Position numbers and translations under genes: made by a program
Assembly: GCF_003351785.1 (NCBI RefSeq)
Contig: NZ_CP031230.1
Location: forward strand, 2,588,501 to 2,652,500
Reading direction: 5' to 3'
DNA from: Sporosarcina sp. PTS2304
GTDB lineage: Bacteria; Bacillota; Bacilli; Bacillales_A; Planococcaceae
DNA length: 64,000 bases
Shown here: positions 1 through 64,000 of the stretch, one piece after another
Layout of the letters: each line of letters opens with the position of its first letter
How positions within the stretch are numbered: position 1 is the first letter of the stretch
Notes under the pieces: generated by a model
Told to the model about the DNA's origin: nothing
Databases searched by the model: none
Seen by the model: only the letters and a program-made list of their open reading frames with translations

Positions 1-624
1 TTTGTTATGGGAACTCAAAACGTTGGAAACCAAGAACCAATGGCCGTGCTAGAAGCAGCCCTTCGCGGAGGGATCACTTGTTTTCAACTGCGCGAAAAAG
101 GGCCAGGAGCATTAGTAGGTGAAAACTTGCTGAACTTCGCAAGAAAATGCCAGGCCCTCTGCCGAGTCTACCGTGTACCTTTTATCGTCAATGACGACGT
201 AGACCTTGCGCTAGCACTTAATGCAGATGGCGTTCATGTCGGTCAAGACGATGAACAAGCTGCTCTCGTGCGCGAGCGTATTGGATCTGATAAGTGGCTA
301 GGTGTCTCCACTCATAATGTTGAAGAAGTGCGAATAGCTGAATCGATTGGCGCTGATTATGTCGGACTAGGTCCTATTTATCCAACCATTTCAAAAGGTG
401 ACGCTTCCGCTGTAGTAGGACCCGAGCTACTAAAGGAAATCCGCTCAGTATTCCAGACTATGCCGATTGTTGGAATCGGCGGAATATCCATGACGAACGT
501 TGAGTCAATTATTCATGCTGGCGCTGATGGAATTGCAGTTATTTCCTCAATTGCTTCAGCTGAAGATTCTTTACATGCTACAGAAGCATTTTCAAAAAAA
601 CTAAAATTCTTATTGAATAGCTAA
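1..624 (+). CDS. thiE: Thiamine-phosphate synthase ThiE (5' end outside window)
   Basis: Joins HMP-PP and thiazole phosphate to make thiamine monophosphate in the cytoplasm. The frame is open from base 1 and reads F-V-M-G-T-Q-N. In ThiE proteins the equivalent Y-F-I-M-G-S stretch lies about 15-20 residues inside the protein, so the real start lies upstream and the ATG at 7 is internal. Seen: QLREKG near the N-terminus (substrate-binding region), VNDDVDLAL, DGVHVGQ, GADYVGLGPIYPT and a C-terminal IVGIGGI plus GADGIAVIS phosphate-binding region, all typical of the TIM-barrel TMP synthase family. The ThiE stop is 11 bp before thiW, so the two are probably co-transcribed. Any TPP riboswitch would lie before the window. 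Confidence 0.95.
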   Translation, partial: FVMGTQNVGNQEPMAVLEAALRGGITCFQLREKGPGALVGENLLNFARKCQALCRVYRVPFIVNDDVDLALALNADGVHVGQDDEQAALVRERIGSDKWLGVSTHNVEEVRIAESIGADYVGLGPIYPTISKGDASAVVGPELLKEIRSVFQTMPIVGIGGISMTNVESIIHAGADGIAVISSIASAEDSLHATEAFSKKLKFLLNS

Positions 625-635
625 AAGAGGTACTT

Positions 636-1124
636 ATGAATACACGTAAAATGATTTACATGACGATGTTCGTTGCGATTGCAGTCGCCGGTTCTGCGTT
701 CGTTTCATTTCCTGCCGGTATTGCTAAAGCTTATCCAATTCAGCATGCGGTGAACGTGATCGTAGCTATCATTATGGGACCTATCCCTGCCGTCATTGTA
801 GCTTTCCTGACAGGTCTTGTGCGAGTTCTGACGGGAACTGGCTCGCTACTGGCCTTCCCAGGCGGTATGATCGGAGCGCTGTTGGCAGGTATACTTTATA
901 AAGCGTTTAAAAAGAATTGGAGTGCTGGATTGGGAGAAATTCTCGGTACAGGTCTTATCGCCCCACTTTTTGCTGTTCCTTATGCAAAAATCTTAATGGG
1001 CACGACAGTTACGGCAGTTTTCTTTTTCCCGCCGTTTCTCGTATCAACGATTAGCGGTACGATCATCGGATTACTACTAGCACCTCGCCTTTTAAAGCTG
1101 AAGATGTTCCAGAACTTGCAGTAG
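636..1124 (+). CDS. thiW: ThiW, thiazole-type S component of an ECF transporter
   Basis: Small integral membrane protein of 162 residues with about five hydrophobic segments. It is the substrate-binding S component that works with a shared energy-coupling factor module (EcfA1/A2/T, not in this window). ThiW proteins are linked to thiamine genes and thought to import the hydroxyethylthiazole moiety. The sequence shows the family's pattern of a signal-anchor-like N-terminus, a YPIQHAVNV stretch, and a glycine-rich FPGGMIGALLAG loop. The ATG follows an AAGAGG ribosome binding site. It lies directly behind thiE, which supports the assignment. The substrate is inferred from context. Confidence 0.87.
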   Translation: MNTRKMIYMTMFVAIAVAGSAFVSFPAGIAKAYPIQHAVNVIVAIIMGPIPAVIVAFLTGLVRVLTGTGSLLAFPGGMIGALLAGILYKAFKKNWSAGLGEILGTGLIAPLFAVPYAKILMGTTVTAVFFFPPFLVSTISGTIIGLLLAPRLLKLKMFQNLQ

Positions 1125-1204
1125 TTGCCAGCAAAGTCTGTTAATTAGCTAAAAAGGGGGGTGTCTTTTTAAAAATGAGGGGCAGTAAAGTAGTATACGT
1201 TTTA

Positions 1205-1290
1205 GGATTCTCCCTGCAGAACCGGACGCTTTCCTGAGAGGGCGCGGCGGACTGATCCTCTAGGAGTCGCAGGTTCTTCCGGGAGAATCC
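1205..1290 (-). repeat. Dispersed intergenic repeat, hairpin segment
   Basis: Bounded by inverted ends GGATTCTCCC (1205-1214) and GGGAGAATCC (1281-1290), with partly paired CAGAACC and GCAGGTTCT next to them. On the minus strand it contains the string GTTCTGCAGGGAGAATCCT, also found in the copy near 42010-42028. It is the right-hand part of the repeat family described at 27120-27340. Confidence 0.75.
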
Positions 1291-1508
1291 TTGAGTTAGT
1301 GTTCGTAAGTCAGTTCGTGTTCGTCCAGAAATAGAGTATGGTAAGTTCCGCTTTCTGAACAGTGTGGGTGAAGCTTTAGATTACCTGACTGAATATATAG
1401 AGTCATTGCTTTTTCCACTCAGTCCATCGAAACAGTCATAGTAGCTAGCAACACTCCACCGCTTTTTAACTTCAAAAACGGTCAGATTATATCAGACAAC
1501 TCTACTTG

Positions 1509-1771
1509 GTTTTCACCATCTACAAAGAGCTATCAAACTGTCTTGCACACATTAAGTACGGCTGAAGCTGGAAGACGATCGACTCCGGGAGGATCAGAGC
1601 GGAGGACGGCTTTTGCGAGTGAAGCGTAGCGAGAAGGAGCACATCTTTGCTTTTGACAGGTGTAACTCGCACTTTTGCGAGGTCCACCGCCCACTCCGAA
1701 AAGCGTATCGTCTGGAAGCGCAAGCCGCAAGACAATCTAAGTTAGCATCACTCCATTTAATTGCCATAGTC
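1509..1771 (-). repeat. Dispersed intergenic repeat, inverted copy
   Basis: Read on the minus strand it carries, in order, the block GACTATGGCAATT followed by ATGGAGTGATGCTAACTT (1739-1771, shared with 30757-30855), the core from GCGGCTTGCGCTTCC to GACGATACGC (1691-1732, shared with copies at 27.2, 32.4 and 41.9 kb), and a 28-bp block beginning TTGATAGCTCTTTGTAG (1509-1536, shared with 32344-32371 with one mismatch). Confidence 0.8.
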
Positions 1772-1937
1772 ACTGTATATCAACCAGCCAAAATCGCCCG
1801 CTTCTATCCATCGCCTAACTCGTTTTCAAGTTAATGGACAGATGATACGTCATATGGTTAATTTAGCAAGCATGATTTGAAGTAAAGGTATGGTTTCTTC
1901 AAAAGCATGTTGTCGATTTCCCGGGAAATAACACGAG

Positions 1938-3245
1938 TTATATTCCTGCCTCATAATAACTTTGCATTTCTTCTACAGGTACCATATTTCCCCCTGTAGC
2001 CCATACTATATGAGTCGCTTGAGGCGAATTAGCTTCTACTAAATTAGCCTGTATAGCATGTATCGGCCCCGTCATTCCCGCTAGTGCAGAAGGTTCCAAC
2101 CAAATGTTTTCACTATCCGCTAAATTCTTTAACAAATTAAATAACGTTTGGTCTTCGATTGTATAACATCCTGTCAGCAAAGGCTCCATTATTCTGCCGA
2201 CAAATGCAGAAGCAGTTCCAACTGCCAAGCCATCCGCTATCGTCCGATTGTCCAGTCCGAAATCTGCGACAGAGACTTGATCATGCAGACCTGTCATCAT
2301 GCCGATCATCATACAAGGAGAATGTGTAGGTTCCGCAAATAAACAATGTACATGATCCCCGAAAGCTAACTTCAATCCAAATGCCACACCGCCAGGTCCC
2401 CCACCTACTCCGCAAGGCAAGTATACAAATAAAGGATGGTCTGCATCGACTTTGATCTGTTGTTCTCTCAGTTGCTCTGCCACACGCGCACCCGCCACCG
2501 CATAACCCATAAAAAGATCCTTCGAATTTTCGTCATCCACGAAATGACAAGTCGGATCCGTAGCTGCTTGACGTCTGCCTTCTTCCACCGCTTTACTATA
2601 ATCGTCAAGATACTCCACGACTTCCACGCCTTTTGAACGCAATAAATCCTTTTTCCATTGCTTAGCATCTGCAGACATATGAACCGTGACGTTAAATCCT
2701 AACTTTGCACTCATAATTCCAATACTTAATCCTAAATTTCCAGTCGACCCGACAGCTATCTTATATGTAGAAAACAGTTTTTTACACGCTGGATTCGCAA
2801 ATTGACTGTAGTCTTTCATCGTATTAAGCAAGTGATGTTGACTTGCCAGCGATTCGGCATGCTTCAATACTTCATAAATCCCGCCGCGCGCTTTAATCGA
2901 ACCTGAAATAGGTAGTGCATTGTCTTGCTTTACTAACAGCTTTCCTGCAATAGCCGTTGCATACTTTGTTTCAAGCACTTTTTTCATCTTGGGAATAGAG
3001 GTAATCGGTGATTCGATAATGCCATGACTTTTTGCAGTATCTGGAAACACCGCAGCAAGATAAGAGGCAAATCGCTTCAATCGTTCGCTTGCATCTGCCA
3101 CTTCCGCGTCAGATACACTTGCTTTAGCCAATCCACTTGTCACTTTTTCAATAGAAGGATTGCACCAAAGCACTTCCTCCCTATCTACTACCTTTTGCAA
3201 TAATGGTAGTTTTTCTATCCATTCGCTTGGAGAATCACAATTCAT
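1938..3245 (-). CDS. dsdA: D-serine dehydratase (D-serine ammonia-lyase)
   Basis: PLP enzyme converting D-serine to pyruvate and ammonia; used to detoxify or feed on D-serine. It has 435 residues, the usual length for DsdA. The Schiff-base lysine is Lys118 in SGSIKARGG, the same number as in the E. coli enzyme, and the phosphate-binding glycine loop is VGSTGNLG (about 165-172). The C-terminal WATGGNMVP matches the family. The ATG follows GGGAGGT at good spacing. It lies 14 bp behind desR on the same strand, so it may share the desKR transcript, though no functional link is known. No dsdX or dsdC partner is visible. Confidence 0.95.
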
Positions 3246-3259
3246 TTGTTCGTACCTCC

Positions 3260-3874
3260 CTATTGTTTAAACCAGCCTTTTTCTTGGAACATGGAAATCG
3301 CTTCAATACGATTTCGCACGCCTAATTTATCTAATATTGTTGAGACGTAATTGCGTACAGTTCCTGGTGACAAAAACAACTCAGTGGCAATCTGCTTCGT
3401 CGTTTTACCTTCAGATATCAGCTTCAGAACTTCCGCTTCACGTTCCGTCAGTGGATTTTTTTCTTCTTGCTTCATATCAAAGGCTAAATCAATAAGTTCA
3501 GGTGCATAAATTCGTCCACCTTTAATTATGGAATGAATCGACCGGACGAGTTCTTCAATTGGATTGTCTTTCAATAAATACCCTCGGACACCTGCGTTTC
3601 GTGCACGTTCAAAATATCCTGTTCTGGCAAATGTCGTCAGAATGATAATTTGGCAATCAAGATCCTGCAATTCTTCTGCCGCATCTAGCCCCGTTTTAAT
3701 CGGCATTTCTATATCCATTATGCAAATGTCAGGTGTCAGCTTTCTCACTAGATCCACCGCTTCCTGACCATTCTTTGCCATGCCGACAACTTCCATATCT
3801 TCTTCCAAATTTAACAGCGACCCTAACGCACCTAGCATCATTCTTTGGTCTTCTGCTATGACAATGCGGATCAT
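3260..3874 (-). CDS. desR: DesR response regulator (NarL/LuxR family)
   Basis: Partner of DesK in the membrane-fluidity two-component system; activates des when membranes become rigid. The receiver domain covers about residues 1-120 with the phospho-acceptor Asp in CIMDIEMP (Asp54 from this start). A LuxR helix-turn-helix follows (about 135-200), with [10 protein letters not shown] and [18 protein letters not shown]. It resembles B. subtilis DesR throughout. A GTG lies 9 bp further upstream, but it sits almost on the Shine-Dalgarno GGAAGG, so the ATG at 3874 (MIRIVIAED) is preferred. The start is 5 bp beyond the desK stop, so the two genes are co-translated. Confidence 0.94.
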
Positions 3875-3879
3875 ATGAA

Positions 3880-5007
3880 TCACCCTTCCTTTATTTGCTT
3901 TAACACTGCCGGTACTTTAATTTTGAGTTGAGTGCCTTCTTCACTGGCAATCAATAACCTTCCATTCACAAATTCTAAACGCTCTTCCATTCCATCGAGG
4001 CCATTGCCCGGTAAGTTCACACCATTTTGTGCAATCCCAATTCCGTTATCACTTACTTGAATGGTGAATTCTTTAGTCGTTCTCTCGAAACTGATACAGC
4101 ATTTTTTGGCATAACTATGTCTGACTACATTATTGATCGCTTCTTTCAAGCACATGACTAATACATTTTCTACGATCGGCGACATGCCCGGGAAGTTTGG
4201 ATCTCCTTCGACAACCAATTCAATTTCTGCTGCCTTTAATAATTGCTGTACGCGAACTAATTCATCTTTCAGCTTTACGCTTCGCATTCCACTAACTAAT
4301 ACACGCACTTCTTTCAATGCCGTGCTAGAAATTTGTCGAATGTCTTGTAATTCAGCAGCAGCTGCTTCAGCATCCCTCTCGATCAAACGGACAGCTAAGT
4401 CGCTTTTCAAACCGATCATCGATAATTTTTGACCTAACGTATCGTGAAGATCTCTCGCAATTCGTTCACGTTCTTGAACAATTGTCAGCTCTGAAATTCT
4501 TTTTCTTGCTATCTCCAATTGATCCTGAAGACGTTCACGTTTTTGCCGATTATATAAATTGAATGGCAGAAGCACGACACCTATGATAGAAATAATAATG
4601 AAATGAATTTGCGGTAAAAATAATTCAATCTCAATAAAGAAACCCGCCACGACCGCACCGATCAAAATGGCAATATGTAACCCATAGATCACGAAGAAGC
4701 CTACTGGATTGCGGATGTTTCCAATGAAAAAGGCAATAAAAATAGATAAATATACATAACCAAACAATAAAGTCATAGCGACCGTGATAACAATTTCAAA
4801 ACTAATCCACATATACATCAATCCACTCTGAGACTTAGTGGAAAAATAGTAGGACAAGAAAAATAACACTAATAACGTAAACCCGATCATTAAATCAAAT
4901 GGGGATGCACTCCGTAAAATAAAAAAGAAAGGCAATATACAAAACACGACCCAGGCATAAATACTGAGCCATGGATTTTTCGGGAAAATACTATACCAAC
5001 TGCTCAC
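3880..5007 (-). CDS. desK: DesK sensor histidine kinase (thermosensor)
   Basis: Membrane kinase that senses lipid order or thickness through its membrane segments and controls DesR. It has 375 residues: about five membrane helices in residues 10-150, a linker helix, then a HisKA_3 dimerisation helix with ERIARDLHDTLGQK, whose phospho-accepting histidine is His188, the same number as in B. subtilis DesK. The HATPase domain carries NNVVRHS and the DNGIGI box. Translation begins at a GTG behind a GAGGGTGG site. It follows des on the same strand after the des terminator, the same order as in B. subtilis. Confidence 0.94.
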   Translation of the reverse strand: MSSWYSIFPKNPWLSIYAWVVFCILPFFFILRSASPFDLMIGFTLLVLFFLSYYFSTKSQSGLMYMWISFEIVITVAMTLLFGYVYLSIFIAFFIGNIRNPVGFFVIYGLHIAILIGAVVAGFFIEIELFLPQIHFIIISIIGVVLLPFNLYNRQKRERLQDQLEIARKRISELTIVQERERIARDLHDTLGQKLSMIGLKSDLAVRLIERDAEAAAAELQDIRQISSTALKEVRVLVSGMRSVKLKDELVRVQQLLKAAEIELVVEGDPNFPGMSPIVENVLVMCLKEAINNVVRHSYAKKCCISFERTTKEFTIQVSDNGIGIAQNGVNLPGNGLDGMEERLEFVNGRLLIASEEGTQLKIKVPAVLKQIKEG

Positions 5008-5082
5008 TGCTTGACACCACCCTCTTTTTCTTTCATTGTAACAAACATTTGGCTACTTCACCTACTGAACCTATTGGCACAA

Positions 5083-5116
5083 AAAAAAGGCGGAGAAGGA
5101 ATTCCTTCTCACGCCT
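5083..5116 (-). terminator. Rho-independent terminator of des
   Basis: Directly after the des stop, read on the minus strand: stem of AGGCG plus GAGAAGG / CCTTCTC plus CGCCT around the palindrome GAATTC, then a run of eight T. It separates des from desKR and should limit read-through into the kinase genes. Confidence 0.85.
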
Positions 5117-5118
5117 GC

Positions 5119-6165
5119 TTATTGTAATCTTGTACGTTTTGGTTTTAAATCAATTGATAACTTCTTCTTCGCCGCAAATTGCTTAGCTTCTTTGAACGTC
5201 ACAAACTTTTTATTTGTAGGGTCATACAAGCGGTAGCGTAATGATTCAAGGCTAGTTTTCAATGTGATTGTTGTAGCTTTATGCAATGGCGGTGTTAACT
5301 CGTGTGCCATTTCGAGATTGTAGTTCGGTACACGCGGCGCAAGATGGTGTACGTGGTGGAAGCCGATATTACCTGTAGCCCATTGCAGAACACGTGGTAA
5401 TTGATAGTATGAACTACCTTCAACAGCGGCTTTTACATAATCCCACTCTGCTTCTTCTTCAAAATACGAGTCTTCAAATGTGTGCTGAATGTAGAATAAC
5501 CAAATGCCCAGTGCCGCAGCTGTGAACATCATTGTTCCTTGAATGATCAAGAATGCTTTCCACCCTACAACCATGATTAGAACGCTATATAATACAAGTA
5601 AGATGACGTTGATTAGATACGTATTCATACGCTCTTTTTTACGTGCATCTTTACGGTTGAAACGACCCGAAATTAACACCAAATACAGAGGGCCAAATCC
5701 AAACAATACTAAAGGGCTGCGATAGAAGCGATAGCCTAAACGTGTAAGCTTAGAAGCATTTTGGTACTCATCCACTGTCATCACCCAAATGTCTCCAACA
5801 CCGCGCTTATCTAAGTTTGAACTAGACGCGTGGTGGATTGAGTGCTCTCTTTTCCACTTTTCATAAGGAAACAATGTCAGAACGCCAGTAATTGTTCCGA
5901 CAATATTATTTGCTGTTTTATTGCGGAAGAATGAACCGTGCGTGCAGTCATGAAAGATGATGAATGTGCGAACTACAAAAAATGCAGCTACGATGGATAG
6001 GGCAACTGTCAATATAACAGAAACTTCCAAGCTTTTGTACGCTAAGAACCATAAAATCAAAACGGGCGGTATCGTGTTTAGCATCTGTACAATACTTTTC
6101 TTTAGATCTGACTTCGCAAAAGGCGCAACGTCTTTGTGCAGTTGCTTCGTTTTCTCTTTACTCAT
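5119..6165 (-). CDS. des: Delta-5 type acyl-lipid desaturase Des
   Basis: Di-iron membrane enzyme that introduces double bonds into phospholipid acyl chains after cold shock. It has 348 residues with the three histidine boxes: HDCTH (72-76), HSIHH (108-112) and HHVHH (270-274), separated by hydrophobic membrane segments. The ATG follows GAGGGA. Two palindromes about 70-105 bp before the start codon resemble DesR boxes. Together with desK and desR downstream this is the complete B. subtilis-style fluidity circuit. The regiospecificity is taken from the B. subtilis family member and is not visible here. Confidence 0.94.
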   Translation of the reverse strand: MSKEKTKQLHKDVAPFAKSDLKKSIVQMLNTIPPVLILWFLAYKSLEVSVILTVALSIVAAFFVVRTFIIFHDCTHGSFFRNKTANNIVGTITGVLTLFPYEKWKREHSIHHASSSNLDKRGVGDIWVMTVDEYQNASKLTRLGYRFYRSPLVLFGFGPLYLVLISGRFNRKDARKKERMNTYLINVILLVLYSVLIMVVGWKAFLIIQGTMMFTAAALGIWLFYIQHTFEDSYFEEEAEWDYVKAAVEGSSYYQLPRVLQWATGNIGFHHVHHLAPRVPNYNLEMAHELTPPLHKATTITLKTSLESLRYRLYDPTNKKFVTFKEAKQFAAKKKLSIDLKPKRTRLQ

Positions 6166-6232
6166 GTTTGAATGTCCCTCCTACTGGGTTTGCTAGTACA
6201 TTAACAATACCGTGCATCGTCTCAGAGGGGTA

Positions 6233-6269
6233 GACATAAATGTCATGACTTTCACATGACAAATGTCAT
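6233..6269 (-). promoter_or_regulatory. Paired palindromes upstream of des, probable DesR operator
   Basis: Two inverted repeats with the same 2-bp AA spacer: GACAT-AA-ATGTC at 6233-6244 (continuing CATGA) and ATGACA-AA-TGTCAT at 6256-6269. Their centres are 24 bp apart. B. subtilis DesR binds two adjacent sites in the des promoter; the identity as DesR sites is inferred from position and architecture. Confidence 0.7.
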
Positions 6270-6383
6270 ACAGAAAGCGCGTTCGCATTGGAACAGCTCG
6301 TAATCTTCTATTCTGCAGGCTTTTGCTGTACTTTTTTTGGACCTTCATTCAAAATATAAAACAGTATAGAAAGGATGATAGCT

Positions 6384-7034
6384 ATGCGTGAATTATCTTT
6401 CCGTTTATTGTTTACTTGGCTAATGTGCATACTTTTTGCAGGCTTCTTCGCATTTATCGCCCGGTCTATTCATTTACATACGATTACTAGTTTTGATGAT
6501 CCTATTATTGATGTTGTGCAAGGAATGGAAGCTCCATGGCTCACCACTATTATGAAGACTTTTACAACGATCGGTTCGACAACGATTGTCGTCTTACTGT
6601 CCCTTTCCGCACTAGCTATTCTTTTTTGGAAAAAACATCGTGCGCAAGCCGTTTTATTAGTTTCAGTTATAGCGGGGACGGGTATTTTAAATCAAGTATT
6701 GAAATTTATTTTCAAAAGAGAGCGGCCCGACTTTCATCGCCTTATTGACATTGGTGGCTTTAGCTTTCCAAGCGGCCATACGATGATGGCATTTAGTTTA
6801 TATACGATACTTGCGTATATTGTATGGAGGAACTTACAATTTACATGGAGCCGCACACTCGTTGTCATAGTTGCTGTTTTCATGACTAGCATGATTGCCG
6901 TGAGCCGCATTTATCTAGGTGTCCATTTTCCAAGTGATATTGTTGGTGGCGTGCTTGCCAGCGCGTTGTGGCTGATTTCTTCTATTGCTATGTATCATCG
7001 ATTCCAACGTAAGAAGCATGCTCTTATGGACTGA
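6384..7034 (+). CDS. PAP2-family lipid phosphatase
   Basis: Membrane phosphatase of the type-2 phosphatidic acid phosphatase superfamily, likely acting on lipid phosphates such as undecaprenyl pyrophosphate or phosphatidylglycerol phosphate on the outer face. About six membrane helices. All three catalytic signatures are present: K-x6-RP in KFIFKRERP, PSGHTMM, and SRIYLGVHFPSDIVGG. Start chosen at ATG 6384 (MRELSF) because the AAAGGA site is well spaced for it; an in-frame ATG at 6375 overlaps that site. It precedes mscL by 21 bp, so both envelope genes may be co-transcribed. The exact substrate cannot be told from sequence. Confidence 0.88.
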   Translation: MRELSFRLLFTWLMCILFAGFFAFIARSIHLHTITSFDDPIIDVVQGMEAPWLTTIMKTFTTIGSTTIVVLLSLSALAILFWKKHRAQAVLLVSVIAGTGILNQVLKFIFKRERPDFHRLIDIGGFSFPSGHTMMAFSLYTILAYIVWRNLQFTWSRTLVVIVAVFMTSMIAVSRIYLGVHFPSDIVGGVLASALWLISSIAMYHRFQRKKHALMD

Positions 7035-7055
7035 ATCGAAGAAAAGGAGACGTCT

Positions 7056-7442
7056 ATGTGGAAAGAATTTAAAGAGTTCGCGTTTAAAGGGAATATTTTC
7101 GATTTAGCAATTGGTGTCGTTATCGGTGCAGCATTCAGTACAATCGTTTCTTCGCTAGTTGAAAATATCATTTCCCCGATTATCGGAATTTTATCAGGTG
7201 GACTCGATTTTTCGGGGCTGAGCTATCCTGTGGGAGATGCTGAAATCAAATATGGATTGTTCATTGAAGCAGTCATTAACTTCATGATTGTCGCTGTTTC
7301 GTTATTTCTATTCCTGCGGCTTCTGATAAGGATGAAATTGAAGAAAGAAGAGCCCGCGATAGAAGAACCAGAGGAAAAACCGTTGGACACAAAAGAAGAA
7401 TTGCTCACAGAAATCCGCGACTTGCTTAGAGAGAAACCTTAA
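7056..7442 (+). CDS. mscL: Large-conductance mechanosensitive channel MscL
   Basis: Emergency valve that opens on hypo-osmotic shock. It has 128 residues with the typical N-terminal amphipathic helix, TM1 with FDLAIGVVIGAAFSTIV, a short extracellular loop, TM2 near residues 68-88 and a cytoplasmic helix ending in a strongly acidic and lysine-rich tail. The ATG is behind AAAAGGAG. A BCCT osmolyte transporter also lies in the window, but not adjacent. Confidence 0.96.
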   Translation: MWKEFKEFAFKGNIFDLAIGVVIGAAFSTIVSSLVENIISPIIGILSGGLDFSGLSYPVGDAEIKYGLFIEAVINFMIVAVSLFLFLRLLIRMKLKKEEPAIEEPEEKPLDTKEELLTEIRDLLREKP

Positions 7443-7586
7443 CAGACCTCTATTTTTTACATATGAATCATTCTGCTTGCCGTTCTATTCGCACAGCTGA
7501 CACAGTTGTCTGACAAACTCCATTGCAACGCGTCTGCTGCAGTGTTACAATGATAGGCAGGATATTGATTAAAGGAGTGGATATTC

Positions 7587-7679
7587 ATGTGGTTCATTTA
7601 CATCATGTATGCGTTGTTCGCATTTATTCTAGGTGGAACAATTCTAGGCTTAGTTCGCACATTCAGCAGCAATAACTGA
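7587..7679 (+). CDS. 30-residue hydrophobic membrane peptide
   Basis: Reads M-W-F-I-Y-I-M-Y-A-L-F-A-F-I-L-G-G-T-I-L-G-L-V-R-T-F-S-S-N-N: one membrane helix with a short polar tail. An excellent ribosome binding site AAAGGAG sits 9 bp before the ATG, and a strong hairpin terminator follows 11 bp after the stop. No family is recognised. The gene-like signals on both sides are the main argument that it is expressed. It could be a small regulatory or toxin-like peptide, but nothing shows which. Confidence 0.6.
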   Translation: MWFIYIMYALFAFILGGTILGLVRTFSSNN

Positions 7680-7690
7680 AAATACCCAAA

Positions 7691-7737
7691 CAGCAGCAAA
7701 TGAAGTGGTTCCAGCCACTCCATTTGCTGCTGTTTTT
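7691..7737 (+). terminator. Strong hairpin terminator between convergent genes
   Basis: Stem CAGCAGCAAATG / CATTTGCTGCTG with inner AGTGG / CCACT pairing, followed by TTTTT on the plus strand. It lies between the 30-residue peptide gene and the converging ABC ATPase gene. Confidence 0.85.
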
Positions 7738-7748
7738 CATTGTAATAT

Positions 7749-8438
7749 TTATCGAAACAGAGAAACCAGCCATGCAGTTGCATCCATTCCGTACGTATCA
7801 CGAATTTCATCTATTTCTTTATGAGCTAGCACGAATCCTTCTTTTAATACGATCAACTCATCTAATAACGGTTCGACTTCCTTGATCTCATGCGTCGATA
7901 GTAGAATCGTTTGACGTTCAATATCTGTGAATCGGATCAGCCCTTTCGCTATATCTTCCCGTACCATTGGATCCAATCCTGAAAATGGTTCATCCAATAA
8001 ATAATACGTTGCCTCTCGACCTAATGTAGCCGCTATTTTCACACGACCTCGATTCCCTTTAGACAGTTTTCCGATTTTGCTGTCCAATGACAATTTCAAA
8101 TAATTTGCTAGTTCTTCAGCTTTTTTCATTTCAAAATCCTCGAATTGTGAATCATAAAATGCAAACAATTGCTTCACAGTAAAATACGGATAAAATAAAT
8201 CGGTATCAGGCATATAGGCAATTGATACAGCGTCCCTTCTGTTAATCTTCTTGCTGTTGAGCAACGCAACACCTGCATCCGGCGTCAGTAAACCAGCAAC
8301 TACTTGAAGTAACGTTGTTTTCCCACTGCCGTTTTCACCGACCAAGCCGATGATTTTTCCTTGCGGTAATGCGACTGTCACTTCATTCAATGCTCGTTTA
8401 CGTCCGTAATGTTTCGATACATTTTGCAGTTCAATCAT
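7749..8438 (-). CDS. ABC transporter ATP-binding protein (YtrB-like)
   Basis: Nucleotide-binding subunit of an export-type ABC transporter. Walker A is GENGSGKTT, the signature is LSKGNRGR (a degenerate LSGGQ, usual in this subfamily), Walker B is YYLLDEPFSGLD and the H-loop is STHEI. Start taken at ATG 8438 (MIELQNVSK), giving an 8-bp overlap with the upstream gntR-type gene; a GTG at 8450 is also in frame. It is the last gene of a four-gene operon: permease, permease, regulator, ATPase. By analogy with ytr-type operons it may respond to cell-envelope stress, but the substrate is unknown. Confidence 0.87.
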   Translation of the reverse strand: MIELQNVSKHYGRKRALNEVTVALPQGKIIGLVGENGSGKTTLLQVVAGLLTPDAGVALLNSKKINRRDAVSIAYMPDTDLFYPYFTVKQLFAFYDSQFEDFEMKKAEELANYLKLSLDSKIGKLSKGNRGRVKIAATLGREATYYLLDEPFSGLDPMVREDIAKGLIRFTDIERQTILLSTHEIKEVEPLLDELIVLKEGFVLAHKEIDEIRDTYGMDATAWLVSLFR

Positions 8439-8799
8439 TATCTCCACCACGTTTCTGCAAATAGCTAATCATTTCGTTTTCTGTAAATCCCAACGATTCC
8501 ACACTTTGAATAAATGATGTCACTAGCTGTTCTTTCATCTCTTCTCGCAGTTGCTGAATACGTTCATTGTGCTCCGTCACGAAAGATCCTTGCCCCCTTT
8601 TCGTCTCAGTTACTCCTAACTGCTCCAGTTCTTTGTAGACACGTTGCATCGTATTTGCATTGACACCGACTGAAACAGCATAATCACGGACAGACGGTAG
8701 TTTTTCTCCGGCTATTAGAGTACCGCGTATAATATCGCCTATAATATGATCGACAAGCTGCTGGTAAATTGGTTTGTCCGGAAGAAACTCCATGCCCAT
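8431..8799 (-). CDS. GntR-family regulator, YtrA subfamily
   Basis: Short 122-residue regulator made of a winged helix-turn-helix (about 10-78, with PIYQQLVDHI, GEKLPSVRDYAVSVGVNANTM and KRGQGSFV) and a short C-terminal dimerisation helix region, without the large effector domain of other GntR proteins. This is the YtrA type that usually represses its own ABC operon. Here it sits third in the operon, between the permeases and the ATPase. An inverted repeat at 10394-10415, before the first gene, is a candidate operator. Confidence 0.9.
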   Translation of the reverse strand: MGMEFLPDKPIYQQLVDHIIGDIIRGTLIAGEKLPSVRDYAVSVGVNANTMQRVYKELEQLGVTETKRGQGSFVTEHNERIQQLREEMKEQLVTSFIQSVESLGFTENEMISYLQKRGGDND

Positions 8800-8801
8800 C
8801 G

Positions 8802-9596
8802 TTACAACCTCACTTTCTCTTCAAACAGTTTGGAACCTAGAACGATTAAGAAAACGCTAAGCAACAAGTAAAATAGTAAGCTTCCTAGGGAAAAGATAAT
8901 CCCGTCCGGTACAATACCCATAAAAAAGTAGCTCGTCTGATCATTATAAAATGACTCAGTTGTTAGTCGTACTGGAACGAATAGACGAAGCCAGTCAAAG
9001 AAACCAGCCGTTCTCAGTTGTTCCCACAAAACGGTTGCAGTGACAAACACCGTGACTGTGATGGGAATCGTCAATAGTGTAAGACGCGGTTGTAGTACTT
9101 CATAGATACTCCAAAAGAAAAACCCGACCGCCATGACGAATAAGAGCTTTAATGAAATCGCTACTACTACACTTACCAATGATAGAAGTCCCTGCCACGC
9201 AGTTTCATTCGTCCAGTAGCCTGCCACATAAAGCGAAAGACTAGCGAGCATTCCACCGAAAAATAATGTACTGATGGCGACTAACGCAGAAAACCATACT
9301 TTCACACCGACTAACTCGTATAAAGACTGCGGCGAATGAAGCCAGATTTCAGGATTTTTCATCTCTTTCGTTAAGCTGTATATGAGAATTCCGATGCCTG
9401 CAAACGTGTATAAAGCAAACCATGTACCTGCCAGCACATGCATATTCTCATTGACAGTCCCTTGCATTCCGACGAAGTGGCCGACTACTAAAGGAGCTAC
9501 ACAAACGACTAACACATTCAGCAATACAAGCCACAACACCAACCATTTCATGACTATCCATTCTTTCCGAATTAATCCTCTCCATACGCTATTCAT
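8802..9596 (-). CDS. ABC transporter membrane subunit
   Basis: Hydrophobic protein of about 264 residues with roughly six membrane helices. It starts MNSVWRGLIRKEWIVMKW, closely mirroring the upstream gene's MNSWAGLWNKEWEMMKSW, so the two look like diverged duplicates forming a heterodimeric channel. Both also share a W-L-H-S-P/S-Q-S stretch after the second helix. The start at ATG 9596 overlaps the upstream stop as ATGA and follows GAAGGTGAG; a longer in-frame extension to 9623 lies inside the previous gene. It ends 2 bp before the gntR-type gene. Confidence 0.78.
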   Translation of the reverse strand: MNSVWRGLIRKEWIVMKWLVLWLVLLNVLVVCVAPLVVGHFVGMQGTVNENMHVLAGTWFALYTFAGIGILIYSLTKEMKNPEIWLHSPQSLYELVGVKVWFSALVAISTLFFGGMLASLSLYVAGYWTNETAWQGLLSLVSVVVAISLKLLFVMAVGFFFWSIYEVLQPRLTLLTIPITVTVFVTATVLWEQLRTAGFFDWLRLFVPVRLTTESFYNDQTSYFFMGIVPDGIIFSLGSLLFYLLLSVFLIVLGSKLFEEKVRL

Positions 9597-10369
9597 AATC
9601 TCACCTTCTTTTCCAATAACCATGACGATAGGAAAAAGAAAGCGATCAAAAAGCTTGTTACAAGGAAAATCTCTCCCATATAAATCGTTTCTGAGTGTTG
9701 GCTAACGTATAGGTTACCGATTTCAAACGATCGATCCGTCTTAGATATAGGCAATAGTCCAACATGGGCTATTTTATAGTATATAGAAGACTCCAAGAAG
9801 GTTTTAATTAACCAAATGGACGCGAGCAATACAACTGACCACAAGAGAAACGCTCCTCGATTTACATACGATCGGATCACACGAAAAACCGCTGCCTGGA
9901 ATAATCCAAAGAACATGAGTACGACTGCTGCTATATAAAAAGTTATGAAACTGAATATCATCGTCACTGCATTCGATAAACTCACTGTCGAAGCTTCACT
10001 GACCACCGCATAAACAATGAGTAAAATAACTGGAACACTCATGCCTATCAAACCAACTACGAGTGAAAATAGTACCTTACTGCCGATTAAGCGGTAAATC
10101 GATTGCGAAGAATGAAGCCAAATATCTGGTCTCCTCCATTCAATCCACAAGCTGTTTAGCAATAATGCGATAGGTACACACATCGCGATTAGCAAGCACA
10201 TCATCAACGAACTACCAAGTATAGAGGATAAATCGAAACTACCTTCTCCTAGAATTGACAAAGCGAATGAGACGAAGGTGACTGTCAAAAGTGTGATGAT
10301 CATAGTAGCATACAGCCAACTTTTCATCATTTCCCACTCTTTGTTCCATAAACCAGCCCAACTATTCAT
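9593..10369 (-). CDS. ABC transporter membrane subunit, first gene of operon
   Basis: 258-residue membrane protein with about six hydrophobic segments, paralogous to the next gene (same N-terminal pattern and W-L-H-S-S-Q-S motif). It begins the operon behind an AGAAGGAG site. The ATPase and GntR-type regulator downstream define it as the permease of a small exporter. Substrate unknown. Confidence 0.78.
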   Translation of the reverse strand: MNSWAGLWNKEWEMMKSWLYATMIITLLTVTFVSFALSILGEGSFDLSSILGSSLMMCLLIAMCVPIALLLNSLWIEWRRPDIWLHSSQSIYRLIGSKVLFSLVVGLIGMSVPVILLIVYAVVSEASTVSLSNAVTMIFSFITFYIAAVVLMFFGLFQAAVFRVIRSYVNRGAFLLWSVVLLASIWLIKTFLESSIYYKIAHVGLLPISKTDRSFEIGNLYVSQHSETIYMGEIFLVTSFLIAFFFLSSWLLEKKVRL

Positions 10370-10393
10370 ATATCTTCAACTCCTTCTGTATCG

Positions 10394-10415
10394 GTGTATT
10401 AGTTACATAGTACAC
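10394..10415 (-). promoter_or_regulatory. Inverted repeat before the ABC operon, candidate GntR operator
   Basis: GTGTA (10394-10398) and TACAC (10411-10415) form an inverted repeat with a 12-bp spacer, 25 bp before the first gene's ATG. YtrA-type regulators bind inverted repeats of the AGTGTA/TACACT kind in their own promoters, so this is a plausible site. Binding itself is inferred. Confidence 0.5.
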
Positions 10416-10576
10416 TATTGAAAGAAATTGTGCAAGTGTTATAAAAAGTAAATGATTATTCATTCGACGTTTTGCCTTCTTTGATGACCTTTTTTATGGA
10501 AACAGGTAGTATTATGTTCGCTATCAGGCGATTTCTTACGAACGGTGTATTTCAAAATTGCTAACTACTAACAATC

Positions 10577-10619
10577 AAAGCAGGCAGAGAAAAACGAATC
10601 GTTTTTCTCTGCCTGCTTT
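10577..10619 (-). terminator. Perfect 20-bp stem hairpin, probable terminator
   Basis: Two perfect 20-bp arms (from AAAGCAGGCAGAG) around a 3-bp AAT loop. On the minus strand it lies about 60 bp after the thioesterase stop. The T-tract is only the stem's own TTT, so termination is likely but not textbook. Nothing else is evident between 10440 and 10676. Confidence 0.6.
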
Positions 10620-10676
10620 AGTTTAGAGCCTTAACAGACCGTCCTAAGATTATCTGCTAACTTATTTAAGATCGTA

Positions 10677-11156
10677 TTAATGTTTCATGAGACGACGTTG
10701 TTGACGCAACTCTCTTCTGGCAGGTGCTGAATCGAACAGCCGTCGTTCTACTTCTGTTTCAGGATAAATTTCCGCTACGGGGATCGGACGGTTCGTATCA
10801 TCTACTGCTACCATCGTACAAAAAGATTCGGTCGTTAACTTTACTTCCCCTGTTACCAAGTTTTTGGAATGTACCGATACAAAAACTTCCATGGATGTGC
10901 GACCAACAGAAGTGACGATTGCTTCTAACTCGATAACATCTCCTAGCAATGCTGGAGAAACGAAGTCCACCGAATCAATAGATGCTGTGACAGCTGCTCT
11001 CGTACCCGCGTGCTTCATTGCACAAATTGCTGCAATTTCATCAATATAGGCTAATACTTTTCCACCGAAAATCGATTGAATATGATTTGTGTCAGGCGGC
11101 AAGACAAGTTTGCTTTGAATTGTTCTGGATTGGCTCATTGATTTTTTCTCAGTCAT
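10677..11156 (-). CDS. Acyl-CoA thioesterase, hotdog fold (YkhA-like)
   Basis: Hydrolyses acyl-CoA to fatty acid and CoA; 159 residues forming one hotdog domain. The family signature is clear: PPDTNHIQSIFGGKVLAYIDE, carrying the conserved Asn and Asp of the YciA/BACH-type catalytic site, followed by the SIDSVDFVSPALLGD strand region. The ATG follows AAAAGGAG. It is a single gene with a terminator-like hairpin downstream. The preferred chain length is not readable from sequence. Confidence 0.9.
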   Translation of the reverse strand: MTEKKSMSQSRTIQSKLVLPPDTNHIQSIFGGKVLAYIDEIAAICAMKHAGTRAAVTASIDSVDFVSPALLGDVIELEAIVTSVGRTSMEVFVSVHSKNLVTGEVKLTTESFCTMVAVDDTNRPIPVAEIYPETEVERRLFDSAPARRELRQQRRLMKH

Positions 11157-11279
11157 AGTGACAACTCCTTTTTTACTACTACTAGCTAGTATACGCGAAA
11201 ATGAGAAGACTTTTACAGCTGAGTAATTATGAACGTATTATCCAGCTAATAGGTATATACTTATAGAGAGGTGAGATAG

Positions 11280-11759
11280 ATGAAAAGATGGATAGTTCTC
11301 GTCAGTCTATTACTTTTATTAGCCAGTTGCGGAAATAAAGACACCCTTACTACTTTAGCCGACCCAGTTCCCGATCAAACCATCCCGTCCCATAACGAAG
11401 GGATTTCTCTAGAACTACTGCAAGATGTGTTTGATGAATCTCCTACACATATTAAAACAAAAGTAGCGAATACAACTACCAATTCATTTGAAATTGGTCC
11501 ATTTTATCATATAGAAGTATGGAAAGACGATCATTGGTACATTCTCACATACTCTGACGCCGTATTCCTTCGCGATCCTCATTTTCGTGATGGAGGATCA
11601 GAATTAACAGCACATCAGGAAATTCAACAAACCTTTTCTGTTGAGGACTTAGGTATTCGTTTGCCTGCCGGAACTTACCGGCTCGTCAAAACTGTCCTGC
11701 AGCGCAACCCTTATCATGAAGTGACAGTATCTGCTACGTTCATCGTTCAAGAAATGTAA
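11280..11759 (+). CDS. Lipoprotein with immunoglobulin-like (Big_14-type) domain
   Basis: 159-residue exported lipoprotein: basic start MKRW, hydrophobic run, lipobox L-A-S-C with the lipidated Cys at about residue 17. The mature part reads as one beta-sandwich, with NTTTNSFEIGPFYHIEVWKDDHWY and a closing LPAGTYRLVK, resembling the Ig-like domain found in many Bacillus secreted proteins of unknown role. RBS GAGGTGAG precedes the ATG. It stands alone between a divergent and a convergent gene. Function unknown. Confidence 0.75.
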   Translation: MKRWIVLVSLLLLLASCGNKDTLTTLADPVPDQTIPSHNEGISLELLQDVFDESPTHIKTKVANTTTNSFEIGPFYHIEVWKDDHWYILTYSDAVFLRDPHFRDGGSELTAHQEIQQTFSVEDLGIRLPAGTYRLVKTVLQRNPYHEVTVSATFIVQEM

Positions 11760-11791
11760 AAAAACCGAACAGATTTCTCGTTCGGTTTTTT
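11757..11791. terminator. Bidirectional terminator
   Basis: A-rich run, stem ACCGAAC / GTTCGGT, then TTTTTT. It works for both the lipoprotein gene (plus) and the converging ykfC-like gene (minus), whose stop is 3 bp away. Confidence 0.85.
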
Positions 11792-11793
11792 CT

Positions 11794-12690
11794 CTATTCC
11801 GCAACTCTACGTACACTGCATACATTCTCTGCGTACTCCGTTCCTAATAATCTAATCTGCTCTATACATCGTCCCGTAGACGGTGCATGTAGCATACGCC
11901 CGTATCCCGCATAGATTCCAACATGATGTATAGACGAAGCTTCGTCCTCTCTAAAAAACAATAAATCACCAATTTGCCAATCTTCTTGATCAAGTGAGAT
12001 GCTTCTTCCTGCTTCTGCTTGATCACATGCGTCACGCGGTAAAATCATTCCGCAAGCCTTCCACATACTATAAACAAAGCCAGAACAATCAAACCCCCAT
12101 GAAGACACTCCGCCCCATAGATAGGGCAATCCTATAAACTTCTTGCCAACGATAAGTGGATTCGTAATGGCCACTTCTTCTACAGGTTCTACAGCTGAAG
12201 CGCGGATTAGTTTCCAGCCATGAGGTGTCCATACGTGCAATCGCTTATCTTGTGGAAGTCCAGAGGGGAAAACTGTGTTAAAAGAAACGCGTAAAAACGG
12301 CTCTCCTGACCGTTCCGTAAGCATAGCTTCACGAGCGGTTACTTTCACAAGCTGTCTAGCGCGTGGTTGTTCGCGCATCGATAGTTGAACAAGTGGCACC
12401 CAGCCGGGATACCCGCGTGAATCTTTTCGTGACTTTTGGGAACAAGCGATAACTTTCGCCCAGTCTCCAACAATATCTTCTACGATCACTGTTTCACCGT
12501 ATAATAGTTGAGTCTGAATTCGCTTTTCTTCACTAAGCGCAAGCCGATCTTGAAATGTTAGTTGTCCGAGCCATTTTTCCAGCTGCACGGGATGGTTCAA
12601 TGCCGGTAAATCTACTAGACGCGCGGCATCAGGATCAGTCCAAACAGCCGCCACACTGACTGCACATAACCAACGTTCATTCACATTCAT
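11794..12690 (-). CDS. ykfC: NlpC/P60 gamma-D-glutamyl-L-diamino acid endopeptidase (YkfC-like)
   Basis: Cleaves murein-derived peptides between D-Glu and the diamino acid. It has 298 residues: two SH3-like regions (about 5-105 and 110-170), then the NlpC/P60 domain with catalytic Cys202 in DCSGF, His256 in HHVGIY and His268 in LHAPSTG. No signal peptide, which fits a cytoplasmic recycling enzyme and not a wall hydrolase. An in-frame GTG at 12684 has better spacing to GGAG than the ATG at 12690, so the start may be 2 codons later. Its start overlaps the end of the epimerase gene. Confidence 0.9.
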   Translation of the reverse strand: MNVNERWLCAVSVAAVWTDPDAARLVDLPALNHPVQLEKWLGQLTFQDRLALSEEKRIQTQLLYGETVIVEDIVGDWAKVIACSQKSRKDSRGYPGWVPLVQLSMREQPRARQLVKVTAREAMLTERSGEPFLRVSFNTVFPSGLPQDKRLHVWTPHGWKLIRASAVEPVEEVAITNPLIVGKKFIGLPYLWGGVSSWGFDCSGFVYSMWKACGMILPRDACDQAEAGRSISLDQEDWQIGDLLFFREDEASSIHHVGIYAGYGRMLHAPSTGRCIEQIRLLGTEYAENVCSVRRVAE

Positions 12691-13786
12691 GCTCCTTCAC
12701 CCATGTAATCATTCGTTTCGAGTCAAAACCAAGCCCTGGTTGTTGAGTGAACTTCATAAGAGATTTTTGATACATCACACCAGACGTCGGAAACTCATTT
12801 GCTACTAAAAGAGGGGCGTCTAAATCTATATAGAGAATATTTGGCTGACTCGCTGCCACATGTGCAGCTGCCGTTACACCGATGGATGATTCTAACATAC
12901 TGCCCATCATACAGTTCACCCCATATGATTCCGCTAACGCATTAATCTTCAACGCTTCACGTATTCCCCCGGACTTCATTAATTTTATATTCAAGACGTC
13001 AACCGCACGTAAAGCTAATACGTTCTTTGCATCTTCAAATGAAAACAACGATTCATCCGCCATAATAAGCGTCGTCGTGTTACGCGTCACTTCACGTAAT
13101 CCTGCGATATCATGCGCCGCCACCGGTTGCTCTACAAATTCAACCGCACAGCCGTCTTCTTCAAGTTGGCGGATGATGCGAATCGCTTCTTTCGGTTTCC
13201 ATCCTTGATTGGCATCCAAACGAATTGTTACATTTGACCCTATACGCTGACGAATTTGAAGAAGACGTTCTCTTTCTTCTATAAGGCTTCCAGTACCCAC
13301 TTTCACTTTCAGCGTAGTAAATCCTTTCGCCACATATTCTGCTGCTTCATTAGCCATAGCGCTTGGAGTTCCGACGCTAACAGTCATATTTGTCTTTAAA
13401 CAATTTCGGTAACCTCCTAACACATGATGTAACGGCATCATACAAAGCTGTCCGAACAAATCGTAAAGTGCCATATCAACCGCTGCCTTAGCACTTGTAT
13501 TGCCAGTGACCGCCCGTTGCATCTGCTCGAATATTTTTTCACGGTTTCTAACATCCTGTCCTATTAAAAGAGGGGTGAAGATATGATCGATGACATACCG
13601 GATACCGCCAAGCGAATCCCCAGTGATCACATGTGTCGGCACAGCTTTCCCCCAACCGTTCGATCCATCGTCTGCAGTTATTTTCACCACTATCGACTGC
13701 ATATTATGAACTGTGCGCAATGCGGTGACAAACGGCTTTTGCAATGGTATATGCACGAAGAACGTTTCTACAGTGCAGATTTTCAA
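12677..13786 (-). CDS. ykfB: L-Ala-D/L-Glu epimerase (YkfB-like, enolase superfamily)
   Basis: Converts L-Ala-D-Glu from murein to L-Ala-L-Glu so that it can be used as ordinary dipeptide. It has 369 residues. The catalytic lysines are at 160/162 (LKVKVG) and 268 (NIKLMKSGG), and the metal ligands are Asp191 (DANQGW), Glu219 (VEQP) and Asp244 (MADES). These numbers coincide with those of the B. subtilis dipeptide epimerase. Starts at TTG right after the ykfA stop (TGATTG), with GGAG 8 bp ahead. Confidence 0.93.
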   Translation of the reverse strand: MKICTVETFFVHIPLQKPFVTALRTVHNMQSIVVKITADDGSNGWGKAVPTHVITGDSLGGIRYVIDHIFTPLLIGQDVRNREKIFEQMQRAVTGNTSAKAAVDMALYDLFGQLCMMPLHHVLGGYRNCLKTNMTVSVGTPSAMANEAAEYVAKGFTTLKVKVGTGSLIEERERLLQIRQRIGSNVTIRLDANQGWKPKEAIRIIRQLEEDGCAVEFVEQPVAAHDIAGLREVTRNTTTLIMADESLFSFEDAKNVLALRAVDVLNIKLMKSGGIREALKINALAESYGVNCMMGSMLESSIGVTAAAHVAASQPNILYIDLDAPLLVANEFPTSGVMYQKSLMKFTQQPGLGFDSKRMITWVKEHECE

Positions 13787-14707
13787 TCACTTCACTCCTG
13801 GCAAGATAGTTAACGTTTTTCCATCAGCGTCCAATCGACTTTTCATGCCAAGCGGAATCGCCACATTCGGTTCGCAATGCCCCATTTGGAAACCTTTGAC
13901 AACCGGTTTTCCTAAGTTGCTGAAGTAATGCGCAAATACCTCCTCCATTGTGAGTGTCGCATCGGGAGTAGTCGATTCAGCTTTTGCAAAATCCCCTATA
14001 ACAATACCTGCTGCTTCACGAAGCTTCCCCGCCAGCCGCAGTTGATTCAATAAACGGTCTACTTTATACGGCTCCTCTCCCACATCTTCAATAAAGAGAA
14101 GTTTCTGATTAGTTTGGATCTCAAACTCACTCCCTAGACTATTAGCAAGTTGCGTTAAATTTCCTCCGACAATTTCTCCTTCTGCTACACCACCTACGAT
14201 AGCTTCAAGCGGAGAAATGGCTTCCGTGTAATGAATTTCCACAGGTTCAAATAGTTGTCCAAACATCTTACCCGACAACTCATGAAACTCTTCTTTCGCT
14301 ACACAAGAAGCCAACATCGGTCCATGAAACGTCACCAGCCCCGCTCCTTGACGAATCGCCGTATGTACATACGTAATATCACTGAAGCCCCAAAATATCT
14401 TCGGATTTTCCTGAATTACTTCCATGTCGAGGTATTCCGCATACCGCGCAGAACCATAGCCCCCACCTGCACAAATAATCCCCTTCACTTCGGGATCTCT
14501 GAACATTCCATGCAGATCAGCCAACCGTTCTTCATCTGAGCCGGCTAAATACCCATTCTTCCTGTAAACCGCCTGCCCAACTTTATAACGCAATCCCAGT
14601 TGATCCAAAAATGAAAACGCACGCTCCAATTGCTCCTGCTCAATAGGACTCGCAGGCGCCACAATCCCAATCACATCACCTTTACGCAAACGTTTTGGAC
14701 AAATCAT
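13787..14707 (-). CDS. ykfA: LD-carboxypeptidase, peptidase family S66 (YkfA-like)
   Basis: Removes the terminal D-amino acid from murein tetrapeptides in the cytoplasm. It has 306 residues. Catalytic Ser109 lies in WGFSDIT, Glu207 in FIEDVGEEPY and His277 in QMGHCEPN, forming the S66 Ser-Glu-His triad. It starts at ATG 14707 behind an AAGGGGG-type site. It lies upstream of ykfB and ykfC without gaps, and downstream of a peptide transporter, as in the B. subtilis dpp-ykf operon. Confidence 0.92.
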   Translation of the reverse strand: MICPKRLRKGDVIGIVAPASPIEQEQLERAFSFLDQLGLRYKVGQAVYRKNGYLAGSDEERLADLHGMFRDPEVKGIICAGGGYGSARYAEYLDMEVIQENPKIFWGFSDITYVHTAIRQGAGLVTFHGPMLASCVAKEEFHELSGKMFGQLFEPVEIHYTEAISPLEAIVGGVAEGEIVGGNLTQLANSLGSEFEIQTNQKLLFIEDVGEEPYKVDRLLNQLRLAGKLREAAGIVIGDFAKAESTTPDATLTMEEVFAHYFSNLGKPVVKGFQMGHCEPNVAIPLGMKSRLDADGKTLTILPGVK

Positions 14708-14845
14708 TCTATTCGTCCCCCTTTCTACGTCCTACTTTATCATATTCATCTACATACATACTTAATACCGCAGTTTCCAATTTGGAATGCGGTAATTTTT
14801 TTGAAATGATGTTTTCGCTGGGGATTGCTGTTAGAGTGTGGATTC

Positions 14846-15102
14846 TATGAGCGTTACAACACGGACTATGAGCGGAAGATCAATTCTATGAGCGCTACAA
14901 CACGCACTATGAGCGGAAAATTCACTTCTATGAGCGCTACAACACGAACTATGAGCGGAAGATTCACTTCTATGAGCGCTACAACACGCACTATGAGCGG
15001 AAAATCAATTCTATGAGCGCTACAACACGCACTATGAGCGGAAAATCAATTCTATGAGCGCTACAACACGCACTATGAGCGGAAGATTCACTTCTATGAG
15101 CG
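14846..15102 (+). repeat. TATGAGCG tandem array (13 copies, 20-21 bp period)
   Basis: The octamer TATGAGCG occurs 13 times, always on the plus strand, starting at 14846, 14867, 14887, 14908, 14929, 14950, 14971, 14992, 15012, 15033, 15053, 15074 and 15095. Spacings are 20 or 21 bp. Two alternating spacers (one with CTACAACACG, one with GAAAATCAAT or GAAGATTCAC variants) make a 41-42 bp higher unit repeated about six times. It lies between the peptide-binding protein gene and ykfA. It has no unique spacers, so it is not a CRISPR. Confidence 0.92.
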
Positions 15103-15122
15103 CAAAACAACATTCAAAAAAT

Positions 15123-16859
15123 TCATTTCGACACACCCCACTTCCAAACGTGGCGGTTTTCTGATTTTGAGTCTATAGAATAATTCACTACACGTTTATT
15201 CACACCGAGCAATTCATAGCGATACAGCGTCGGTACGATGGGTACGTCTTCCACCATCATCGCCTGCCATTTTTGATAAATATTGCGTCTAACTTTCGAA
15301 TCAAAAGCCTCTTCGGACGTTCCAGCTTTTAAAAGTTGATCATTTAATTCACTCGTATACCGCGAGTAGTTAAATAATGCTTGGCGTCCATAAAGTCCCG
15401 ATGGATCCGGGTCTGAACCTGTACCCCAAGCACCCTGAAAAATATCTACTTTCGGATGATCCGACTTCACCAACTCATAAAACGAATGAAAGTCATGCAA
15501 GCGTCCGTCTGTTAATTCCACTTGCAGCCCGACGTCCGCCCAATTTTGTATATAGTAGTTTGCAATAGGTTCCGCTACATCCCCACCGGCCATTGATGCA
15601 AAGTATAAAACAAAGGGTTTGCCTTCAGGGTCTTCCCGATAGCCATCGCCTGTGATATCAATATATCCCGCTTCATCCAATAATCTTTTTGCTGTTTCAG
15701 GATTATAAGGTCGCCCTGGATTCTTGGCATCATGGTAAAAATTAAATACCGGAACCATCAGTGTGGTCGCCGGAAAACGTAAACCGTGATACAAATACTT
15801 ACCGACAGATTCATTATCCAATGCATGCCACATCGCTTGCCTAACCAATTTATTGGCTAACTTCGCCTGCGGATTCATTCGATTCTCTTTATGCGTTTCA
15901 TCCCATACCCCTAATTTGAAACCAATATAACTGTAGGCCATGTCTATTTCTCCAAGAAGCGTAATATTTCCAAGTTTTTTCACCGAATCATATTGATCCA
16001 CTGGCACTTTTGCTATATCCACATCGCCTTTTTTTAAAGACTCCACAACAATGGCTTCGTTCACTGTTTTGACTACGACTGATTGAAGTTTCGGACGACC
16101 CCTCCAATAATTTTCATTGCGCTTTAATAAAACAGATTCTCCCGGCACAATTTTAACGATAATATACGGGCCAAAGCCAATCGGCGTCACTCGGATTTTA
16201 TCAGATGCTTCGAGCTCTCTCATCGTTACCTCACCTGTTATTATGTCCCCTACATGATGCCGCGGAACAGGAACGGACCAAAAACCGGTCAAAATGGAAG
16301 GAGTCGCTTCTTTATATGTTATTTGAATTGTTCGTTCATCAGACACCGTAATTCCTGAAATATCTTTCGCTTGCCCTGCATGATAAGCATCCATCCCTAC
16401 AATGTTTTCAATCGTGAATGTGTAACGCTCTCCAGCATAATCGGGATGGCCGAGCAACTCATAGGCATATAACAAGTCACTCGCTTTCACCGGTTCGCCA
16501 TCATGCCAAGAAACGCCCTCTTTAATTCGCAGTGTAATGGTTCTTAGGTCTTCAGATAATTCGTAGGTGGCTGCTCCTTCATTCGAAATTTCAAAATTAC
16601 TGTCCACGGAAAGTAGTGACTCGTCAAACCAAGTCATAATTTCCGCATCAAATGCTCCACTGTAAAAAGGTCTGCTCAACGTCCCTTCGAATGGACCTGA
16701 ACTGACCAATGCGACTGTCATTTCTCCATCGTCCAGCGGCGGGTGATGGTTTTCTACTTCTAAAGGAAACGTAGGAAGTTCCACTTTTGTCTGCGATTGT
16801 GCGTCTGTACAGCCTCCCAATAAAAGTCCGACTACTATGACAACGCCATGTATTTTCAC
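15123..16859 (-). CDS. Peptide ABC transporter substrate-binding lipoprotein (DppE/OppA type)
   Basis: Extracellular receptor delivering peptides, probably murein peptides, to the transporter. 578 residues from the GTG at 16859, which has GGAGG 8 bp ahead; a longer reading to 16982 runs inside the previous gene. The N-terminal hydrophobic stretch ends in LLGGC, a lipobox. Family 5 solute-binding features include LSEDLRTITLRIKEGVSWHDGEPVKASD and, near the C-terminus, VPTLYRYE. It is the last transporter gene before the ykf enzymes and is separated from them by the TATGAGCG array. Confidence 0.9.
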   Translation of the reverse strand: MKIHGVVIVVGLLLGGCTDAQSQTKVELPTFPLEVENHHPPLDDGEMTVALVSSGPFEGTLSRPFYSGAFDAEIMTWFDESLLSVDSNFEISNEGAATYELSEDLRTITLRIKEGVSWHDGEPVKASDLLYAYELLGHPDYAGERYTFTIENIVGMDAYHAGQAKDISGITVSDERTIQITYKEATPSILTGFWSVPVPRHHVGDIITGEVTMRELEASDKIRVTPIGFGPYIIVKIVPGESVLLKRNENYWRGRPKLQSVVVKTVNEAIVVESLKKGDVDIAKVPVDQYDSVKKLGNITLLGEIDMAYSYIGFKLGVWDETHKENRMNPQAKLANKLVRQAMWHALDNESVGKYLYHGLRFPATTLMVPVFNFYHDAKNPGRPYNPETAKRLLDEAGYIDITGDGYREDPEGKPFVLYFASMAGGDVAEPIANYYIQNWADVGLQVELTDGRLHDFHSFYELVKSDHPKVDIFQGAWGTGSDPDPSGLYGRQALFNYSRYTSELNDQLLKAGTSEEAFDSKVRRNIYQKWQAMMVEDVPIVPTLYRYELLGVNKRVVNYSIDSKSENRHVWKWGVSK

Positions 16860-16873
16860 ATCATCTTCCTCCT

Positions 16874-17773
16874 TCACACCAATCGTTGCCTTGCATCCGC
16901 TGCTCGTCTTACTGCTTGACCGATATAATTTATACAAAGCATAATCACTAAAATCAGCAGAGCCGCGGGCAACCACACCCACCAGTTATTTTGTACAATA
17001 TGAGGATTTTTAGCTAATGCAATCAAAGTTCCGAGTGAAGGGGTTCCTGAAGGCAGACCGAAACCTAGAAATGTCAAGCCTGTCTCCAGCCCAATATTTC
17101 CTGCCAGCGTCAACGTCATATTGACAATAATGAGCGAACTTATATTTGGTAGCAATTCGAATAACATCACTTTCCAATGAGGCGTCCCGAGTGTTTTGGA
17201 TGCTTGAATATATTCTACCTCTCGCTCTGCCAGGCACCTTGATCGAACGAGGCGCGCTTTTCCGAACCAGGCAAAAGCGCTCATGATCAAGATGAAATTG
17301 AGAACACTATAATCTGGCACAATCACAATAAATACAATAATGATCATCAAGGAAGGCAAAATCATCAAAAAGTCCAGAACCCGACAAATGAGTTGATCGA
17401 CCATTCCACCGTAATACCCTGCAAGCAGCCCGACTACAATGCCATATACACTGGCAAGCAATGTCACACAAATTCCAATGGTCAATGAATTTCGCGCTCC
17501 CAGCAGTAACTGGCCGAACACATCCCGTCCACCGTCGTCAGTCCCAAGCCAATGACCTGCCGAGGGTGGTTGGTAGATGCGAGATAATTCGATTCTAGTC
17601 ATACTTTCTATGGAAATAAATAAAGGAGAGCTATAAGCGAGTCCGACGATCAAAGCGATGATGAAAGCCGAAGTAAGCGCCCATCGATCTTTACGGATTT
17701 CAAGATAAATGATCGATAGGAATGTGCGATTCACTGATTTCGCACCGACTATAGATTGCTGGAATTGCGTCAT
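16874..17773 (-). CDS. Peptide ABC transporter permease (DppC/OppC type)
   Basis: 299-residue inner subunit with about six membrane helices. The N-terminal extension before helix 1 and the motif GTDDGGRDVFGQLLLGARNSL are typical of DppC/OppC proteins, and the EAA-type loop reads YIQASKTLGTPHWKVMLFELLPN. It ends 15 bp before the binding protein's start. It forms the channel with the permease encoded directly upstream. Confidence 0.92.
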   Translation of the reverse strand: MTQFQQSIVGAKSVNRTFLSIIYLEIRKDRWALTSAFIIALIVGLAYSSPLFISIESMTRIELSRIYQPPSAGHWLGTDDGGRDVFGQLLLGARNSLTIGICVTLLASVYGIVVGLLAGYYGGMVDQLICRVLDFLMILPSLMIIIVFIVIVPDYSVLNFILIMSAFAWFGKARLVRSRCLAEREVEYIQASKTLGTPHWKVMLFELLPNISSLIIVNMTLTLAGNIGLETGLTFLGFGLPSGTPSLGTLIALAKNPHIVQNNWWVWLPAALLILVIMLCINYIGQAVRRAADARQRLV

Positions 17774-17785
17774 GCCGCTTCCTCC

Positions 17786-18760
17786 TCATCCTAAACGAAT
17801 TCGCGGGTCTACTATTCTCAATAAAATGTCCGACAACATCGTTCCGACAATGACAGCAGCCCCTGAAATGAGAACGAGTGCGGTGACGACCGTGAAATCT
17901 CTAGCCATAATTGAATCGATAAATAACCGCCCGAGCCCTGGATAACTGAAAATCGTCTCTATAAATACAGAACCTGCAATTAAACCTGTAATTTCATATC
18001 CTAAAAAGGCTGCAATCGGCAACATCGAATGGCGCAATATATGCCGGCGATACAAAATATTTTCCGGCACTCCTTTCGCCCGGGCCGTTTTAACAAAGTC
18101 TTTTACTTTCGTCTCTATAATTTCATTGCGCAAATACTGTATCGTCGAGTATGTCAATAATAAGGAACCTGATAACACCGGTAACACTAGATGTTTTAAT
18201 TTGTTCCATACAAATTCCATCGTGTCTTCTTCCATCCGAATATCGACACTTCCGCCGCTCGGAAACCATCCTAGAACGAAACCGAAAACATACAGCATCA
18301 ACAGTGCAAAAACAAACACCGGGGTGGCAAATGAAATATAGTTATACGTTACGATGAGTTGATCGGCAAGGCTGCCTGTCCATCTGCCCGCTATCAAACC
18401 AAGAGGAATTGCAAGCACATACGTCACAAGTAATGTAGCGAGCGACAACCAAATTGTATTGGCGACCCGTCCAGCAAGTAATTGTGTAACGGGTTGTTTA
18501 TGGACGAATGATTGACCGAAGTCTCCCTTTAGCGCATTTCCCATCCAGCGACCATATTGAACAATCCACGGATCATTTAAACCATACTGCTGACGAATCT
18601 TTTCCATTTGCTCAGCAGAAACATTCGGTTTTCCCATAAATGCACCTGTCACCGCATCGCCTGGCATTTGTTTCGCCAAAAAGAAAATGAGCACACTCAA
18701 TAAAAGTAATTGTGGAATCATCAGGAAAATTCTTTTACTAATGAATGTGAGCATTTTCAT
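17786..18760 (-). CDS. Peptide ABC transporter permease (DppB/OppB type)
   Basis: 324 residues with the DppB/OppB layout: N-terminal helix, periplasmic-type loop with MPGDAVTGAFMGKPN and GLNDPWIVQYGRW, then about five helices and an EAA loop DFVKTARAKGVPENILYRRHILRH (given here only as its recognisable start and end, DFVKTARAKG and RHILRH). It starts 6 bp after the second ATPase gene. Confidence 0.92.
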   Translation of the reverse strand: MKMLTFISKRIFLMIPQLLLLSVLIFFLAKQMPGDAVTGAFMGKPNVSAEQMEKIRQQYGLNDPWIVQYGRWMGNALKGDFGQSFVHKQPVTQLLAGRVANTIWLSLATLLVTYVLAIPLGLIAGRWTGSLADQLIVTYNYISFATPVFVFALLMLYVFGFVLGWFPSGGSVDIRMEEDTMEFVWNKLKHLVLPVLSGSLLLTYSTIQYLRNEIIETKVKDFVKTARAKGVPENILYRRHILRHSMLPIAAFLGYEITGLIAGSVFIETIFSYPGLGRLFIDSIMARDFTVVTALVLISGAAVIVGTMLSDILLRIVDPRIRLG

Positions 18761-18766
18761 CCCTCC

Positions 18767-19681
18767 TCATTTCATAGCCACAAAGTGAGTAGATGAAATT
18801 TTCCGCAACTCCTTCACACGTCCGGTCACATCCAAAAAATCACCTATTCGTAGTTCATATTCGCGCTGAATTGTTTGACGTTCCTGAACTTTTTGCATAC
18901 GCTTTGCAGGATTCATTTCCGGCACTGCAGCTAGTAAACGTTTTGTATAAGGATGAAGCGGCCGCTCAAAGATATCCCCCACTGTTCCTTCTTCCACGAG
19001 GCGCCCTTGATACATGATGCCAATTCGATCACACATATGACGGACAATTCCTAAGTCATGCGAGATAAATAACATCGATTGCCCATATTCTCGCTGTATG
19101 TCCTTCATGAAGTTAAGGACTTGGGCTTGCACGGATACGTCAAGTGCCGATACGGGTTCATCCGCTATGAGTAGTTTCGGTTGCAACGCAAGGGCTCTAG
19201 CGATGCAAATACGCTGACGCTGTCCACCTGAAAATTGATGGGGGTATTGGTACAGCGAGTCAGGATTCAGTCCCACTCGTTCTACCAGTTCTCGTACTCG
19301 TTGTAACTCTTGCTCTTTTGAAAGTCGCGAAAAATTCCGTAACGGTTCCGCTATACTATTCCAAACGTTTTTTCTAGGATTCAATGAAGCATAGGGATCT
19401 TGGAATATCATCTGTATATCTTTCATTCGCATTCTTCGTTCTTTGCGTGGCAAGGTGGCTAAATTTTCGCCGTGAAAAAGAATGCTTCCTTCCGTCAATT
19501 GTTTCAATCCGACCAGCGCGCGTGCAGTCGTCGATTTCCCGCATCCTGATTCACCGACCAATCCGTACACTTCTCCTCTGTATAGATGAAAACTGACTCG
19601 GTCGACGATTGGAATGGGTATGCGTCCAGTATTCCGTGGCAAGGAAACCGTCACGTCATGCAGTTGTAAAAGAGGCATCAT
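18767..19681 (-). CDS. Peptide ABC transporter ATPase (DppF/OppF type)
   Basis: 304 residues. Walker [11 protein letters not shown]-loop MIFQDPYASLNPR, signature FSGGQRQR, Walker B LLIADEPVSALD and H-loop ISHDLG are all intact. The C-terminal oligopeptide extension includes LHPYTKRLLAAVPEMNP. It overlaps the preceding ATPase gene by 26 bp, indicating translational coupling. B. subtilis dpp has only one ATPase, so this two-ATPase arrangement is closer to opp operons. Confidence 0.92.
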   Translation of the reverse strand: MMPLLQLHDVTVSLPRNTGRIPIPIVDRVSFHLYRGEVYGLVGESGCGKSTTARALVGLKQLTEGSILFHGENLATLPRKERRMRMKDIQMIFQDPYASLNPRKNVWNSIAEPLRNFSRLSKEQELQRVRELVERVGLNPDSLYQYPHQFSGGQRQRICIARALALQPKLLIADEPVSALDVSVQAQVLNFMKDIQREYGQSMLFISHDLGIVRHMCDRIGIMYQGRLVEEGTVGDIFERPLHPYTKRLLAAVPEMNPAKRMQKVQERQTIQREYELRIGDFLDVTGRVKELRKISSTHFVAMK

Positions 19682-20678
19682 CCGCCACTCCTATTCTGTC
19701 GCCAGGTAAGTAGAAGCGTTGATAACAAGTACATCGGACGTAGTGATCTGGAGCTATTTCACGTAACTTCGGCTGGCCTTCGTGTTGATCAGTTGTAATC
19801 CATGGAATACGCGGCGCAAAACGGCACCCGCTGCGTGATAGACGTTCAATCGAAGGCACCATTCCTTCAATGACATGTAATGTTTGTTGTTGAATAGAAG
19901 GAAGAGAATGTAGAAGAGAGCGCGTATAAGGATGACGCGGCTGATGAAATAGTTCATGAACCGGTGCCAGCTCAACGATTTCTCCAGCGTACATGACCGC
20001 TACCCGATCCGCCATTTCTGCCACTACACCTAAATCATGCGTAATTAATAACACACCCGCCCGCGATTGTTGCTGCAAATCTTTAATCAGCCCCATAATT
20101 TGTGCTTGAATCGTTACATCAAGCGCCGTGGTCGGTTCATCTGCAATGAGCAAGAGTGGATCACAAGCAAGTGCTATAGCAATTAACACACGTTGCCTCA
20201 TCCCACCCGACAACTCGTGCGGATACTGTTGAGAGACTTGTTTGCTATTAGGGATCCCTACTTGTTCGAGTAACTGCAGCACACGCCGTTTCTTGTCTTT
20301 TGTGGATAACGGCAAATGGATGTCCATCACTTCTTTAATTTGATACCCTACTGTCAATAATGGATGCAATGCAGTCATAGGATCCTGAAATATCATGGCG
20401 AGCTGTTTTCCACGGATTTGATTGAATGAAGCAGGGGGCAACTGCAGTAAATCATTTCCTTGGAACGCAATCTCTCCTTCTACGCGCGTACGCTCCGCTG
20501 AATGTAGTCCCATAATCGACAAAGCGAGCGCACTTTTTCCACAACCCGATTCACCGACAATCGCCACTACTTCATTTTTGTGGATAGATAACGAAACACC
20601 ATCTACTGCCGCATGAAATTCACCATCTATCAAGAAAGATGTGTGTAAATTGTGGATAGTTAGCAAGTTATCCTCCAC
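19656..20678 (-). CDS. Peptide ABC transporter ATPase (DppD/OppD type)
   Basis: First gene of the peptide operon. Walker [11 protein letters not shown]-loop [12 protein letters not shown], signature LSGGMRQR, Walker [14 protein letters not shown]-loop ITHDLG; the C-terminal extension has [14 protein letters not shown] and CRFAPRIP. The frame is open back to 20837, inside the trp terminator, so the start must be later. Two candidates: GTG 20678 (8 bp after AAAGGAG) or TTG 20666 (5 bp after GGAGG). Both give a normal-length protein beginning near [11 protein letters not shown]. Confidence 0.92.
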
Positions 20679-20810
20679 TTCATCCACTCCTTTGTAGATA
20701 GTGTGAATACATTGTGGGATTTTATGCATGAACTTTAAAAAGTTATCCACTTTTTTGGAGAGGCTATGAGCGCGAACAGTCTCACCCCCACATTCCAAAA
20801 CAACAAAAAA

Positions 20811-20843
20811 GCCGAACAACTGAAATTCATCAGTCATTCGGTC
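20811..20843 (-). terminator. Terminator of the trp operon
   Basis: Minus strand: stem GACCGAATGACTGA / TCAGTTGTTCGGC (with two imperfect positions) then TTTTTT, starting 11 bp after the trpA stop. It separates trp from the peptide transport operon. Confidence 0.8.
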
Positions 20844-20853
20844 TTATACACTA

Positions 20854-21645
20854 TCATCGATGTGAAACTGTATTCTTCGAAGCGTCAATTAATTGTGTAA
20901 TCGTCGCCAAGTCGTTTTCATGCAAAGCGGTGACAATCGCACTTCCGACAATGACGCCATCCGCCAATGCCCCTAGGTTTTTTACTTGTTCGGGTGTGGA
21001 TATACCGAATCCTGCCAGTACGGGAACAGAACTTGCTTCTTTTAATCGCTGCAAATGTCCTTCTAACCCTTCTGTAAATGAAGAACGAACACCTGTGATG
21101 CCGTTGACAGTTACCGCGTAAATAAAACCTTCTGCAGCTTTGGCGATTGCTTCGATACGTTCAGATGGGCTTGTTAGTGAAACGAGTTGGATTAAAGCGA
21201 CATCTGAATCTATCAACGCGTCTGTTAACATCCCGCTTTCTTCAAGGGGAAGGTCTGGAATGATCAAGCCGTACACTCCACTTTTTTCACAATCGGCTGC
21301 GAGAACGTTCAAGCCGTAACTCAATACCGGATTCAAGTACGTCATAATGACTAACGGAACAGTTACTTCGTCTCTAAACGTAGCGAGTTCATTCAATACT
21401 TTTCGGAAAGTAATTCCTTCAGCTAATGCCCGTTCTCCTGCTTGCTGGATGACTTCACCGTCTGCTACAGGGTCGGAAAACGGAATGCCGACTTCGATCG
21501 TTGTTGCGCCTGCTTCCTGAAGAAATAAAATATTCTTTTTCAGTGTAGCCAGACCACCGTCGCCTGCCATAATATATGGAACGAATGCTTTATCTCCAAC
21601 TTCATTACATGACAGTATTGCTTGTTTTACTCGTTGTTTTGTCAT
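20854..21645 (-). CDS. trpA: Tryptophan synthase alpha subunit
   Basis: Cleaves indole-3-glycerol phosphate to indole, which is passed to TrpB. It has 263 residues and the TIM-barrel signature EVGIPFSDPVADGEVIQ, the catalytic Glu in TTIEVGIPFSDP and Asp in YGLIIPDLPLEE, and the phosphate-binding GFGISTPEQ and DGVIVGSAIV. It overlaps trpB (stop and start share a base, TAATG). Confidence 0.97.
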   Translation of the reverse strand: MTKQRVKQAILSCNEVGDKAFVPYIMAGDGGLATLKKNILFLQEAGATTIEVGIPFSDPVADGEVIQQAGERALAEGITFRKVLNELATFRDEVTVPLVIMTYLNPVLSYGLNVLAADCEKSGVYGLIIPDLPLEESGMLTDALIDSDVALIQLVSLTSPSERIEAIAKAAEGFIYAVTVNGITGVRSSFTEGLEGHLQRLKEASSVPVLAGFGISTPEQVKNLGALADGVIVGSAIVTALHENDLATITQLIDASKNTVSHR

Positions 21646-22835
21646 TATGCTTGGCCTCCTAACGCATCGCGTATCGTTTGAACGTCTTTATCGCCGCGAC
21701 CTGATAAACAGATGACGAGTACTTCGTCTTCTTTCATTTCTTTCGCTAACTGTACCGAATAGTAAACGGCATGTGCACTTTCTAATGCAGGAATAATTCC
21801 TTCTATACGGGACAATAATTGGACTCCTTCGAGCGCTTGTTGATCCGTTACGGAATCATACTGCACGCGCTTAATGTCATGTAAATAACAGTGTTCGGGA
21901 CCGACTGCGGGGTAGTCTAAGCCTGCCGAAATAGAATGAGCTTCCTGTATGAATCCATCGTCATCTTGAAGAACGTACATGTAGGCTCCATGCAATACTC
22001 CTTCTTGCTTACCTGCAATCGCTGCAGCGTGCTTACCTGAAGAAATCCCACTTCCTGCCGCTTCTACACCGTACAATTTTACCTCTTCATCTTCAACAAA
22101 TGGATGGAACATGCCAATTGCGTTACTTCCTCCACCGATACATGCGACCACCGCATCAGGTAGACGGCCTTCTTTCTCGATAATTTGTTTACGTGTTTCA
22201 TCTCCAATTACACGTTGGAAATCACGAACAATTTGCGGGAATGGATGCGGACCTAGCGCGGATCCTAAAATATAATGCGTGTCGTCTACATTTGAAACCC
22301 AGTAACGTAATGCTTCGTTAACTGCATCTTTCAACGTACCTGCCCCTTTATCGACAGAGACTACTTTTGTACCTAGCAACTCCATGCGGAACACATTCAA
22401 TTCTTGGCGACGCACATCTTCTTTCCCCATGAAAACAACACATTCAAGACCTAGTAATGCACAAGCCGTGGCCGTGGCTACACCATGTTGACCCGCGCCT
22501 GTTTCAGCGACGATTTTCTTTTTACCCATGCGAATCGCAAGTAATGCTTGACCGAGTGAGTTATTGATCTTATGCGCACCTGTATGATTCAAATCTTCAC
22601 GCTTTAAGTAAATCTTTGCACCGCCTGCGTGTTTCGTCAGACGCTCTGCAAAAAACAATGGATTTTCTCTTCCGACGAAATCTTTTAAGTAATAATTTAA
22701 TTCCTCTGTGAACGAAGGATCTTGTTGCGCTTCTTCGTACGCCGTTTCCAACTCCTGCAATGCCGTCATCAATGTCTCGGGAACAAATTGTCCACCAAAT
22801 CTACCGTAGCGTCCTTTAGTTTCTGTCGTTGTCAT
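21645..22835 (-). CDS. trpB: Tryptophan synthase beta subunit
   Basis: PLP enzyme joining indole and serine to form tryptophan. Family marks: [16 protein letters not shown] at the N-terminus, the PLP lysine in [29 protein letters not shown], and the phosphate-binding [10 protein letters not shown]. Start set at ATG 22835 (MTTTETKGR) with GGAG 8 bp before it; a GTG at 22844 is in frame but overlaps that site. The start lies 20 bp inside trpF. Confidence 0.97.
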
Positions 22836-23451
22836 CTGTACCACTCCTACCCTTCGCTAGTTGAATAAACGTCTGAATCCGTTCACTATCTTTTTGCTTA
22901 TTAATTTCCACTCCGCTAGATACATCGACCATAAAGGGATGTACTTGCTCAATCGCCTGTTGAACATTTCCTGCATGCAGACCACCTGCTAGTATCATCT
23001 GTTGCCTTGTCACACCTGCATTTTCTAGTAAAGACCAGTCGAACGTTTTACCGCTACCGCCTTTGTATTCTACGCCCGGTGTATCGAATAAATAGTAATC
23101 GACATCGTACGTAGCTGCCCGTTTCACATCTTCTTCACTTGCGATGGACAGTGCTTTAATAGAAGGCAATCCTACCTCTCGAATGAACTCTGGGGATTCG
23201 TCTCCATGGTATTGAATATAATCTAACGGTACTTCTTTAAATGTTTTTTGTAATTGTTCTTTCGTCGCATCGACAAAGACACCAATTTTCCACACTGAAT
23301 TCGGTATAGTAGACGCCAGTAACTGCGCTTGTTCAATCGTTACTTCCCGGCTACTTGGCGCAAAAACAAAGCCAATCGCATCTGCCCCTGCATCCACAGC
23401 GGCTTTTACATGTTCTGTACGTGACAATCCACAAATTTTTACTCTTGTCAT
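22816..23451 (-). CDS. trpF: Phosphoribosylanthranilate isomerase
   Basis: Third enzyme of the pathway, 211 residues. It has the catalytic Cys in VKICGLSR and Asp in FDTPG, plus AGGLHAGNV and VDVSSGVE phosphate loops. Starts in an ATGA overlap with trpC. As in Bacilli, trpC and trpF are separate genes and not fused. Confidence 0.96.
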
Positions 23452-24236
23452 GAACGTAGTCCTGGCTTCGCTACTTGCAGTGATTGGAGTGCATCTTTCA
23501 CTGAATCACTGCGCATCAATGATTCGCCGACTAACACTGCACTGGCCCCTGCATTTGCTGCACGTTCCGCATCTGCAGCGTCCCAAATTCCACTTTCACT
23601 AATGAAGACACGCTCTTCGTCAAATGGGAAATGTTGCGCAATGAGTTCTGTCTGCGTTAAGTCTACTTCAAATGTATGCAAATCGCGGTTATTGACACCG
23701 ATAATTTTTGCGTCAATAGCAAGGGCGCGTTGCAATTCTTCTACATTGTGGACTTCTACCAGTACGTCTAGACCTTGCCGGTTCGCATACGTATACAATC
23801 TACCTAGTGTTCTGTCATCTAAAGCTGCGACAATGAGTAAAATGACAGAGGCTCCCGCACTTTTTGCTTGGTCAATCTGAATTTCGTGAATCATGAAGTC
23901 TTTACATAGCAAAGCGATAGGAACAGCCTCGGCTACAGCAGCTAAATCTTCAAAGGATCCTTTAAAAAATTCTTGATCCGTTAAAACAGAAATACAAGCA
24001 GCGCCCGCTTCATAATATGCAGTCGCTTGTTTCACAGGGTTCGCCCCTTCTGCGATCAATCCTTTAGAAGGAGAAGCACGCTTCATTTCAGAAATTACTT
24101 GGAGCTGTTTAGCTTTGCGTAATGTCGTATACAGCGAAGGGCGTGTAAGTTCTCTGTCGGGAAATGTCGTTTTATTTGCCAATAAATTTTCTACTTCTAT
24201 TTTCTTTTGTGCAATGATTTTATCTAAAATTGTCAT
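23448..24236 (-). CDS. trpC: Indole-3-glycerol phosphate synthase
   Basis: Closes the indole ring; 262 residues. Conserved pieces: VISEMKRASPSKGLI with the catalytic lysine, VLTDQEFFKGSFEDL, LLCKDFMIHEIQI, GVNNRDLHTFEVD and ISESGI. It starts in an ATGA overlap with the end of trpD and ends in another with trpF. Confidence 0.97.
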   Translation of the reverse strand: MTILDKIIAQKKIEVENLLANKTTFPDRELTRPSLYTTLRKAKQLQVISEMKRASPSKGLIAEGANPVKQATAYYEAGAACISVLTDQEFFKGSFEDLAAVAEAVPIALLCKDFMIHEIQIDQAKSAGASVILLIVAALDDRTLGRLYTYANRQGLDVLVEVHNVEELQRALAIDAKIIGVNNRDLHTFEVDLTQTELIAQHFPFDEERVFISESGIWDAADAERAANAGASAVLVGESLMRSDSVKDALQSLQVAKPGLRS

Positions 24237-25264
24237 GGAGTAACCGCCTTTTGCCGAATCATTTCGCTAAACGCGATAACAGATTCTAGTTTTTCTAACG
24301 CTTTTCCTGATAAGATGCTTTCTGTAGCACGTTTTACACCTTCTTGAATTGTAGCTACTTGACCATTGGCAAATAAACCAATTCCTGCATTCAACACGAC
24401 CGTATCAAATTTCGGTCCTCGCTCTCCATTCAGGATGGCTCTTGTCGTTGCGGCATTCTCCACCGCGTCTCCGCCTTTAATTGCTGACAGCGGCGCATAC
24501 TCTAAGCCCACATCATCTGCCGTTAAAGAAAATGGGATTAAATCGCCATGATCCAAGAGAACAAACTCATTTTGCCCTGCAAGTGATGCTTCGTCCATGC
24601 CACCTGCCCCACTTACTACAATCGCTCGTTCACGTCCGAGCATCCGAAGTACAGAAGCATACTCCATGATGAAGTCAGGACGATTAATACCAGTAAATTG
24701 TGTCGCAAGAGCCACCGGATTAGTTAACGGTCCGACTAAGTTAAAAATCGTCGGCTTGCCGATTTTATTTCGAATGGCTCCAATGCGCTTCATTTTCGGA
24801 TGAATTGCTGGAGCGAATAAAAACGCGATCCCTTCCTGTTCAAGCAAATTTTTCATATCCGCCGTCTGATAGCCTGAATGAATACCGAGCGCGTCTAAAA
24901 CGTCCTGACTTCCTGCTGCGCTCGAAATTTTTCGGTTCCCGTGCTTCGCTACTTGCACACCAGCTCCCGCTAAAACAAATGCAGCAGTCGTACTAATATT
25001 GAATGTATTTACTCCGTCTCCGCCCGTCCCGCAGTTGTCCAAGTAGCGTGCAGTCGTCGGTGTTAAATCCATTGCGTAAGACTTCATAACCGCTGCCAGA
25101 GCGGCAACTTCATGGGAGGTTTCTCCTTTTTTTGATAAAGCGGTTAGAAATTGTATGATTTGTTGTTCATTTGTTTCTTCATTAAATAGCAGTTCTGCTA
25201 CGACTTTCATTTCCTCGTACATGAGGTGACCGTTCTTCTCGACTATAGAAATGTAATTTTCCAT
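24233..25264 (-). CDS. trpD: Anthranilate phosphoribosyltransferase
   Basis: Adds the phosphoribosyl group to anthranilate. It has the PRPP-binding glycine loop DNCGTGGDGVNTFNIST, KHGNRKISSAAGSQDVL and the conserved HPKMKRIGAIRNKIG region. The second ATG (25264) is preferred because GGAG lies 8 bp before it; an ATG at 25270 is only 2 bp from the site. It is a stand-alone TrpD with no fused glutamine amidotransferase. Confidence 0.96.
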   Translation of the reverse strand: MENYISIVEKNGHLMYEEMKVVAELLFNEETNEQQIIQFLTALSKKGETSHEVAALAAVMKSYAMDLTPTTARYLDNCGTGGDGVNTFNISTTAAFVLAGAGVQVAKHGNRKISSAAGSQDVLDALGIHSGYQTADMKNLLEQEGIAFLFAPAIHPKMKRIGAIRNKIGKPTIFNLVGPLTNPVALATQFTGINRPDFIMEYASVLRMLGRERAIVVSGAGGMDEASLAGQNEFVLLDHGDLIPFSLTADDVGLEYAPLSAIKGGDAVENAATTRAILNGERGPKFDTVVLNAGIGLFANGQVATIQEGVKRATESILSGKALEKLESVIAFSEMIRQKAVTP

Positions 25265-25301
25265 CCTCATCTCTCCTCTTCTCGTCTACTAACACGGCTG
25301 A

Positions 25302-26684
25302 TCATTTCATCGGTTCTGTTGCTTCAAGTAATGACCGTGCTTTATTTGATGTTTCTTTATATTCCAATGAAGGGACAGAAGCTTCCACAATACCTGCTCC
25401 CGCCTGTACGTATGCTTTGCCGTCTTTTACTAACATCGTACGGATAGTAAGGGCAAAGTCGATATTACCGTTCAAGCCGATGTAGCCGATTGCGCCGCCG
25501 TAAATTCCACGATGTTGATCTTCTAGTTCATCAATAATTGTCATAGCCGCTGGTTTAGGCGAGCCTGTCACTGTCCCTGCCGGCAATGTCGCTTTTAAAG
25601 CGTCTAGCGCATGGAGTCCAGGTGCTAAATTCCCTTCTACTTCAGATACTAAATGCATGACGTGCTCATAGCGTACTGTGTCTAAGTAATTAGCTATTTC
25701 AATCGTTTCGGGACGGCAAATTTGTTGAAGTTCCTTTTTGCTCACTTCTACTAACATATCATGCTCCGATAATTCTTTTGGATCATTGCGTAATTCCTTT
25801 TCAAGCGCTTGATCTTCTGCTTCGTCCCGTCCTCTTCGGCGTGTGCCTGCGATCGGGTTTGTCAATACTTTTTCACCCGTCACACGAACCAAACTCTCCG
25901 GTGATGTACCGATTACGGTATGATCTTCAAACTCCATATAATACATATACGGTGACGGATTGCGTCGACGTAATGCACGGTAAAGCGCGAACGGATCACC
26001 TGTAATATCCGCTTCAAAACGGCGGGACAGCACAACTTGTTCAGCCTGACCTTCTCGGATCGCATCAATCACAATTTGTACACGACGTTCAAATTCCTCT
26101 TTTGAAATGGCACAACGATAATCTGATAGTGACACGTCATCTTCCTTATCTACCGAGCCATTCACAATCATTTCTTCAATTGCATCTAGATCCGGTGCCT
26201 CGTATACAGGATTGATCTCCGTATGCAGTAGCGTGACTTCATGCAGTTGATGGTCATAGATGACGATCGTGTCGTAAATATTAAAGTACACGTCTGGAAT
26301 ATGTAAGTCATCAGCTGTACGTTTTTCACCGTTACGCGCAGCTCCATATCCTACATAACCGACTGCCCCGCCTGTAAAGGGGAATCCTGCATCTTCTGTA
26401 ATACGTGGCATCAACCGTTTAAGCAACGTATATAAATCACCTTCATGCGTATACGTTTTTCCTGTGGAGTAGACCAATTCTTCGACAACGCCATCCCGCC
26501 CGCGGTAGGCTTTTTGAGGATTCAGCCCAATGAATGAATACCGTCCAGATCCGCCTGCCTGAGAAGAACTTTCTAGTAAGAATTTGTGATTCCCTTTCAG
26601 CCTTCTAAAAATCAAGATCGGTGTTAGAGAATCTCCATCAATCTTTCTAGTCGTTACGCGTAAATTCTTCTTTTCTGCCATCAT
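25302..26684 (-). CDS. trpE: Anthranilate synthase component I
   Basis: Makes anthranilate from chorismate with ammonia delivered by a glutaminase partner. The chorismate-binding core has IAGTRRRGRDEAEDQ, LVEVSKKEL, HLVSEVEG, PAGTVTGSPKPAA and GIYGGAIGYIG. Near the N-terminus SSSQAGGSGRYSFIG contains the Trp-feedback region. Start set at ATG 26684, 7 bp after GAGGAG. No trpG occurs in the operon; in Bacillales the shared PabA/TrpG usually sits in the folate operon. Confidence 0.96.
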   Translation of the reverse strand: MMAEKKNLRVTTRKIDGDSLTPILIFRRLKGNHKFLLESSSQAGGSGRYSFIGLNPQKAYRGRDGVVEELVYSTGKTYTHEGDLYTLLKRLMPRITEDAGFPFTGGAVGYVGYGAARNGEKRTADDLHIPDVYFNIYDTIVIYDHQLHEVTLLHTEINPVYEAPDLDAIEEMIVNGSVDKEDDVSLSDYRCAISKEEFERRVQIVIDAIREGQAEQVVLSRRFEADITGDPFALYRALRRRNPSPYMYYMEFEDHTVIGTSPESLVRVTGEKVLTNPIAGTRRRGRDEAEDQALEKELRNDPKELSEHDMLVEVSKKELQQICRPETIEIANYLDTVRYEHVMHLVSEVEGNLAPGLHALDALKATLPAGTVTGSPKPAAMTIIDELEDQHRGIYGGAIGYIGLNGNIDFALTIRTMLVKDGKAYVQAGAGIVEASVPSLEYKETSNKARSLLEATEPMK

Positions 26685-26708
26685 ATTCATTCTCCTCTTT
26701 TCTCTCAT

Positions 26709-27065
26709 CTTCTATGTTCTTTACTTCAAATATAAAAAGCCCTCTGCAGACAGACATATTTAGCCTGTTGCAGAGGACGATTAGTAACCGCGTTGCCACC
26801 TCAAATTGAAACGCCGAAGCACTTCCACTTTATGTGTTTTCACACTGCCTTTAACGCAGGCTAACGTCTGTTTTCATCGAAACAGCTGCCATAAGTCCAT
26901 TCACGACTGCCGTGTATCAGTTCTCACCATTCACTGACTCTCTAAAAAGCACGCACGATCGCTACTCTTCTTATTCTGATCTTTTCACTATTCTCTTCTC
27001 AGCTGACTCTACTCGTCTATCGTGGACGATTTCGCTACCGAAATCTTCTGTCCGTCTCGTTATTA
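26709..27065 (-). ncRNA. Trp T-box riboswitch leader of the trp operon
   Basis: On the minus strand the leader before trpE carries the conserved T-box sequence AGGTGGCAACGCGG (26788-26801). Upstream is a Stem I region with a specifier loop GAATGGA, whose TGG (26897-26899) is the Trp codon, and downstream the factor-independent terminator. Uncharged tRNA-Trp would pair with specifier and T-box and favour the antiterminator. B. subtilis instead controls trpEDCFBA with TRAP, so this is tRNA-based control of the same gene order. Confidence 0.93.
26735..26777 (-). terminator. T-box regulatory terminator
   Basis: Minus strand: stem CCTCTGCA / TGCAGAGG followed by GCTTTTTAT. The 5' arm region overlaps the sequence that pairs with the T-box motif in the antiterminator form. 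Confidence 0.85.
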
Positions 27066-27070
27066 CATTT

Positions 27071-27099
27071 ATCTTAATATGCAGAATCTTTAATGTCAA
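27071..27099 (-). promoter_or_regulatory. Sigma-A promoter of the trp T-box transcript
   Basis: On the minus strand a perfect -35 TTGACA (27094-27099), a 17-bp spacer and -10 TAAGAT (27071-27076). It is placed exactly to start the T-box leader. Confidence 0.85.
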
Positions 27100-27119
27100 C
27101 ATTTTATTATTATAAAAAT

Positions 27120-27340
27120 CAAGCCTGTTGATTAATTCTATTATTCATTTAGTCGAAAGCAAGTTTGACTATGGGGAGTGGATAGAATGAGGCTGACTTA
27201 GTGTGTCATGCGGCTTGCGCTTCCGGACGATACGCTTTCTGCAGGGAGAATCCTATCACGTACACTTCCTCCACAACTACTCATTAAAACTATCTCATTT
27301 CCATAAACTAATTCCTTTCTTTGAACAATCAACAGGCTTG
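27120..27340 (+). repeat. MITE-like element with perfect 14-bp terminal inverted repeats
   Basis: Left end CAAGCCTGTTGATT (27120-27133) and right end AATCAACAGGCTTG (27327-27340) are exact reverse complements. Between them lie the family blocks TTTGACTATGG, GCGGCTTGCGCTTCC, GACGATACGCTTTC and GCAGGGAGAATCCT. About 221 bp, no coding capacity. It fills the space between the divergent trp and rluF-type promoters. No direct target duplication is seen at the ends. Confidence 0.82.
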
Positions 27341-27349
27341 AGTAAAAAT

Positions 27350-27371
27350 GTTATAATCGATTTATTATAAC
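27350..27371 (+). promoter_or_regulatory. Palindrome over the -10 region of the rluF-type gene
   Basis: GTTATAAT (27350-27357) and ATTATAAC (27364-27371) are perfect inverted 8-mers with a 6-bp spacer. The left arm contains the consensus -10 TATAAT (27352-27357). The -35 region falls within the right end of the adjacent repeat element. It could be an operator or simply two facing -10 boxes. Confidence 0.5.
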
Positions 27372-27392
27372 GAGTGCGGAAGGAGAAGTACT

Positions 27393-28097
27393 ATGCGAAT
27401 TAACAAATTTTTAAGCGGCGCTGGAATTGTATCTAGACGAGGAGCCGATCAGTGGATTGCTGATGGCCGGGTCAAAATTAACGGACAATTGGCAGAGCTC
27501 GGCAGCAAAGTCGAAACTGGTGATCAAGTGGAAGTTGACGGAAAGCTTGTTCAACAAGAGGATGAACTAGTCTATATTATGCTGAATAAACCCGTCGGCA
27601 TTACAAGTACTACGGAACGCCACATTAAAGGCAACGTAGTCGATTTCATCAATCACCCTTTACGTATTTTTCATATAGGAAGATTGGACAAAGACTCAGA
27701 TGGCTTGCTTTTATTAACGAACGATGGAGATATCGTCAATGAAATTTTACGAGAAGAAAACGGTCATGAAAAGGAATATATTGTTACCGTAGACAGTCCG
27801 ATCACCGAATCCTTTATCAAACAAATGGCAAGTGGTGTGAAGATTCTAGATACAGTGACGAAACCGTGCACCGTAAAAAAAATCAGTCCACGAACATTTT
27901 CCATTATTTTAAAACAAGGCTTAAATCGGCAAATCCGTCGAATGTGTGCAGCTTTAGGCTATCACATCAACAGGCTCCAACGCGTTCGTATTTTAACTCT
28001 TGAGCTGGGAGATTTACCTATTGGCGAATGGAGAGATTTGACTGACGCAGAACGTAAGCAGCTATTCCGACAGTTACAGTATGAACCGAAAAGATAA
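27393..28097 (+). CDS. rluF: 23S rRNA pseudouridine synthase, RluF/RsuA family
   Basis: Modifies a uridine in 23S rRNA. It has 234 residues: an N-terminal S4 RNA-binding domain (1-55, MRINKFLSGAGIVSRRGAD), then the catalytic domain with Asp99 in IGRLDKDSDGLLLLTNDG and the C-terminal LKQGLNRQIRRMCAALGY motif. These fit RluF-type enzymes better than RluB. ATG behind GGAAGGAG. Single gene with its own terminator. The exact target position is inferred from family. Confidence 0.88.
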   Translation: MRINKFLSGAGIVSRRGADQWIADGRVKINGQLAELGSKVETGDQVEVDGKLVQQEDELVYIMLNKPVGITSTTERHIKGNVVDFINHPLRIFHIGRLDKDSDGLLLLTNDGDIVNEILREENGHEKEYIVTVDSPITESFIKQMASGVKILDTVTKPCTVKKISPRTFSIILKQGLNRQIRRMCAALGYHINRLQRVRILTLELGDLPIGEWRDLTDAERKQLFRQLQYEPKR

Positions 28098-28102
28098 CAG
28101 TA

Positions 28103-28130
28103 GCGGAAGCAAACATGCTTCCGCCTTTTT
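28103..28130 (+). terminator. Terminator of the rluF-type gene
   Basis: Stem GCGGAAGC / GCTTCCGC (28103-28124) followed by CTTTTT, starting 6 bp after the stop codon. Confidence 0.88.
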
Positions 28131-28338
28131 ATATGCCTTCTTTTATATAACACTTGTATTTTTTCAATAAGACTAGTACAAAACTCTCTATTTATATGAT
28201 ATAATTAGCCAAAACTACTATCCTTTGTTATTTTTCTACTATACTAAAATATCATACTCATTTCTTATTTACTGTTTACACAATCATATACACCTTATAC
28301 ATGCTCTATAGATGTCTTAAGAGAGGAAGTAACTTTAA

Positions 28339-30750
28339 ATGCCATTAAAAACATCCGTATTCAATCCATCGCTATCCGCACTATTCCAAGAAACCTTTTG
28401 TGTATCTTTGATCGATTTGAGCGGTCGCATGACGTATGTTAATCAGAACTTTTGTGAACTGACTGGCTATGCCGAAGAAGAGCTGCTCGGGAACACGTGG
28501 GAAATGTTAACTACACGGCGCCGTACTAAAGATTTGCTTCAAATATTAGAAGTACATTTCTCTTACAATAAAGTGTATCAGGAGTCTATACGCATCTATT
28601 CTAAAGAGAAGCAAAAGTATTGGGTGGATTCTACAATTGTTCCTATTTACGATTCGAACGAACAACTCACGCACTACTTATCATTAGATATTGATATTTC
28701 AGGATCCAAACGTGTTTCACATGAGTATGCAAAAACAAGAAATGATCTACATAATTTCAAGTATGCGTTGGATGAAGCTGCCGTAGTTGCGATTTGTAAT
28801 GCACAAGGAGTTATCACGTATGTCAACGACCACTTTTGCAAACTATCCAAGTATTCGCGGGCAGAGCTAGTAGGAAAAACCCATCGTGTAGTTAACTCGG
28901 GCACTCATCCAAAAAGTTTTTTTAAAGAAATGTGGGAAACGATTCAGTCTGGAAAGGTTTGGCGTGGAAATATTCGTAACTTGTCTAAAACAGGTGAGTA
29001 TTATTGGGTTAACACTACCATCGTTCCATTCATTGGATTGGACGGAAAACCCTTCCAATATATTTCCATTAGACAAGACATTACCTCCCATGAAGCGGCT
29101 AAAGAATCATTAGAAAAAGCATTGAAAAATGATTTTAAAACGACAGTAAAAAATCTGCAAAATGCGATCTTTAAATACTCTCTTGACGAAAACAATCAAA
29201 TCAATGTTACTATGCTTGAAGGAAAAATAACAGAAAAGCTCGGCATGACAATAGAAACCATTAAACAAATGGCGCTTAGTAGAAATTCTAATCTTACCAG
29301 TTTCAAGCGGCAGCTAGTGGAAGGACTGCTAGGACGCAGCTCACAGTTCGAAGTGGAGTATATGTCGTATACATTTTTAGTCTATCTTTCACCAATTTTC
29401 GAAGAAGGACGTGTCGTGGAAGTTGTCGGAACAGCCATTGATATTTCAGATCGTAAAAAGGCAGAACAACTTGTAGAACATATGGCTTTTCATGATCATC
29501 TTACAGGACTTCCGAATAGGCGGTTACTTAAGCAAACCATTGAATACACAATTGACAGAAGAGTTAAAACTAAAGAACCTTTTGCATTACTTTATATTGA
29601 CCTAGATCGTTTCAAAAACATTAACGATTCGATGGGACATTATATTGGAGATCAATTATTAAAGTCTGTCGGAGAGCGATTGAAGTTACTCGTTAGACAA
29701 AGTGATTTAGTCGCACGACTGAGCGGGGATGAATTTATCATATTCTGTACGTCTACTGATAAAAAAGGTGTGCAGCTCGTCGCACAGCGAATTGTAGAAG
29801 AAGTATCTAAGTCATTTTTAATCAATAACTTAGAAATCTTCATTGCGCCTAGCATTGGCATTAGTATGTTTCCTGAAGATGGATCGACGTATGACTCTCT
29901 CATACGCAATGCAGACTCTGCTATGTATTTGGCTAAGCAATCCGGGAAAAGTACGTATCAATTTTTCACTGAAGAACTGTACAATGAATTAATGGAACGT
30001 ACTTTGATAGAGATGGAACTTCGACAAGTACTGAAGAGGAATGAATTGGTTCTTCATTATCAGCCCCAATTAGATTTTAAAACAGGAAAGATGAATGGTG
30101 TAGAAGCTCTTTTGCGCTGGAATCACTCATCCCGTGGCATGATTTCTCCTGGAAAATTTATTCCGATAGCAGAGGAGACGGGGCTGATTCTTCCAATTGG
30201 ATTATGGGTATTGGAGACGGCCTGCAAACAAGCGAAAGAATGGCAAGATCTTGGGTATCCACCGATCCAAATGAGTGTCAATGTGTCATTGCGCCAATTT
30301 AATAGTCAGACTTTCATTTCAGATATTAAAGAAACGCTACGGAAAACGGGGTTACAGCCTCACTACTTAAACATAGAAATTACAGAAAGCATGACCTCTG
30401 ATGTAGATTATTGCCAACGTATTTTACAAGAGATACGGGAATTGGGAATTAGCACAAGTATTGATGATTTCGGTACAGGATACTCTTCTTTAAGTCATCT
30501 GAGTAAGTTTCCTATTACTCATTTGAAGATTGATCAGTCGTTCATAAGAGAGTTATGCACGAGTTCGGTCATCGTAAAAGCGATCATCGACTTAGGTAAG
30601 AATTTACATTTACGAGTGATCGCTGAAGGAGTAGAAACTGAAGAACAGGCAGAGTTACTGAGAACTCTTGAATGTGATGAAGCGCAGGGATTCCTCTATG
30701 CACGGCCGTTGCCAAGTCATGAAATCATACAACGTTTAAAACATATTTAG
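28339..30750 (+). CDS. PAS-PAS-GGDEF-EAL c-di-GMP signalling protein
   Basis: 803-residue cytoplasmic protein without clear membrane segments. PAS 1 about 10-120, PAS 2 about 135-250 (both with N-x-x-F-C-x-L-(T/S)-x-Y and a PAC tail), a third divergent PAS-like region to about 375, GGDEF about 380-540 and EAL about 545-800. The GGDEF box is SGDEF with an upstream RQSD that fits the RxxD inhibitory site. The EAL domain keeps [20 protein letters not shown] and KIDQSF, so phosphodiesterase activity is likely. Whether the cyclase is active is uncertain. The stop codon abuts a repeat copy. Confidence 0.93.
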
Positions 30751-30756
30751 TAATAC

Positions 30757-30855
30757 CAAACCTGTTGATTAACTATATTATGTATAATTCTCTCATTCGT
30801 TTATTTAACAACGATTTTGACTATGGCAATTCGATGGAGTGACGCTAGCTTGTAG
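30757..30855 (+). repeat. Partial copy of the dispersed repeat (left end)
   Basis: Begins CAAACCTGTTGATT, one mismatch from the left end of the 27.1-kb element, and continues through TTTTGACTATGGCAATT and GGAGTGACGCTAGCTT, blocks also seen inverted at 1739-1771. It lacks the GCGGCTTGCG core. The hexamer TAATAC flanks it directly on both sides (30751-30756 and 30856-30861). Confidence 0.7.
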
Positions 30856-30865
30856 TAATACAATT

Positions 30866-30902
30866 AAAAAGGCTAAGGAAATTACCATTTCCTAGCCTTT
30901 TT
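30866..30902 (+). terminator. Terminator of the PAS-GGDEF-EAL gene
   Basis: AAAAAGGCTAAGGAAAT / ATTTCCTAGCCTTTTT near-perfect stem followed by T-run. It lies 115 bp after the stop because a repeat copy sits between. Confidence 0.85.
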
Positions 30903-31042
30903 CTTGTGCACATTATTAATAAATCGTCATTCATACAAAAGAAACATTACAAATCATGATTCTATTATGCTATAGTCTTCACTATATTCTAACTCTTTAC
31001 TTATAAAGAAGTATTATAGGGTTATTACAAGGAGAGATGTGG

Positions 31043-32347
31043 ATGGCAACAAATCAAATGCGTTATTCTGTAACCGCTTTAGCAGGATTTCAGTGGCTCT
31101 TCTTTATGTTTGCAAATACGGTAGTTATTCCAATATCAGTCGGGACAGCTTTTGAATTAGAGCAAATAGAAATTGTCTCTGCTGTCCAGCGCTCCTTTAT
31201 CTACACTGGAATCGCCTGTTTACTGCAAGGTACAGTTGGACACCGCCTCGCTTTAATGGAAGGACAGTCGGGCTTATGGTGGGGAGTTGTACTTAGTTTA
31301 GCAGGTACAGCAAGTGCAATGGGCTTAAGTTTAACGGCAGTTGGTGGGAGCATTGCGGTCGGTGCTATGATTTCAGGGGTAATTGTAGCTGTTTTAGGTA
31401 TGCTTGGGATGGGTGAAGTGTTAAAGAAATGGTTTACCCCTGCTGTTATGTTCGTCTTCCTTTTATTATTGGCAAATCAATTAATTACGATTTTCTTAAA
31501 AGGAATGATTGGGCTGAATGACGGAGAATACATAAATTTATCTACTACATTGTTTTCATTCGCTTTGGCAGCCTTGACTATACTAGTGCACGTGAAAGGA
31601 AAAGGTATTTTAAGTAGCCTGAATTTGCTTGTCGGGATGACAATAGGCTGGATCAGTGCCGTCTTGCTATTCCCACAAGAAACGACAGAGACTATTAAGA
31701 CCACGCCCTTTATCCAGTGGTTTCCTTGGGGAGAACCAACATTAGAAATTGGAATTGTGGTGACGGTTGTAATTACAGGATTACTTAATACGACAAATAC
31801 TATCGCTACTTTAAAAGGTGCGGAAGATATTTTTGAAAAAGAAACGACGAAAAAGCAATATAAAACATCGTTTCTTATTACAGGCGGATTAAATATAGGA
31901 GCGGGCGCAATTGGCGTCGTCCCTTATGCCCCTTACGCTTCTTCGATTGGATTTTTACAGTCTAGCGGCATTAAAGAACGGACTCCTTTTTTTATCGGTT
32001 CTGTTCTATTCATTATCCTTGGACTTGTGCCTCCTTTAAGCGCGTTCTTCTCTACCATTCCCCAAAGCGTAGGGAACACTGTTCTATTTGTTGCATATTT
32101 ACAACTATTCCGATCAGCATTGCGGAACGTGGAAGGATTGACTTTCGAACCGAAGACTATATACCGCGTGGCATTGCCTGCTCTACTCGGTCTCTCTATT
32201 ATGACGCTGCCTGCTGAAGTTTTTGCTTCATTGCCTGAACTATTGCAGCCCCTACTTTCTAGCGGATTATTAGTTGGGATTCTTGCGGCATTGCTTATGG
32301 AATTAATCTTTTGGATCGGTCAGCGTTTCAGCAAGCGCACGGCTTGA
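31043..32347 (+). CDS. NCS2-family nucleobase permease (YwdJ-like)
   Basis: 434-residue polytopic membrane protein, about 12 or more hydrophobic segments, of the nucleobase:cation symporter-2 (xanthine/uracil permease) family. Family-like stretches include ALAGFQWLFFMFANTVVIPI, the MEGQSGLWWG region, and GLLNTTNTIATLKGAED. Similar proteins in Bacillus are annotated only as putative purine/pyrimidine permeases. ATG 31043 is preferred, 8 bp after GGAG; an ATG at 31037 is too close to the site. The substrate is not predictable here. A repeat copy begins at its stop codon. Confidence 0.82.
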   Translation: MATNQMRYSVTALAGFQWLFFMFANTVVIPISVGTAFELEQIEIVSAVQRSFIYTGIACLLQGTVGHRLALMEGQSGLWWGVVLSLAGTASAMGLSLTAVGGSIAVGAMISGVIVAVLGMLGMGEVLKKWFTPAVMFVFLLLLANQLITIFLKGMIGLNDGEYINLSTTLFSFALAALTILVHVKGKGILSSLNLLVGMTIGWISAVLLFPQETTETIKTTPFIQWFPWGEPTLEIGIVVTVVITGLLNTTNTIATLKGAEDIFEKETTKKQYKTSFLITGGLNIGAGAIGVVPYAPYASSIGFLQSSGIKERTPFFIGSVLFIILGLVPPLSAFFSTIPQSVGNTVLFVAYLQLFRSALRNVEGLTFEPKTIYRVALPALLGLSIMTLPAEVFASLPELLQPLLSSGLLVGILAALLMELIFWIGQRFSKRTA

Positions 32348-32609
32348 TAGCTCTTTGTAGGTGGTGAAAACTACGTGGTCTTGTCTGTTACTCTGTGTTC
32401 GTTCATGAAAGTAGAAGATTGAATGGAGTGAATGGAGTGTCTTGCGGCTTGCGCTTCTAGACAATACGCTTATCCTGAGGGGGTGTGGTGAACCTCGCAT
32501 CCTCAGGTTCTGTAAGGAGAATCCTGAACAATCCACCACCTCTACAATTACTTGTCAAAAGCACCTTGTTTCAAAATGCAATCTCTTTTTTAAATAATCA
32601 ACGGGCTTG
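32344..32609 (+). repeat. Dispersed intergenic repeat, long copy
   Basis: Starts at the permease stop with TTGATAGCTCTTTGTAG (shared with 1509-1536), followed by GAAAGTAGAAGATTG (shared with 41.9 kb), the core GTCTTGCGGCTTGCGCTTC, an internal CCTGAGG/CCTCAGG hairpin, GGAGAATCCT, and ends AATCAACGGGCTTG (32596-32609), one mismatch from the right end of the 27.1-kb element. Confidence 0.8.
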
Positions 32610-32642
32610 AAATCATTCAACAAACAGCTTTGCTTCTACGTC

Positions 32643-33254
32643 TCAAGGCTGTTTGTACGCATAGACTAGAAATAATTCGTTGTTGTCATGTATTTGCAAA
32701 TGGGTAATTGGAATTTCCGCTATCTTTTCAAATAATGGATGACTTTGCAGAAATAACTTGTATGCAGTTGTTGGATAATACAAAATAACTTCTGCATCAC
32801 GTGGTGAAGATTCTAGAGATGACACTATGTTACGGATGACAGAGCGGAATACCTCTACTGAAAACGGATTGAAAAAGTAAAAAGTAGCGGCATCTGAAGG
32901 GATCACAAAACGTTCGGCTAACATACATTCAAATGAAATCATTCCTTTTTTCTTCGGAAATGCTTGACGATAGTCCAGTAAATTATTCATCGCGTCTTGA
33001 AAAAGCACACTACTCATTTCAATCCCGATTGTATCTACTGAAAAAAGAGAGTGGACATAAAACGGCACTCTTCCTTTCCCGCAGCCAAAGTCGATGAAGC
33101 TACCACTTTTTAGAACAGCATGCTGGTCAAATAAATAATCCATCCCATCATATGGTGTCGCTTCATAGCGATTATAATGCGCCAATTGGTGAACCCATTC
33201 TCGTACACCTGCTGTTTTAATATGTAAATTTTTATCCATCGCTCGCTCGTCCAT
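32643..33254 (-). CDS. SAM-dependent methyltransferase-like protein
   Basis: 203 residues. Motif I, FIDFGCGKGRVPFYV (about 53-67), and the acidic TIGIEMSSVLFQDA strand give a Rossmann-type SAM-binding site; a later FYFFNPFSVE resembles motif IV. No methyl acceptor can be named. The ATG follows GAGGAG at 7-bp spacing. It is followed by a repeat copy and preceded by the GGDEF gene with its terminator. Confidence 0.75.
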   Translation of the reverse strand: MDERAMDKNLHIKTAGVREWVHQLAHYNRYEATPYDGMDYLFDQHAVLKSGSFIDFGCGKGRVPFYVHSLFSVDTIGIEMSSVLFQDAMNNLLDYRQAFPKKKGMISFECMLAERFVIPSDAATFYFFNPFSVEVFRSVIRNIVSSLESSPRDAEVILYYPTTAYKLFLQSHPLFEKIAEIPITHLQIHDNNELFLVYAYKQP

Positions 33255-33297
33255 TTACTCTCTCCTCTTTTACGAATCATGTTTTGCAAATCGAGAA

Positions 33298-33330
33298 AAC
33301 CTCGACATGTTTTACTCATGCCGAGGTTCA
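33298..33330 (-). terminator. Terminator overlapping the end of the sensor GGDEF gene
   Basis: Minus strand stem AACCTCGGCATG / CATGTCGAGGTT with the gene's TAA stop (33312-33314) inside the loop, then TTTTC. Confidence 0.7.
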
Positions 33331-34889
33331 TCAGAAACAACGATAGTTTTATTACGTCCCGTGCGTTTTGCCTCATACAAACATTGATCCGCAAGCTCAA
33401 TTAGGCGAGCAGGATGTTCCGCATGTAACGGGTAGGCAGCTACACCTGAAGAAATCGTTACGACTTCTCCACAAGGACTGATTGTACTTTCCAATTTCTC
33501 ACGCAAACGCTCTGCCACTAGATAAGCTGTCACTTTGTCAGCCTTCGGAAGTAAAATTATAAACTCTTCTCCACCGTAACGACAACAGATGTCTCCTTTT
33601 CTAGCAGCCTTCTGCATTGCTTCCGCAAGATAAATTAATACTTCATCGCCTACCGCATGACCGTATCGATCGTTCACTCGCTTGAATTTATCAATATCAA
33701 ATATGATTAAAGCAAAAGGTGTATCATGTTCTATCCATTCTTTGATGAATCCGTCCATTGTCCGCCGGTTAGTTAATTTCGTTAACGGATCTGTCGTAGA
33801 CTCGTGAATAAAGTAGTTCATTTCGTTTTTGAAATAATCAATACTATGAAGCATCGCACCCTTTAATTGTCTCGCTTCATAATACCAGTCAGAAATAGCT
33901 TCCATTTTTTCTTTCTGATCTGCTTGTGCGCTGGACTCTGTATAGTACGCTAATTTTTGTAGCGGCAATGCAATCTTTCTCGAAACATACCAGACGATGA
34001 CAAACGCCAAAAAGAGGAGAGGCAAAGATCTCCATATCATTTCAAACACCATATCACTAGCTGGCGAAACCGCTAAACTTTCTTCTCTTTGCGATATGAC
34101 TCCCCAATTTGCAATCGGAACATAGGAATAGCCCGCAAGCATTCGTACACCTTTCGTATTGACGAGTGGTTGTGAACCACTGATTCCAGTGATCACTTTT
34201 TGCACTACTTCGTTGCTGGAAACGTCGTCTTTCAGTCGATTTTCTAATTGATGATAAATGAGGGAACCTTCTTTATCTACAACGTAGACATACGATCCAT
34301 TCTCATAGAAGTGGTCTCCTAATATTTTCTCCAGTATGTTCGGTTTATTCAGATAGATCGCACCACCAAGAAATCCTCGGTACGTACCATCGTCAGTTAA
34401 CAGCGGCACGCTAATATACACGATCAATTCACCCGTAATCCCCACATACGGCTGTGAAATTAATGGTCTTTTTTCTTTGAGCGCTTGTCGGGCTCCAATA
34501 GATGTCAACTTCTCTCCAATTAATTTTAAACTTGGAGGCGAAACAGCTTGCACTACACCTTCAGCTGATACGATGGAAACCGAGTTAAATGTACTCGTTT
34601 GCATTCTGACTCGTTCTACTATTCTAAGCAGTTCAGATTGTGCGTCTTCCTTATCTAATAAGGGCACTACATCTATCGCGTTTGTTTCTAATGTTTGAAG
34701 CGTTTCAGTTAAATAGGTATTGGTCGTGGAGGCTAATTTCTCAGCATACGCTTTATTCGTATCTAAAGTTGACTCGATTAATGTATTTTTATTAACACGA
34801 TAGCCTACAGTCGCACTCGTTAAAAAAGTTAACAGGATCGCTAGGATCGCTACTAACTGAATTAATTTTTTTAAAGACCATCTCATCAC
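33312..34889 (-). CDS. Membrane sensor diguanylate cyclase (Cache-GGDEF)
   Basis: Makes c-di-GMP in response to an external signal. About 525 residues: TM1 near the N-terminus, an extracellular dCache-type domain (about 35-270, with GITGELIVYISVPL and GSYVYVVDKEGSLIYH), TM2 (about 285-305), and a GGDEF domain with the active-site YGGEEF and an upstream RKGD that fits the RxxD inhibitory site. The start is GTG 34889 (9 bp after AAGGGA); ATG 34886 is the alternative. A TTG at 34925 is in frame but has no site. It keeps all residues expected for activity. Confidence 0.92.
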   Translation of the reverse strand: MMRWSLKKLIQLVAILAILLTFLTSATVGYRVNKNTLIESTLDTNKAYAEKLASTTNTYLTETLQTLETNAIDVVPLLDKEDAQSELLRIVERVRMQTSTFNSVSIVSAEGVVQAVSPPSLKLIGEKLTSIGARQALKEKRPLISQPYVGITGELIVYISVPLLTDDGTYRGFLGGAIYLNKPNILEKILGDHFYENGSYVYVVDKEGSLIYHQLENRLKDDVSSNEVVQKVITGISGSQPLVNTKGVRMLAGYSYVPIANWGVISQREESLAVSPASDMVFEMIWRSLPLLFLAFVIVWYVSRKIALPLQKLAYYTESSAQADQKEKMEAISDWYYEARQLKGAMLHSIDYFKNEMNYFIHESTTDPLTKLTNRRTMDGFIKEWIEHDTPFALIIFDIDKFKRVNDRYGHAVGDEVLIYLAEAMQKAARKGDICCRYGGEEFIILLPKADKVTAYLVAERLREKLESTISPCGEVVTISSGVAAYPLHAEHPARLIELADQCLYEAKRTGRNKTIVVSDEPRHE

Positions 34890-35026
34890 ATTTCCAAGTC
34901 CCTTCTCCGATTCCCTATGATTCAATTAACCTATTATACCATAGCAAATAGGAAATGTTATGAATCTTTTAACTCATTTAAGTACTAACGGTTCAGTTAA
35001 TTAGAGAAGGATATACTCAATTGGAT

Positions 35027-35644
35027 TTAATAGGAAATACCGATTCGATATCCGATATGCTTTTTCGCTGTCAATTCTTCGTATGCATATGCTGCCGTGT
35101 CTTTTGTAGAAATCTGTTTCCCTTCAAACGGCAAATAATCTCGTTCTACGCGATAGTTTCCCACGGCTTCTCCTTCGGGTAAATATGTAGGACAAATAAT
35201 CGTCCAATCCAGTGAAGAAGTACGCAAAAGTTCAAATACTTTATGGTGTTCTTCTGCGGCAAACGTTAGTTTACGATTAGACTCATTTGATTGATAGCGC
35301 AAGAGTGAAGGTTCACTGCGACTTTGTAAAATACCCGCCGTTCCGATCGTCACTATTCTTTTGATTCCGCACTCTTCCATAGTATCTATAATTACCGGCA
35401 AGGCATCAGTAAGTGTCGTCGTCTTATCCGTCCCAAGAGCGCTTACTACAGCGTCTGCTCCTACTATTACACGTTTGACATCTTCAACCTTCCTTACATC
35501 ACCTTGTATAATCACTAGATTTTTATGTGGCTCACACTTTTCAGGCGAGCGTACTAACGCTCTCACTTCGTGTCCGTCTTCCAACGCCTTTTTTAATATC
35601 TCACTACCTGTTCTTCCAGTTGCTCCAAACAATATAATTTTCAT
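35027..35644 (-). CDS. NAD(P)-binding protein, NmrA/atypical SDR family
   Basis: 205 residues starting MKIILFGATGRTGSEILKKA, the G-x-x-G-x-x-G dinucleotide fold, with GDVRKVEDV and DAVVSALG following. Such proteins act as NAD(P)H-flavin or biliverdin-type reductases or as redox sensors. The catalytic Tyr-x3-Lys of classical SDRs is not evident. ATG 35644 follows GGAGGGG; an upstream extension to 35665 would place that site inside the gene. Single gene. Confidence 0.82.
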   Translation of the reverse strand: MKIILFGATGRTGSEILKKALEDGHEVRALVRSPEKCEPHKNLVIIQGDVRKVEDVKRVIVGADAVVSALGTDKTTTLTDALPVIIDTMEECGIKRIVTIGTAGILQSRSEPSLLRYQSNESNRKLTFAAEEHHKVFELLRTSSLDWTIICPTYLPEGEAVGNYRVERDYLPFEGKQISTKDTAAYAYEELTAKKHIGYRIGISY

Positions 35645-35838
35645 CTGGACACCCCTCCTATCCATACACTGTACAATAGCCTTTCTATAACTTGCACATT
35701 GTTTGCTTATGTTAAACGAATAGCAACCTACTATATATTAATTATTATTTGCAAAATGTGAATTTTTTGTATATTTAGTAAGCATTATAGATTATAATAA
35801 AATAATAGTATAAAAGTTGCGCTGGAGGTTGAAATAAT

Positions 35839-37569
35839 ATGAAATCTGTACGAACAAAATTAGTAGTCCTCGCACTAATAGTTATTTTAGTACCTACTAT
35901 TGCTGTCGGTGTTGTCAATTATACATTGGCTAAAAACGAGCTTGATCAAGTGGGGCGACTAGGTCTTGAGAATGGCACACACGTCTTATTGTCTGTCATT
36001 CAAGAATTGGATCACCAAGTACACGAAGGGAATATTACACTTGAAGAAGCACAGGAGCGCGCACGTGTTCAAATTTTGGGGGCAAAGACCGGAGAAAGCA
36101 CGCGATCTATTGATAATCCGGCAAAGTTTGGTGAAAACTTTTATTTTTATGCTTTTGATAAAAATGGTCTACTGGAAGTGCATCCCTCTATCGAAGGAGA
36201 TAGTGCATATGATTTTCAAACAGAGGACGGACGCTACTTTGTCAGAGAATTAATAGCTGCCGCTAAATCTGGAGGCGGCTTTGTAAGCTATGACTGGCCC
36301 ACGCCGAATAATCCTGATCAGAAAGCACCTAAAATAACTTATGCCGAAATGGATGAGCAATGGGGTTGGATTATCGCCGCAGGTACGTATGAAATGGACT
36401 TTAATGCAGGAGCAGACAAAGTGTTGTACTACACGATCGGCATGACTATTTTAGCGACACTTATTGGAGTGATTTTGTATTGGTTCTTCTCCAGCCGTAT
36501 GATGAATTATATTAAACGGATCATGAGCACGACATCAGACATTTCAAAAGGAATATTATCTAGTCCTGAGATTCCAATCATTTCGCAAGATGAATTAGGT
36601 GTGTTAGCGTCAAATGTTAATAATATGAAAACCAGTTTGCAAGAAATGGTCGGCAATACCCGCGACTCTTCTACACAGATGAGAGTCTCGTCAGAAATGC
36701 TTAGTGCGATTACAGAGCAAACGACTGCATCAGCTGATGAAATTCATCATGCGATTACGGAAGTATCTAATGGAGCAGTGAGGCAGGCAGAAGAAGCAGA
36801 AGTTGCTATCGGTAAAGTGGATCACCTTTCCATGCTAATTTCGGGTACAACTTCCCAATACGACACGATTATTAACGAGATGAAAGAAGTTACTCAACTG
36901 CAAGAACACGGCAGTGTGAAAGTCGATGAACTCGCAGGAAATTCTAGTAAGTTTACTGTCGTGATTGGAGAATTACGAACTAATTTCTCTGACTTAACGA
37001 ATCAAATGCAAGAAATACAGCAAGTTATTCAAACAATTACTTCTATTTCTGAGCAAACAAACCTACTCGCACTTAATGCCAGTATCGAGGCGGCACGGGC
37101 AGGTGAACACGGAAAAGGGTTTGCGGTCGTCGCTGCAGAAGTCCGCAAATTATCCGAAGATACCCACCAAGCGACAGGTCGAGTGCGTGATTTATTGGGT
37201 CGTATTGAAGCCGGTACTGCCACTTCCGATACGAAGATGGATCATACACTGGAATTGTCAAAAACACAGTTTGGTGCGATTGAAGAAGTACAAAGTGCCT
37301 TCAATAGGCTATCCCATTCTATACATGAAATCACTAATCATTTGTCTTCACTCGATCAGGACATGCATGAGATGGACGAAAACCGATTAGGCGTCGTTCA
37401 TGCGATCAATGAAATTGCCAGCGTGGCTACTGAATCCGCTGCCGCTACTGAGCAAGTAAACGCGTCGATTGATGAACAAAAAGAAGCCGTCACATCGATT
37501 ATGCATTCTTCAGTCGAACTGCATAACGAAGCAGAAAAAATGCATGAATTAGTCGCCCGCTTCACATAA
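35839..37569 (+). CDS. Methyl-accepting chemotaxis protein with single Cache domain
   Basis: 576 residues: TM1 (about 7-27), extracellular sCache domain (about 30-185, with [17 protein letters not shown] and [14 protein letters not shown]), TM2 (about 193-213), HAMP (about 215-268), and the cytoplasmic signalling domain. The hairpin tip reads [23 protein letters not shown] and binds CheA/CheW. Many Gln/Glu pairs suit methylation. The ATG follows GGAGG. No other chemotaxis genes are nearby; it is an orphan receptor with an unknown ligand. Confidence 0.94.
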
Positions 37570-37595
37570 TAAGAAGCGATACTACATTAGAAAGA

Positions 37596-37640
37596 ACCAT
37601 CACAGAAAATCCGCTTTTACGGATTTTCTGTGATGGTTTT
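37596..37640. terminator. Bidirectional terminator
   Basis: Perfect stem ACCATCACAGAAAATCCG / CGGATTTTCTGTGATGGT around TTTTA, with T-rich flank on the plus side and a shorter A-run on the other. It serves the chemoreceptor gene and the converging PLD-like gene. Related in sequence to the terminators at 56142 and 61316. Confidence 0.88.
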
Positions 37641-37649
37641 ATTTTTTAT

Positions 37650-39098
37650 TTAATACGTAGTCAATTTAATCCACCGTTGCAAAGCATAAATACCACGCTG
37701 GAAAAAGGTAAGATTGTTTTGATACTCCTCTACATCTAACGTATAAAGGGCATCTTCGTTATTCCATATCCTATCGAAATAAGTATTAATCTCCTGTACT
37801 AGTTCACTGTCAGTCGGGGCAATTATCCGTAAATTAGCTTCTAGATTATAATCCCGTAATGTCCGTTCCGTAAGATTGGATGAACCATTTGTAATGTAAG
37901 TCTGATCAGCTGTTTGAACCGTCACTAACTTTGTGTGAAATTGTCCGATCACGGTATTATACCAGCGTACATCTATTTTATTATCCGTATTTTCTCTGAT
38001 TTCCTGAACAACAGGACGATTAGGTAAGCCGGATTTTTTACTGCCAAATGAATTTTCATTTGGATCAAGCACCATTTCTATTGCAACGCCGCGATTGGCT
38101 GCATCTTCTAATGGTTGAATGACTTCTTGTTCAGATAAGTAGAACATTCCCATCCGAATGCGGTCGCCTTTTTCGGTTCTTTCAATATCTGCTACTAATG
38201 TATCCAGCACCTTACTTTCAGTGACGTATTGGACTTTGTATGGCCCAGTACCGTCTTTTGCTAGTTCTGCACGAGGTAGCTTTCCTCCTGAAGAGTATTG
38301 CAAGACCGCTTCTTCAGATTCCAATATATCATTTTGTACTTGTCCTTTTACTTTGAATGCTACATTCCCATGACGACTACTTGCAGCATGTGGATTGGAA
38401 GAGGTCACTAAAGCAGCCTGATCTGTTACAATTGTTTTCCGGTGATTCGCTTTAACATTTAAAAGCTCTAAATAAGATGTGAACTTTACGTCAGGCGCAT
38501 CGTTTGCTAAGAAGTTTGAGAAATGGTTTTTACCATCAAATGTAAACCATTGCAATAACATGCGGTAAATTCCGGAATAGATAGGCATCGAATCGCGTAA
38601 AGGTTCTAAATCTGTATATACTACTTGAACGCCTGCATTTTCAAGATTTTTAAACCATTCGGATTCATAGGATTCATACCCTGTATTGACAGGATCTGTT
38701 ATGTACACAATCGGCATGTCGGGATGCTCTTTCTTTTTTTTCACCAAGACAGCCGTCAATTGATCGGCAAGTTGAATAAAGTCTTCTTTTTCATCATAAT
38801 AATCGTCCATTAAGAAGAAATCCAATACTACAAACTGCTTGGCATCCTCAATCATCTGAAATACTTCATCAAAAATCCGCAGTTCCGATGTATAGTTTTC
38901 GTCGGACTTCGTTTGGGAATATGTCAAATCATACAGAAATTCAATATTATCCACTTGATGTAAATCACCTGCATAAGAGATTCCCGGTGGTAACGGTTTA
39001 TACGTTTGCCAAAGCATAATTCCTGCATAAAGTAATGCAAATAGAAGCAACACATACGAAGCAATTCTTTTCTTCGTCCATTTACGTTTCTTCGTCAT
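37650..39098 (-). CDS. Membrane-anchored phospholipase D-like protein
   Basis: 482 residues with one N-terminal membrane anchor (about 13-30). Two PLD-type half-domains: the first HKD motif is intact (NHRKTIVTD then SSNPH), the second has FHTKLVTV where the conserved Asp is replaced, followed by GSSNLTERTL. It resembles cardiolipin synthase or PLD-family proteins but lacks the two-helix anchor of cardiolipin synthases. Activity may be limited or altered because of the second motif. Single gene between terminators. Confidence 0.82.
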   Translation of the reverse strand: MTKKRKWTKKRIASYVLLLFALLYAGIMLWQTYKPLPPGISYAGDLHQVDNIEFLYDLTYSQTKSDENYTSELRIFDEVFQMIEDAKQFVVLDFFLMDDYYDEKEDFIQLADQLTAVLVKKKKEHPDMPIVYITDPVNTGYESYESEWFKNLENAGVQVVYTDLEPLRDSMPIYSGIYRMLLQWFTFDGKNHFSNFLANDAPDVKFTSYLELLNVKANHRKTIVTDQAALVTSSNPHAASSRHGNVAFKVKGQVQNDILESEEAVLQYSSGGKLPRAELAKDGTGPYKVQYVTESKVLDTLVADIERTEKGDRIRMGMFYLSEQEVIQPLEDAANRGVAIEMVLDPNENSFGSKKSGLPNRPVVQEIRENTDNKIDVRWYNTVIGQFHTKLVTVQTADQTYITNGSSNLTERTLRDYNLEANLRIIAPTDSELVQEINTYFDRIWNNEDALYTLDVEEYQNNLTFFQRGIYALQRWIKLTTY

Positions 39099-39175
39099 GT
39101 CGCTTGTCCCCCTCCCGTGCGCGTCTTTCTATACAATGTTCCCTATATGAGAAGTTGTAAACGGAAGAGCTTGCA

Positions 39176-39952
39176 TTATTCTATAGATAAATATGGACGG
39201 TCAGCACGCCATTCAATTGCTACGGGAACTTGATAGGTTTCTGACAGTAACTCACTAGTCATCACTTCATGCTTTGGGCCGGCCGCTACTACTTGACCAT
39301 CTTTAAGCAATAACACATGGGTGATTTCAGGAACGAGTTCCTCTATATGATGTGTAACATATACGATATGGACATGACTTTCTGTAGCGATTTTTAGTGC
39401 TTCTAGAAATTGTTCTCTCGCTAAAATATCAAGACCGGAACAAGGCTCGTCTAATATCAGTAATTTCGGCTCACCCATTAATGCTCTGGCAATTAGGACT
39501 CGGCGCTTTTCCCCTTCAGATAGCAAATTAAATTTCTTTCTTTTGACATGCTCCAGGCGAAACTCTTTCACTAAAAAGTCTGCCCGCACCCAATCTTCAT
39601 CGAGTACCTTCTCATAAATACCAAAGCTCGCAAACTTCCCACTAATAATCACACGTTCGATTGTCTCGTTCCAGAAAAAGTCTGAGAATTTTTCCAACGA
39701 AGTACTGACGTAACCAATCTTTTTCCGAAGATCTGGCAAGTACGTACGACCAAAGCGTTTCCCAAGAACCTCCACTTCACCAGAAGAAGGAATTTCATAC
39801 GTAGAAATGATTGAAAGTAACGATGTTTTCCCCGAGCCATTTAATCCTAGCAATCCCCATTGCTGCCCCTCTACTATTTCCCAGTCTACACTCTGCAAAA
39901 TTTGATTGTTCCCTCTTTTAAAATAAATATCTTCTACCTTCACAATCGACAT
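39176..39952 (-). CDS. Stand-alone ABC ATPase (YlmA-like)
   Basis: Walker A GLNGSGKTS, signature LSEGEKRRV, Walker B LLILDEPCSGLD and H-loop VTHHIEE. The first strands (WGLLGLNGSGKT after EIVEGQQ) fit the YlmA/ModF-like group of ATPases that lack neighbouring permease genes. Start at ATG 39952, 7 bp after AAAGGAG; a TTG at 39958 is too close. The neighbours are an unrelated PLD-like gene and a BCCT transporter. Confidence 0.85.
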   Translation of the reverse strand: MSIVKVEDIYFKRGNNQILQSVDWEIVEGQQWGLLGLNGSGKTSLLSIISTYEIPSSGEVEVLGKRFGRTYLPDLRKKIGYVSTSLEKFSDFFWNETIERVIISGKFASFGIYEKVLDEDWVRADFLVKEFRLEHVKRKKFNLLSEGEKRRVLIARALMGEPKLLILDEPCSGLDILAREQFLEALKIATESHVHIVYVTHHIEELVPEITHVLLLKDGQVVAAGPKHEVMTSELLSETYQVPVAIEWRADRPYLSIE

Positions 39953-39976
39953 ATTCAATCTCCTTTCTGATATATA

Positions 39977-40012
39977 GAAAACCGGCTCGTGCTAAACGCA
40001 ACGATCCGGTTT
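39977..40012 (-). terminator. Terminator of the BCCT transporter gene
   Basis: Minus strand stem AAACCGG...CCGGTTTT with internal partial pairing (ATCGT / ACGAG), then TTTTC. It begins 7 bp after the BCCT stop. Confidence 0.75.
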
Positions 40013-40018
40013 GTAGTT

Positions 40019-41713
40019 TTAGTCATCATCGGAATTTCTTTCTTTTTCATATTCCATATACTTTTTCTTTTCAAGTTCTTGATATTTCTTATCACTTTTT
40101 TCCTTTGCTCTTCTTGCCCTTTCCTTCTCTCTGCGCTCTTTTCTCTCTTTTTCACTTTCTTTGCGCTTTCTTCTCTTTTTTACTTCTCCTTCGACATGCT
40201 CGAACTGTCGAATGTCAGTAGGTCTGACTGTAATCGGTTCGCGCATCAATAGTTTGGCTAAAGAAAACATCAGTAGCAGAAGGAATAAAGTAAACGGCAG
40301 TGCGGATACGAGAGATGCCGACTGTAAAGCTTCCAAGCCATTCGCTGACAAAAGTACAGCCGCAATAGCAGTCATCAAGAAGCCCCACACAAATTTAACG
40401 AGTAACGGCGGGAATAAGCTTCCGCGAGTCGTCATACTTGCTAAAATATACGTTGCTGAATCCGCAGAAGTTATTAAAAATGTGAAAATAAGTACGATGG
40501 CTAAAAACGAAACAACATTAGTCAAAGGCAATTGTTGCAATGTGGCGAAAATCGCAGATGTTACATCATTATCCACTTCCTGAGCAATTTGTGTACCGTT
40601 TCGCAAGTCGCTGTATAAAGCTGTTCCGCCAAGCGTAGCGATCCACATGCAAGAGAATGCCGGCGGAATGACCATCACACCCATGATAAATTCGCGAATG
40701 GTACGGCCTTTCGAAACCCGTGCAACAAACGCCCCAACAAATGGTGACCAGGCGATAGTCCAAGCCCAGTAGAATATCGTCCAATCCTTGACCCACGTAC
40801 CTCCCTGATAAGGTTGCAAACGCAAACTGTACGTAAAGAAGTTATTAATATAATCCCCTATAGCTAACGTAAAGGTTTCAAGAATAAACACTTTCGGACC
40901 TACGATAAAGAAAAATAGTAATAATGCAATAGCCATACCTAGATTGAAATTTCCAAGATATGCAATTCCTTTACCTAATCCTGAAGCAGCAGAAGTCATG
41001 TAAGCAATAAAAACAATCGCAATAATGATAAATTGGACAGTAGTTGTACTTTTTATATTAAATACATACTCCATCCCTCCACTCATCTGCAGCACACCCA
41101 TACCGAGTGAAGTTGCGATCCCCATGACAGTAGCTACAACAGCAAAGGAATCAATGCCCGTTTTCACATGGCGGTTGCTACCGATTAACGGTTCCAATGC
41201 GGTAGAGATCAAGCCGTCTTTCTTCTTTCGGAACTGCAGGAAACCAATGACTAATCCAACCATACCGAAAATGGCCCATTGTGAAATACCCCAGTGAAAG
41301 AATGAATACCCCATCGCGACACGCGCCGCTTCTTCAGTTTGCGCTTCTACGCTAGCAAGTGGTGATTTAAAGTAATGACTCATCGGTTCTGCTACACCCC
41401 AGAATACGAGTCCTACACCGAATCCGGCTGAAAATAGCATACCAATCCATGTAAAGAACGGATATTCTGGACGTTCCGTATCACCACCTAATCGAATGGC
41501 GCCGTATTTACTAATAGCTAATCCAACTAAAAATATAATAACGATAAACACTGCCAGTAAGTAAAACCAGCCAAAATTATCAGTCGTAAAATGATATAAT
41601 CTTTCGGAAACTATACCGAATGGCTCTGGCTTACTAGCCCCTAATACGACAAGTATAAAGATAAACAATGCTGAAATGGAGAACACAGGGTTTTTCCAAA
41701 ACTTTTTATTCAC
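40019..41713 (-). CDS. BCCT-family glycine betaine/choline-type transporter with long charged tail
   Basis: 564-residue secondary transporter with 12 predicted helices. The family core is clear: WAWTIAWSPFVGAFVARVSKGR and FSAGFGVGLVFWGVAEPMSHY. It is an OpuD/BetL-type osmoprotectant importer. After the last helix (about residue 490) comes a tail of some 65 residues almost entirely Lys, Arg and Glu, predicted as a long charged helix. Such C-terminal tails act as osmosensors in BetP. GTG start, GGAG 11 bp ahead. Its substrate is likely a betaine, but not proven. Confidence 0.9.
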   Translation of the reverse strand: MNKKFWKNPVFSISALFIFILVVLGASKPEPFGIVSERLYHFTTDNFGWFYLLAVFIVIIFLVGLAISKYGAIRLGGDTERPEYPFFTWIGMLFSAGFGVGLVFWGVAEPMSHYFKSPLASVEAQTEEAARVAMGYSFFHWGISQWAIFGMVGLVIGFLQFRKKKDGLISTALEPLIGSNRHVKTGIDSFAVVATVMGIATSLGMGVLQMSGGMEYVFNIKSTTTVQFIIIAIVFIAYMTSAASGLGKGIAYLGNFNLGMAIALLLFFFIVGPKVFILETFTLAIGDYINNFFTYSLRLQPYQGGTWVKDWTIFYWAWTIAWSPFVGAFVARVSKGRTIREFIMGVMVIPPAFSCMWIATLGGTALYSDLRNGTQIAQEVDNDVTSAIFATLQQLPLTNVVSFLAIVLIFTFLITSADSATYILASMTTRGSLFPPLLVKFVWGFLMTAIAAVLLSANGLEALQSASLVSALPFTLFLLLLMFSLAKLLMREPITVRPTDIRQFEHVEGEVKKRRKRKESEKERKERREKERARRAKEKSDKKYQELEKKKYMEYEKERNSDDD

Positions 41714-41855
41714 AACTATATCGACTCCTAGTGTTTAGTTTGATAACTCTCTTACTATTCTCCATACCCATTTTCAGAAGTAATGTAACGTACTTACACT
41801 TAAATAAGAAAGCCCTTTCCTTATTCGAAAACAGATTATAACTGTTTATAATACA

Positions 41856-41897
41856 CATTGAAAAAGGCATCTTCAAGTGAAGATGCCTTTTTCAATG
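41856..41897. terminator. Perfect hairpin with flanking A and T runs
   Basis: CATTGAAAAAGGCATCTTC / GAAGATGCCTTTTTCAATG around AAGT or AGT; symmetrical, so it could stop transcription either way. On the minus strand it lies between the EAL-HDOD gene and the BCCT gene, with a repeat copy on its upstream side. Confidence 0.8.
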
Positions 41898-41914
41898 TAT
41901 TTAATCATATATGT

Positions 41915-42028
41915 TGATGAAAGTAGAAGATTGGATAGAGTGAGGCTGACGGGGAATGTCTAGCGGCTTGCGCTTCCAGACGATACGCTTTCCGGAGTGG
42001 ACGCGTCCGGTTCTGCAGGGAGAATCCT
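41915..42028 (+). repeat. Dispersed intergenic repeat copy
   Basis: Contains GATGAAAGTAGAAGATTGG, GAGGCTGAC, the core TAGCGGCTTGCGCTTCC-AGACGATACGCTTTCCGG, and TTCTGCAGGGAGAATCCT. Best preserved core in the window; CCGGAGTGGACGCGTCCGG forms a small palindrome in the middle. The 14-bp ends seen at 27.1 kb are not found. Confidence 0.8.
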
Positions 42029-42082
42029 CACACGTACACTCATTTTCTTCTCTGCACAGGAAGAATCAATAGACACAGTTAT

Positions 42083-43330
42083 TTAATTAAAACCTTCTTC
42101 AATTCCTTGCGACCAGCGAAGACCTTGTAAATATACTTCACTTACTTTTGTTTTAGGTATTCCTAACTCAATTGACAAACGCTCTACTTCCTTCCACTCG
42201 AAACGTTCTATCGCTTCGACCAGTTGCAAGTACGGCGTAATCTCTGTTTCTTTCCCACTTAATGTTTCGATAATCCCTTCTGATAAAGAAAGTAACGGCA
42301 ACACATCTTCCCACGTCCTTCCCATAACAGCATCGATCAACGAAAACATTCCTGCCAAGAAATACTCATCTTTATTTTGTTTTCTCTTATATTTCGCCAA
42401 CAACTCTAAAATTCTAGCCCGTCTAAGCGATAGTTCCACCAACGCAGTTACACGTCCATTTTGCAGGTCTTTTCCTAAATCATGTAACATCAGAACTTGC
42501 AGCCAACGCTTCGTTTCATTAAGACCAATTAGCACAATCGCCTGCTTAATAGAGCTGATTCTCCTAGGTATGTCAAAAGCCAATGAGTTAATAAAACGTA
42601 ATAATTTGTACGAAATAGAAACATCTCGCATGATTAAATCCGTTAGCTCGGAAATGGACTGTGTTCCTTTTTGAAAATAATCAATAATTTGCAGGTGAAC
42701 CAATGTATTCACGGGTATCTCTGCACTTTTAATTATTTCCGGCTTAGCAAAAAAGTATCCTTGAAATAGATGATAGCCGCTTTTTAACGCCATTTGATAT
42801 TCAGCTTCTGTTTCTACTTTTTCTGCTAATAAAAGAAGATGTGGATAATCTTTTAAAAAGGTTTTGATACGAGCCATTTCCTCTTGGCTATTATGCATAA
42901 AATCCACTTTAATGATATCTACAATTTCAAATAGCTGTGATTGATTGACGTATTGATCCTGTAAAGTGAAGTCATCTAATGCCAGCCTGAAACCAGCTTC
43001 TTTAATTTGCTGTAAACGCCGTAGCAAAGAAGGCGTAATGACTACATCTTCAAGAATTTCAATTACTACTTGGTCTGGATCTAAACTCATGTATAAGTCC
43101 TGCGCCAATAGCTCCCCAGAAAAGTTAATGAACGAAGGAACACCACTCGTTACTTGATCGACACCAATCGTTAAAAAAGTATTAACAATTAAGCTGATCG
43201 TCGCCTGTTCTGGATTAATATCAGGAAAAAAATTATCCTCGCTGTTTCGGTATAACAACTCGTATGCATATATGTTGCCTGTCCTTCCTAGAATAGGCTG
43301 CCTCCCGATAAAAATCGAGTAATCTTCCAT
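42083..43330 (-). CDS. EAL-HDOD signalling protein (YuxH family)
   Basis: About 415 residues: an N-terminal EAL-like domain (about 1-200) followed by an HDOD domain (about 205-400, with SISELTDLIMRDVSISYKLLR and SSIKQAIVLIGLN). The EAL signature is degenerate (YAYELLYR instead of E-A-L-x-R), but LALDDF remains. Proteins of this layout are usually enzymatically inactive and regulate through protein contacts. ATG 43330 has GAGG 8 bp before it; an upstream ATG at 43351 has no site. Single gene. Confidence 0.9.
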   Translation of the reverse strand: MEDYSIFIGRQPILGRTGNIYAYELLYRNSEDNFFPDINPEQATISLIVNTFLTIGVDQVTSGVPSFINFSGELLAQDLYMSLDPDQVVIEILEDVVITPSLLRRLQQIKEAGFRLALDDFTLQDQYVNQSQLFEIVDIIKVDFMHNSQEEMARIKTFLKDYPHLLLLAEKVETEAEYQMALKSGYHLFQGYFFAKPEIIKSAEIPVNTLVHLQIIDYFQKGTQSISELTDLIMRDVSISYKLLRFINSLAFDIPRRISSIKQAIVLIGLNETKRWLQVLMLHDLGKDLQNGRVTALVELSLRRARILELLAKYKRKQNKDEYFLAGMFSLIDAVMGRTWEDVLPLLSLSEGIIETLSGKETEITPYLQLVEAIERFEWKEVERLSIELGIPKTKVSEVYLQGLRWSQGIEEGFN

Positions 43331-43442
43331 TTGTTCATCCTCACATTTCATTTGAATGTTATCTAATCCATTTATAATAAAATTACATTCTCAAGGTGTG
43401 TGTTGTATAACCTAATGTAAGCCTTCTTCGGAACGAATAAGT

Positions 43443-43496
43443 TTACTTTATGAGTACTACTAAAGGTTCCAACTCTTCAGAATCTTCTTGTCTCAA
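43443..43496 (-). CDS. Possible 17-residue peptide
   Basis: A TTG codon 9 bp after a strong GGGGAGG site opens M-R-Q-E-D-S-E-E-L-E-P-L-V-V-L-I-K and a stop. Nothing else is known; the strong ribosome binding site in otherwise gene-free DNA (43352-43632) is the only argument. Could be chance. Confidence 0.2.
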   Translation of the reverse strand: MRQEDSEELEPLVVLIK

Positions 43497-43632
43497 TACT
43501 TCTTTCCTCCCCTTATTGTACCTGACACGCTAGAATTTAGAAACGAAATAATTACAATTGACTAATTTTATATTGGAAGTTTTATTGACTCTCTATATAA
43601 ACCGTAAAATTTTACCTGTTACGAATCCGTTC

Positions 43633-43659
43633 ATAGACGTTTCCCACGTTGCATACAGT
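43633..43659 (+). promoter_or_regulatory. Sigma-E type promoter of cotJABC
   Basis: A -10 CATACAGT (43652-43659), matching the sigma-E consensus, with ATA (43633-43635) 16 bp before it as the -35 core. B. subtilis cotJ is transcribed by sigma-E in the mother cell, which supports the reading. Confidence 0.75.
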
Positions 43660-43679
43660 AAATAGAGGAGTGATGAGAG

Positions 43680-43898
43680 CTGGATAATTATACGTTTCGC
43701 GGTAGTTATAAACCGTATGTATCGCCGTTAGATCCTTGTCCGCCTAAGCTGGTAAAAAATTTTGTATTACCGCCCCAACTATTTATGACCGTTCAGCCAC
43801 CAGGACTTCCACAATACTCCGCTGCTGAAGCATTACAACGCGGAAGTCTTTGGCCGGCGTTGGTCGATGGCTATTCGAAAAGCGAGGGGATTTCCTAA
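43680..43898 (+). CDS. cotJA: Spore coat-associated protein CotJA (probable CTG start)
   Basis: 72 residues with the CotJA pattern: SYKPYVSPLDPCPP, then PPQLFMTVQPPGLPQYS and AAEALQRGSLWPAL. A stop codon (TGA, 43674-43676) lies two codons before CTG 43680. No ATG, GTG or TTG occurs in this frame between it and the conserved region. GGAG sits 7 bp before the CTG. Initiation at CTG therefore looks most likely. Its stop overlaps the cotJB start (TAATG). Part of the mother-cell coat operon cotJABC. Confidence 0.88.
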   Translation: MDNYTFRGSYKPYVSPLDPCPPKLVKNFVLPPQLFMTVQPPGLPQYSAAEALQRGSLWPALVDGYSKSEGIS

Positions 43899-44161
43899 TG
43901 CAGACTACTGAGCAAAGAGCAATGCTTAAAGAATTACAGCAAGCTGATTTTGTCGTTGTAGAACTGACACTCTATACAAACACTCACCCCGACGATATGG
44001 AGGGCTTGGAGCAATGGAGGCTCGCCATTAAAGAAGCAGCTAGAGCGAGAAAAGCTTATGAAAAGAGATTTGGACCTATATCCTATCATTCGATTCCATC
44101 AGAACAAGCACTCGAAACGGGTTGGCGTTGGAATCAAGCACCTTGGCCTTGGCAAATGTAA
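43898..44161 (+). CDS. cotJB: Spore coat protein CotJB
   Basis: 87 residues: LKELQQADFVVVELTLYTNTHPDD followed by a basic helix and the C-terminal WNQAPWPWQM, the hallmark of CotJB. Start ATG 43898 is 8 bp after GAGGGG and overlaps the cotJA stop; the open frame extends upstream to 43850 inside cotJA without a site. Coat component needed together with CotJA and CotJC. Confidence 0.94.
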   Translation: MQTTEQRAMLKELQQADFVVVELTLYTNTHPDDMEGLEQWRLAIKEAARARKAYEKRFGPISYHSIPSEQALETGWRWNQAPWPWQM

Positions 44162-44197
44162 TGACATGACCGCACTATTTAACTAGGGGGATCAATT

Positions 44198-44767
44198 ATG
44201 TGGGTTTACGAGAAGAAGTTGCTATATCCAGTGGAAGTGAGTGAGTGTAATCCTCGTCTCGCAAAGTATATAGCTGAGCAATATGGGGGCGCGGACGGTG
44301 AACTGGCAGCAGCTTTGCGTTATATGAATCAACGATACACTGTTCCTGACAAAATAATCGGTGTATTAAACGATATCGCAACTGAAGAATTTTCCCATTT
44401 AGAAATGCTCGCTACTATGATTTATAAGTTAACTAAAGACGCTACTCCTGAACAATTGGAGGAAGCTGGATTAGGAGCCCATTACGTAAATCACGGGCAC
44501 GCTCTATTTTATGAAAATGCAGGTGGTGTTCCATTTACCTCCACTTATATCCAAGCAAAAGGTGACCCCATTGCCGATCTGTATGAGGATATTGCGGCCG
44601 AGGAAAAAGCGCGCGCTACGTATCAATGGATTATCGACATCTCAGATGACCCACTTATTAATGATTCACTTAAGTTTTTAAGGGAACGAGAAAATGTACA
44701 CTCATTACGTTTCCGCGAAGCAGTGGAAGTATTAAAAGAAGAACGTGATCGAAAAAAGTTCTTCTAA
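44198..44767 (+). CDS. cotJC: CotJC, manganese catalase-like spore coat protein
   Basis: 189 residues of the manganese-catalase ferritin-like fold. Metal-ligand candidates are the Glu in DGELAAALRYMNQR, Glu and His in ATEEFSHLEML, Glu in IAAEEKARATY and the His in RENVHSLRF. ATG behind AGGGGG. Third gene of cotJABC, followed by a terminator. Thought to protect or build the coat; catalase activity in this protein is inferred from family. Confidence 0.95.
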   Translation: MWVYEKKLLYPVEVSECNPRLAKYIAEQYGGADGELAAALRYMNQRYTVPDKIIGVLNDIATEEFSHLEMLATMIYKLTKDATPEQLEEAGLGAHYVNHGHALFYENAGGVPFTSTYIQAKGDPIADLYEDIAAEEKARATYQWIIDISDDPLINDSLKFLRERENVHSLRFREAVEVLKEERDRKKFF

Positions 44768-44776
44768 TTATATAGC

Positions 44777-44812
44777 CCCATTTCCTCTTCCAATAGAGGA
44801 ATGGGTTCTTTT
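44777..44812 (+). terminator. Terminator of cotJABC
   Basis: Stem CCCATTTCCTCT / AGAGGAATGGG with loop TCCAAT, followed by TTCTTTT, 10 bp after the cotJC stop. Confidence 0.85.
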
Positions 44813-44877
44813 CATTGTTTACTACTCTTCACTTAATGGTATCTTTTGTAGAGAGGGGTTATACGGAGGTGTTCTTA

Positions 44878-46545
44878 TTGTTAAAACGACGAATGAAGAA
44901 TGCACAGCGTTCACAAGAAATTATTAATGTTTTCTTGAAAAATGGATTTAGTCATGTGTTATTCCGTCTAGGGTTGACCGATCGAAAATTTTCTTCTGCT
45001 GATGAAGCGGCTGATGTAAATTTATATCATGTAGGCAAAAAACTGCGTACCGCTTTAGAACAACTCGGACCGACATTCGTTAAATTAGGACAAATCGCCA
45101 GCGGTCGTCGTGATTTAGTGGCGGAAGAAATTGCGACTGAGCTTGAAAAATTACAAGACCATGTCGAGTCCTTTTCATTTGAAGTGGTACGAGAAATTAT
45201 TGAAGCACAATTAGGCGGAAAAATAGAGGAATTATTTCTAGAATTCGATGAAGTACCGCTTGCCTCCGCTTCAATTGGGCAAGTACATAAAGCTACATTG
45301 AACAGCGGTGAGTCAGTGGCCGTGAAAATACAACGACCGAATATAGAACGTCAAGTCAATACGGATTTAGCTATTCTTCACGATTTGGCTGGATTTTTAG
45401 AGAAGAATACCGAATGGGCAAAAGCCTATCATTTACGTGATCTCATTCATGAGTTTTCTCATTCATTGCGAGAAGAGCTTGACTATCAGTTAGAGGCTAG
45501 AAATGCAGAACGAATCGCACAACAATTTGTCAAAGTGCCTGACATTCAAGTACCCCATGTGTATGACGAGTATACGACAAGAAGTGTCCTGACTACAGAT
45601 TTACTGACAGGAATAAAAGTAAGTAATATTCAGCAGTTGGATAAGGAAGGCTACGACCGTAAGCAACTAGCAGAAAGAATTGCTGATTCAATGCTATCTC
45701 AAGTGATGGAATATGGATTTTTCCATGGTGATCCTCATCCCGGCAATATTTTCATCGCCCCCGGGCCCGTTATATATTATATCGACTTCGGAATGGTTGG
45801 ACAGTTGAGTAAAGAAATGACGTATCACTTCATCTCACTTCTAGTAGCTCTGCAAAAAGGAAATATCCGAAGAATCATAGATATCTTTTCTGCAATGGAT
45901 ATTTTAGGTGAGCATACGAATATCGATGCCCTGTACCGCGATCTGCAAATTATACAGCGCAAATACTACGAAACTTCCTTGACAGATCTAAAGCTCGGCG
46001 ATGTATTCATGGAAATTTTCTCCATAGCATTCCGCCATCACATACGTTTGCCAAATGAAATTGCGATATTATCAAAAGTAATCCTTACGCTGGAAAGTGT
46101 TTTAGGCTCATTGGATCCTTCATTCAGCATTATGAAAGCAGTCGAACCGTACAGTAAAAAAGTGTTTTTTAAACAATATGACCCACGCTACTTTCTAGAA
46201 AACAGTTGGCATTCACTCGTAAAAAACACCGAAATTTTAGTGGAGCTACCGAATGATATAAAAAAAGCAGTGAAAACTATAGAAAGAGGAAAAGTGGAAT
46301 TGGCTGTAGGTTTGAAAGAATCAAATATTATTTTTCGCCGATTCGATAAAATAGCCAACCGTCTCTCATTGAGCATCGTCCTCCTAGCATTCAGTATTTT
46401 AATGGTGGGTCTCATTATCGGATCTGCCATCGCCGGACAGACCGCTATATTTTTACGTTTACCATTAATTGAAGTAGGTTCTATCATTGCCACTCTCATG
46501 TTTATCTATCTATTATTCTCCATTATACGATCTGGGAGAATCTAG
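44878..46545 (+). CDS. AarF/UbiB (ABC1) family kinase-like protein
   Basis: About 555 residues, atypical protein-kinase-like fold with two C-terminal membrane helices (about 490-550). Family marks: the KxGQ motif in FVKLGQIASGRR, the alanine-rich loop LASASIGQVHKA, VAVKIQRP with the nucleotide-binding Lys, HGDPHPGNIF as catalytic loop and IDFGMVG as the metal motif. UbiB proteins support quinone or lipid metabolism; the role in Firmicutes is not settled. TTG 44878 is preferred, 6 bp after ACGGAGGTG; the frame is open further upstream without a site. Confidence 0.88.
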   Translation: MLKRRMKNAQRSQEIINVFLKNGFSHVLFRLGLTDRKFSSADEAADVNLYHVGKKLRTALEQLGPTFVKLGQIASGRRDLVAEEIATELEKLQDHVESFSFEVVREIIEAQLGGKIEELFLEFDEVPLASASIGQVHKATLNSGESVAVKIQRPNIERQVNTDLAILHDLAGFLEKNTEWAKAYHLRDLIHEFSHSLREELDYQLEARNAERIAQQFVKVPDIQVPHVYDEYTTRSVLTTDLLTGIKVSNIQQLDKEGYDRKQLAERIADSMLSQVMEYGFFHGDPHPGNIFIAPGPVIYYIDFGMVGQLSKEMTYHFISLLVALQKGNIRRIIDIFSAMDILGEHTNIDALYRDLQIIQRKYYETSLTDLKLGDVFMEIFSIAFRHHIRLPNEIAILSKVILTLESVLGSLDPSFSIMKAVEPYSKKVFFKQYDPRYFLENSWHSLVKNTEILVELPNDIKKAVKTIERGKVELAVGLKESNIIFRRFDKIANRLSLSIVLLAFSILMVGLIIGSAIAGQTAIFLRLPLIEVGSIIATLMFIYLLFSIIRSGRI

Positions 46546-46550
46546 CTGCC

Positions 46551-46575
46551 GTTTACCGGTAAAGAAATCGGGAAT
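46551..46575 (+). promoter_or_regulatory. Sigma-B type promoter of katE
   Basis: GTTTAC (46551-46556), 13-bp spacer, GGGAAT (46570-46575), one mismatch from each half of the sigma-B consensus GTTTAA-N12-15-GGGTAT. It lies 41 bp before the katE ATG, and katE of B. subtilis is a general-stress gene. Confidence 0.7.
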
Positions 46576-46615
46576 AGAAGAAAAGACTACTATTCTACGA
46601 TTGGAGGATTTATAC

Positions 46616-48673
46616 ATGACGAATGATCGCAAAATAGATGGAGACAGCAAAAACAAACAACTCGAAACTTTTCGTGTCAATGATCATGAGCATGCGATGA
46701 CAACGAATCAAGGATTAAAGGTATCAGAAGACGAACATTCATTGAAGGCTGGTACGCGCGGCCCCACTCTTATGGAGGATTTTCATTTCCGTGAGAAAAT
46801 GACACATTTTGACCACGAACGCATCCCGGAAAGAGTCGTTCACGCGCGTGGATATGCAGCACACGGAGAATTTGAGCTGTATGAATCAATGAAAAAGTAT
46901 ACAAAAGCAGGCTTCTTACAAGAGCCCGGTTCAAAAACCCCAGTCTTTACACGTTTTTCCACAGTTGCCGGAAGTAAAGGATCCGCTGAAGCCGTGCGTG
47001 ATGTACGCGGATTCGCGGTAAAATTTTATACAGAAGAAGGAAATTATGATTTAGTAGGAAATAATATGCCGGTATTTTTCATTCAAGACGCTATAAAGTT
47101 CCCGGATTTAGTGCACGCAGTAAAACCTGAGCCACATAATGAAATGCCACAAGCCGCATCTGCTCATGATACATTTTGGGATTTTGTCGCGAATAATCAA
47201 GAGTCCGCGCATATGGTCATGTGGCAAATGTCTGATCGAGCCATTCCAAGAAGCCTTCGAATGATGGAAGGTTTCGGTGTTCATACGTACCGCTTCATTA
47301 ATGACCAAGGAGAAGCCCATTTCGTCAAGTTCCACTGGAAACCAAAGCTAGGTGTTCATTCATTAGTTTGGGATGAAGCTCAGAAGATTAACGGAAAAGA
47401 CCCGGATTTCCACCGACGGGATTTATGGGAGTCTATAGAAAATGGAGATTTCGTAGAGTTTGAGCTAGGTGTTCAGCTACTTGAGGAAAAAGATGAATTT
47501 GCATTCGATTTTGATATTTTAGATCCTACGAAGATTTGGCCAGAAGAAGATATACCGGTCAAAATTATAGGGAAAATGACGCTGAACCGTAATGTGGATA
47601 ATGTGTTTGCAGAAACAGAACAAGTAGCGTTCCATCCAGGCAGTGTAGTACCAGGAATCGACTTCTCAAACGACCCGTTACTACAAGGGAGACTGTTTTC
47701 CTACACAGACACTCAACTGATCAGACTTGGCGGGCCGAACTTCCATGAGTTACCGATCAACCGTCCGGTATGTCCATTCCACAATAATCAGCGCGACGGG
47801 TACGGCAGACAGACTATTAACGTCGGACAAGTGAGTTACCATAAAAATTCTCTAGCTAATAACAAGCCAAATACGTCAACAGAAGAGGACGGCGGATTTG
47901 TGCATTATCAGGAAAAAGTGGAAGGCCGTAAAATACAGGCACGCAGCGATTCATTTAAAGACCATTTCTCACAAGCACGTCTATTCTGGAACAGTATGTC
48001 CTCTGCTGAAAAGCAACATATTATCAATGCCTTCAGTTTTGAAGTCGGCAAAGTAAAAGACATGAACGTTCGACAGCAAGTTATTACGATGTTCGCGAAT
48101 GTAGACCTAGAAATGGTTACAGAAATAGCACAAAATGTCGGAGTAAAAGCCCCTAGCGATGTGGAGCAATCCAGTGTCACTAAGTCTTCCCCAGCCCTCA
48201 GTCAGGAAAATAAAGCTAAATTGCCAAACACCCGCAAAATAGCTGTCTTGCTGGCAGATGACTTTGATGATGCAGCACTGGAACCGTTTTTAAAAGCTTC
48301 ATTGGATGCTGGTATGTCTATCGATATCGTTAGCGAAACTTTTGGTACACTAACTGGTAAAAACGGCGCGACTGTTGATGTCGATGAAACCCTTTTAACT
48401 ATTCATTCTGTATTGTACGATGCGTTGTACGTTGTAGGAGGACAAGCAAAACAACAAAAGAAATTTGAAATGGACGTAGTAGATTTTGTTAACGAGGCAT
48501 ACATGCACTTCAAACCAATTGCTTCCGCACCCGCAGCGAAACACTTAATGGATCAATCAAATGTTAAAGCAGGTTCTGGTATTTTAATGGACTTCACCGT
48601 TTCGAGAGATGGAAAGCAATGGGTAGAAGCTGTTGCTGAACACCGTTTTTGGGATCGGAAACTATATGAGTAA
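46616..48673 (+). CDS. katE: Large-subunit heme catalase KatE
   Basis: Breaks down hydrogen peroxide. It has 685 residues, the length of clade II catalases: core catalase (about 25-500) plus a C-terminal flavodoxin/DJ-1-like domain (about 530-685, beginning RKIAVLLADDFDDAAL). The distal His is at about residue 76 in RIPERVVHARG, and the proximal heme Tyr lies in RLFSYTDTQ near residue 362. ATG 46616 has GGAGG 8 bp ahead. The frame is open upstream into the previous gene, but that part is not catalase. A sigma-B-like promoter precedes it. Confidence 0.95.
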   Translation: MTNDRKIDGDSKNKQLETFRVNDHEHAMTTNQGLKVSEDEHSLKAGTRGPTLMEDFHFREKMTHFDHERIPERVVHARGYAAHGEFELYESMKKYTKAGFLQEPGSKTPVFTRFSTVAGSKGSAEAVRDVRGFAVKFYTEEGNYDLVGNNMPVFFIQDAIKFPDLVHAVKPEPHNEMPQAASAHDTFWDFVANNQESAHMVMWQMSDRAIPRSLRMMEGFGVHTYRFINDQGEAHFVKFHWKPKLGVHSLVWDEAQKINGKDPDFHRRDLWESIENGDFVEFELGVQLLEEKDEFAFDFDILDPTKIWPEEDIPVKIIGKMTLNRNVDNVFAETEQVAFHPGSVVPGIDFSNDPLLQGRLFSYTDTQLIRLGGPNFHELPINRPVCPFHNNQRDGYGRQTINVGQVSYHKNSLANNKPNTSTEEDGGFVHYQEKVEGRKIQARSDSFKDHFSQARLFWNSMSSAEKQHIINAFSFEVGKVKDMNVRQQVITMFANVDLEMVTEIAQNVGVKAPSDVEQSSVTKSSPALSQENKAKLPNTRKIAVLLADDFDDAALEPFLKASLDAGMSIDIVSETFGTLTGKNGATVDVDETLLTIHSVLYDALYVVGGQAKQQKKFEMDVVDFVNEAYMHFKPIASAPAAKHLMDQSNVKAGSGILMDFTVSRDGKQWVEAVAEHRFWDRKLYE

Positions 48674-48680
48674 TTGACTG

Positions 48681-48712
48681 AAACCCAGACATTTGAAATG
48701 TCTGGGTTTTTT
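48681..48712 (+). terminator. Terminator of katE
   Basis: Stem AAACCCAGACATTT / AAATGTCTGGGTTT followed by TTT, 7 bp after the katE stop. Confidence 0.9.
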
Positions 48713-48732
48713 GTGAGTGGAGTGTTGATGAC

Positions 48733-48803
48733 TATGAGCGGTGCGATGCATTCTATGAGCGCGATGACTCAATCTATGAGCGGTGCGATGCATTCTATGA
48801 GCG
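48733..48803 (+). repeat. TATGAGCG short array (4 copies, 21-bp period)
   Basis: TATGAGCG starts at 48733, 48754, 48775 and 48796, exactly 21 bp apart, all on the plus strand. Spacers alternate GTGCGATGCATTC and CGATGACTCAATC. It sits between the katE terminator and the end of the converging lysR-type gene. It has the same octamer and period as the array at 14.8-15.1 kb. Confidence 0.92.
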
Positions 48804-48835
48804 CTCCCACAAGCACGCGACCTCATGCTCCTACA

Positions 48836-49720
48836 CTACACTTTCTCCAAAATCCCGATAAACTTAGTGGCAGCTGGTGATAACGAAACACCTTTTAAAT
48901 AACAAACGCCTATACTGCGCTTTGGAATGGGGTCTAGAAATTCTACTTCATGTAATTTTCCTGAATCTAAATAATCGGCTGAGAACTCTTTTACTACGCA
49001 AGCTATACCTAAATTAATATGCGCAAATTCCAATAATAATTCATGCGATCCTAGTTCAAACTCAGGATGTATTTTAATACCTTGTTTCGATAAAAAGTCT
49101 TCTACATATTGCCTGGAGTTGGATTTAGACTCCAGTAAAATAAGTGGCAATCTCGTCAGCTCTCGCAATGGGACAGGACGGAGAAATAGTTTTTTGAATC
49201 GTTCTCCATAAACGAAAGTATCTTGCACGTCAAAACACGCACGTTGTTCCAATGAATGATCTTCTACAGGAAAATTACATATCGCAATATCTACTTCCCC
49301 TGATTTCAATGAAGCGATAAGTTCCATTGTCGTGCCGTTAATAATTTTGAAACGAATACTGGGGTAGTTGGTATGAAATGCTTCTAGAAAGGGCAATAAA
49401 TAATAACGAGAGATTGTATCCCCCACTCCAATTTTCAATTCGCCTGCAGATAAACTTTTTAATTCTAGTAACTTTTCATTTCCAGCATCGATTAAATTCA
49501 GTGCTGAATTCACATACTCAAACAACATCATCCCTTCATCCGTCAAAGTGACACCTTTGGAAGTGCGATTAAAAAGGCGTGTATCCAATGCTCGCTCGAG
49601 TTGCGAAATAATTTGACTGATCGCTGGCTGCGTCATGAATAATTGTCTCGCTGCCTTCGAAAAACTTTCATTTTGAACGACGGTTTGAAAAACTTTGTAC
49701 CACTCTAAATTTATCGACAC
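48836..49720 (-). CDS. LysR-family transcriptional regulator
   Basis: 294 residues: helix-turn-helix at 1-60 (FSKAARQLFMTQPAISQIISQLE), linker helix and a two-lobed substrate-binding domain with LKIGVGDTISRYYLLPFLEAF. The pattern is close to CysL/CbbR-type regulators. It is divergent from the F420-ligase-like gene, so it probably controls that gene from the shared 112-bp region. The inducer is unknown. Confidence 0.9.
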   Translation of the reverse strand: MSINLEWYKVFQTVVQNESFSKAARQLFMTQPAISQIISQLERALDTRLFNRTSKGVTLTDEGMMLFEYVNSALNLIDAGNEKLLELKSLSAGELKIGVGDTISRYYLLPFLEAFHTNYPSIRFKIINGTTMELIASLKSGEVDIAICNFPVEDHSLEQRACFDVQDTFVYGERFKKLFLRPVPLRELTRLPLILLESKSNSRQYVEDFLSKQGIKIHPEFELGSHELLLEFAHINLGIACVVKEFSADYLDSGKLHEVEFLDPIPKRSIGVCYLKGVSLSPAATKFIGILEKV

Positions 49721-49744
49721 ATAACCACTCCTTATATCTGCTAT

Positions 49745-49787
49745 TAAGTATATTAATTTTACTTATATCATAAAAAAGAGCTATAAT
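49745..49787 (+). promoter_or_regulatory. LysR-type operator and promoter in the divergent region
   Basis: TAAGTA (49745-49750) and TACTTA (49760-49765) form an inverted repeat with a 9-bp spacer. A -10 TATAAT (49782-49787) follows, with TTTACT 18 bp before it as a weak -35 that overlaps the right arm. The location suits LysR control of the gene at 49833; the actual footprint is inferred. Confidence 0.55.
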
Positions 49788-49832
49788 ACAATGAAGAGTG
49801 ACTAAATTGAGTTTCAATAAGGAGCGATTGAT

Positions 49833-51023
49833 TTGGGAAGAGTAGTAGGTACCGTAGTTAGAGGTTTGCGTTGTCCAATCATCAATGAAGGCGATAATAT
49901 TGAACAAATCGTAGTAGATAGCGTATTAGACGCTTCTAGAGTTGAAAACATTTCATTTCAAGATAAAGATATAGTATCTATAACAGAATCGATTGTGGCG
50001 CGTGCACAAGGAAATTACGCGACGATCGATGATATTGCTAAGGATATTAAGGCAAAGTTCGGTGATGATACAATTGGCGTAATCTTCCCTATCCTGAGTC
50101 GTAACCGTTTTGGTAACTGTTTACGTGGAATTGCCAAAGGTGCAAAGAAGATTATCTTAATGCTTAGCTATCCTTCTGACGAGGTAGGTAATCATTTAGT
50201 TGAACTTGACCGTTTGGATGAAAAAGGAGTGAATCCTTGGACAGACGTTTTAACTGAAGTCGAGTTCCGTGAACACTTCGGTGATAATAAACACCCATTT
50301 ACTGGCGTAGATTATATTGAATACTACAAGTCCTTAATGGATGAGTTTGGCGTGGAGCATGAAGTTATTTTCTCAAACAACGCCAAAACAATTTTAGATT
50401 ATACGAAAACTGTTTTGACTTGTGATATCCATACACGTTTTAGAACGAAGCGGATTCTAGAAGCTAACGGTGCTGAGAAAATTTTTAGCTTAGACGATAT
50501 TTTGGCAGAGTCCATCGACGGCAGCGGCTATAACGAACAATTTGGTTTACTAGGGGCAAATAAAGCGCAAGAAGATAGTATTAAACTGTTCCCACACAGT
50601 TGCCAGCCGGTTGTTGACAATATTCAAGAAATGTTGAAAAAGGCAACAGGAAAACAGATCGAAGTTATGGTGTATGGAGACGGTGCATTCAAAGACCCGG
50701 TAGGAAAGATTTGGGAACTGGCTGATCCAGTAGTATCCCCTGCCTATACGAGTGGTCTGGATGGTATTCCGAACGAAGTGAAGCTAAAGTATTTGGCAGA
50801 TAATGATTTCTCTGATTTACGCGGAGAGGAGTTAAAGAAAGCTATTTCCGAGTTTATCGAGAAAAAGGACACTGATTTGATGGGATCCATGGCTTCACAA
50901 GGCACAACACCTCGTAAGCTAACAGACTTGATTGGTTCACTATCCGATTTAACTTCTGGTAGCGGCGATAAAGGAACACCTATCGTATTTATCCAAGGTT
51001 ACTTTGACAACTATACTAACTAA
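49833..51023 (+). CDS. Coenzyme F420-0:L-glutamate ligase-like protein
   Basis: 396 residues belonging to the CofE/FbiB-type gamma-glutamyl ligase superfamily: an N-terminal [46 protein letters not shown] and the later [12 protein letters not shown] are family-like. TTG start with AAGGAG 8 bp ahead. No other F420 biosynthesis gene (cofC, cofD, cofG/H) is in the window, and Bacillales of this kind are not known F420 makers. The real substrate is probably another compound with a glutamate acceptor. It is divergent from a LysR regulator. Confidence 0.72.
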
Positions 51024-51030
51024 TATTTTA

Positions 51031-51066
51031 CATCTGTGAGACACGAGCTCACAGATGTTTTTTTAT
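51031..51066 (+). terminator. Terminator of the F420-ligase-like gene
   Basis: Stem CATCTGTGAG / CTCACAGATG around ACACGAG, followed by a run of seven or eight T, 8 bp after the stop. Confidence 0.9.
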
Positions 51067-51086
51067 ACGCTTCAATAAGTTGCTAG

Positions 51087-51126
51087 TTGTCTAAACAATT
51101 ATGCTACAATATAAGTAATTTTACTT
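51087..51126 (+). promoter_or_regulatory. Promoter of the rsbQ-like gene with a start-site palindrome
   Basis: TTGTCT (51087-51092), 17-bp spacer, TATAAG (51110-51115). The palindrome AAGTAA-TT-TTACTT (51113-51126) overlaps the -10 and probable start site, so a repressor could act here. The regulator is unknown. Confidence 0.5.
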
Positions 51127-51152
51127 TTGCTAGTTAGAAGGGACTTGAGTCT

Positions 51153-51947
51153 ATGACGGCTGATATTATAAAACGTAACAATGTACATATTATTGGATCG
51201 GGAAAGCAGACAATTGTTTTCGCACATGGTTTTGGCTGCGATCAATCGGTTTGGAAGAAAGTTGTACCTGCTTTTGAAGATGATTATCGAATAGTCTTAT
51301 TTGATTATGTAGGTTCTGGACAAAGTGATAAAATGGCTTTTTCAACCGATCGCTACAACTCGTTGCACGGCTATGCTCAAGACGTAATAGACATTTGTGA
51401 TGCTTTAGACTTACAAAATATTTTATATGTAGGGCACTCGGTTAGTGGTATGATCGGAGTTTTGGCATCTATTAAGCGACCGGAATTAATCGAAAAACTG
51501 ATGATGATCGGCCCTTCTCCGCATTACTTAAATGAACCCGACTATTATGGTGGATTCGAACGCGAAGATATTGACGAGTTGCTTGATATGATGGAGATGA
51601 ACTATAAAGAATGGGCAAAGTATTTAGCCCCACTTGCGATGAAAAACGAAGATCGACCGCATCTGTCAGAAGAATTCGAGACAATGCTCTACACGAATGA
51701 CCCTGGAATTGCTCGTAATTTTGCTGAAGTAACCTTTACATCGGATATTCGTGCAGATTTACCTAACGTAACAGTTAAGACATTAATTATGCAACCTATA
51801 GAGGATTCGATTGTTCCCATAGAAGTAGGCAAATATATAAATGACCGAATTCCAAACAGTGAGTTAGTCATTATGCAGGCAAAAGGCCATAATCCACACA
51901 TAAGCCAGCCTGAAGAGACCATTAAAGAGATCAAACGGTTTATTTAA
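51153..51947 (+). CDS. rsbQ: RsbQ-like alpha/beta hydrolase
   Basis: 264 residues, close to B. subtilis RsbQ along its length (HGFGCDQSVWKKVVPAFEDD, FDYVGSGQSD, YAQDVIDICDALDL, GPSPHYLN). The catalytic triad is intact: Ser96 in VGHSVSG, Asp218 in QPIEDSIVP and His246 in AKGHNPHIS. RsbQ serves the PAS domain of RsbP in energy-stress sensing by an unidentified small molecule. Here the gene 39 bp downstream encodes a PAS-GGDEF protein, not a PP2C phosphatase. Plant karrikin/strigolactone receptors are in the same hydrolase group. Confidence 0.92.
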   Translation: MTADIIKRNNVHIIGSGKQTIVFAHGFGCDQSVWKKVVPAFEDDYRIVLFDYVGSGQSDKMAFSTDRYNSLHGYAQDVIDICDALDLQNILYVGHSVSGMIGVLASIKRPELIEKLMMIGPSPHYLNEPDYYGGFEREDIDELLDMMEMNYKEWAKYLAPLAMKNEDRPHLSEEFETMLYTNDPGIARNFAEVTFTSDIRADLPNVTVKTLIMQPIEDSIVPIEVGKYINDRIPNSELVIMQAKGHNPHISQPEETIKEIKRFI

Positions 51948-51986
51948 GCATACACATACTCATGAATCTTGAAAGGGGCGTAAACA

Positions 51987-52931
51987 ATGAATGAAATTTT
52001 AGATCATTTGCCTTGCGGATACTTCGCCCTGACAAGTGACTGGGAGTTTATCGAGATGAACCAAACGATGAAAGATGTTTTGCAAATAAGCGAGATGCCA
52101 CGACATATGCATGATATCTTAACAGTTCCATCAAAAATATACTTCCAAACTTATTATGTCCCTGCGATTGCTGTTCACGGAATAGTCCGGGAAATGTATT
52201 TAAACTTAAAAGTCGATAAGAAGCCATTACCCATCCTCATGAACGTAAATGAACGTAACGGGAAATACATGGGAATTATTGTGCAAATCAAAGTACGGGA
52301 TGAATATGAAGCTCAGCTATTGCAGTCTAAAAAAGAGGCCGAACGAATCCAAAAAGAGACCGATATAGCGTATAATAAATTATTGCATTTACTCCAAGAA
52401 GTTGAGAGCAAACAACAACAGCTCGTTGATTTGAATGACGAATTACATGAATTGGCCACACGTGATGAATTAACGGGACTATATAATCGGCGCTTTTTCC
52501 ATAGAAGTCTAGACTCTTTAATAGATCGTGCAGAGCTTTTGACCAAGAAGTCTTTTTCATTACTACTATTTGATATAGACCATTTCAAAAAAGTGAATGA
52601 TACATACGGACATCATATTGGTGATGATGTGTTAAAAGAATTAGCGCAGAAGCTGGGGCAGAAGATCAAGGCACCTAACATTGTCGCACGAATAGGTGGA
52701 GAAGAGTTTGCTGTGATCTATGACGACGCCAATCATGAAGATAATATACAAAAGGCCGAAGAACTCCGTATGTTCTTAGAGAAATCGCCTTGGGCTAGTA
52801 TTGCCATTACAGTCAGTATGGGAATTACAAATTTCCAGTCTGGCGATAAAGCTAGTCATATCTACATAAGAGCAGACGACGCCCAATACGCTTCAAAACG
52901 TAACGGACGTAACCGGTTAACTTCTATATAA
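51987..52931 (+). CDS. PAS-GGDEF diguanylate cyclase, partner of RsbQ-like hydrolase
   Basis: 314 residues: PAS domain (about 1-100), a coiled-coil helix (about 105-155) and a GGDEF domain with the active-site GGEEF at 237-241 and TGLYNRRFF, DIDHFKKVND, HHIGDDVL all in place. The RxxD inhibitory site is absent (KAPN at that position). The PAS starts LDHLPCGYFALTSDWEFIEMN and has ILTVPSKIYFQTYY, similar in layout to the RsbP PAS as I recall it. ATG behind AAAGGGG. The gene lies 39 bp after the rsbQ-like gene, with a terminator behind it. Confidence 0.92.
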   Translation: MNEILDHLPCGYFALTSDWEFIEMNQTMKDVLQISEMPRHMHDILTVPSKIYFQTYYVPAIAVHGIVREMYLNLKVDKKPLPILMNVNERNGKYMGIIVQIKVRDEYEAQLLQSKKEAERIQKETDIAYNKLLHLLQEVESKQQQLVDLNDELHELATRDELTGLYNRRFFHRSLDSLIDRAELLTKKSFSLLLFDIDHFKKVNDTYGHHIGDDVLKELAQKLGQKIKAPNIVARIGGEEFAVIYDDANHEDNIQKAEELRMFLEKSPWASIAITVSMGITNFQSGDKASHIYIRADDAQYASKRNGRNRLTSI

Positions 52932-52943
52932 TGAAACAGCAAA

Positions 52944-52975
52944 ATGCCTAAAGGACATTCCTTCAGGCATTTTTA
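52944..52975. terminator. Terminator between the PAS-GGDEF and MFS genes
   Basis: Stem ATGCCTAAAGGA / TCCTTCAGGCAT around CAT, followed by TTTTAC on the plus side and A-run on the other. Confidence 0.82.
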
Positions 52976-53026
52976 CATAGTAAAGCTCAAACTACATCTC
53001 ACTTTTTCATCTATCTATTAGAAAAA

Positions 53027-54217
53027 TTATACTTCTACAGGCGCTGAACTTTTATTCATGCGGCTAAATAGCATGAACAGCAGTAATGCGATGATGACAA
53101 CAATAGTTAACATCACATATAACTCACGGTAGCCGATCAGAGGGATGAACGTACCGAGAATGTATGGACCGAATCCAAAACCAAAATCTAAAAAGATGAA
53201 AAATGTAGACGTAGCGACTCCTAAACGTTCTGGCTTTACTCCTTGTAGAGCGATCGCCTGTGCGCATGATTGGAAGTTACCAAAGCCAAGTCCTAAAATT
53301 CCCCCTGCAAGAAGCAACATCCACCCTGCCTGTACACCACTCAATAATAATAAGCCGACTGCAAATAACAGCAATGAAGGATACACGACAAACTTATTAC
53401 CTTTTATATCTAACAATCTTCCCGTATAGGGTCTAGAAACCAATACTGCGATAGCGTAGACCAGAAAGAAAAAGCTAGCTGCACTTACTAAATTAACTTC
53501 TTCTGCATAAAACGAAATAAACGACAGTACACCAGAGTAGGCTATAGCTGCCAATAATGTAATAAATCCAATGGGTAATGACCGTTTCTCCAATAAACTA
53601 CTCACACCAAACTTCACCTTTGTAACTTCTATAGCTTTCTTTGGCATAGCAACGGGTGTTTTCTTTACAAAGAAGAACATAGCTGCACAGCAAATACTTA
53701 AAGCTAAGCAAAAGAAAAACAAAACAGTAAAATGAAAATGCTGACTTAAGAAAATACCGAAAAACGGTCCGATGGCAGTTGCAAGAACTGTACTTAAACT
53801 GAAATATCCTATGCCTTCCCCTCTGCGTGAAGGTGGTAACATTTGTGCGACCATAGTTCCTGTCGCAGTAGACGCGATACCTAACCCGACCCCGTGGAAG
53901 AAACGATTTGCCATTAATAATGGTAAATTCACTGCTCCAAAATAAAATACAGAAGCCAGTACAGTTATAATCAGGCCGACTAATAATATGTTACGACTAC
54001 CGATTTTACTGATCAGTCCACCTACTGCTAGTCGTGCAATAAGTGTACCAATGATGAAGATTCCTGAAACTAGTCCGGCTACACTCGTCGATACACCATA
54101 TTCTCTAACAGAATACGGGGCAATGGTGACGATTAATAAATACATCACTAACATTAAAAAGAAATTAATAATAGAGGTGACAATAAAGTCCTTAGTCCAA
54201 ATTGCTTTATTATCCAT
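53027..54217 (-). CDS. MFS transporter, likely drug efflux type
   Basis: 396 residues, about 12 membrane helices. The family motif A region reads GGLISKIGSRNILLVG between helices 2 and 3, and motif C-like GVGLGIASTATGTMVAQM follows. It lies 12 bp behind a marR-type gene on the same strand, so it is probably an exporter controlled by it. The substrate is unknown. Confidence 0.87.
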   Translation of the reverse strand: MDNKAIWTKDFIVTSIINFFLMLVMYLLIVTIAPYSVREYGVSTSVAGLVSGIFIIGTLIARLAVGGLISKIGSRNILLVGLIITVLASVFYFGAVNLPLLMANRFFHGVGLGIASTATGTMVAQMLPPSRRGEGIGYFSLSTVLATAIGPFFGIFLSQHFHFTVLFFFCLALSICCAAMFFFVKKTPVAMPKKAIEVTKVKFGVSSLLEKRSLPIGFITLLAAIAYSGVLSFISFYAEEVNLVSAASFFFLVYAIAVLVSRPYTGRLLDIKGNKFVVYPSLLLFAVGLLLLSGVQAGWMLLLAGGILGLGFGNFQSCAQAIALQGVKPERLGVATSTFFIFLDFGFGFGPYILGTFIPLIGYRELYVMLTIVVIIALLLFMLFSRMNKSSAPVEV

Positions 54218-54229
54218 TCAATTACTCTC

Positions 54230-54649
54230 CTACTTATTCAGATTTTTCCTCGCTGTCTCTAATACTCGAATGGCTATTTCAATGTCCTCAATCTCAACGT
54301 CTTCTAATAATTCACGATAAAATTCTTCTAGTTCCGAAATAATTTTATCTACAGTTTCATGTCCTTGATCAGACAGTCCAATCCATTTTTCACGACGGTC
54401 TGTGCCAGGTCGGATACTAACTAAATTCATTTCAAGTAACCGCTGAATTATTTTTGTGACACTTGGCTTTTCCACTTGCCTGCGTATGGCAATGTCGGCT
54501 GAAGTCATTTCCCCTTCTTGCTTCAATAACTTTAATATGCCCCATTGTGAATGAAATAGACTATATGGTGCAAGAAGCGTATTTAATCGATTTAACAATG
54601 GACGATATAGTTGTACATATTCTGCAAAAAACTGAGGTTGGACTTTCAC
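54230..54649 (-). CDS. MarR-family transcriptional regulator
   Basis: About 139 residues: dimerisation helices at both ends and a winged helix-turn-helix (MTSADIAIRRQVEKPSVTKIIQRLLEMNLV, wing with RPGTDRREKW). GTG 54649 is preferred, 8 bp after GGAG; a GTG at 54658 overlaps that site. Probably represses itself and the MFS gene. Confidence 0.92.
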   Translation of the reverse strand: MKVQPQFFAEYVQLYRPLLNRLNTLLAPYSLFHSQWGILKLLKQEGEMTSADIAIRRQVEKPSVTKIIQRLLEMNLVSIRPGTDRREKWIGLSDQGHETVDKIISELEEFYRELLEDVEIEDIEIAIRVLETARKNLNK

Positions 54650-54670
54650 AAACTTCACTCCTTATATAAT

Positions 54671-54689
54671 TAGTTCGGATAATTAACTA
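54671..54689 (-). promoter_or_regulatory. Inverted repeat before marR, candidate operator
   Basis: TAGTT (54671-54675) and AACTA (54685-54689) form an inverted repeat with a 9-bp spacer, 22 bp upstream of the marR start. MarR proteins bind such short AT-rich palindromes. A -10-like TATAAT-type stretch is close by. Confidence 0.5.
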
Positions 54690-54848
54690 TAAGTATTATA
54701 TTATGCTTTTTTATTTACAAAGTAAAGAAATATAGAGCTAAAAATTAAACGGTTCTTATACGTATATGTTATGATGAAATAATGAAATATTCTTATATCA
54801 CGTAGGATTTGTGACGCGATTAAGGAGAACAATTGGGGAGTGAGCTCT

Positions 54849-56072
54849 ATGTGGAATAAATATAAGAATACACCGTTTGTTGTTAAAATCACAATAGGCT
54901 TTATAGCTGGTACCTTATTAGGTATATTTTTCAGTGAATATACAGGATTTCTTAAGCCTTTCGGTACTTTATTGTTAAATTTGCTTAGCCTCATCGCTAT
55001 TCCTGTGATATTTTTAACAGTCGTACTAGCTGTCAATCAAATGAACCTCGTACAGTTAGGTAAAATGGGTGGTAAATTAATTTTGTATTATGCAGCTACA
55101 ACTGCCGCTGCCGTTTTGATCGGACTTTCATTAGCATTATGGCTAAAACCAGGTAGACATTTGACATTGCCTACAGATGCAGCGGTAGAGCCACCGCACG
55201 CTCCAGGTTTTTCTGAAATTTTATTACAAATCGTCCCAAAGAATATTTTTGAAGCCTTTACTACTGGTGATTTAATGGCGATATTGTTTGTTGCTGTAAT
55301 TATCGGTATGGCGATTTCGTCCATGAAGTTTTCAAATGACAAAAAGCTCGTTGAAATGGGCGACTTACTTGATCGTTTCTTTAATGCATTGAATACGATG
55401 TTCTATAAAATTTTAGCAGGAGTACTACTTTATGCGCCTATTGGTATTTTCGCGATCAGTGCTACAGCGTTTGGGGAGCAGGGATGGGAAACGTTCGTAG
55501 GCTTGCTATCTTTTGTTGGAGTATTTTATCTAGGTGTACTCATTCTTTGGTTATTTGTTTACAGCGGTTTTCTAAAGTTGTTCGGCAATCCGGTCTTGCC
55601 GTTCTACCGCAATACGAAAGACGCTTACACTGCGGCATTTTTCACTTCCAGTAGTATTGCGACATTACCGATTGCTATTGAATCTGCGAAAAAGGCAGGT
55701 GTTTCTGAGAACACCGCAAACTTCGCATTGCCGCTAGGTGCTGTGTTTAACTCTGATGGAGGTGCGCTGCGCATGGGAATCTCCCTCGTATTCGCAGCGA
55801 ATATTACGAATCTCAGTCTATCAGCTGTAGATCTTATAGTAATCGTTGCAATTGGTACATTACTATCAATCGGTACCGCTGGTGTTCCTGCCGCTGGACT
55901 CGTCACGTTATCTGCGGTTCTCACAATGTTCGGTCTGCCGCTTGAAATTGTGGCATTAATCGCTGGTGTGGATGCATTAATCGGAATGGCCGGTACTGCT
56001 TCCAATGTAATGGGAGATATCGTCGGTGCAGCTGTCGTCGATAAGAAAGCCCCTAAGAAGAAATTTGCTTAG
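54849..56072 (+). CDS. Dicarboxylate/amino acid:cation symporter (DAACS, GltP type)
   Basis: About 407 residues, eight membrane helices with two re-entrant loops. The re-entrant hairpin reads AAFFTSSSIATLPIAIE and the transport core NFALPLGAVFNSDGGALRMG. It imports glutamate, aspartate, serine/threonine or C4-dicarboxylates; the choice cannot be made here. ATG 54849 is preferred with GGGGAG 8 bp ahead; a GTG at 54840 is in frame. Confidence 0.88.
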   Translation: MWNKYKNTPFVVKITIGFIAGTLLGIFFSEYTGFLKPFGTLLLNLLSLIAIPVIFLTVVLAVNQMNLVQLGKMGGKLILYYAATTAAAVLIGLSLALWLKPGRHLTLPTDAAVEPPHAPGFSEILLQIVPKNIFEAFTTGDLMAILFVAVIIGMAISSMKFSNDKKLVEMGDLLDRFFNALNTMFYKILAGVLLYAPIGIFAISATAFGEQGWETFVGLLSFVGVFYLGVLILWLFVYSGFLKLFGNPVLPFYRNTKDAYTAAFFTSSSIATLPIAIESAKKAGVSENTANFALPLGAVFNSDGGALRMGISLVFAANITNLSLSAVDLIVIVAIGTLLSIGTAGVPAAGLVTLSAVLTMFGLPLEIVALIAGVDALIGMAGTASNVMGDIVGAAVVDKKAPKKKFA

Positions 56073-56141
56073 GAATGATATTTCATACATTTCTCAATCA
56101 ATACAAACCGTTTGAAAGAGAGGTTGTTTTCATAAGAAAGA

Positions 56142-56192
56142 GGCCTTCACAGAAAGTCAGACTGTACTGACTTTCTGGATGGCCCTTTTTTT
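56142..56192. terminator. Bidirectional terminator
   Basis: GGCCTTCACAGAAAGTCAG / CTGACTTTCTGGATGGCC around ACTGTA, followed by TTTTTTT. It serves both the symporter and the converging SLH-esterase gene. Its stem sequence resembles those at 37596 and 61316. Confidence 0.88.
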
Positions 56193-56199
56193 ATATTAC

Positions 56200-57879
56200 T
56201 TATTGTCCAATCGCCTGCATAGAATGTACAATCATCTTCGCTGCATGCGCTCTAGTTGTAGGTGCATTTGGCATAAATTTACCTTGATCACCTGTTGCGA
56301 TGTTCAGTTCGTATAATCCAGCAATTGCCCATTGCGTGTCTTTAGCAAATTTCTGAATGTCAGTGAACGGTGCAGGTGCTGTCGGTGTATATGGCTTGCC
56401 TGTAGCAACCGCATACGTACGACTTACTAATAATGCTAACTGCGCACGAGTAATTGGTTTATTTGGCATGAAATGACCATTCACTCCACTTACCAATCCA
56501 TACTCATATGCTGCTTGAATGTCTGCTTTTGTGCTTTCAGCATAATATGCTACATCATCAAAAGCCACCTTCGTGCTTTTCGGCTTTAAATCCAGCGCAC
56601 GAACAATTATAGATGTTGCTTGAGCTCGTGTTAGTGACTGATCTGGACGGAATGTGTGATCCGCATATCCACCTACAATCCCTTTCATTGCCGCAATTTC
56701 GATTACTTCTTTTGCCCAGTGTTTGGAAATGTCTGTAAACATAATAGTCGGTTCTGTTGGTTCTGTTGGTTCTGTTGGTTCTGACGGTTCCACTGGTACA
56801 CTATTTACAGTATATGCTTTGTGTAAATGATGAATACTCATCTTGCCGTTTTGACTTACTGCTTTAATCGTAAAGTTGTATTCTTTGTTCGGCTGAAGAT
56901 CTGTGACTTCATATGTTAAAACAGGATCCATCACTTCTCCGATCATTTGATCTCCATTGAACACTTGATATGTTGTAATCATTCCTGTATCAATTACAGG
57001 CTCCCAGTTCAGTACGACAGTTGAGGCGTCTTTTTGTTCTACTGTCAGTACATTTTCTTTAAACCACGGATAGTTTTTCATCAGTGACTCATTAAACGCA
57101 TTCTTCACGACTTTATATCCAGCTTGGCTTAGATGAATATTTTGAGGATTCGGTAAGTAGGCTGTAAAATCTTTCGCGATCAAATCTGCAGTCGGGATGA
57201 AATGGGCAGGTGTTCCTGTCAGACCTTTTGTAATCGCGCCATTCAGTCCGATCACCAACTGACCTAGTATCGGTTGAATTTCTGCACTTAAGTAAGGGAA
57301 TGGATTATAGTAGCCCATTACATACACTTGTGCATTTGGGTTCAGTTGATAAATATGCACTAAAGTCTTTTGGATATTCATCCCTACATTCGTAAGTGCA
57401 GCTTGTATTTCCTCTGGTTTAAATATAGGTTTTCCGCTCTCGTCAAACTTCACTTTCGATAGTACGTCATTCGCTCCAACGGATAAGGTGATGAGGTTCG
57501 CTTCTTTAATAGCCTGTTGAATTGTTGCGGTTTGTTCCTGATGTCCTATACCTAAAACCGGCTTCGTTACGTTCACCTCTAAATCTTTCAGTACATCATC
57601 CGTTTTATAGCCAGGATAAGAAAAACCTTTGTTACTCGTTTGCAATAACTCTTGTGCAGCTAACTCTTCTGCTAAAAAATCCGCATATCCTTTGCCTAGT
57701 TCGTTGGAAGGCGTAATTCCTGCTGCCAATGAATCTCCTAATGCTAAATAATTAATTGATGGAATCCAGGTGGGAGACTTTTCAGGTTCTGCAGCAGCGG
57801 TTTGCAATGGCAGCACAGCGAGTTGAAGCAGTAACGCGAATGCAAGCAACACGTGACCTAACGGCTTTTTCTTCACCAT
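56200..57879 (-). CDS. SLH-anchored SGNH/GDSL esterase with fibronectin III domain
   Basis: 559 residues. Signal peptide (VLLAFALLLQLAVLPL, cut near TAAAEP), SGNH hydrolase with the Ser in YLALGDSLAAGI and the SVGANDVLSKV block, one fibronectin type III domain (about 275-350), a P-T-E-P-T linker, and three S-layer homology domains (about 380-555, each with an F-x-D start and T-R-A-Q/H). SLH domains bind pyruvylated secondary wall polymer, so the enzyme sits on the cell surface. The usual Asp of the D-x-x-H block is not seen (QNIHLSQAGY). ATG 57879 follows GAGAGGTG. Confidence 0.9.
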   Translation of the reverse strand: MVKKKPLGHVLLAFALLLQLAVLPLQTAAAEPEKSPTWIPSINYLALGDSLAAGITPSNELGKGYADFLAEELAAQELLQTSNKGFSYPGYKTDDVLKDLEVNVTKPVLGIGHQEQTATIQQAIKEANLITLSVGANDVLSKVKFDESGKPIFKPEEIQAALTNVGMNIQKTLVHIYQLNPNAQVYVMGYYNPFPYLSAEIQPILGQLVIGLNGAITKGLTGTPAHFIPTADLIAKDFTAYLPNPQNIHLSQAGYKVVKNAFNESLMKNYPWFKENVLTVEQKDASTVVLNWEPVIDTGMITTYQVFNGDQMIGEVMDPVLTYEVTDLQPNKEYNFTIKAVSQNGKMSIHHLHKAYTVNSVPVEPSEPTEPTEPTEPTIMFTDISKHWAKEVIEIAAMKGIVGGYADHTFRPDQSLTRAQATSIIVRALDLKPKSTKVAFDDVAYYAESTKADIQAAYEYGLVSGVNGHFMPNKPITRAQLALLVSRTYAVATGKPYTPTAPAPFTDIQKFAKDTQWAIAGLYELNIATGDQGKFMPNAPTTRAHAAKMIVHSMQAIGQ

Positions 57880-57941
57880 TTTAAACACCTCTCTTTTTCT
57901 GATTATTTGAACTATATCATAATTGCTAGTTTACTAGTTTG

Positions 57942-58760
57942 TCAAATTTTAGTTCGAACATCCCATAGTTCTGGAAAAAACCTATGATCGAGCACTGATT
58001 TCAAGTAATTTACCCCTGATGAACCGCCTGTGCCTGTTTTGAATCCAATAATCCGCTCGACGGTTTTCATATGACGGAATCTCCATTGTTGATGGCTGTC
58101 CTCGATATCTACTAGTTTTTCTGCCAATTGATAGAGATCCCAATAGCGGTCGACATCTCGATAGACAGTAAGCCATGCGTCAGCCACTGACTGATTTCCT
58201 CTGTACGTAATTGAAAAATCTCGTTCAAGTAACGCAGGATCAATAGCAAATCCTACACGCGCAAGTGCCTGAATCGCCACATCGTAAATACTTGGTGCAT
58301 GGTAGGCGTTTTCCAACCTATTTGATAACGGGGGATCTTTTTCGTAAATTTTAATAATCTGCGGTTGTTTGTATCCAAGTGCAAACTCAATTAAACGATT
58401 TTGATAGGATTGAAAACCTGAAGCACGGCCTAAACTATCGCGAAATTCCATATACTCGGCAGGTGTCAATGTAGCCAATACATCCCACGCTTGAATAATT
58501 TGGGACTGAATTTTTGATACGCGTGCGAGCATTTTAAAAGCTTCCGGCAATTCCTCTTGCTGAATTAACTTGATCGCAGCTTCCAGTTCATGCAAAATTA
58601 ATTTCATCCATAATTCACTTACTTGATGAATAATGATGAACAACATTTCATCGTGATGACCTGACAGACGATTCTGACTTGACAACACTTCATCCAGATT
58701 CAAGTATTCCCCATACGTCATCGACTCTCGAAAATCTGTGTGAATCCCCTTTTCCGTCAT
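57942..58760 (-). CDS. kynA: Tryptophan 2,3-dioxygenase
   Basis: Heme enzyme opening the indole ring of tryptophan to N-formylkynurenine. 272 residues with family marks [42 protein letters not shown] and [19 protein letters not shown], which includes the proximal heme His. Start ATG 58760 overlaps the kynB stop as ATGA and has GGAG 9 bp ahead; an ATG at 58769 abuts that site. Third gene of the operon. Confidence 0.95.
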
Positions 58761-59389
58761 GACTGCCATCTCCTAACGACCGCGCGCACAGGGCTCCCAT
58801 CCGCTTCTTCTAAGGCGAGAGGTAACGCAATGAGCTCATACTGTCCAGGCTTCAATGATTCTAACACTAAGTTTTCTATAATGATGATGTTATTACGATA
58901 AAGTGAATGATGTGCCACTAATTCCTTGCTCGTTTCCGCATCAACTGATGGCGTATCTACACCGATCAGACGAACTCCTCGCTCTTTCAGTAAAGGACCT
59001 ACATCCTCACCGATCACAGTGAACTTTTCCGGAAATTTATGTGGTATCGGGTGGCTACCTGTTTTAAGTAAAATTCGTTGCGCCCCTTCAAAGTCTATAG
59101 GCTCTAAATGTTTGCGAGACACACAAGCCACACCAGTCACATCTACCACACAAGCACGCCCTATATAAAGATCAATGGGTAAATCTAAAATCCGCAACCC
59201 GTCATTGTCATAATGAAACGGTGCATCCGTATGGGTACCGATATGTGTACTCATCGTTAGCTTGCCGATATTAACTGAACCCGACTGCTCTTTTGTCACC
59301 GTCACTTCATAGGAAAATGGCGTATCTCCAGGCCATTCGGCAATTTGTTTCGTCAGCGGTTGTGTAATATCTATCCATTCATTTGTCAT
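58757..59389 (-). CDS. kynB: Kynurenine formamidase (arylformamidase)
   Basis: Hydrolyses N-formylkynurenine to kynurenine. 210 residues of the metal-dependent cyclase-like KynB family: metal site [12 protein letters not shown], and [19 protein letters not shown] at the N-terminus, with GVDTPSVD in the middle. ATGA overlap with the kynU stop shows coupled translation. Confidence 0.95.
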
Positions 59390-60657
59390 GCTACGATCCC
59401 CCGTTCATTTGGATAGTCTTTATATGTCTCTTCTTTCATGATTTTCTTTATTATTTGTACGGTTTGCCATACGTCCTCGAACGAGTTATATAATGCGACT
59501 GGCGCTAAACGTATCCCGTCAGGCGCACGAAAATCAGGAATTACTCCTTCTGCTTTTAATGCTTGACATATTCGCGCGGCTTCTTCATGTAGCAATAATA
59601 AATGACCACCGCGACTGGAATCTACTGGATTGCCAATTGAAAACATATACTCACTTAGTTCCGCTTTTATACAGTTCAACATAAATTGTGTCAGTTCCAA
59701 TGACTTCGCACGAATCTTTTCCATTCCAAGCTCCTCGAACATTTCAAGGGAACCGAGTAAAGGTGCTAAATTTAAAACATGCGGTGTTCCGATCTGATAG
59801 GCTCCTGCATCACTTGCCGCTGTCATCGTATGCTCCATATCAAATTGCTTGGATTTGTCAGAACCGAACCAGCCCGCCAGTCCTGCTTCTTTGCCAAAAT
59901 GACGTTCATTCATGAATAATCCACCGACAGAGCCAGGTCCCCCATTTAGATGTTTGTATGTACACCAAAATGCGAAGTCTGCTCCCCATTCATGTAATTG
60001 ATGGGGAATCGCACCAACTGAATGCGATAAATCAAATCCAATAATAATTCCCCTCTCATTCGCTGCTTTCGATAGCGCTTTCATTTGTAGCACCTGGCCA
60101 CTGCGATATAGTACTGACGGCAAAATAATCAACGCCACTTCATCAGTCATAGCTTTTATTATACGAGTTTCGTCAAGGGTCAATCCATCATCGCTTTTGA
60201 CGCGGATCAAATGTTCTTCTGGATCCAGCCCGTGTAAACGAATCTGGCTTTGTAACGCATAAATATCAGACGGGAAGTTCAACTCATCTGCTAAAATTTT
60301 AGTTCGTTCGCCTTTTGGCCGGTAAAACGTTGCAACGAGTTGATGCAAATTCGTCGTTGTTGAACCAGTCGCGATCACTTCCGTCTTCTTTCCACCAACT
60401 AATGGGGCCATCCGTTCCCCCAGTTGCTCTGCCAAATAAAACCACGGATGCGCACCTTCTGTCCATCCATCAATCCCAAGAACTTTCCATGAATCCAGTA
60501 ATTCCAGCAATGTTTTTTCCGCACGTTGCGAAAGCAATCCTAGCGAATTACCATCCATATAAATTTTTCCTGACGGCAAATAAAATTCTTCACGGTAGGA
60601 AGCTAACTCATCGTGTTGATCAAGCACTTTTGCATACTCTAGTGTATGGGAGTACAT
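59386..60657 (-). CDS. kynU: Kynureninase
   Basis: PLP enzyme splitting kynurenine into anthranilate and alanine. 423 residues with NSLGLL near the N-terminus, the PLP lysine Lys235 in [12 protein letters not shown], and [13 protein letters not shown] 60657 preferred (AAAGGAG 7 bp ahead). First gene of kynU-kynB-kynA. No 3-monooxygenase or 3-hydroxyanthranilate gene is present, so the end product is anthranilate. Confidence 0.95.
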
Positions 60658-60760
60658 AATCATTCTCCTTTCTATCTGTACATAAATGATAGCATATTCA
60701 TCCCGTAATCATGACATGCAATAAATTGTATGGTACGCTATAAAAAGGAGGATGGATTAT

Positions 60761-61078
60761 ATGCAATCATTCACAGAACGGGTCGTGGCAATTATTCAAC
60801 AGATCCCCCCTGGTCATGTCATGACATACGGACAAGTCGCAGCAGAAGCCGGCAATCCCCGCGGTGCTAGACAAGTCGTTCGGGTTCTCCATTCTATGAG
60901 TAAAAAATACGACTTGCCATGGCACCGAATCATCAATGCACAAGGAGGCATTTCCACACCCGAAAATGCCGAAGAAAAAGGCAATGCGCAACGCCAAAGG
61001 CTCACATCAGAAGGTGTTCAGTTTGACGATAAGGGTAGAATCCCATTAGAAATCTATCGTTGGCACCCACCACTATAA
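60761..61078 (+). CDS. Alkyltransferase-like protein (ATL), no catalytic Cys
   Basis: About 105 residues of the MGMT DNA-binding domain: FTERVVAIIQQIPPGHVMTYGQVA, GNPRGARQVVRVL (arginine finger region) and LPWHRIINAQG. In true O6-alkylguanine transferases the active motif is PCHR; here Cys is Trp (PWHR), as in ATL proteins that flip and flag alkylated bases for nucleotide excision repair. ATG 60761 is 8-9 bp after AAAGGAGG; an ATG at 60752 lies too close. Single gene. Confidence 0.92.
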   Translation: MQSFTERVVAIIQQIPPGHVMTYGQVAAEAGNPRGARQVVRVLHSMSKKYDLPWHRIINAQGGISTPENAEEKGNAQRQRLTSEGVQFDDKGRIPLEIYRWHPPL

Positions 61079-61144
61079 TTCTTACGGGAATCTAGATTAT
61101 TCTATACATCAACATATATCTTTCATTTCGAAATACAGAATTCA

Positions 61145-61175
61145 GCAGAGAAAAACCATTCGTTTTCCTCTGCCC
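61145..61175 (+). terminator. Possible terminator of the ATL gene
   Basis: GCAGAG-AAAA / TTTT-CCTCTGC imperfect stem about 67 bp after the stop. The following sequence is only moderately T-rich. Confidence 0.5.
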
Positions 61176-61315
61176 GTCGTTATTTTATAGTTGATTATTA
61201 TAAGCAGTTATCGATATTTTTCCTACTGTTAAAAGTGAAAATAGTAATTCTGTTTGCGTAAAAACATGTATGGTTTCAAACAACTCCTACCAAATGACGC
61301 ACTTCATAAGAAAAA

Positions 61316-61362
61316 GACCATCACAGAAAATCAGATATACTGACTTTCCGGACAGCCATTTT
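61316..61362 (-). terminator. Terminator of the cystine-type ABC operon
   Basis: Minus strand: GGCTGTCCGGAAAGTCAG / CTGATTTTCTGTGATGGTC around TATAT, then TCTTTTTC, just after the ATPase stop. It is related in sequence to the hairpins at 37596 and 56142. Confidence 0.75.
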
Positions 61363-61377
61363 TCCTATCTTTCGTAT

Positions 61378-62112
61378 TCACTGCAATAGACTTAAAAACT
61401 TCTTCGTCCGCTCATGTTGCGGATTAGTAAATAGTTGTGCAGGCGCTCCTCTTTCCACAATGACCCCATCGTCTATGAAAATCACTTCGTCTGCCACTTC
61501 ACGCGCAAACTTCATTTCATGCGTCACGACTGCCATCGTCATACCCTCATGCGCTAAATCTTTCATTACACGCAACACTTCATTGACCAACTCTGGATCC
61601 AATGCAGAAGTCGGTTCATCAAATAACATCACTTTAGGATCCATTGCCAAGGCACGTGCAATGGCTACACGTTGTTGTTGCCCACCTGATAGCTGATATG
61701 GATATTTTTCTTTATGAGCAGTCAAACCTACTTTATCTAATAATTGTTCAGCTTTATGCTGCGCGTCTGTTTTAGCTACATGCTTAACAGTCTTCAAACC
61801 TTCCGTCACATTTCCTGTTGCGGTGAGATGAGGAAATAAATTATAACTTTGAAATACCATGCCGGTAAGCCGACGGAATGCGCTAATCGACTTTTTCGAT
61901 ACCGGCTTGCTAAAATCCAGCTGTTGCTCATCAATCGTGATTTTGCCAGCATTAGGTGTTTCAAGCACATTCAAGCATCGTAATAAGGTAGACTTACCAG
62001 ATCCTGATGGACCGATAATGACGACCACTTTCCCTTGCTCAATTTCTAAGTCTACATTTTTAATAACTTCTAGCGATCCAAACGACTTTTGCAGTCCATC
62101 TATCGTAATCAT
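61378..62112 (-). CDS. tcyC: Amino acid (probable cystine) ABC transporter ATPase
   Basis: 244 residues. Walker [11 protein letters not shown]-loop [11 protein letters not shown], signature LSGGQQQR, Walker [13 protein letters not shown] and H-loop VTHEMKFA, typical of polar amino acid importers (GlnQ/TcyC type). Starts in an ATGA overlap with the permease gene. The cystine specificity is carried over from the permease resemblance. Confidence 0.87.
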
Positions 62113-62822
62113 GAAACTCCCCCTTTACCTACAGAACGGTCCAAGCGGCTTTCTACTCTTCCTTGAATAATAGATAGAATGAAACAAATCACCCAGTAGA
62201 CGATCGCAGCCATTATATAGACGAATAAAAATTCATAATTGAAAGAAGCGATTTCTTGCGCCCTTCTAAACGCTTCTGCCACTAATATCGTTGCCGCCAA
62301 AGAAGTATCTTTGACGAGTCCGATAAAGGAGTTTGACAGTGGAGGGACGGACACTCTTGCTGCTTGCGGTAAAACAATTTTCCACAAGGCTTGAGAGTAA
62401 TTCATCCCGATCGAGTACGCAGCTTCCCACTGTCCTTTCGGTATGGATAAAATGGCAGCCCGAATGATTTCAGAAGCATATGCCCCAACATTCAATGAAA
62501 ATCCAATCACTGCGGCTGGAAATGGATCAATGACAATGCCTATTGTCGGTAGACCGTAAAAAATGATGAATAATTGAACAAGTAGCGGTGTTCCCCGAAT
62601 GATGGAGACATACACACGCGCTATTCCACGTAAAATTTTGCTGGATGAGATTCTGGCCAAAGCTGTAAAGATGGCGATAGTCAATCCAATGATAAACGCA
62701 ATGACTGCTAAAGGAATCGTATATTTAATCGCTCCTTCGATCAATGGCCCGATGGATGTTGATGCGATTTCCTGAAGTTTTTGTATCCGTTCGGGACTTA
62801 GTGTAATGCTATTAAGATACAT
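62109..62822 (-). CDS. tcyB: Amino acid ABC permease, TcyB-like
   Basis: About 237 residues, five membrane helices. It closely resembles B. subtilis TcyB as I recall it: [49 protein letters not shown] and [18 protein letters not shown] (EAA loop). Start ATG 62822 lies within the end of the binding-protein gene (11-bp overlap); a longer frame to 62879 is the overlap artefact. Substrate, L-cystine, is inferred by similarity. Confidence 0.85.
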
Positions 62823-63642
62823 CTTCGCCAAACCATTTTTCAGAAATCTTTTGCAATGTCCCGTCTTCACGCATCGCATCCAATGCTTTATTTACTTCGT
62901 CTACTAATTCCGTATTGCCTTGTCTGAACAGAAATGCGTTTTCTGATTGGTTTTCCGCGGAGATGTTTGGTTCCTCCACAATTTTAATCGGCGCATCGGG
63001 CTTTTGTTTCAAGTAATCCAATGCAGAAAGCTTATCGTTATACGTTCCATCCGCACGTTTAGAAATTACTAAGTCCACACCTTGATTGAAACCGTCTATT
63101 TTAATAATTTCTGCACCGTTTAACTTGGCAATTTCACCGTAGTTACTAGTTAACGTTTGTGCTGCTTTTTTCCCTTCCATGCCGTCAAACGCAATGTCAT
63201 CTTCTTCTCTGATTACTAATACAGAATTGGAACGTGTATAAGGCTTAGAAAATTCGTACTTCACTTGACGTTCTTCATTGATCCCTACTTGATTGGCAAT
63301 CATATCGAAACGCTTAGCGTCAAGACCTGCAAAAATAGCATCCCATTGTGTTTCAAAAAATTTCGCTTCGACACCTAATCGTTTAGCTACTTCTTGAGTA
63401 ACTTCCACATCATATCCTGTTAACTTTCCCGATTCATCATGAAAAGAGAAAGGCGCATACGTTCCTTCAGTTCCTACATTCAATACCCCTTTTTCTACTA
63501 CTTCTTCAAACAAGTTATTTGTATCTGTCGTGTCCCCTGCTGGTTTCGCAGAACTATCTGTTTTCCCATCATCTTTAGAACCACATGCAACCAATACAGC
63601 CGCTACGAGAATGACGATGAATGGCAATAAAATTTTCTTCAT
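62812..63642 (-). CDS. tcyA: Amino acid-binding lipoprotein, TcyA-like
   Basis: 276 residues; signal with lipobox LVAC and lipidated Cys20, then a Ser/Asp/Lys-rich linker and a family 3 solute-binding domain (GVLNVGTEGTYAPFSFHDESGKLTGYDVEV, WDAIFAGLDAKRFDMIANQV). First gene of the transporter operon. It is followed without a gap by tcyB and tcyC. Confidence 0.85.
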   Translation of the reverse strand: MKKILLPFIVILVAAVLVACGSKDDGKTDSSAKPAGDTTDTNNLFEEVVEKGVLNVGTEGTYAPFSFHDESGKLTGYDVEVTQEVAKRLGVEAKFFETQWDAIFAGLDAKRFDMIANQVGINEERQVKYEFSKPYTRSNSVLVIREEDDIAFDGMEGKKAAQTLTSNYGEIAKLNGAEIIKIDGFNQGVDLVISKRADGTYNDKLSALDYLKQKPDAPIKIVEEPNISAENQSENAFLFRQGNTELVDEVNKALDAMREDGTLQKISEKWFGEDVS

Positions 63643-63682
63643 TTTCTAAACCCCACTATTCTTATAAGTATTTGTGTTATAA

Positions 63683-63711
63683 ATAGTAAAAGATTGTTGC
63701 GTTACTGTCAA
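63683..63711 (-). promoter_or_regulatory. Sigma-A promoter of the tcyABC-type operon
   Basis: Minus strand: -35 TTGACA (63706-63711), 17-bp spacer, -10 TACTAT (63683-63688), about 40 bp before the start codon. Confidence 0.75.
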
Positions 63712-63886
63712 TAAGCATGCTTCATTTAACATTTATTCTACTATACAGACTAATTAGATAAAACTAAATATTTAAGGCTTATTTTAGTATAACAGCGGAT
63801 ATGTATATCGTTCGACTTTTTAGATGTTTTATACATATGAAAAAAGGGCATATATTCGCTATACTACATACTAGGGGTTGGATCAT

Positions 63887-64000
63887 ATGGATCAAGGTTC
63901 TGAGAATGCACGAAGGAAACTGAATAAAACATTGAAACCGTCATGGGTATTTGCGATTGCCCTCGGTTCATCGGTCGGCTGGGGAGCTTTCATTTTACCA
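63887..64000 (+). CDS. Amino acid permease, APC superfamily (3' end outside window)
   Basis: First 38 codons only. After a polar N-terminus it reads SWVFAIALGSSVGWGAFILP, which has the G-S-S-V-G-W-G-A-F pattern of helix 1 in amino acid-polyamine-organocation permeases. ATG 63887 has a weak AGGGG site about 11 bp ahead. Substrate unknown. Confidence 0.75.
   Translation, partial: MDQGSENARRKLNKTLKPSWVFAIALGSSVGWGAFILP

Follow-up and report, generated by a model that had tools for sequence, protein, structure and literature searches.

The window analysed here, the whole stretch of 64,000 nucleotides from Sporosarcina sp. PTS2304, was found to carry a two-gene locus that very probably encodes a bipartite sensing module with diguanylate cyclase output, in which an RsbQ-type hydrolase would dock on the F-helix of a PAS domain and control c-di-GMP synthesis through a linker helix. 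The module is of a known kind, published in 2011 (Nadezhdin, Brody and Price; PMC3183031). Its anatomy, the catalytic triad, the RsbP-type PAS domain, the GGEEF motif and the co-inheritance of RsbQ and PAS could be recognised by sequence comparison.

The hydrolase gene (51153..51947, forward strand, 264 amino acids) lies upstream of the PAS–helix–GGDEF gene (51987..52931, forward strand, 314 amino acids), and both end in a TAA stop codon. The ORFs bear out the 39 bp gap reported by the first-pass annotation, and each gene is preceded by a Shine-Dalgarno-like sequence. The same annotation had placed both genes under one promoter and one terminator. The extended -10 element TGCTACAAT (51102..51110, forward strand), the inferred promoter of the unit, was invariant in all 10 aligned upstream regions of Sporosarcina-type genomes, whereas a consensus promoter scan listed none for the unit (8 found in the region against 12.3 expected by chance). 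The hairpin at 52941..52973, between the PAS-GGDEF gene and a convergent MFS gene, was scored on the reverse strand only and is possibly a two-way terminator. A terminator-like hairpin with a T-run (51030..51058, forward strand) follows the upstream F420-0:gamma-glutamyl ligase-like gene and sets the module apart from it, and the rows of the 10-sequence alignment showed an inverted repeat followed by T's at this site; terminator-like sites in the region numbered 3 against 3.1 expected by chance. The upstream gene (49959-51020, forward strand) matched the F420-0:gamma-glutamyl ligase family (PF01996, E 3.2e-49) and appears to contain long insertions, since it has 347 residues against 190 profile positions; such a gene is unexpected in a Bacillota genome. 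Also upstream of the module are a LysR-type regulator gene (48839-49720, reverse strand) and, adjoining it, the gene of a long catalase whose C-terminal domain is DJ-1/PfpI-like (46604-48670, forward strand). Two more GGDEF domains were present in the window, at 29485-29952 (forward strand, in an 803-aa frame) and 33348-33797 (reverse strand, in a 537-aa frame).

The PDB sequence search of the hydrolase returned B. subtilis RsbQ (1wom) as the top match, with an E value of 9.5e-94 over residues 4-260, followed by Oleispira 3qvm and then by the plant KAI2/D14 group. The Ser96/Asp218/His246 triad, earlier described as intact in an RsbQ-type hydrolase, was present and was identical in 130 of 130 aligned RsbQ sequences, the window's included. 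The closest named RsbQ was that of Sporosarcina obsidiansis (83%), among eight loci obtained by a contig scan with a short peptide pattern. The karrikin and strigolactone receptors KAI2/D14 belong to the same hydrolase group (approximately 37-44% identity over approximately 260 columns, among the matches listed), and their kinship to the window RsbQ could be traced in sequence and fold only. Plant KAI2/D14 act as receptors with F-box/SMXL proteins as partners; these are not PAS proteins, whereas the presumed partner in the window is one. On an alternative view, the pair has nothing more in common than its transcript: the hydrolase would be a metabolic esterase, and the PAS domain would sense redox or a cofactor alone. 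Generic hydrolase families did score, in line with this view, but the bit scores of the RsbQ/KAI2/D14 group were at least 183 compared to approximately 71 for the next hydrolases, a similarity specific to RsbQ that argues against it.

The second protein consists of the PAS domain (residues 1 to approximately 105), a single linker helix of 53 residues (106-158) in the AlphaFold model and a GGDEF domain (residues 157-310) with GGEEF at 237-241. AlphaFold, run with 56 sequences, predicted a PAS fold, a continuous helix over 106-158 and the GGDEF domain with a mean pLDDT of 90.1 and a pTM of 0.58. The N-terminal domain could be assigned to the RsbP type by alignment. It aligned over its full length with the PAS domains of L130 (34% over 125 columns, E 1e-21) and L224 (26% over 127 columns, E 4e-17), which are RsbP-like PAS-PPM proteins found in relatives and both have SpoIIE-type phosphatase domains. 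The RsbP-like layout claimed for this PAS domain was thereby corroborated, and it did not prove to be unrelated to RsbP. The RsbP-type PAS profile matched it with an E value of 1.8e-42, the window being one of the 22 rows of the profile, and the Pfam PAS model stayed below threshold (E 0.074). RsbP residue numbering was mapped onto the window by the spacing given in PMC3183031 and by RsbP-like L130, not by B. subtilis RsbP itself. Among the distinctive PAS residues named in PMC3183031 (C10, L13, L48, Q53, F55, C56, Y59, E72 and P86, plus P62), six of 10 were identical in the window (C10, L48, Y59, P62, E72 and P86), while L13 was replaced by Phe, Q53 by Lys, F55 by Tyr (Y52 of the window protein) and C56 by Phe. 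The null positions number four, and the window PAS was identical at three of them (L48, Y59 and E72). No DIT motif was found at the end of the PAS domain, where the window reads IIVQIKVRDEYE, and the part of the PAS domain that precedes the F-helix has four residues fewer in the window than in L130. A PDB sequence search for a solved RsbP PAS gave 19 matches up to E 1, the best at 0.025 and none named RsbP. VIA-align of the second protein was rejected as evidence on the PAS domain, because its matches were filled by GGDEF domains; the rows that also covered the PAS domain (5llw, 5xgd and 8c05) had rmsd values of at least 17.8.

The linker, read from the single-chain model as one helix over 106-158, agrees with the published criterion of a possible coiled coil, 21 residues or longer, which leads to the output domain in 36 of the 45 pairs reported in PMC3183031. 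Pfam identified the GGDEF domain with an E value of 3.7e-40 and gave no SpoIIE match in the second gene; the output is a GGDEF domain and not a C-terminal PPM phosphatase. The cyclase-type motif and the metal/GTP residues of the domain appear intact, as GGEEF together with D160, N167, D196, D198, F200, K201, N204, D205 and D213 was invariant in 56 aligned proteins, the window's included. The RxxD inhibitory site is absent from the window protein, with KAPN at the I-site position, so the earlier description of an intact GGEEF (at 237) without RxxD stands. The class as a whole does not lack the site, since 61 of 107 GG(D/E)EF proteins of the RsbQ-paired set (window included) carry RxxD. Should the protein be an effector of c-di-GMP or GTP instead of a cyclase, the lack of RxxD would fit in that no product feedback is expected, although the usual c-di-GMP binding site is gone as well, and the 20 GGDEF matches in the genome would leave room for redundancy. 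The invariance of GGEEF and of the nine metal/GTP-region positions makes such a role highly improbable, and a diguanylate cyclase is the favoured assignment.

The distribution of the pair was evaluated in 200 genomes of the Planococcaceae, the window's own included, at cut-offs of E ≤1e-40 for RsbQ and E ≤1e-12 for the PAS profile. RsbQ was present in 99 and the RsbP-type PAS in 96 of them; comparison of the lists by hand gave 95 genomes with both, four with RsbQ only (G026, G097, G105 and G112) and 100 with neither. The single genome with PAS only (G145) carries a PAS with four internal stops. For a stop-free PAS frame of 408 aa in another genome (G017:C1:1170319), no RsbQ was listed on the same contig, and the genome has two RsbQ elsewhere. 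When the next gene was read at 109 RsbQ places, the window's place apart, 87 were PAS-GGDEF, 14 PAS-PPM and seven RsbR-like STAS genes without PAS, and one was a broken PAS remnant (L143); with the window included (n=110), the PAS-GGDEF partners numbered 88. Pfam analysis of 108 of the 109 next genes, L143 being left out, revealed GGDEF in 85, SpoIIE in 14 and STAS in seven, and the two next genes with none of these were cut by the contig end (L117) or had the GGDEF domain in a second open frame (L124). Together with these two, three more of the 87 cyclase places were incomplete, five in all: the frames of L062 and L107 are broken, and L120 stops within the GGDEF motif. At one place (L150, genome G020), the cyclase start overlaps rsbQ and a separate gene for an EAL protein (c-di-GMP phosphodiesterase) is next in the row.

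At 102 of the 109 places RsbQ adjoins a PAS gene or remnant, and the two genes are thus far from rarely adjacent in relatives. The pairing of rsbQ with PAS-GGDEF is far beyond chance, and a chance neighbourhood, which the co-occurrence contradicts, was dropped. The genes flanking the pair differ between genera, which suggests that it persists or travels as a unit; the MFS neighbour of the window is retained in the window's genus (L044-L050). This near-perfect co-occurrence of RsbQ and PAS across differing gene neighbourhoods weighs further against mere co-transcription, which could cite in its favour the stop-free frame of G017, tempered by the two RsbQ elsewhere in that genome, and an RsbQ relative with no PAS neighbour (L043), and which is considered very improbable. 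In Planococcaceae, the cyclase form is commoner than the phosphatase form, and the 88 of 110 RsbQ places that precede PAS-GGDEF suggest that the module serves mainly c-di-GMP in the family.

RsbQ was found in only 6 of 398 genomes of the phylum sample, and the class sample was used as well because the former was too thin; there, RsbQ occurred in 48 of 398 genomes (family members included). The 29 places read outside the family, 28 from the class sample and one (G249) from the phylum sample, had PAS-GGDEF partners in 22 cases, PAS+helix only in four, PAS-histidine kinase in two and PAS-PPM in one (L224). Pfam, run on eight of the 29, agreed for L201, L222, L219, L220 and L224 and gave PAS alone in L200, L221 and L223; L218 had no Pfam match and was assigned as PAS by resemblance, and the remaining 20 cyclases were assigned from the GGEEF motif, length and PAS-like start. 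At L200, L218, L221 and L223, from one other family of the class, rsbQ is followed by a PAS+helix protein of 143-179 aa with no output domain, and in genomes G265 and G705 this pair is a second copy beside the cyclase-linked one. At L219 and L220, inside the window's own class, rsbQ is followed by a PAS-PAS-histidine kinase; PMC3183031 ascribes histidine kinase outputs to Gram-negative bacteria only. Outside the family, a Pseudoalteromonas locus (L042) has RsbQ with PAS-GGDEF, and at the RsbQ relative of an uncultured proteobacterium (L043, 45% identity) the next ORF on the same strand does not encode a PAS protein. A scan of viral contigs gave three loci, in which the GGDEF half only was matched.

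Partner labels were strongly clustered when placed on an RsbQ tree with 137 rows, with five changes compared to a shuffled mean of 26.3, and the PPM, STAS and histidine kinase partners each required a single change. The STAS-linked RsbQ formed one clade inside the cyclase-linked RsbQ in this quick tree with many weak forks. In genus g7, the RsbR-like STAS gene comes after the module or directly after a second RsbQ type. The order was rsbQ, PAS-GGDEF, rsbR-like at seven places (L052-L055, L057, L058 and L066) and rsbQ, cyclase, rsbQ, rsbR-like at two (L061 and L069), while at L072-L075, L077, L078 and L081 rsbQ stands directly before an rsbR-like gene of 284-301 aa with no PAS match. The RsbR-like gene was detected in 40 of 46 g7 genomes (E ≤1e-60) and RsbQ in 27 of 46, which indicates that the presence of the STAS gene is independent of RsbQ.

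According to the proposed mechanism, RsbQ would bind or turn over a small molecule and, in a dimeric PAS-coil-GGDEF protein, make direct contact with the F-helix of its RsbP-type PAS domain. Docking would shift the linker helices in conformation or register, and this change would assemble the GGDEF domains into a productive dimer, or separate them from it, and so set c-di-GMP synthesis; such control through a linker helix is expected by analogy with other PAS, LOV and phytochrome cyclases. That RsbQ raises rather than lowers cyclase activity is the better guess. The seven STAS-linked places and L043, where RsbQ has no PAS neighbour, count against docking on PAS. A co-fold of RsbQ and PAS as a single read-through chain (pLDDT 89.5, pTM 0.68) modelled the individual parts well, but the joining stretch had pLDDT <50, the position of the parts relative to each other was not reliable and no interface was readable. 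The covariation of RsbQ and PAS (mean-field couplings, 130 pairs, effective number approximately 67) was set aside, since the top couplings, G226-Y56 and G226-H64, lie at near-invariant positions and were attributed to a small number of aberrant sequences.

The signal itself could be conceived in two ways. In one, RsbQ is the receptor, ligand occupancy reshapes its contact with PAS and the role of hydrolysis is limited to resetting it, as in KAI2/D14; in the other, which was the proposal of the first-pass annotation, the product of RsbQ binds the PAS pocket and switches the cyclase. The constancy of RsbQ while its partners vary (PPM, histidine kinase, diguanylate cyclase, PAS alone and STAS) and the KAI2/D14 group as the closest plant structures favour the former. 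The RsbQ genes beside an RsbR-like STAS gene, where no PAS could take up a product, and the function of the plant KAI2/D14 relatives as receptors tell against the latter. These readings correspond to Model 2 and Model 1 of PMC3183031, where the Figure 7 legend presents both and the choice is left open between a ligand-occupied RsbQ touching PAS and an RsbQ product delivered directly to PAS. In B. subtilis, as described there, signalling requires the RsbQ triad and triad substitutions are null, which together with the identity of the triad in 130 of 130 RsbQ would agree with a product in the PAS pocket and also suits the receptor reading. The direct RsbQ-PAS contact needed in B. subtilis, and the failure to find any PAS ligand there as of 2011 (PMC3183031), oppose the product reading. 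A hydrolase-made small molecule as signal was not established; binding of a product in the PAS pocket seems possible but doubtful, while the chances that RsbQ serves as a receptor appear about even.

By analogy with B. subtilis RsbQ-RsbP, direct contact with PAS and a requirement for the triad would be expected in the window pair as well. F55 on the PAS F-helix is required in B. subtilis and its loss abolishes binding (PMC3183031). At this position, the cyclase-linked PAS domains (n=87; 86 family places and L042) had Ile in 31, Tyr in 27 and Phe in 14, compared to Phe in 14 of 14 phosphatase-linked PAS domains. The RsbQ-PAS contact may thus differ in detail in cyclase-linked pairs, where Ile and Tyr are frequent.

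The genome of the window has a sigma-B gene above the family cut-off, as do 192 of 200 family genomes, and four SpoIIE-type phosphatase matches, two of which adjoin the sigma-B gene. The identification of the module as a missing sigma-B energy branch was dropped, because its output is not a phosphatase. With 20 GGDEF matches in the genome, the module would be one of many c-di-GMP inputs. In a wider and rather unlikely interpretation, RsbQ may be a bacterial counterpart of KAI2, serving as receptor in a widespread signalling kit and changing partners. It would act mainly on c-di-GMP in the window's family; in one genus a duplicated RsbQ would have parted from PAS and joined an RsbR-like stressosome (STAS) protein, and in another family of the class it is paired with a bare PAS-coil that has no output domain. 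A single ligand would in that case govern both c-di-GMP and the stress response, and the PAS-less partners would separate RsbQ as a receptor from an RsbQ product that fills the PAS. The RsbQ ligand and the mode of partner control are left open in PMC3183031 and PMC12143880 for these bacterial relatives of the karrikin receptor, and a two-gene unit with a directly assayable c-di-GMP output lends itself more readily to such tests than does the multi-protein pathway of sigma-B.

The combination of RsbQ with PAS-GGDEF had been presented as new, and this novelty could not be upheld, since PMC3183031 described RsbQ-PAS modules with cyclase output in 2011. In that work, RsbQ and the RsbP PAS form a bipartite sensor whose output may be a phosphatase, a histidine kinase or a diguanylate cyclase, and 45 pairs were reported, the cyclase outputs occurring in both Gram lineages. 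The module was restated in 2025 by an eLife paper that cites it (PMC12143880). The strings 'Planococc' and 'Lysinibacillus' are absent from the text of PMC3183031, figures apart, and, judged by title and start of abstract, none of the open-licence papers listed for Sporosarcina and c-di-GMP dealt with the RsbQ/PAS-GGDEF module. Relative to PMC3183031, PMC12143880 and the open-licence literature, the apparent additions of the survey are its breadth, the cyclase form being commoner than the phosphatase form in the family, and the PAS-only partners; kinase outputs in the window's class and the RsbR-like STAS gene as a neighbour of RsbQ appear as further additions to the open-licence literature.

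The window shares with the published cyclase module the rsbQ gene directly upstream, the N-terminal-most position of the PAS domain, the helical linker and the GGDEF domain; nothing essential differs from the description in PMC3183031, the window having Y52 in place of F55. A conformational change is thought to run along the coil to the output (PMC3183031), and an AlphaFold model places two RsbQ between the PAS domains and linkers (PMC12143880). B. subtilis RsbQ-RsbP, the energy-stress branch of sigma-B, has RsbQ and the PAS domain in common with the window, but its output is a PPM phosphatase, whereas that of the window is a GGDEF cyclase. Swapping of such inputs among phosphatases, kinases and GGDEF cyclases has been proposed (PMC12143880). 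In Moorella, an RsbT/RsbU-N domain controls a diguanylate cyclase (Quin 2012, as cited in PMC12143880); as in the window, the input of a stress-pathway partner has been moved to a cyclase and a dimeric helical linker is proposed, although the input proteins differ.
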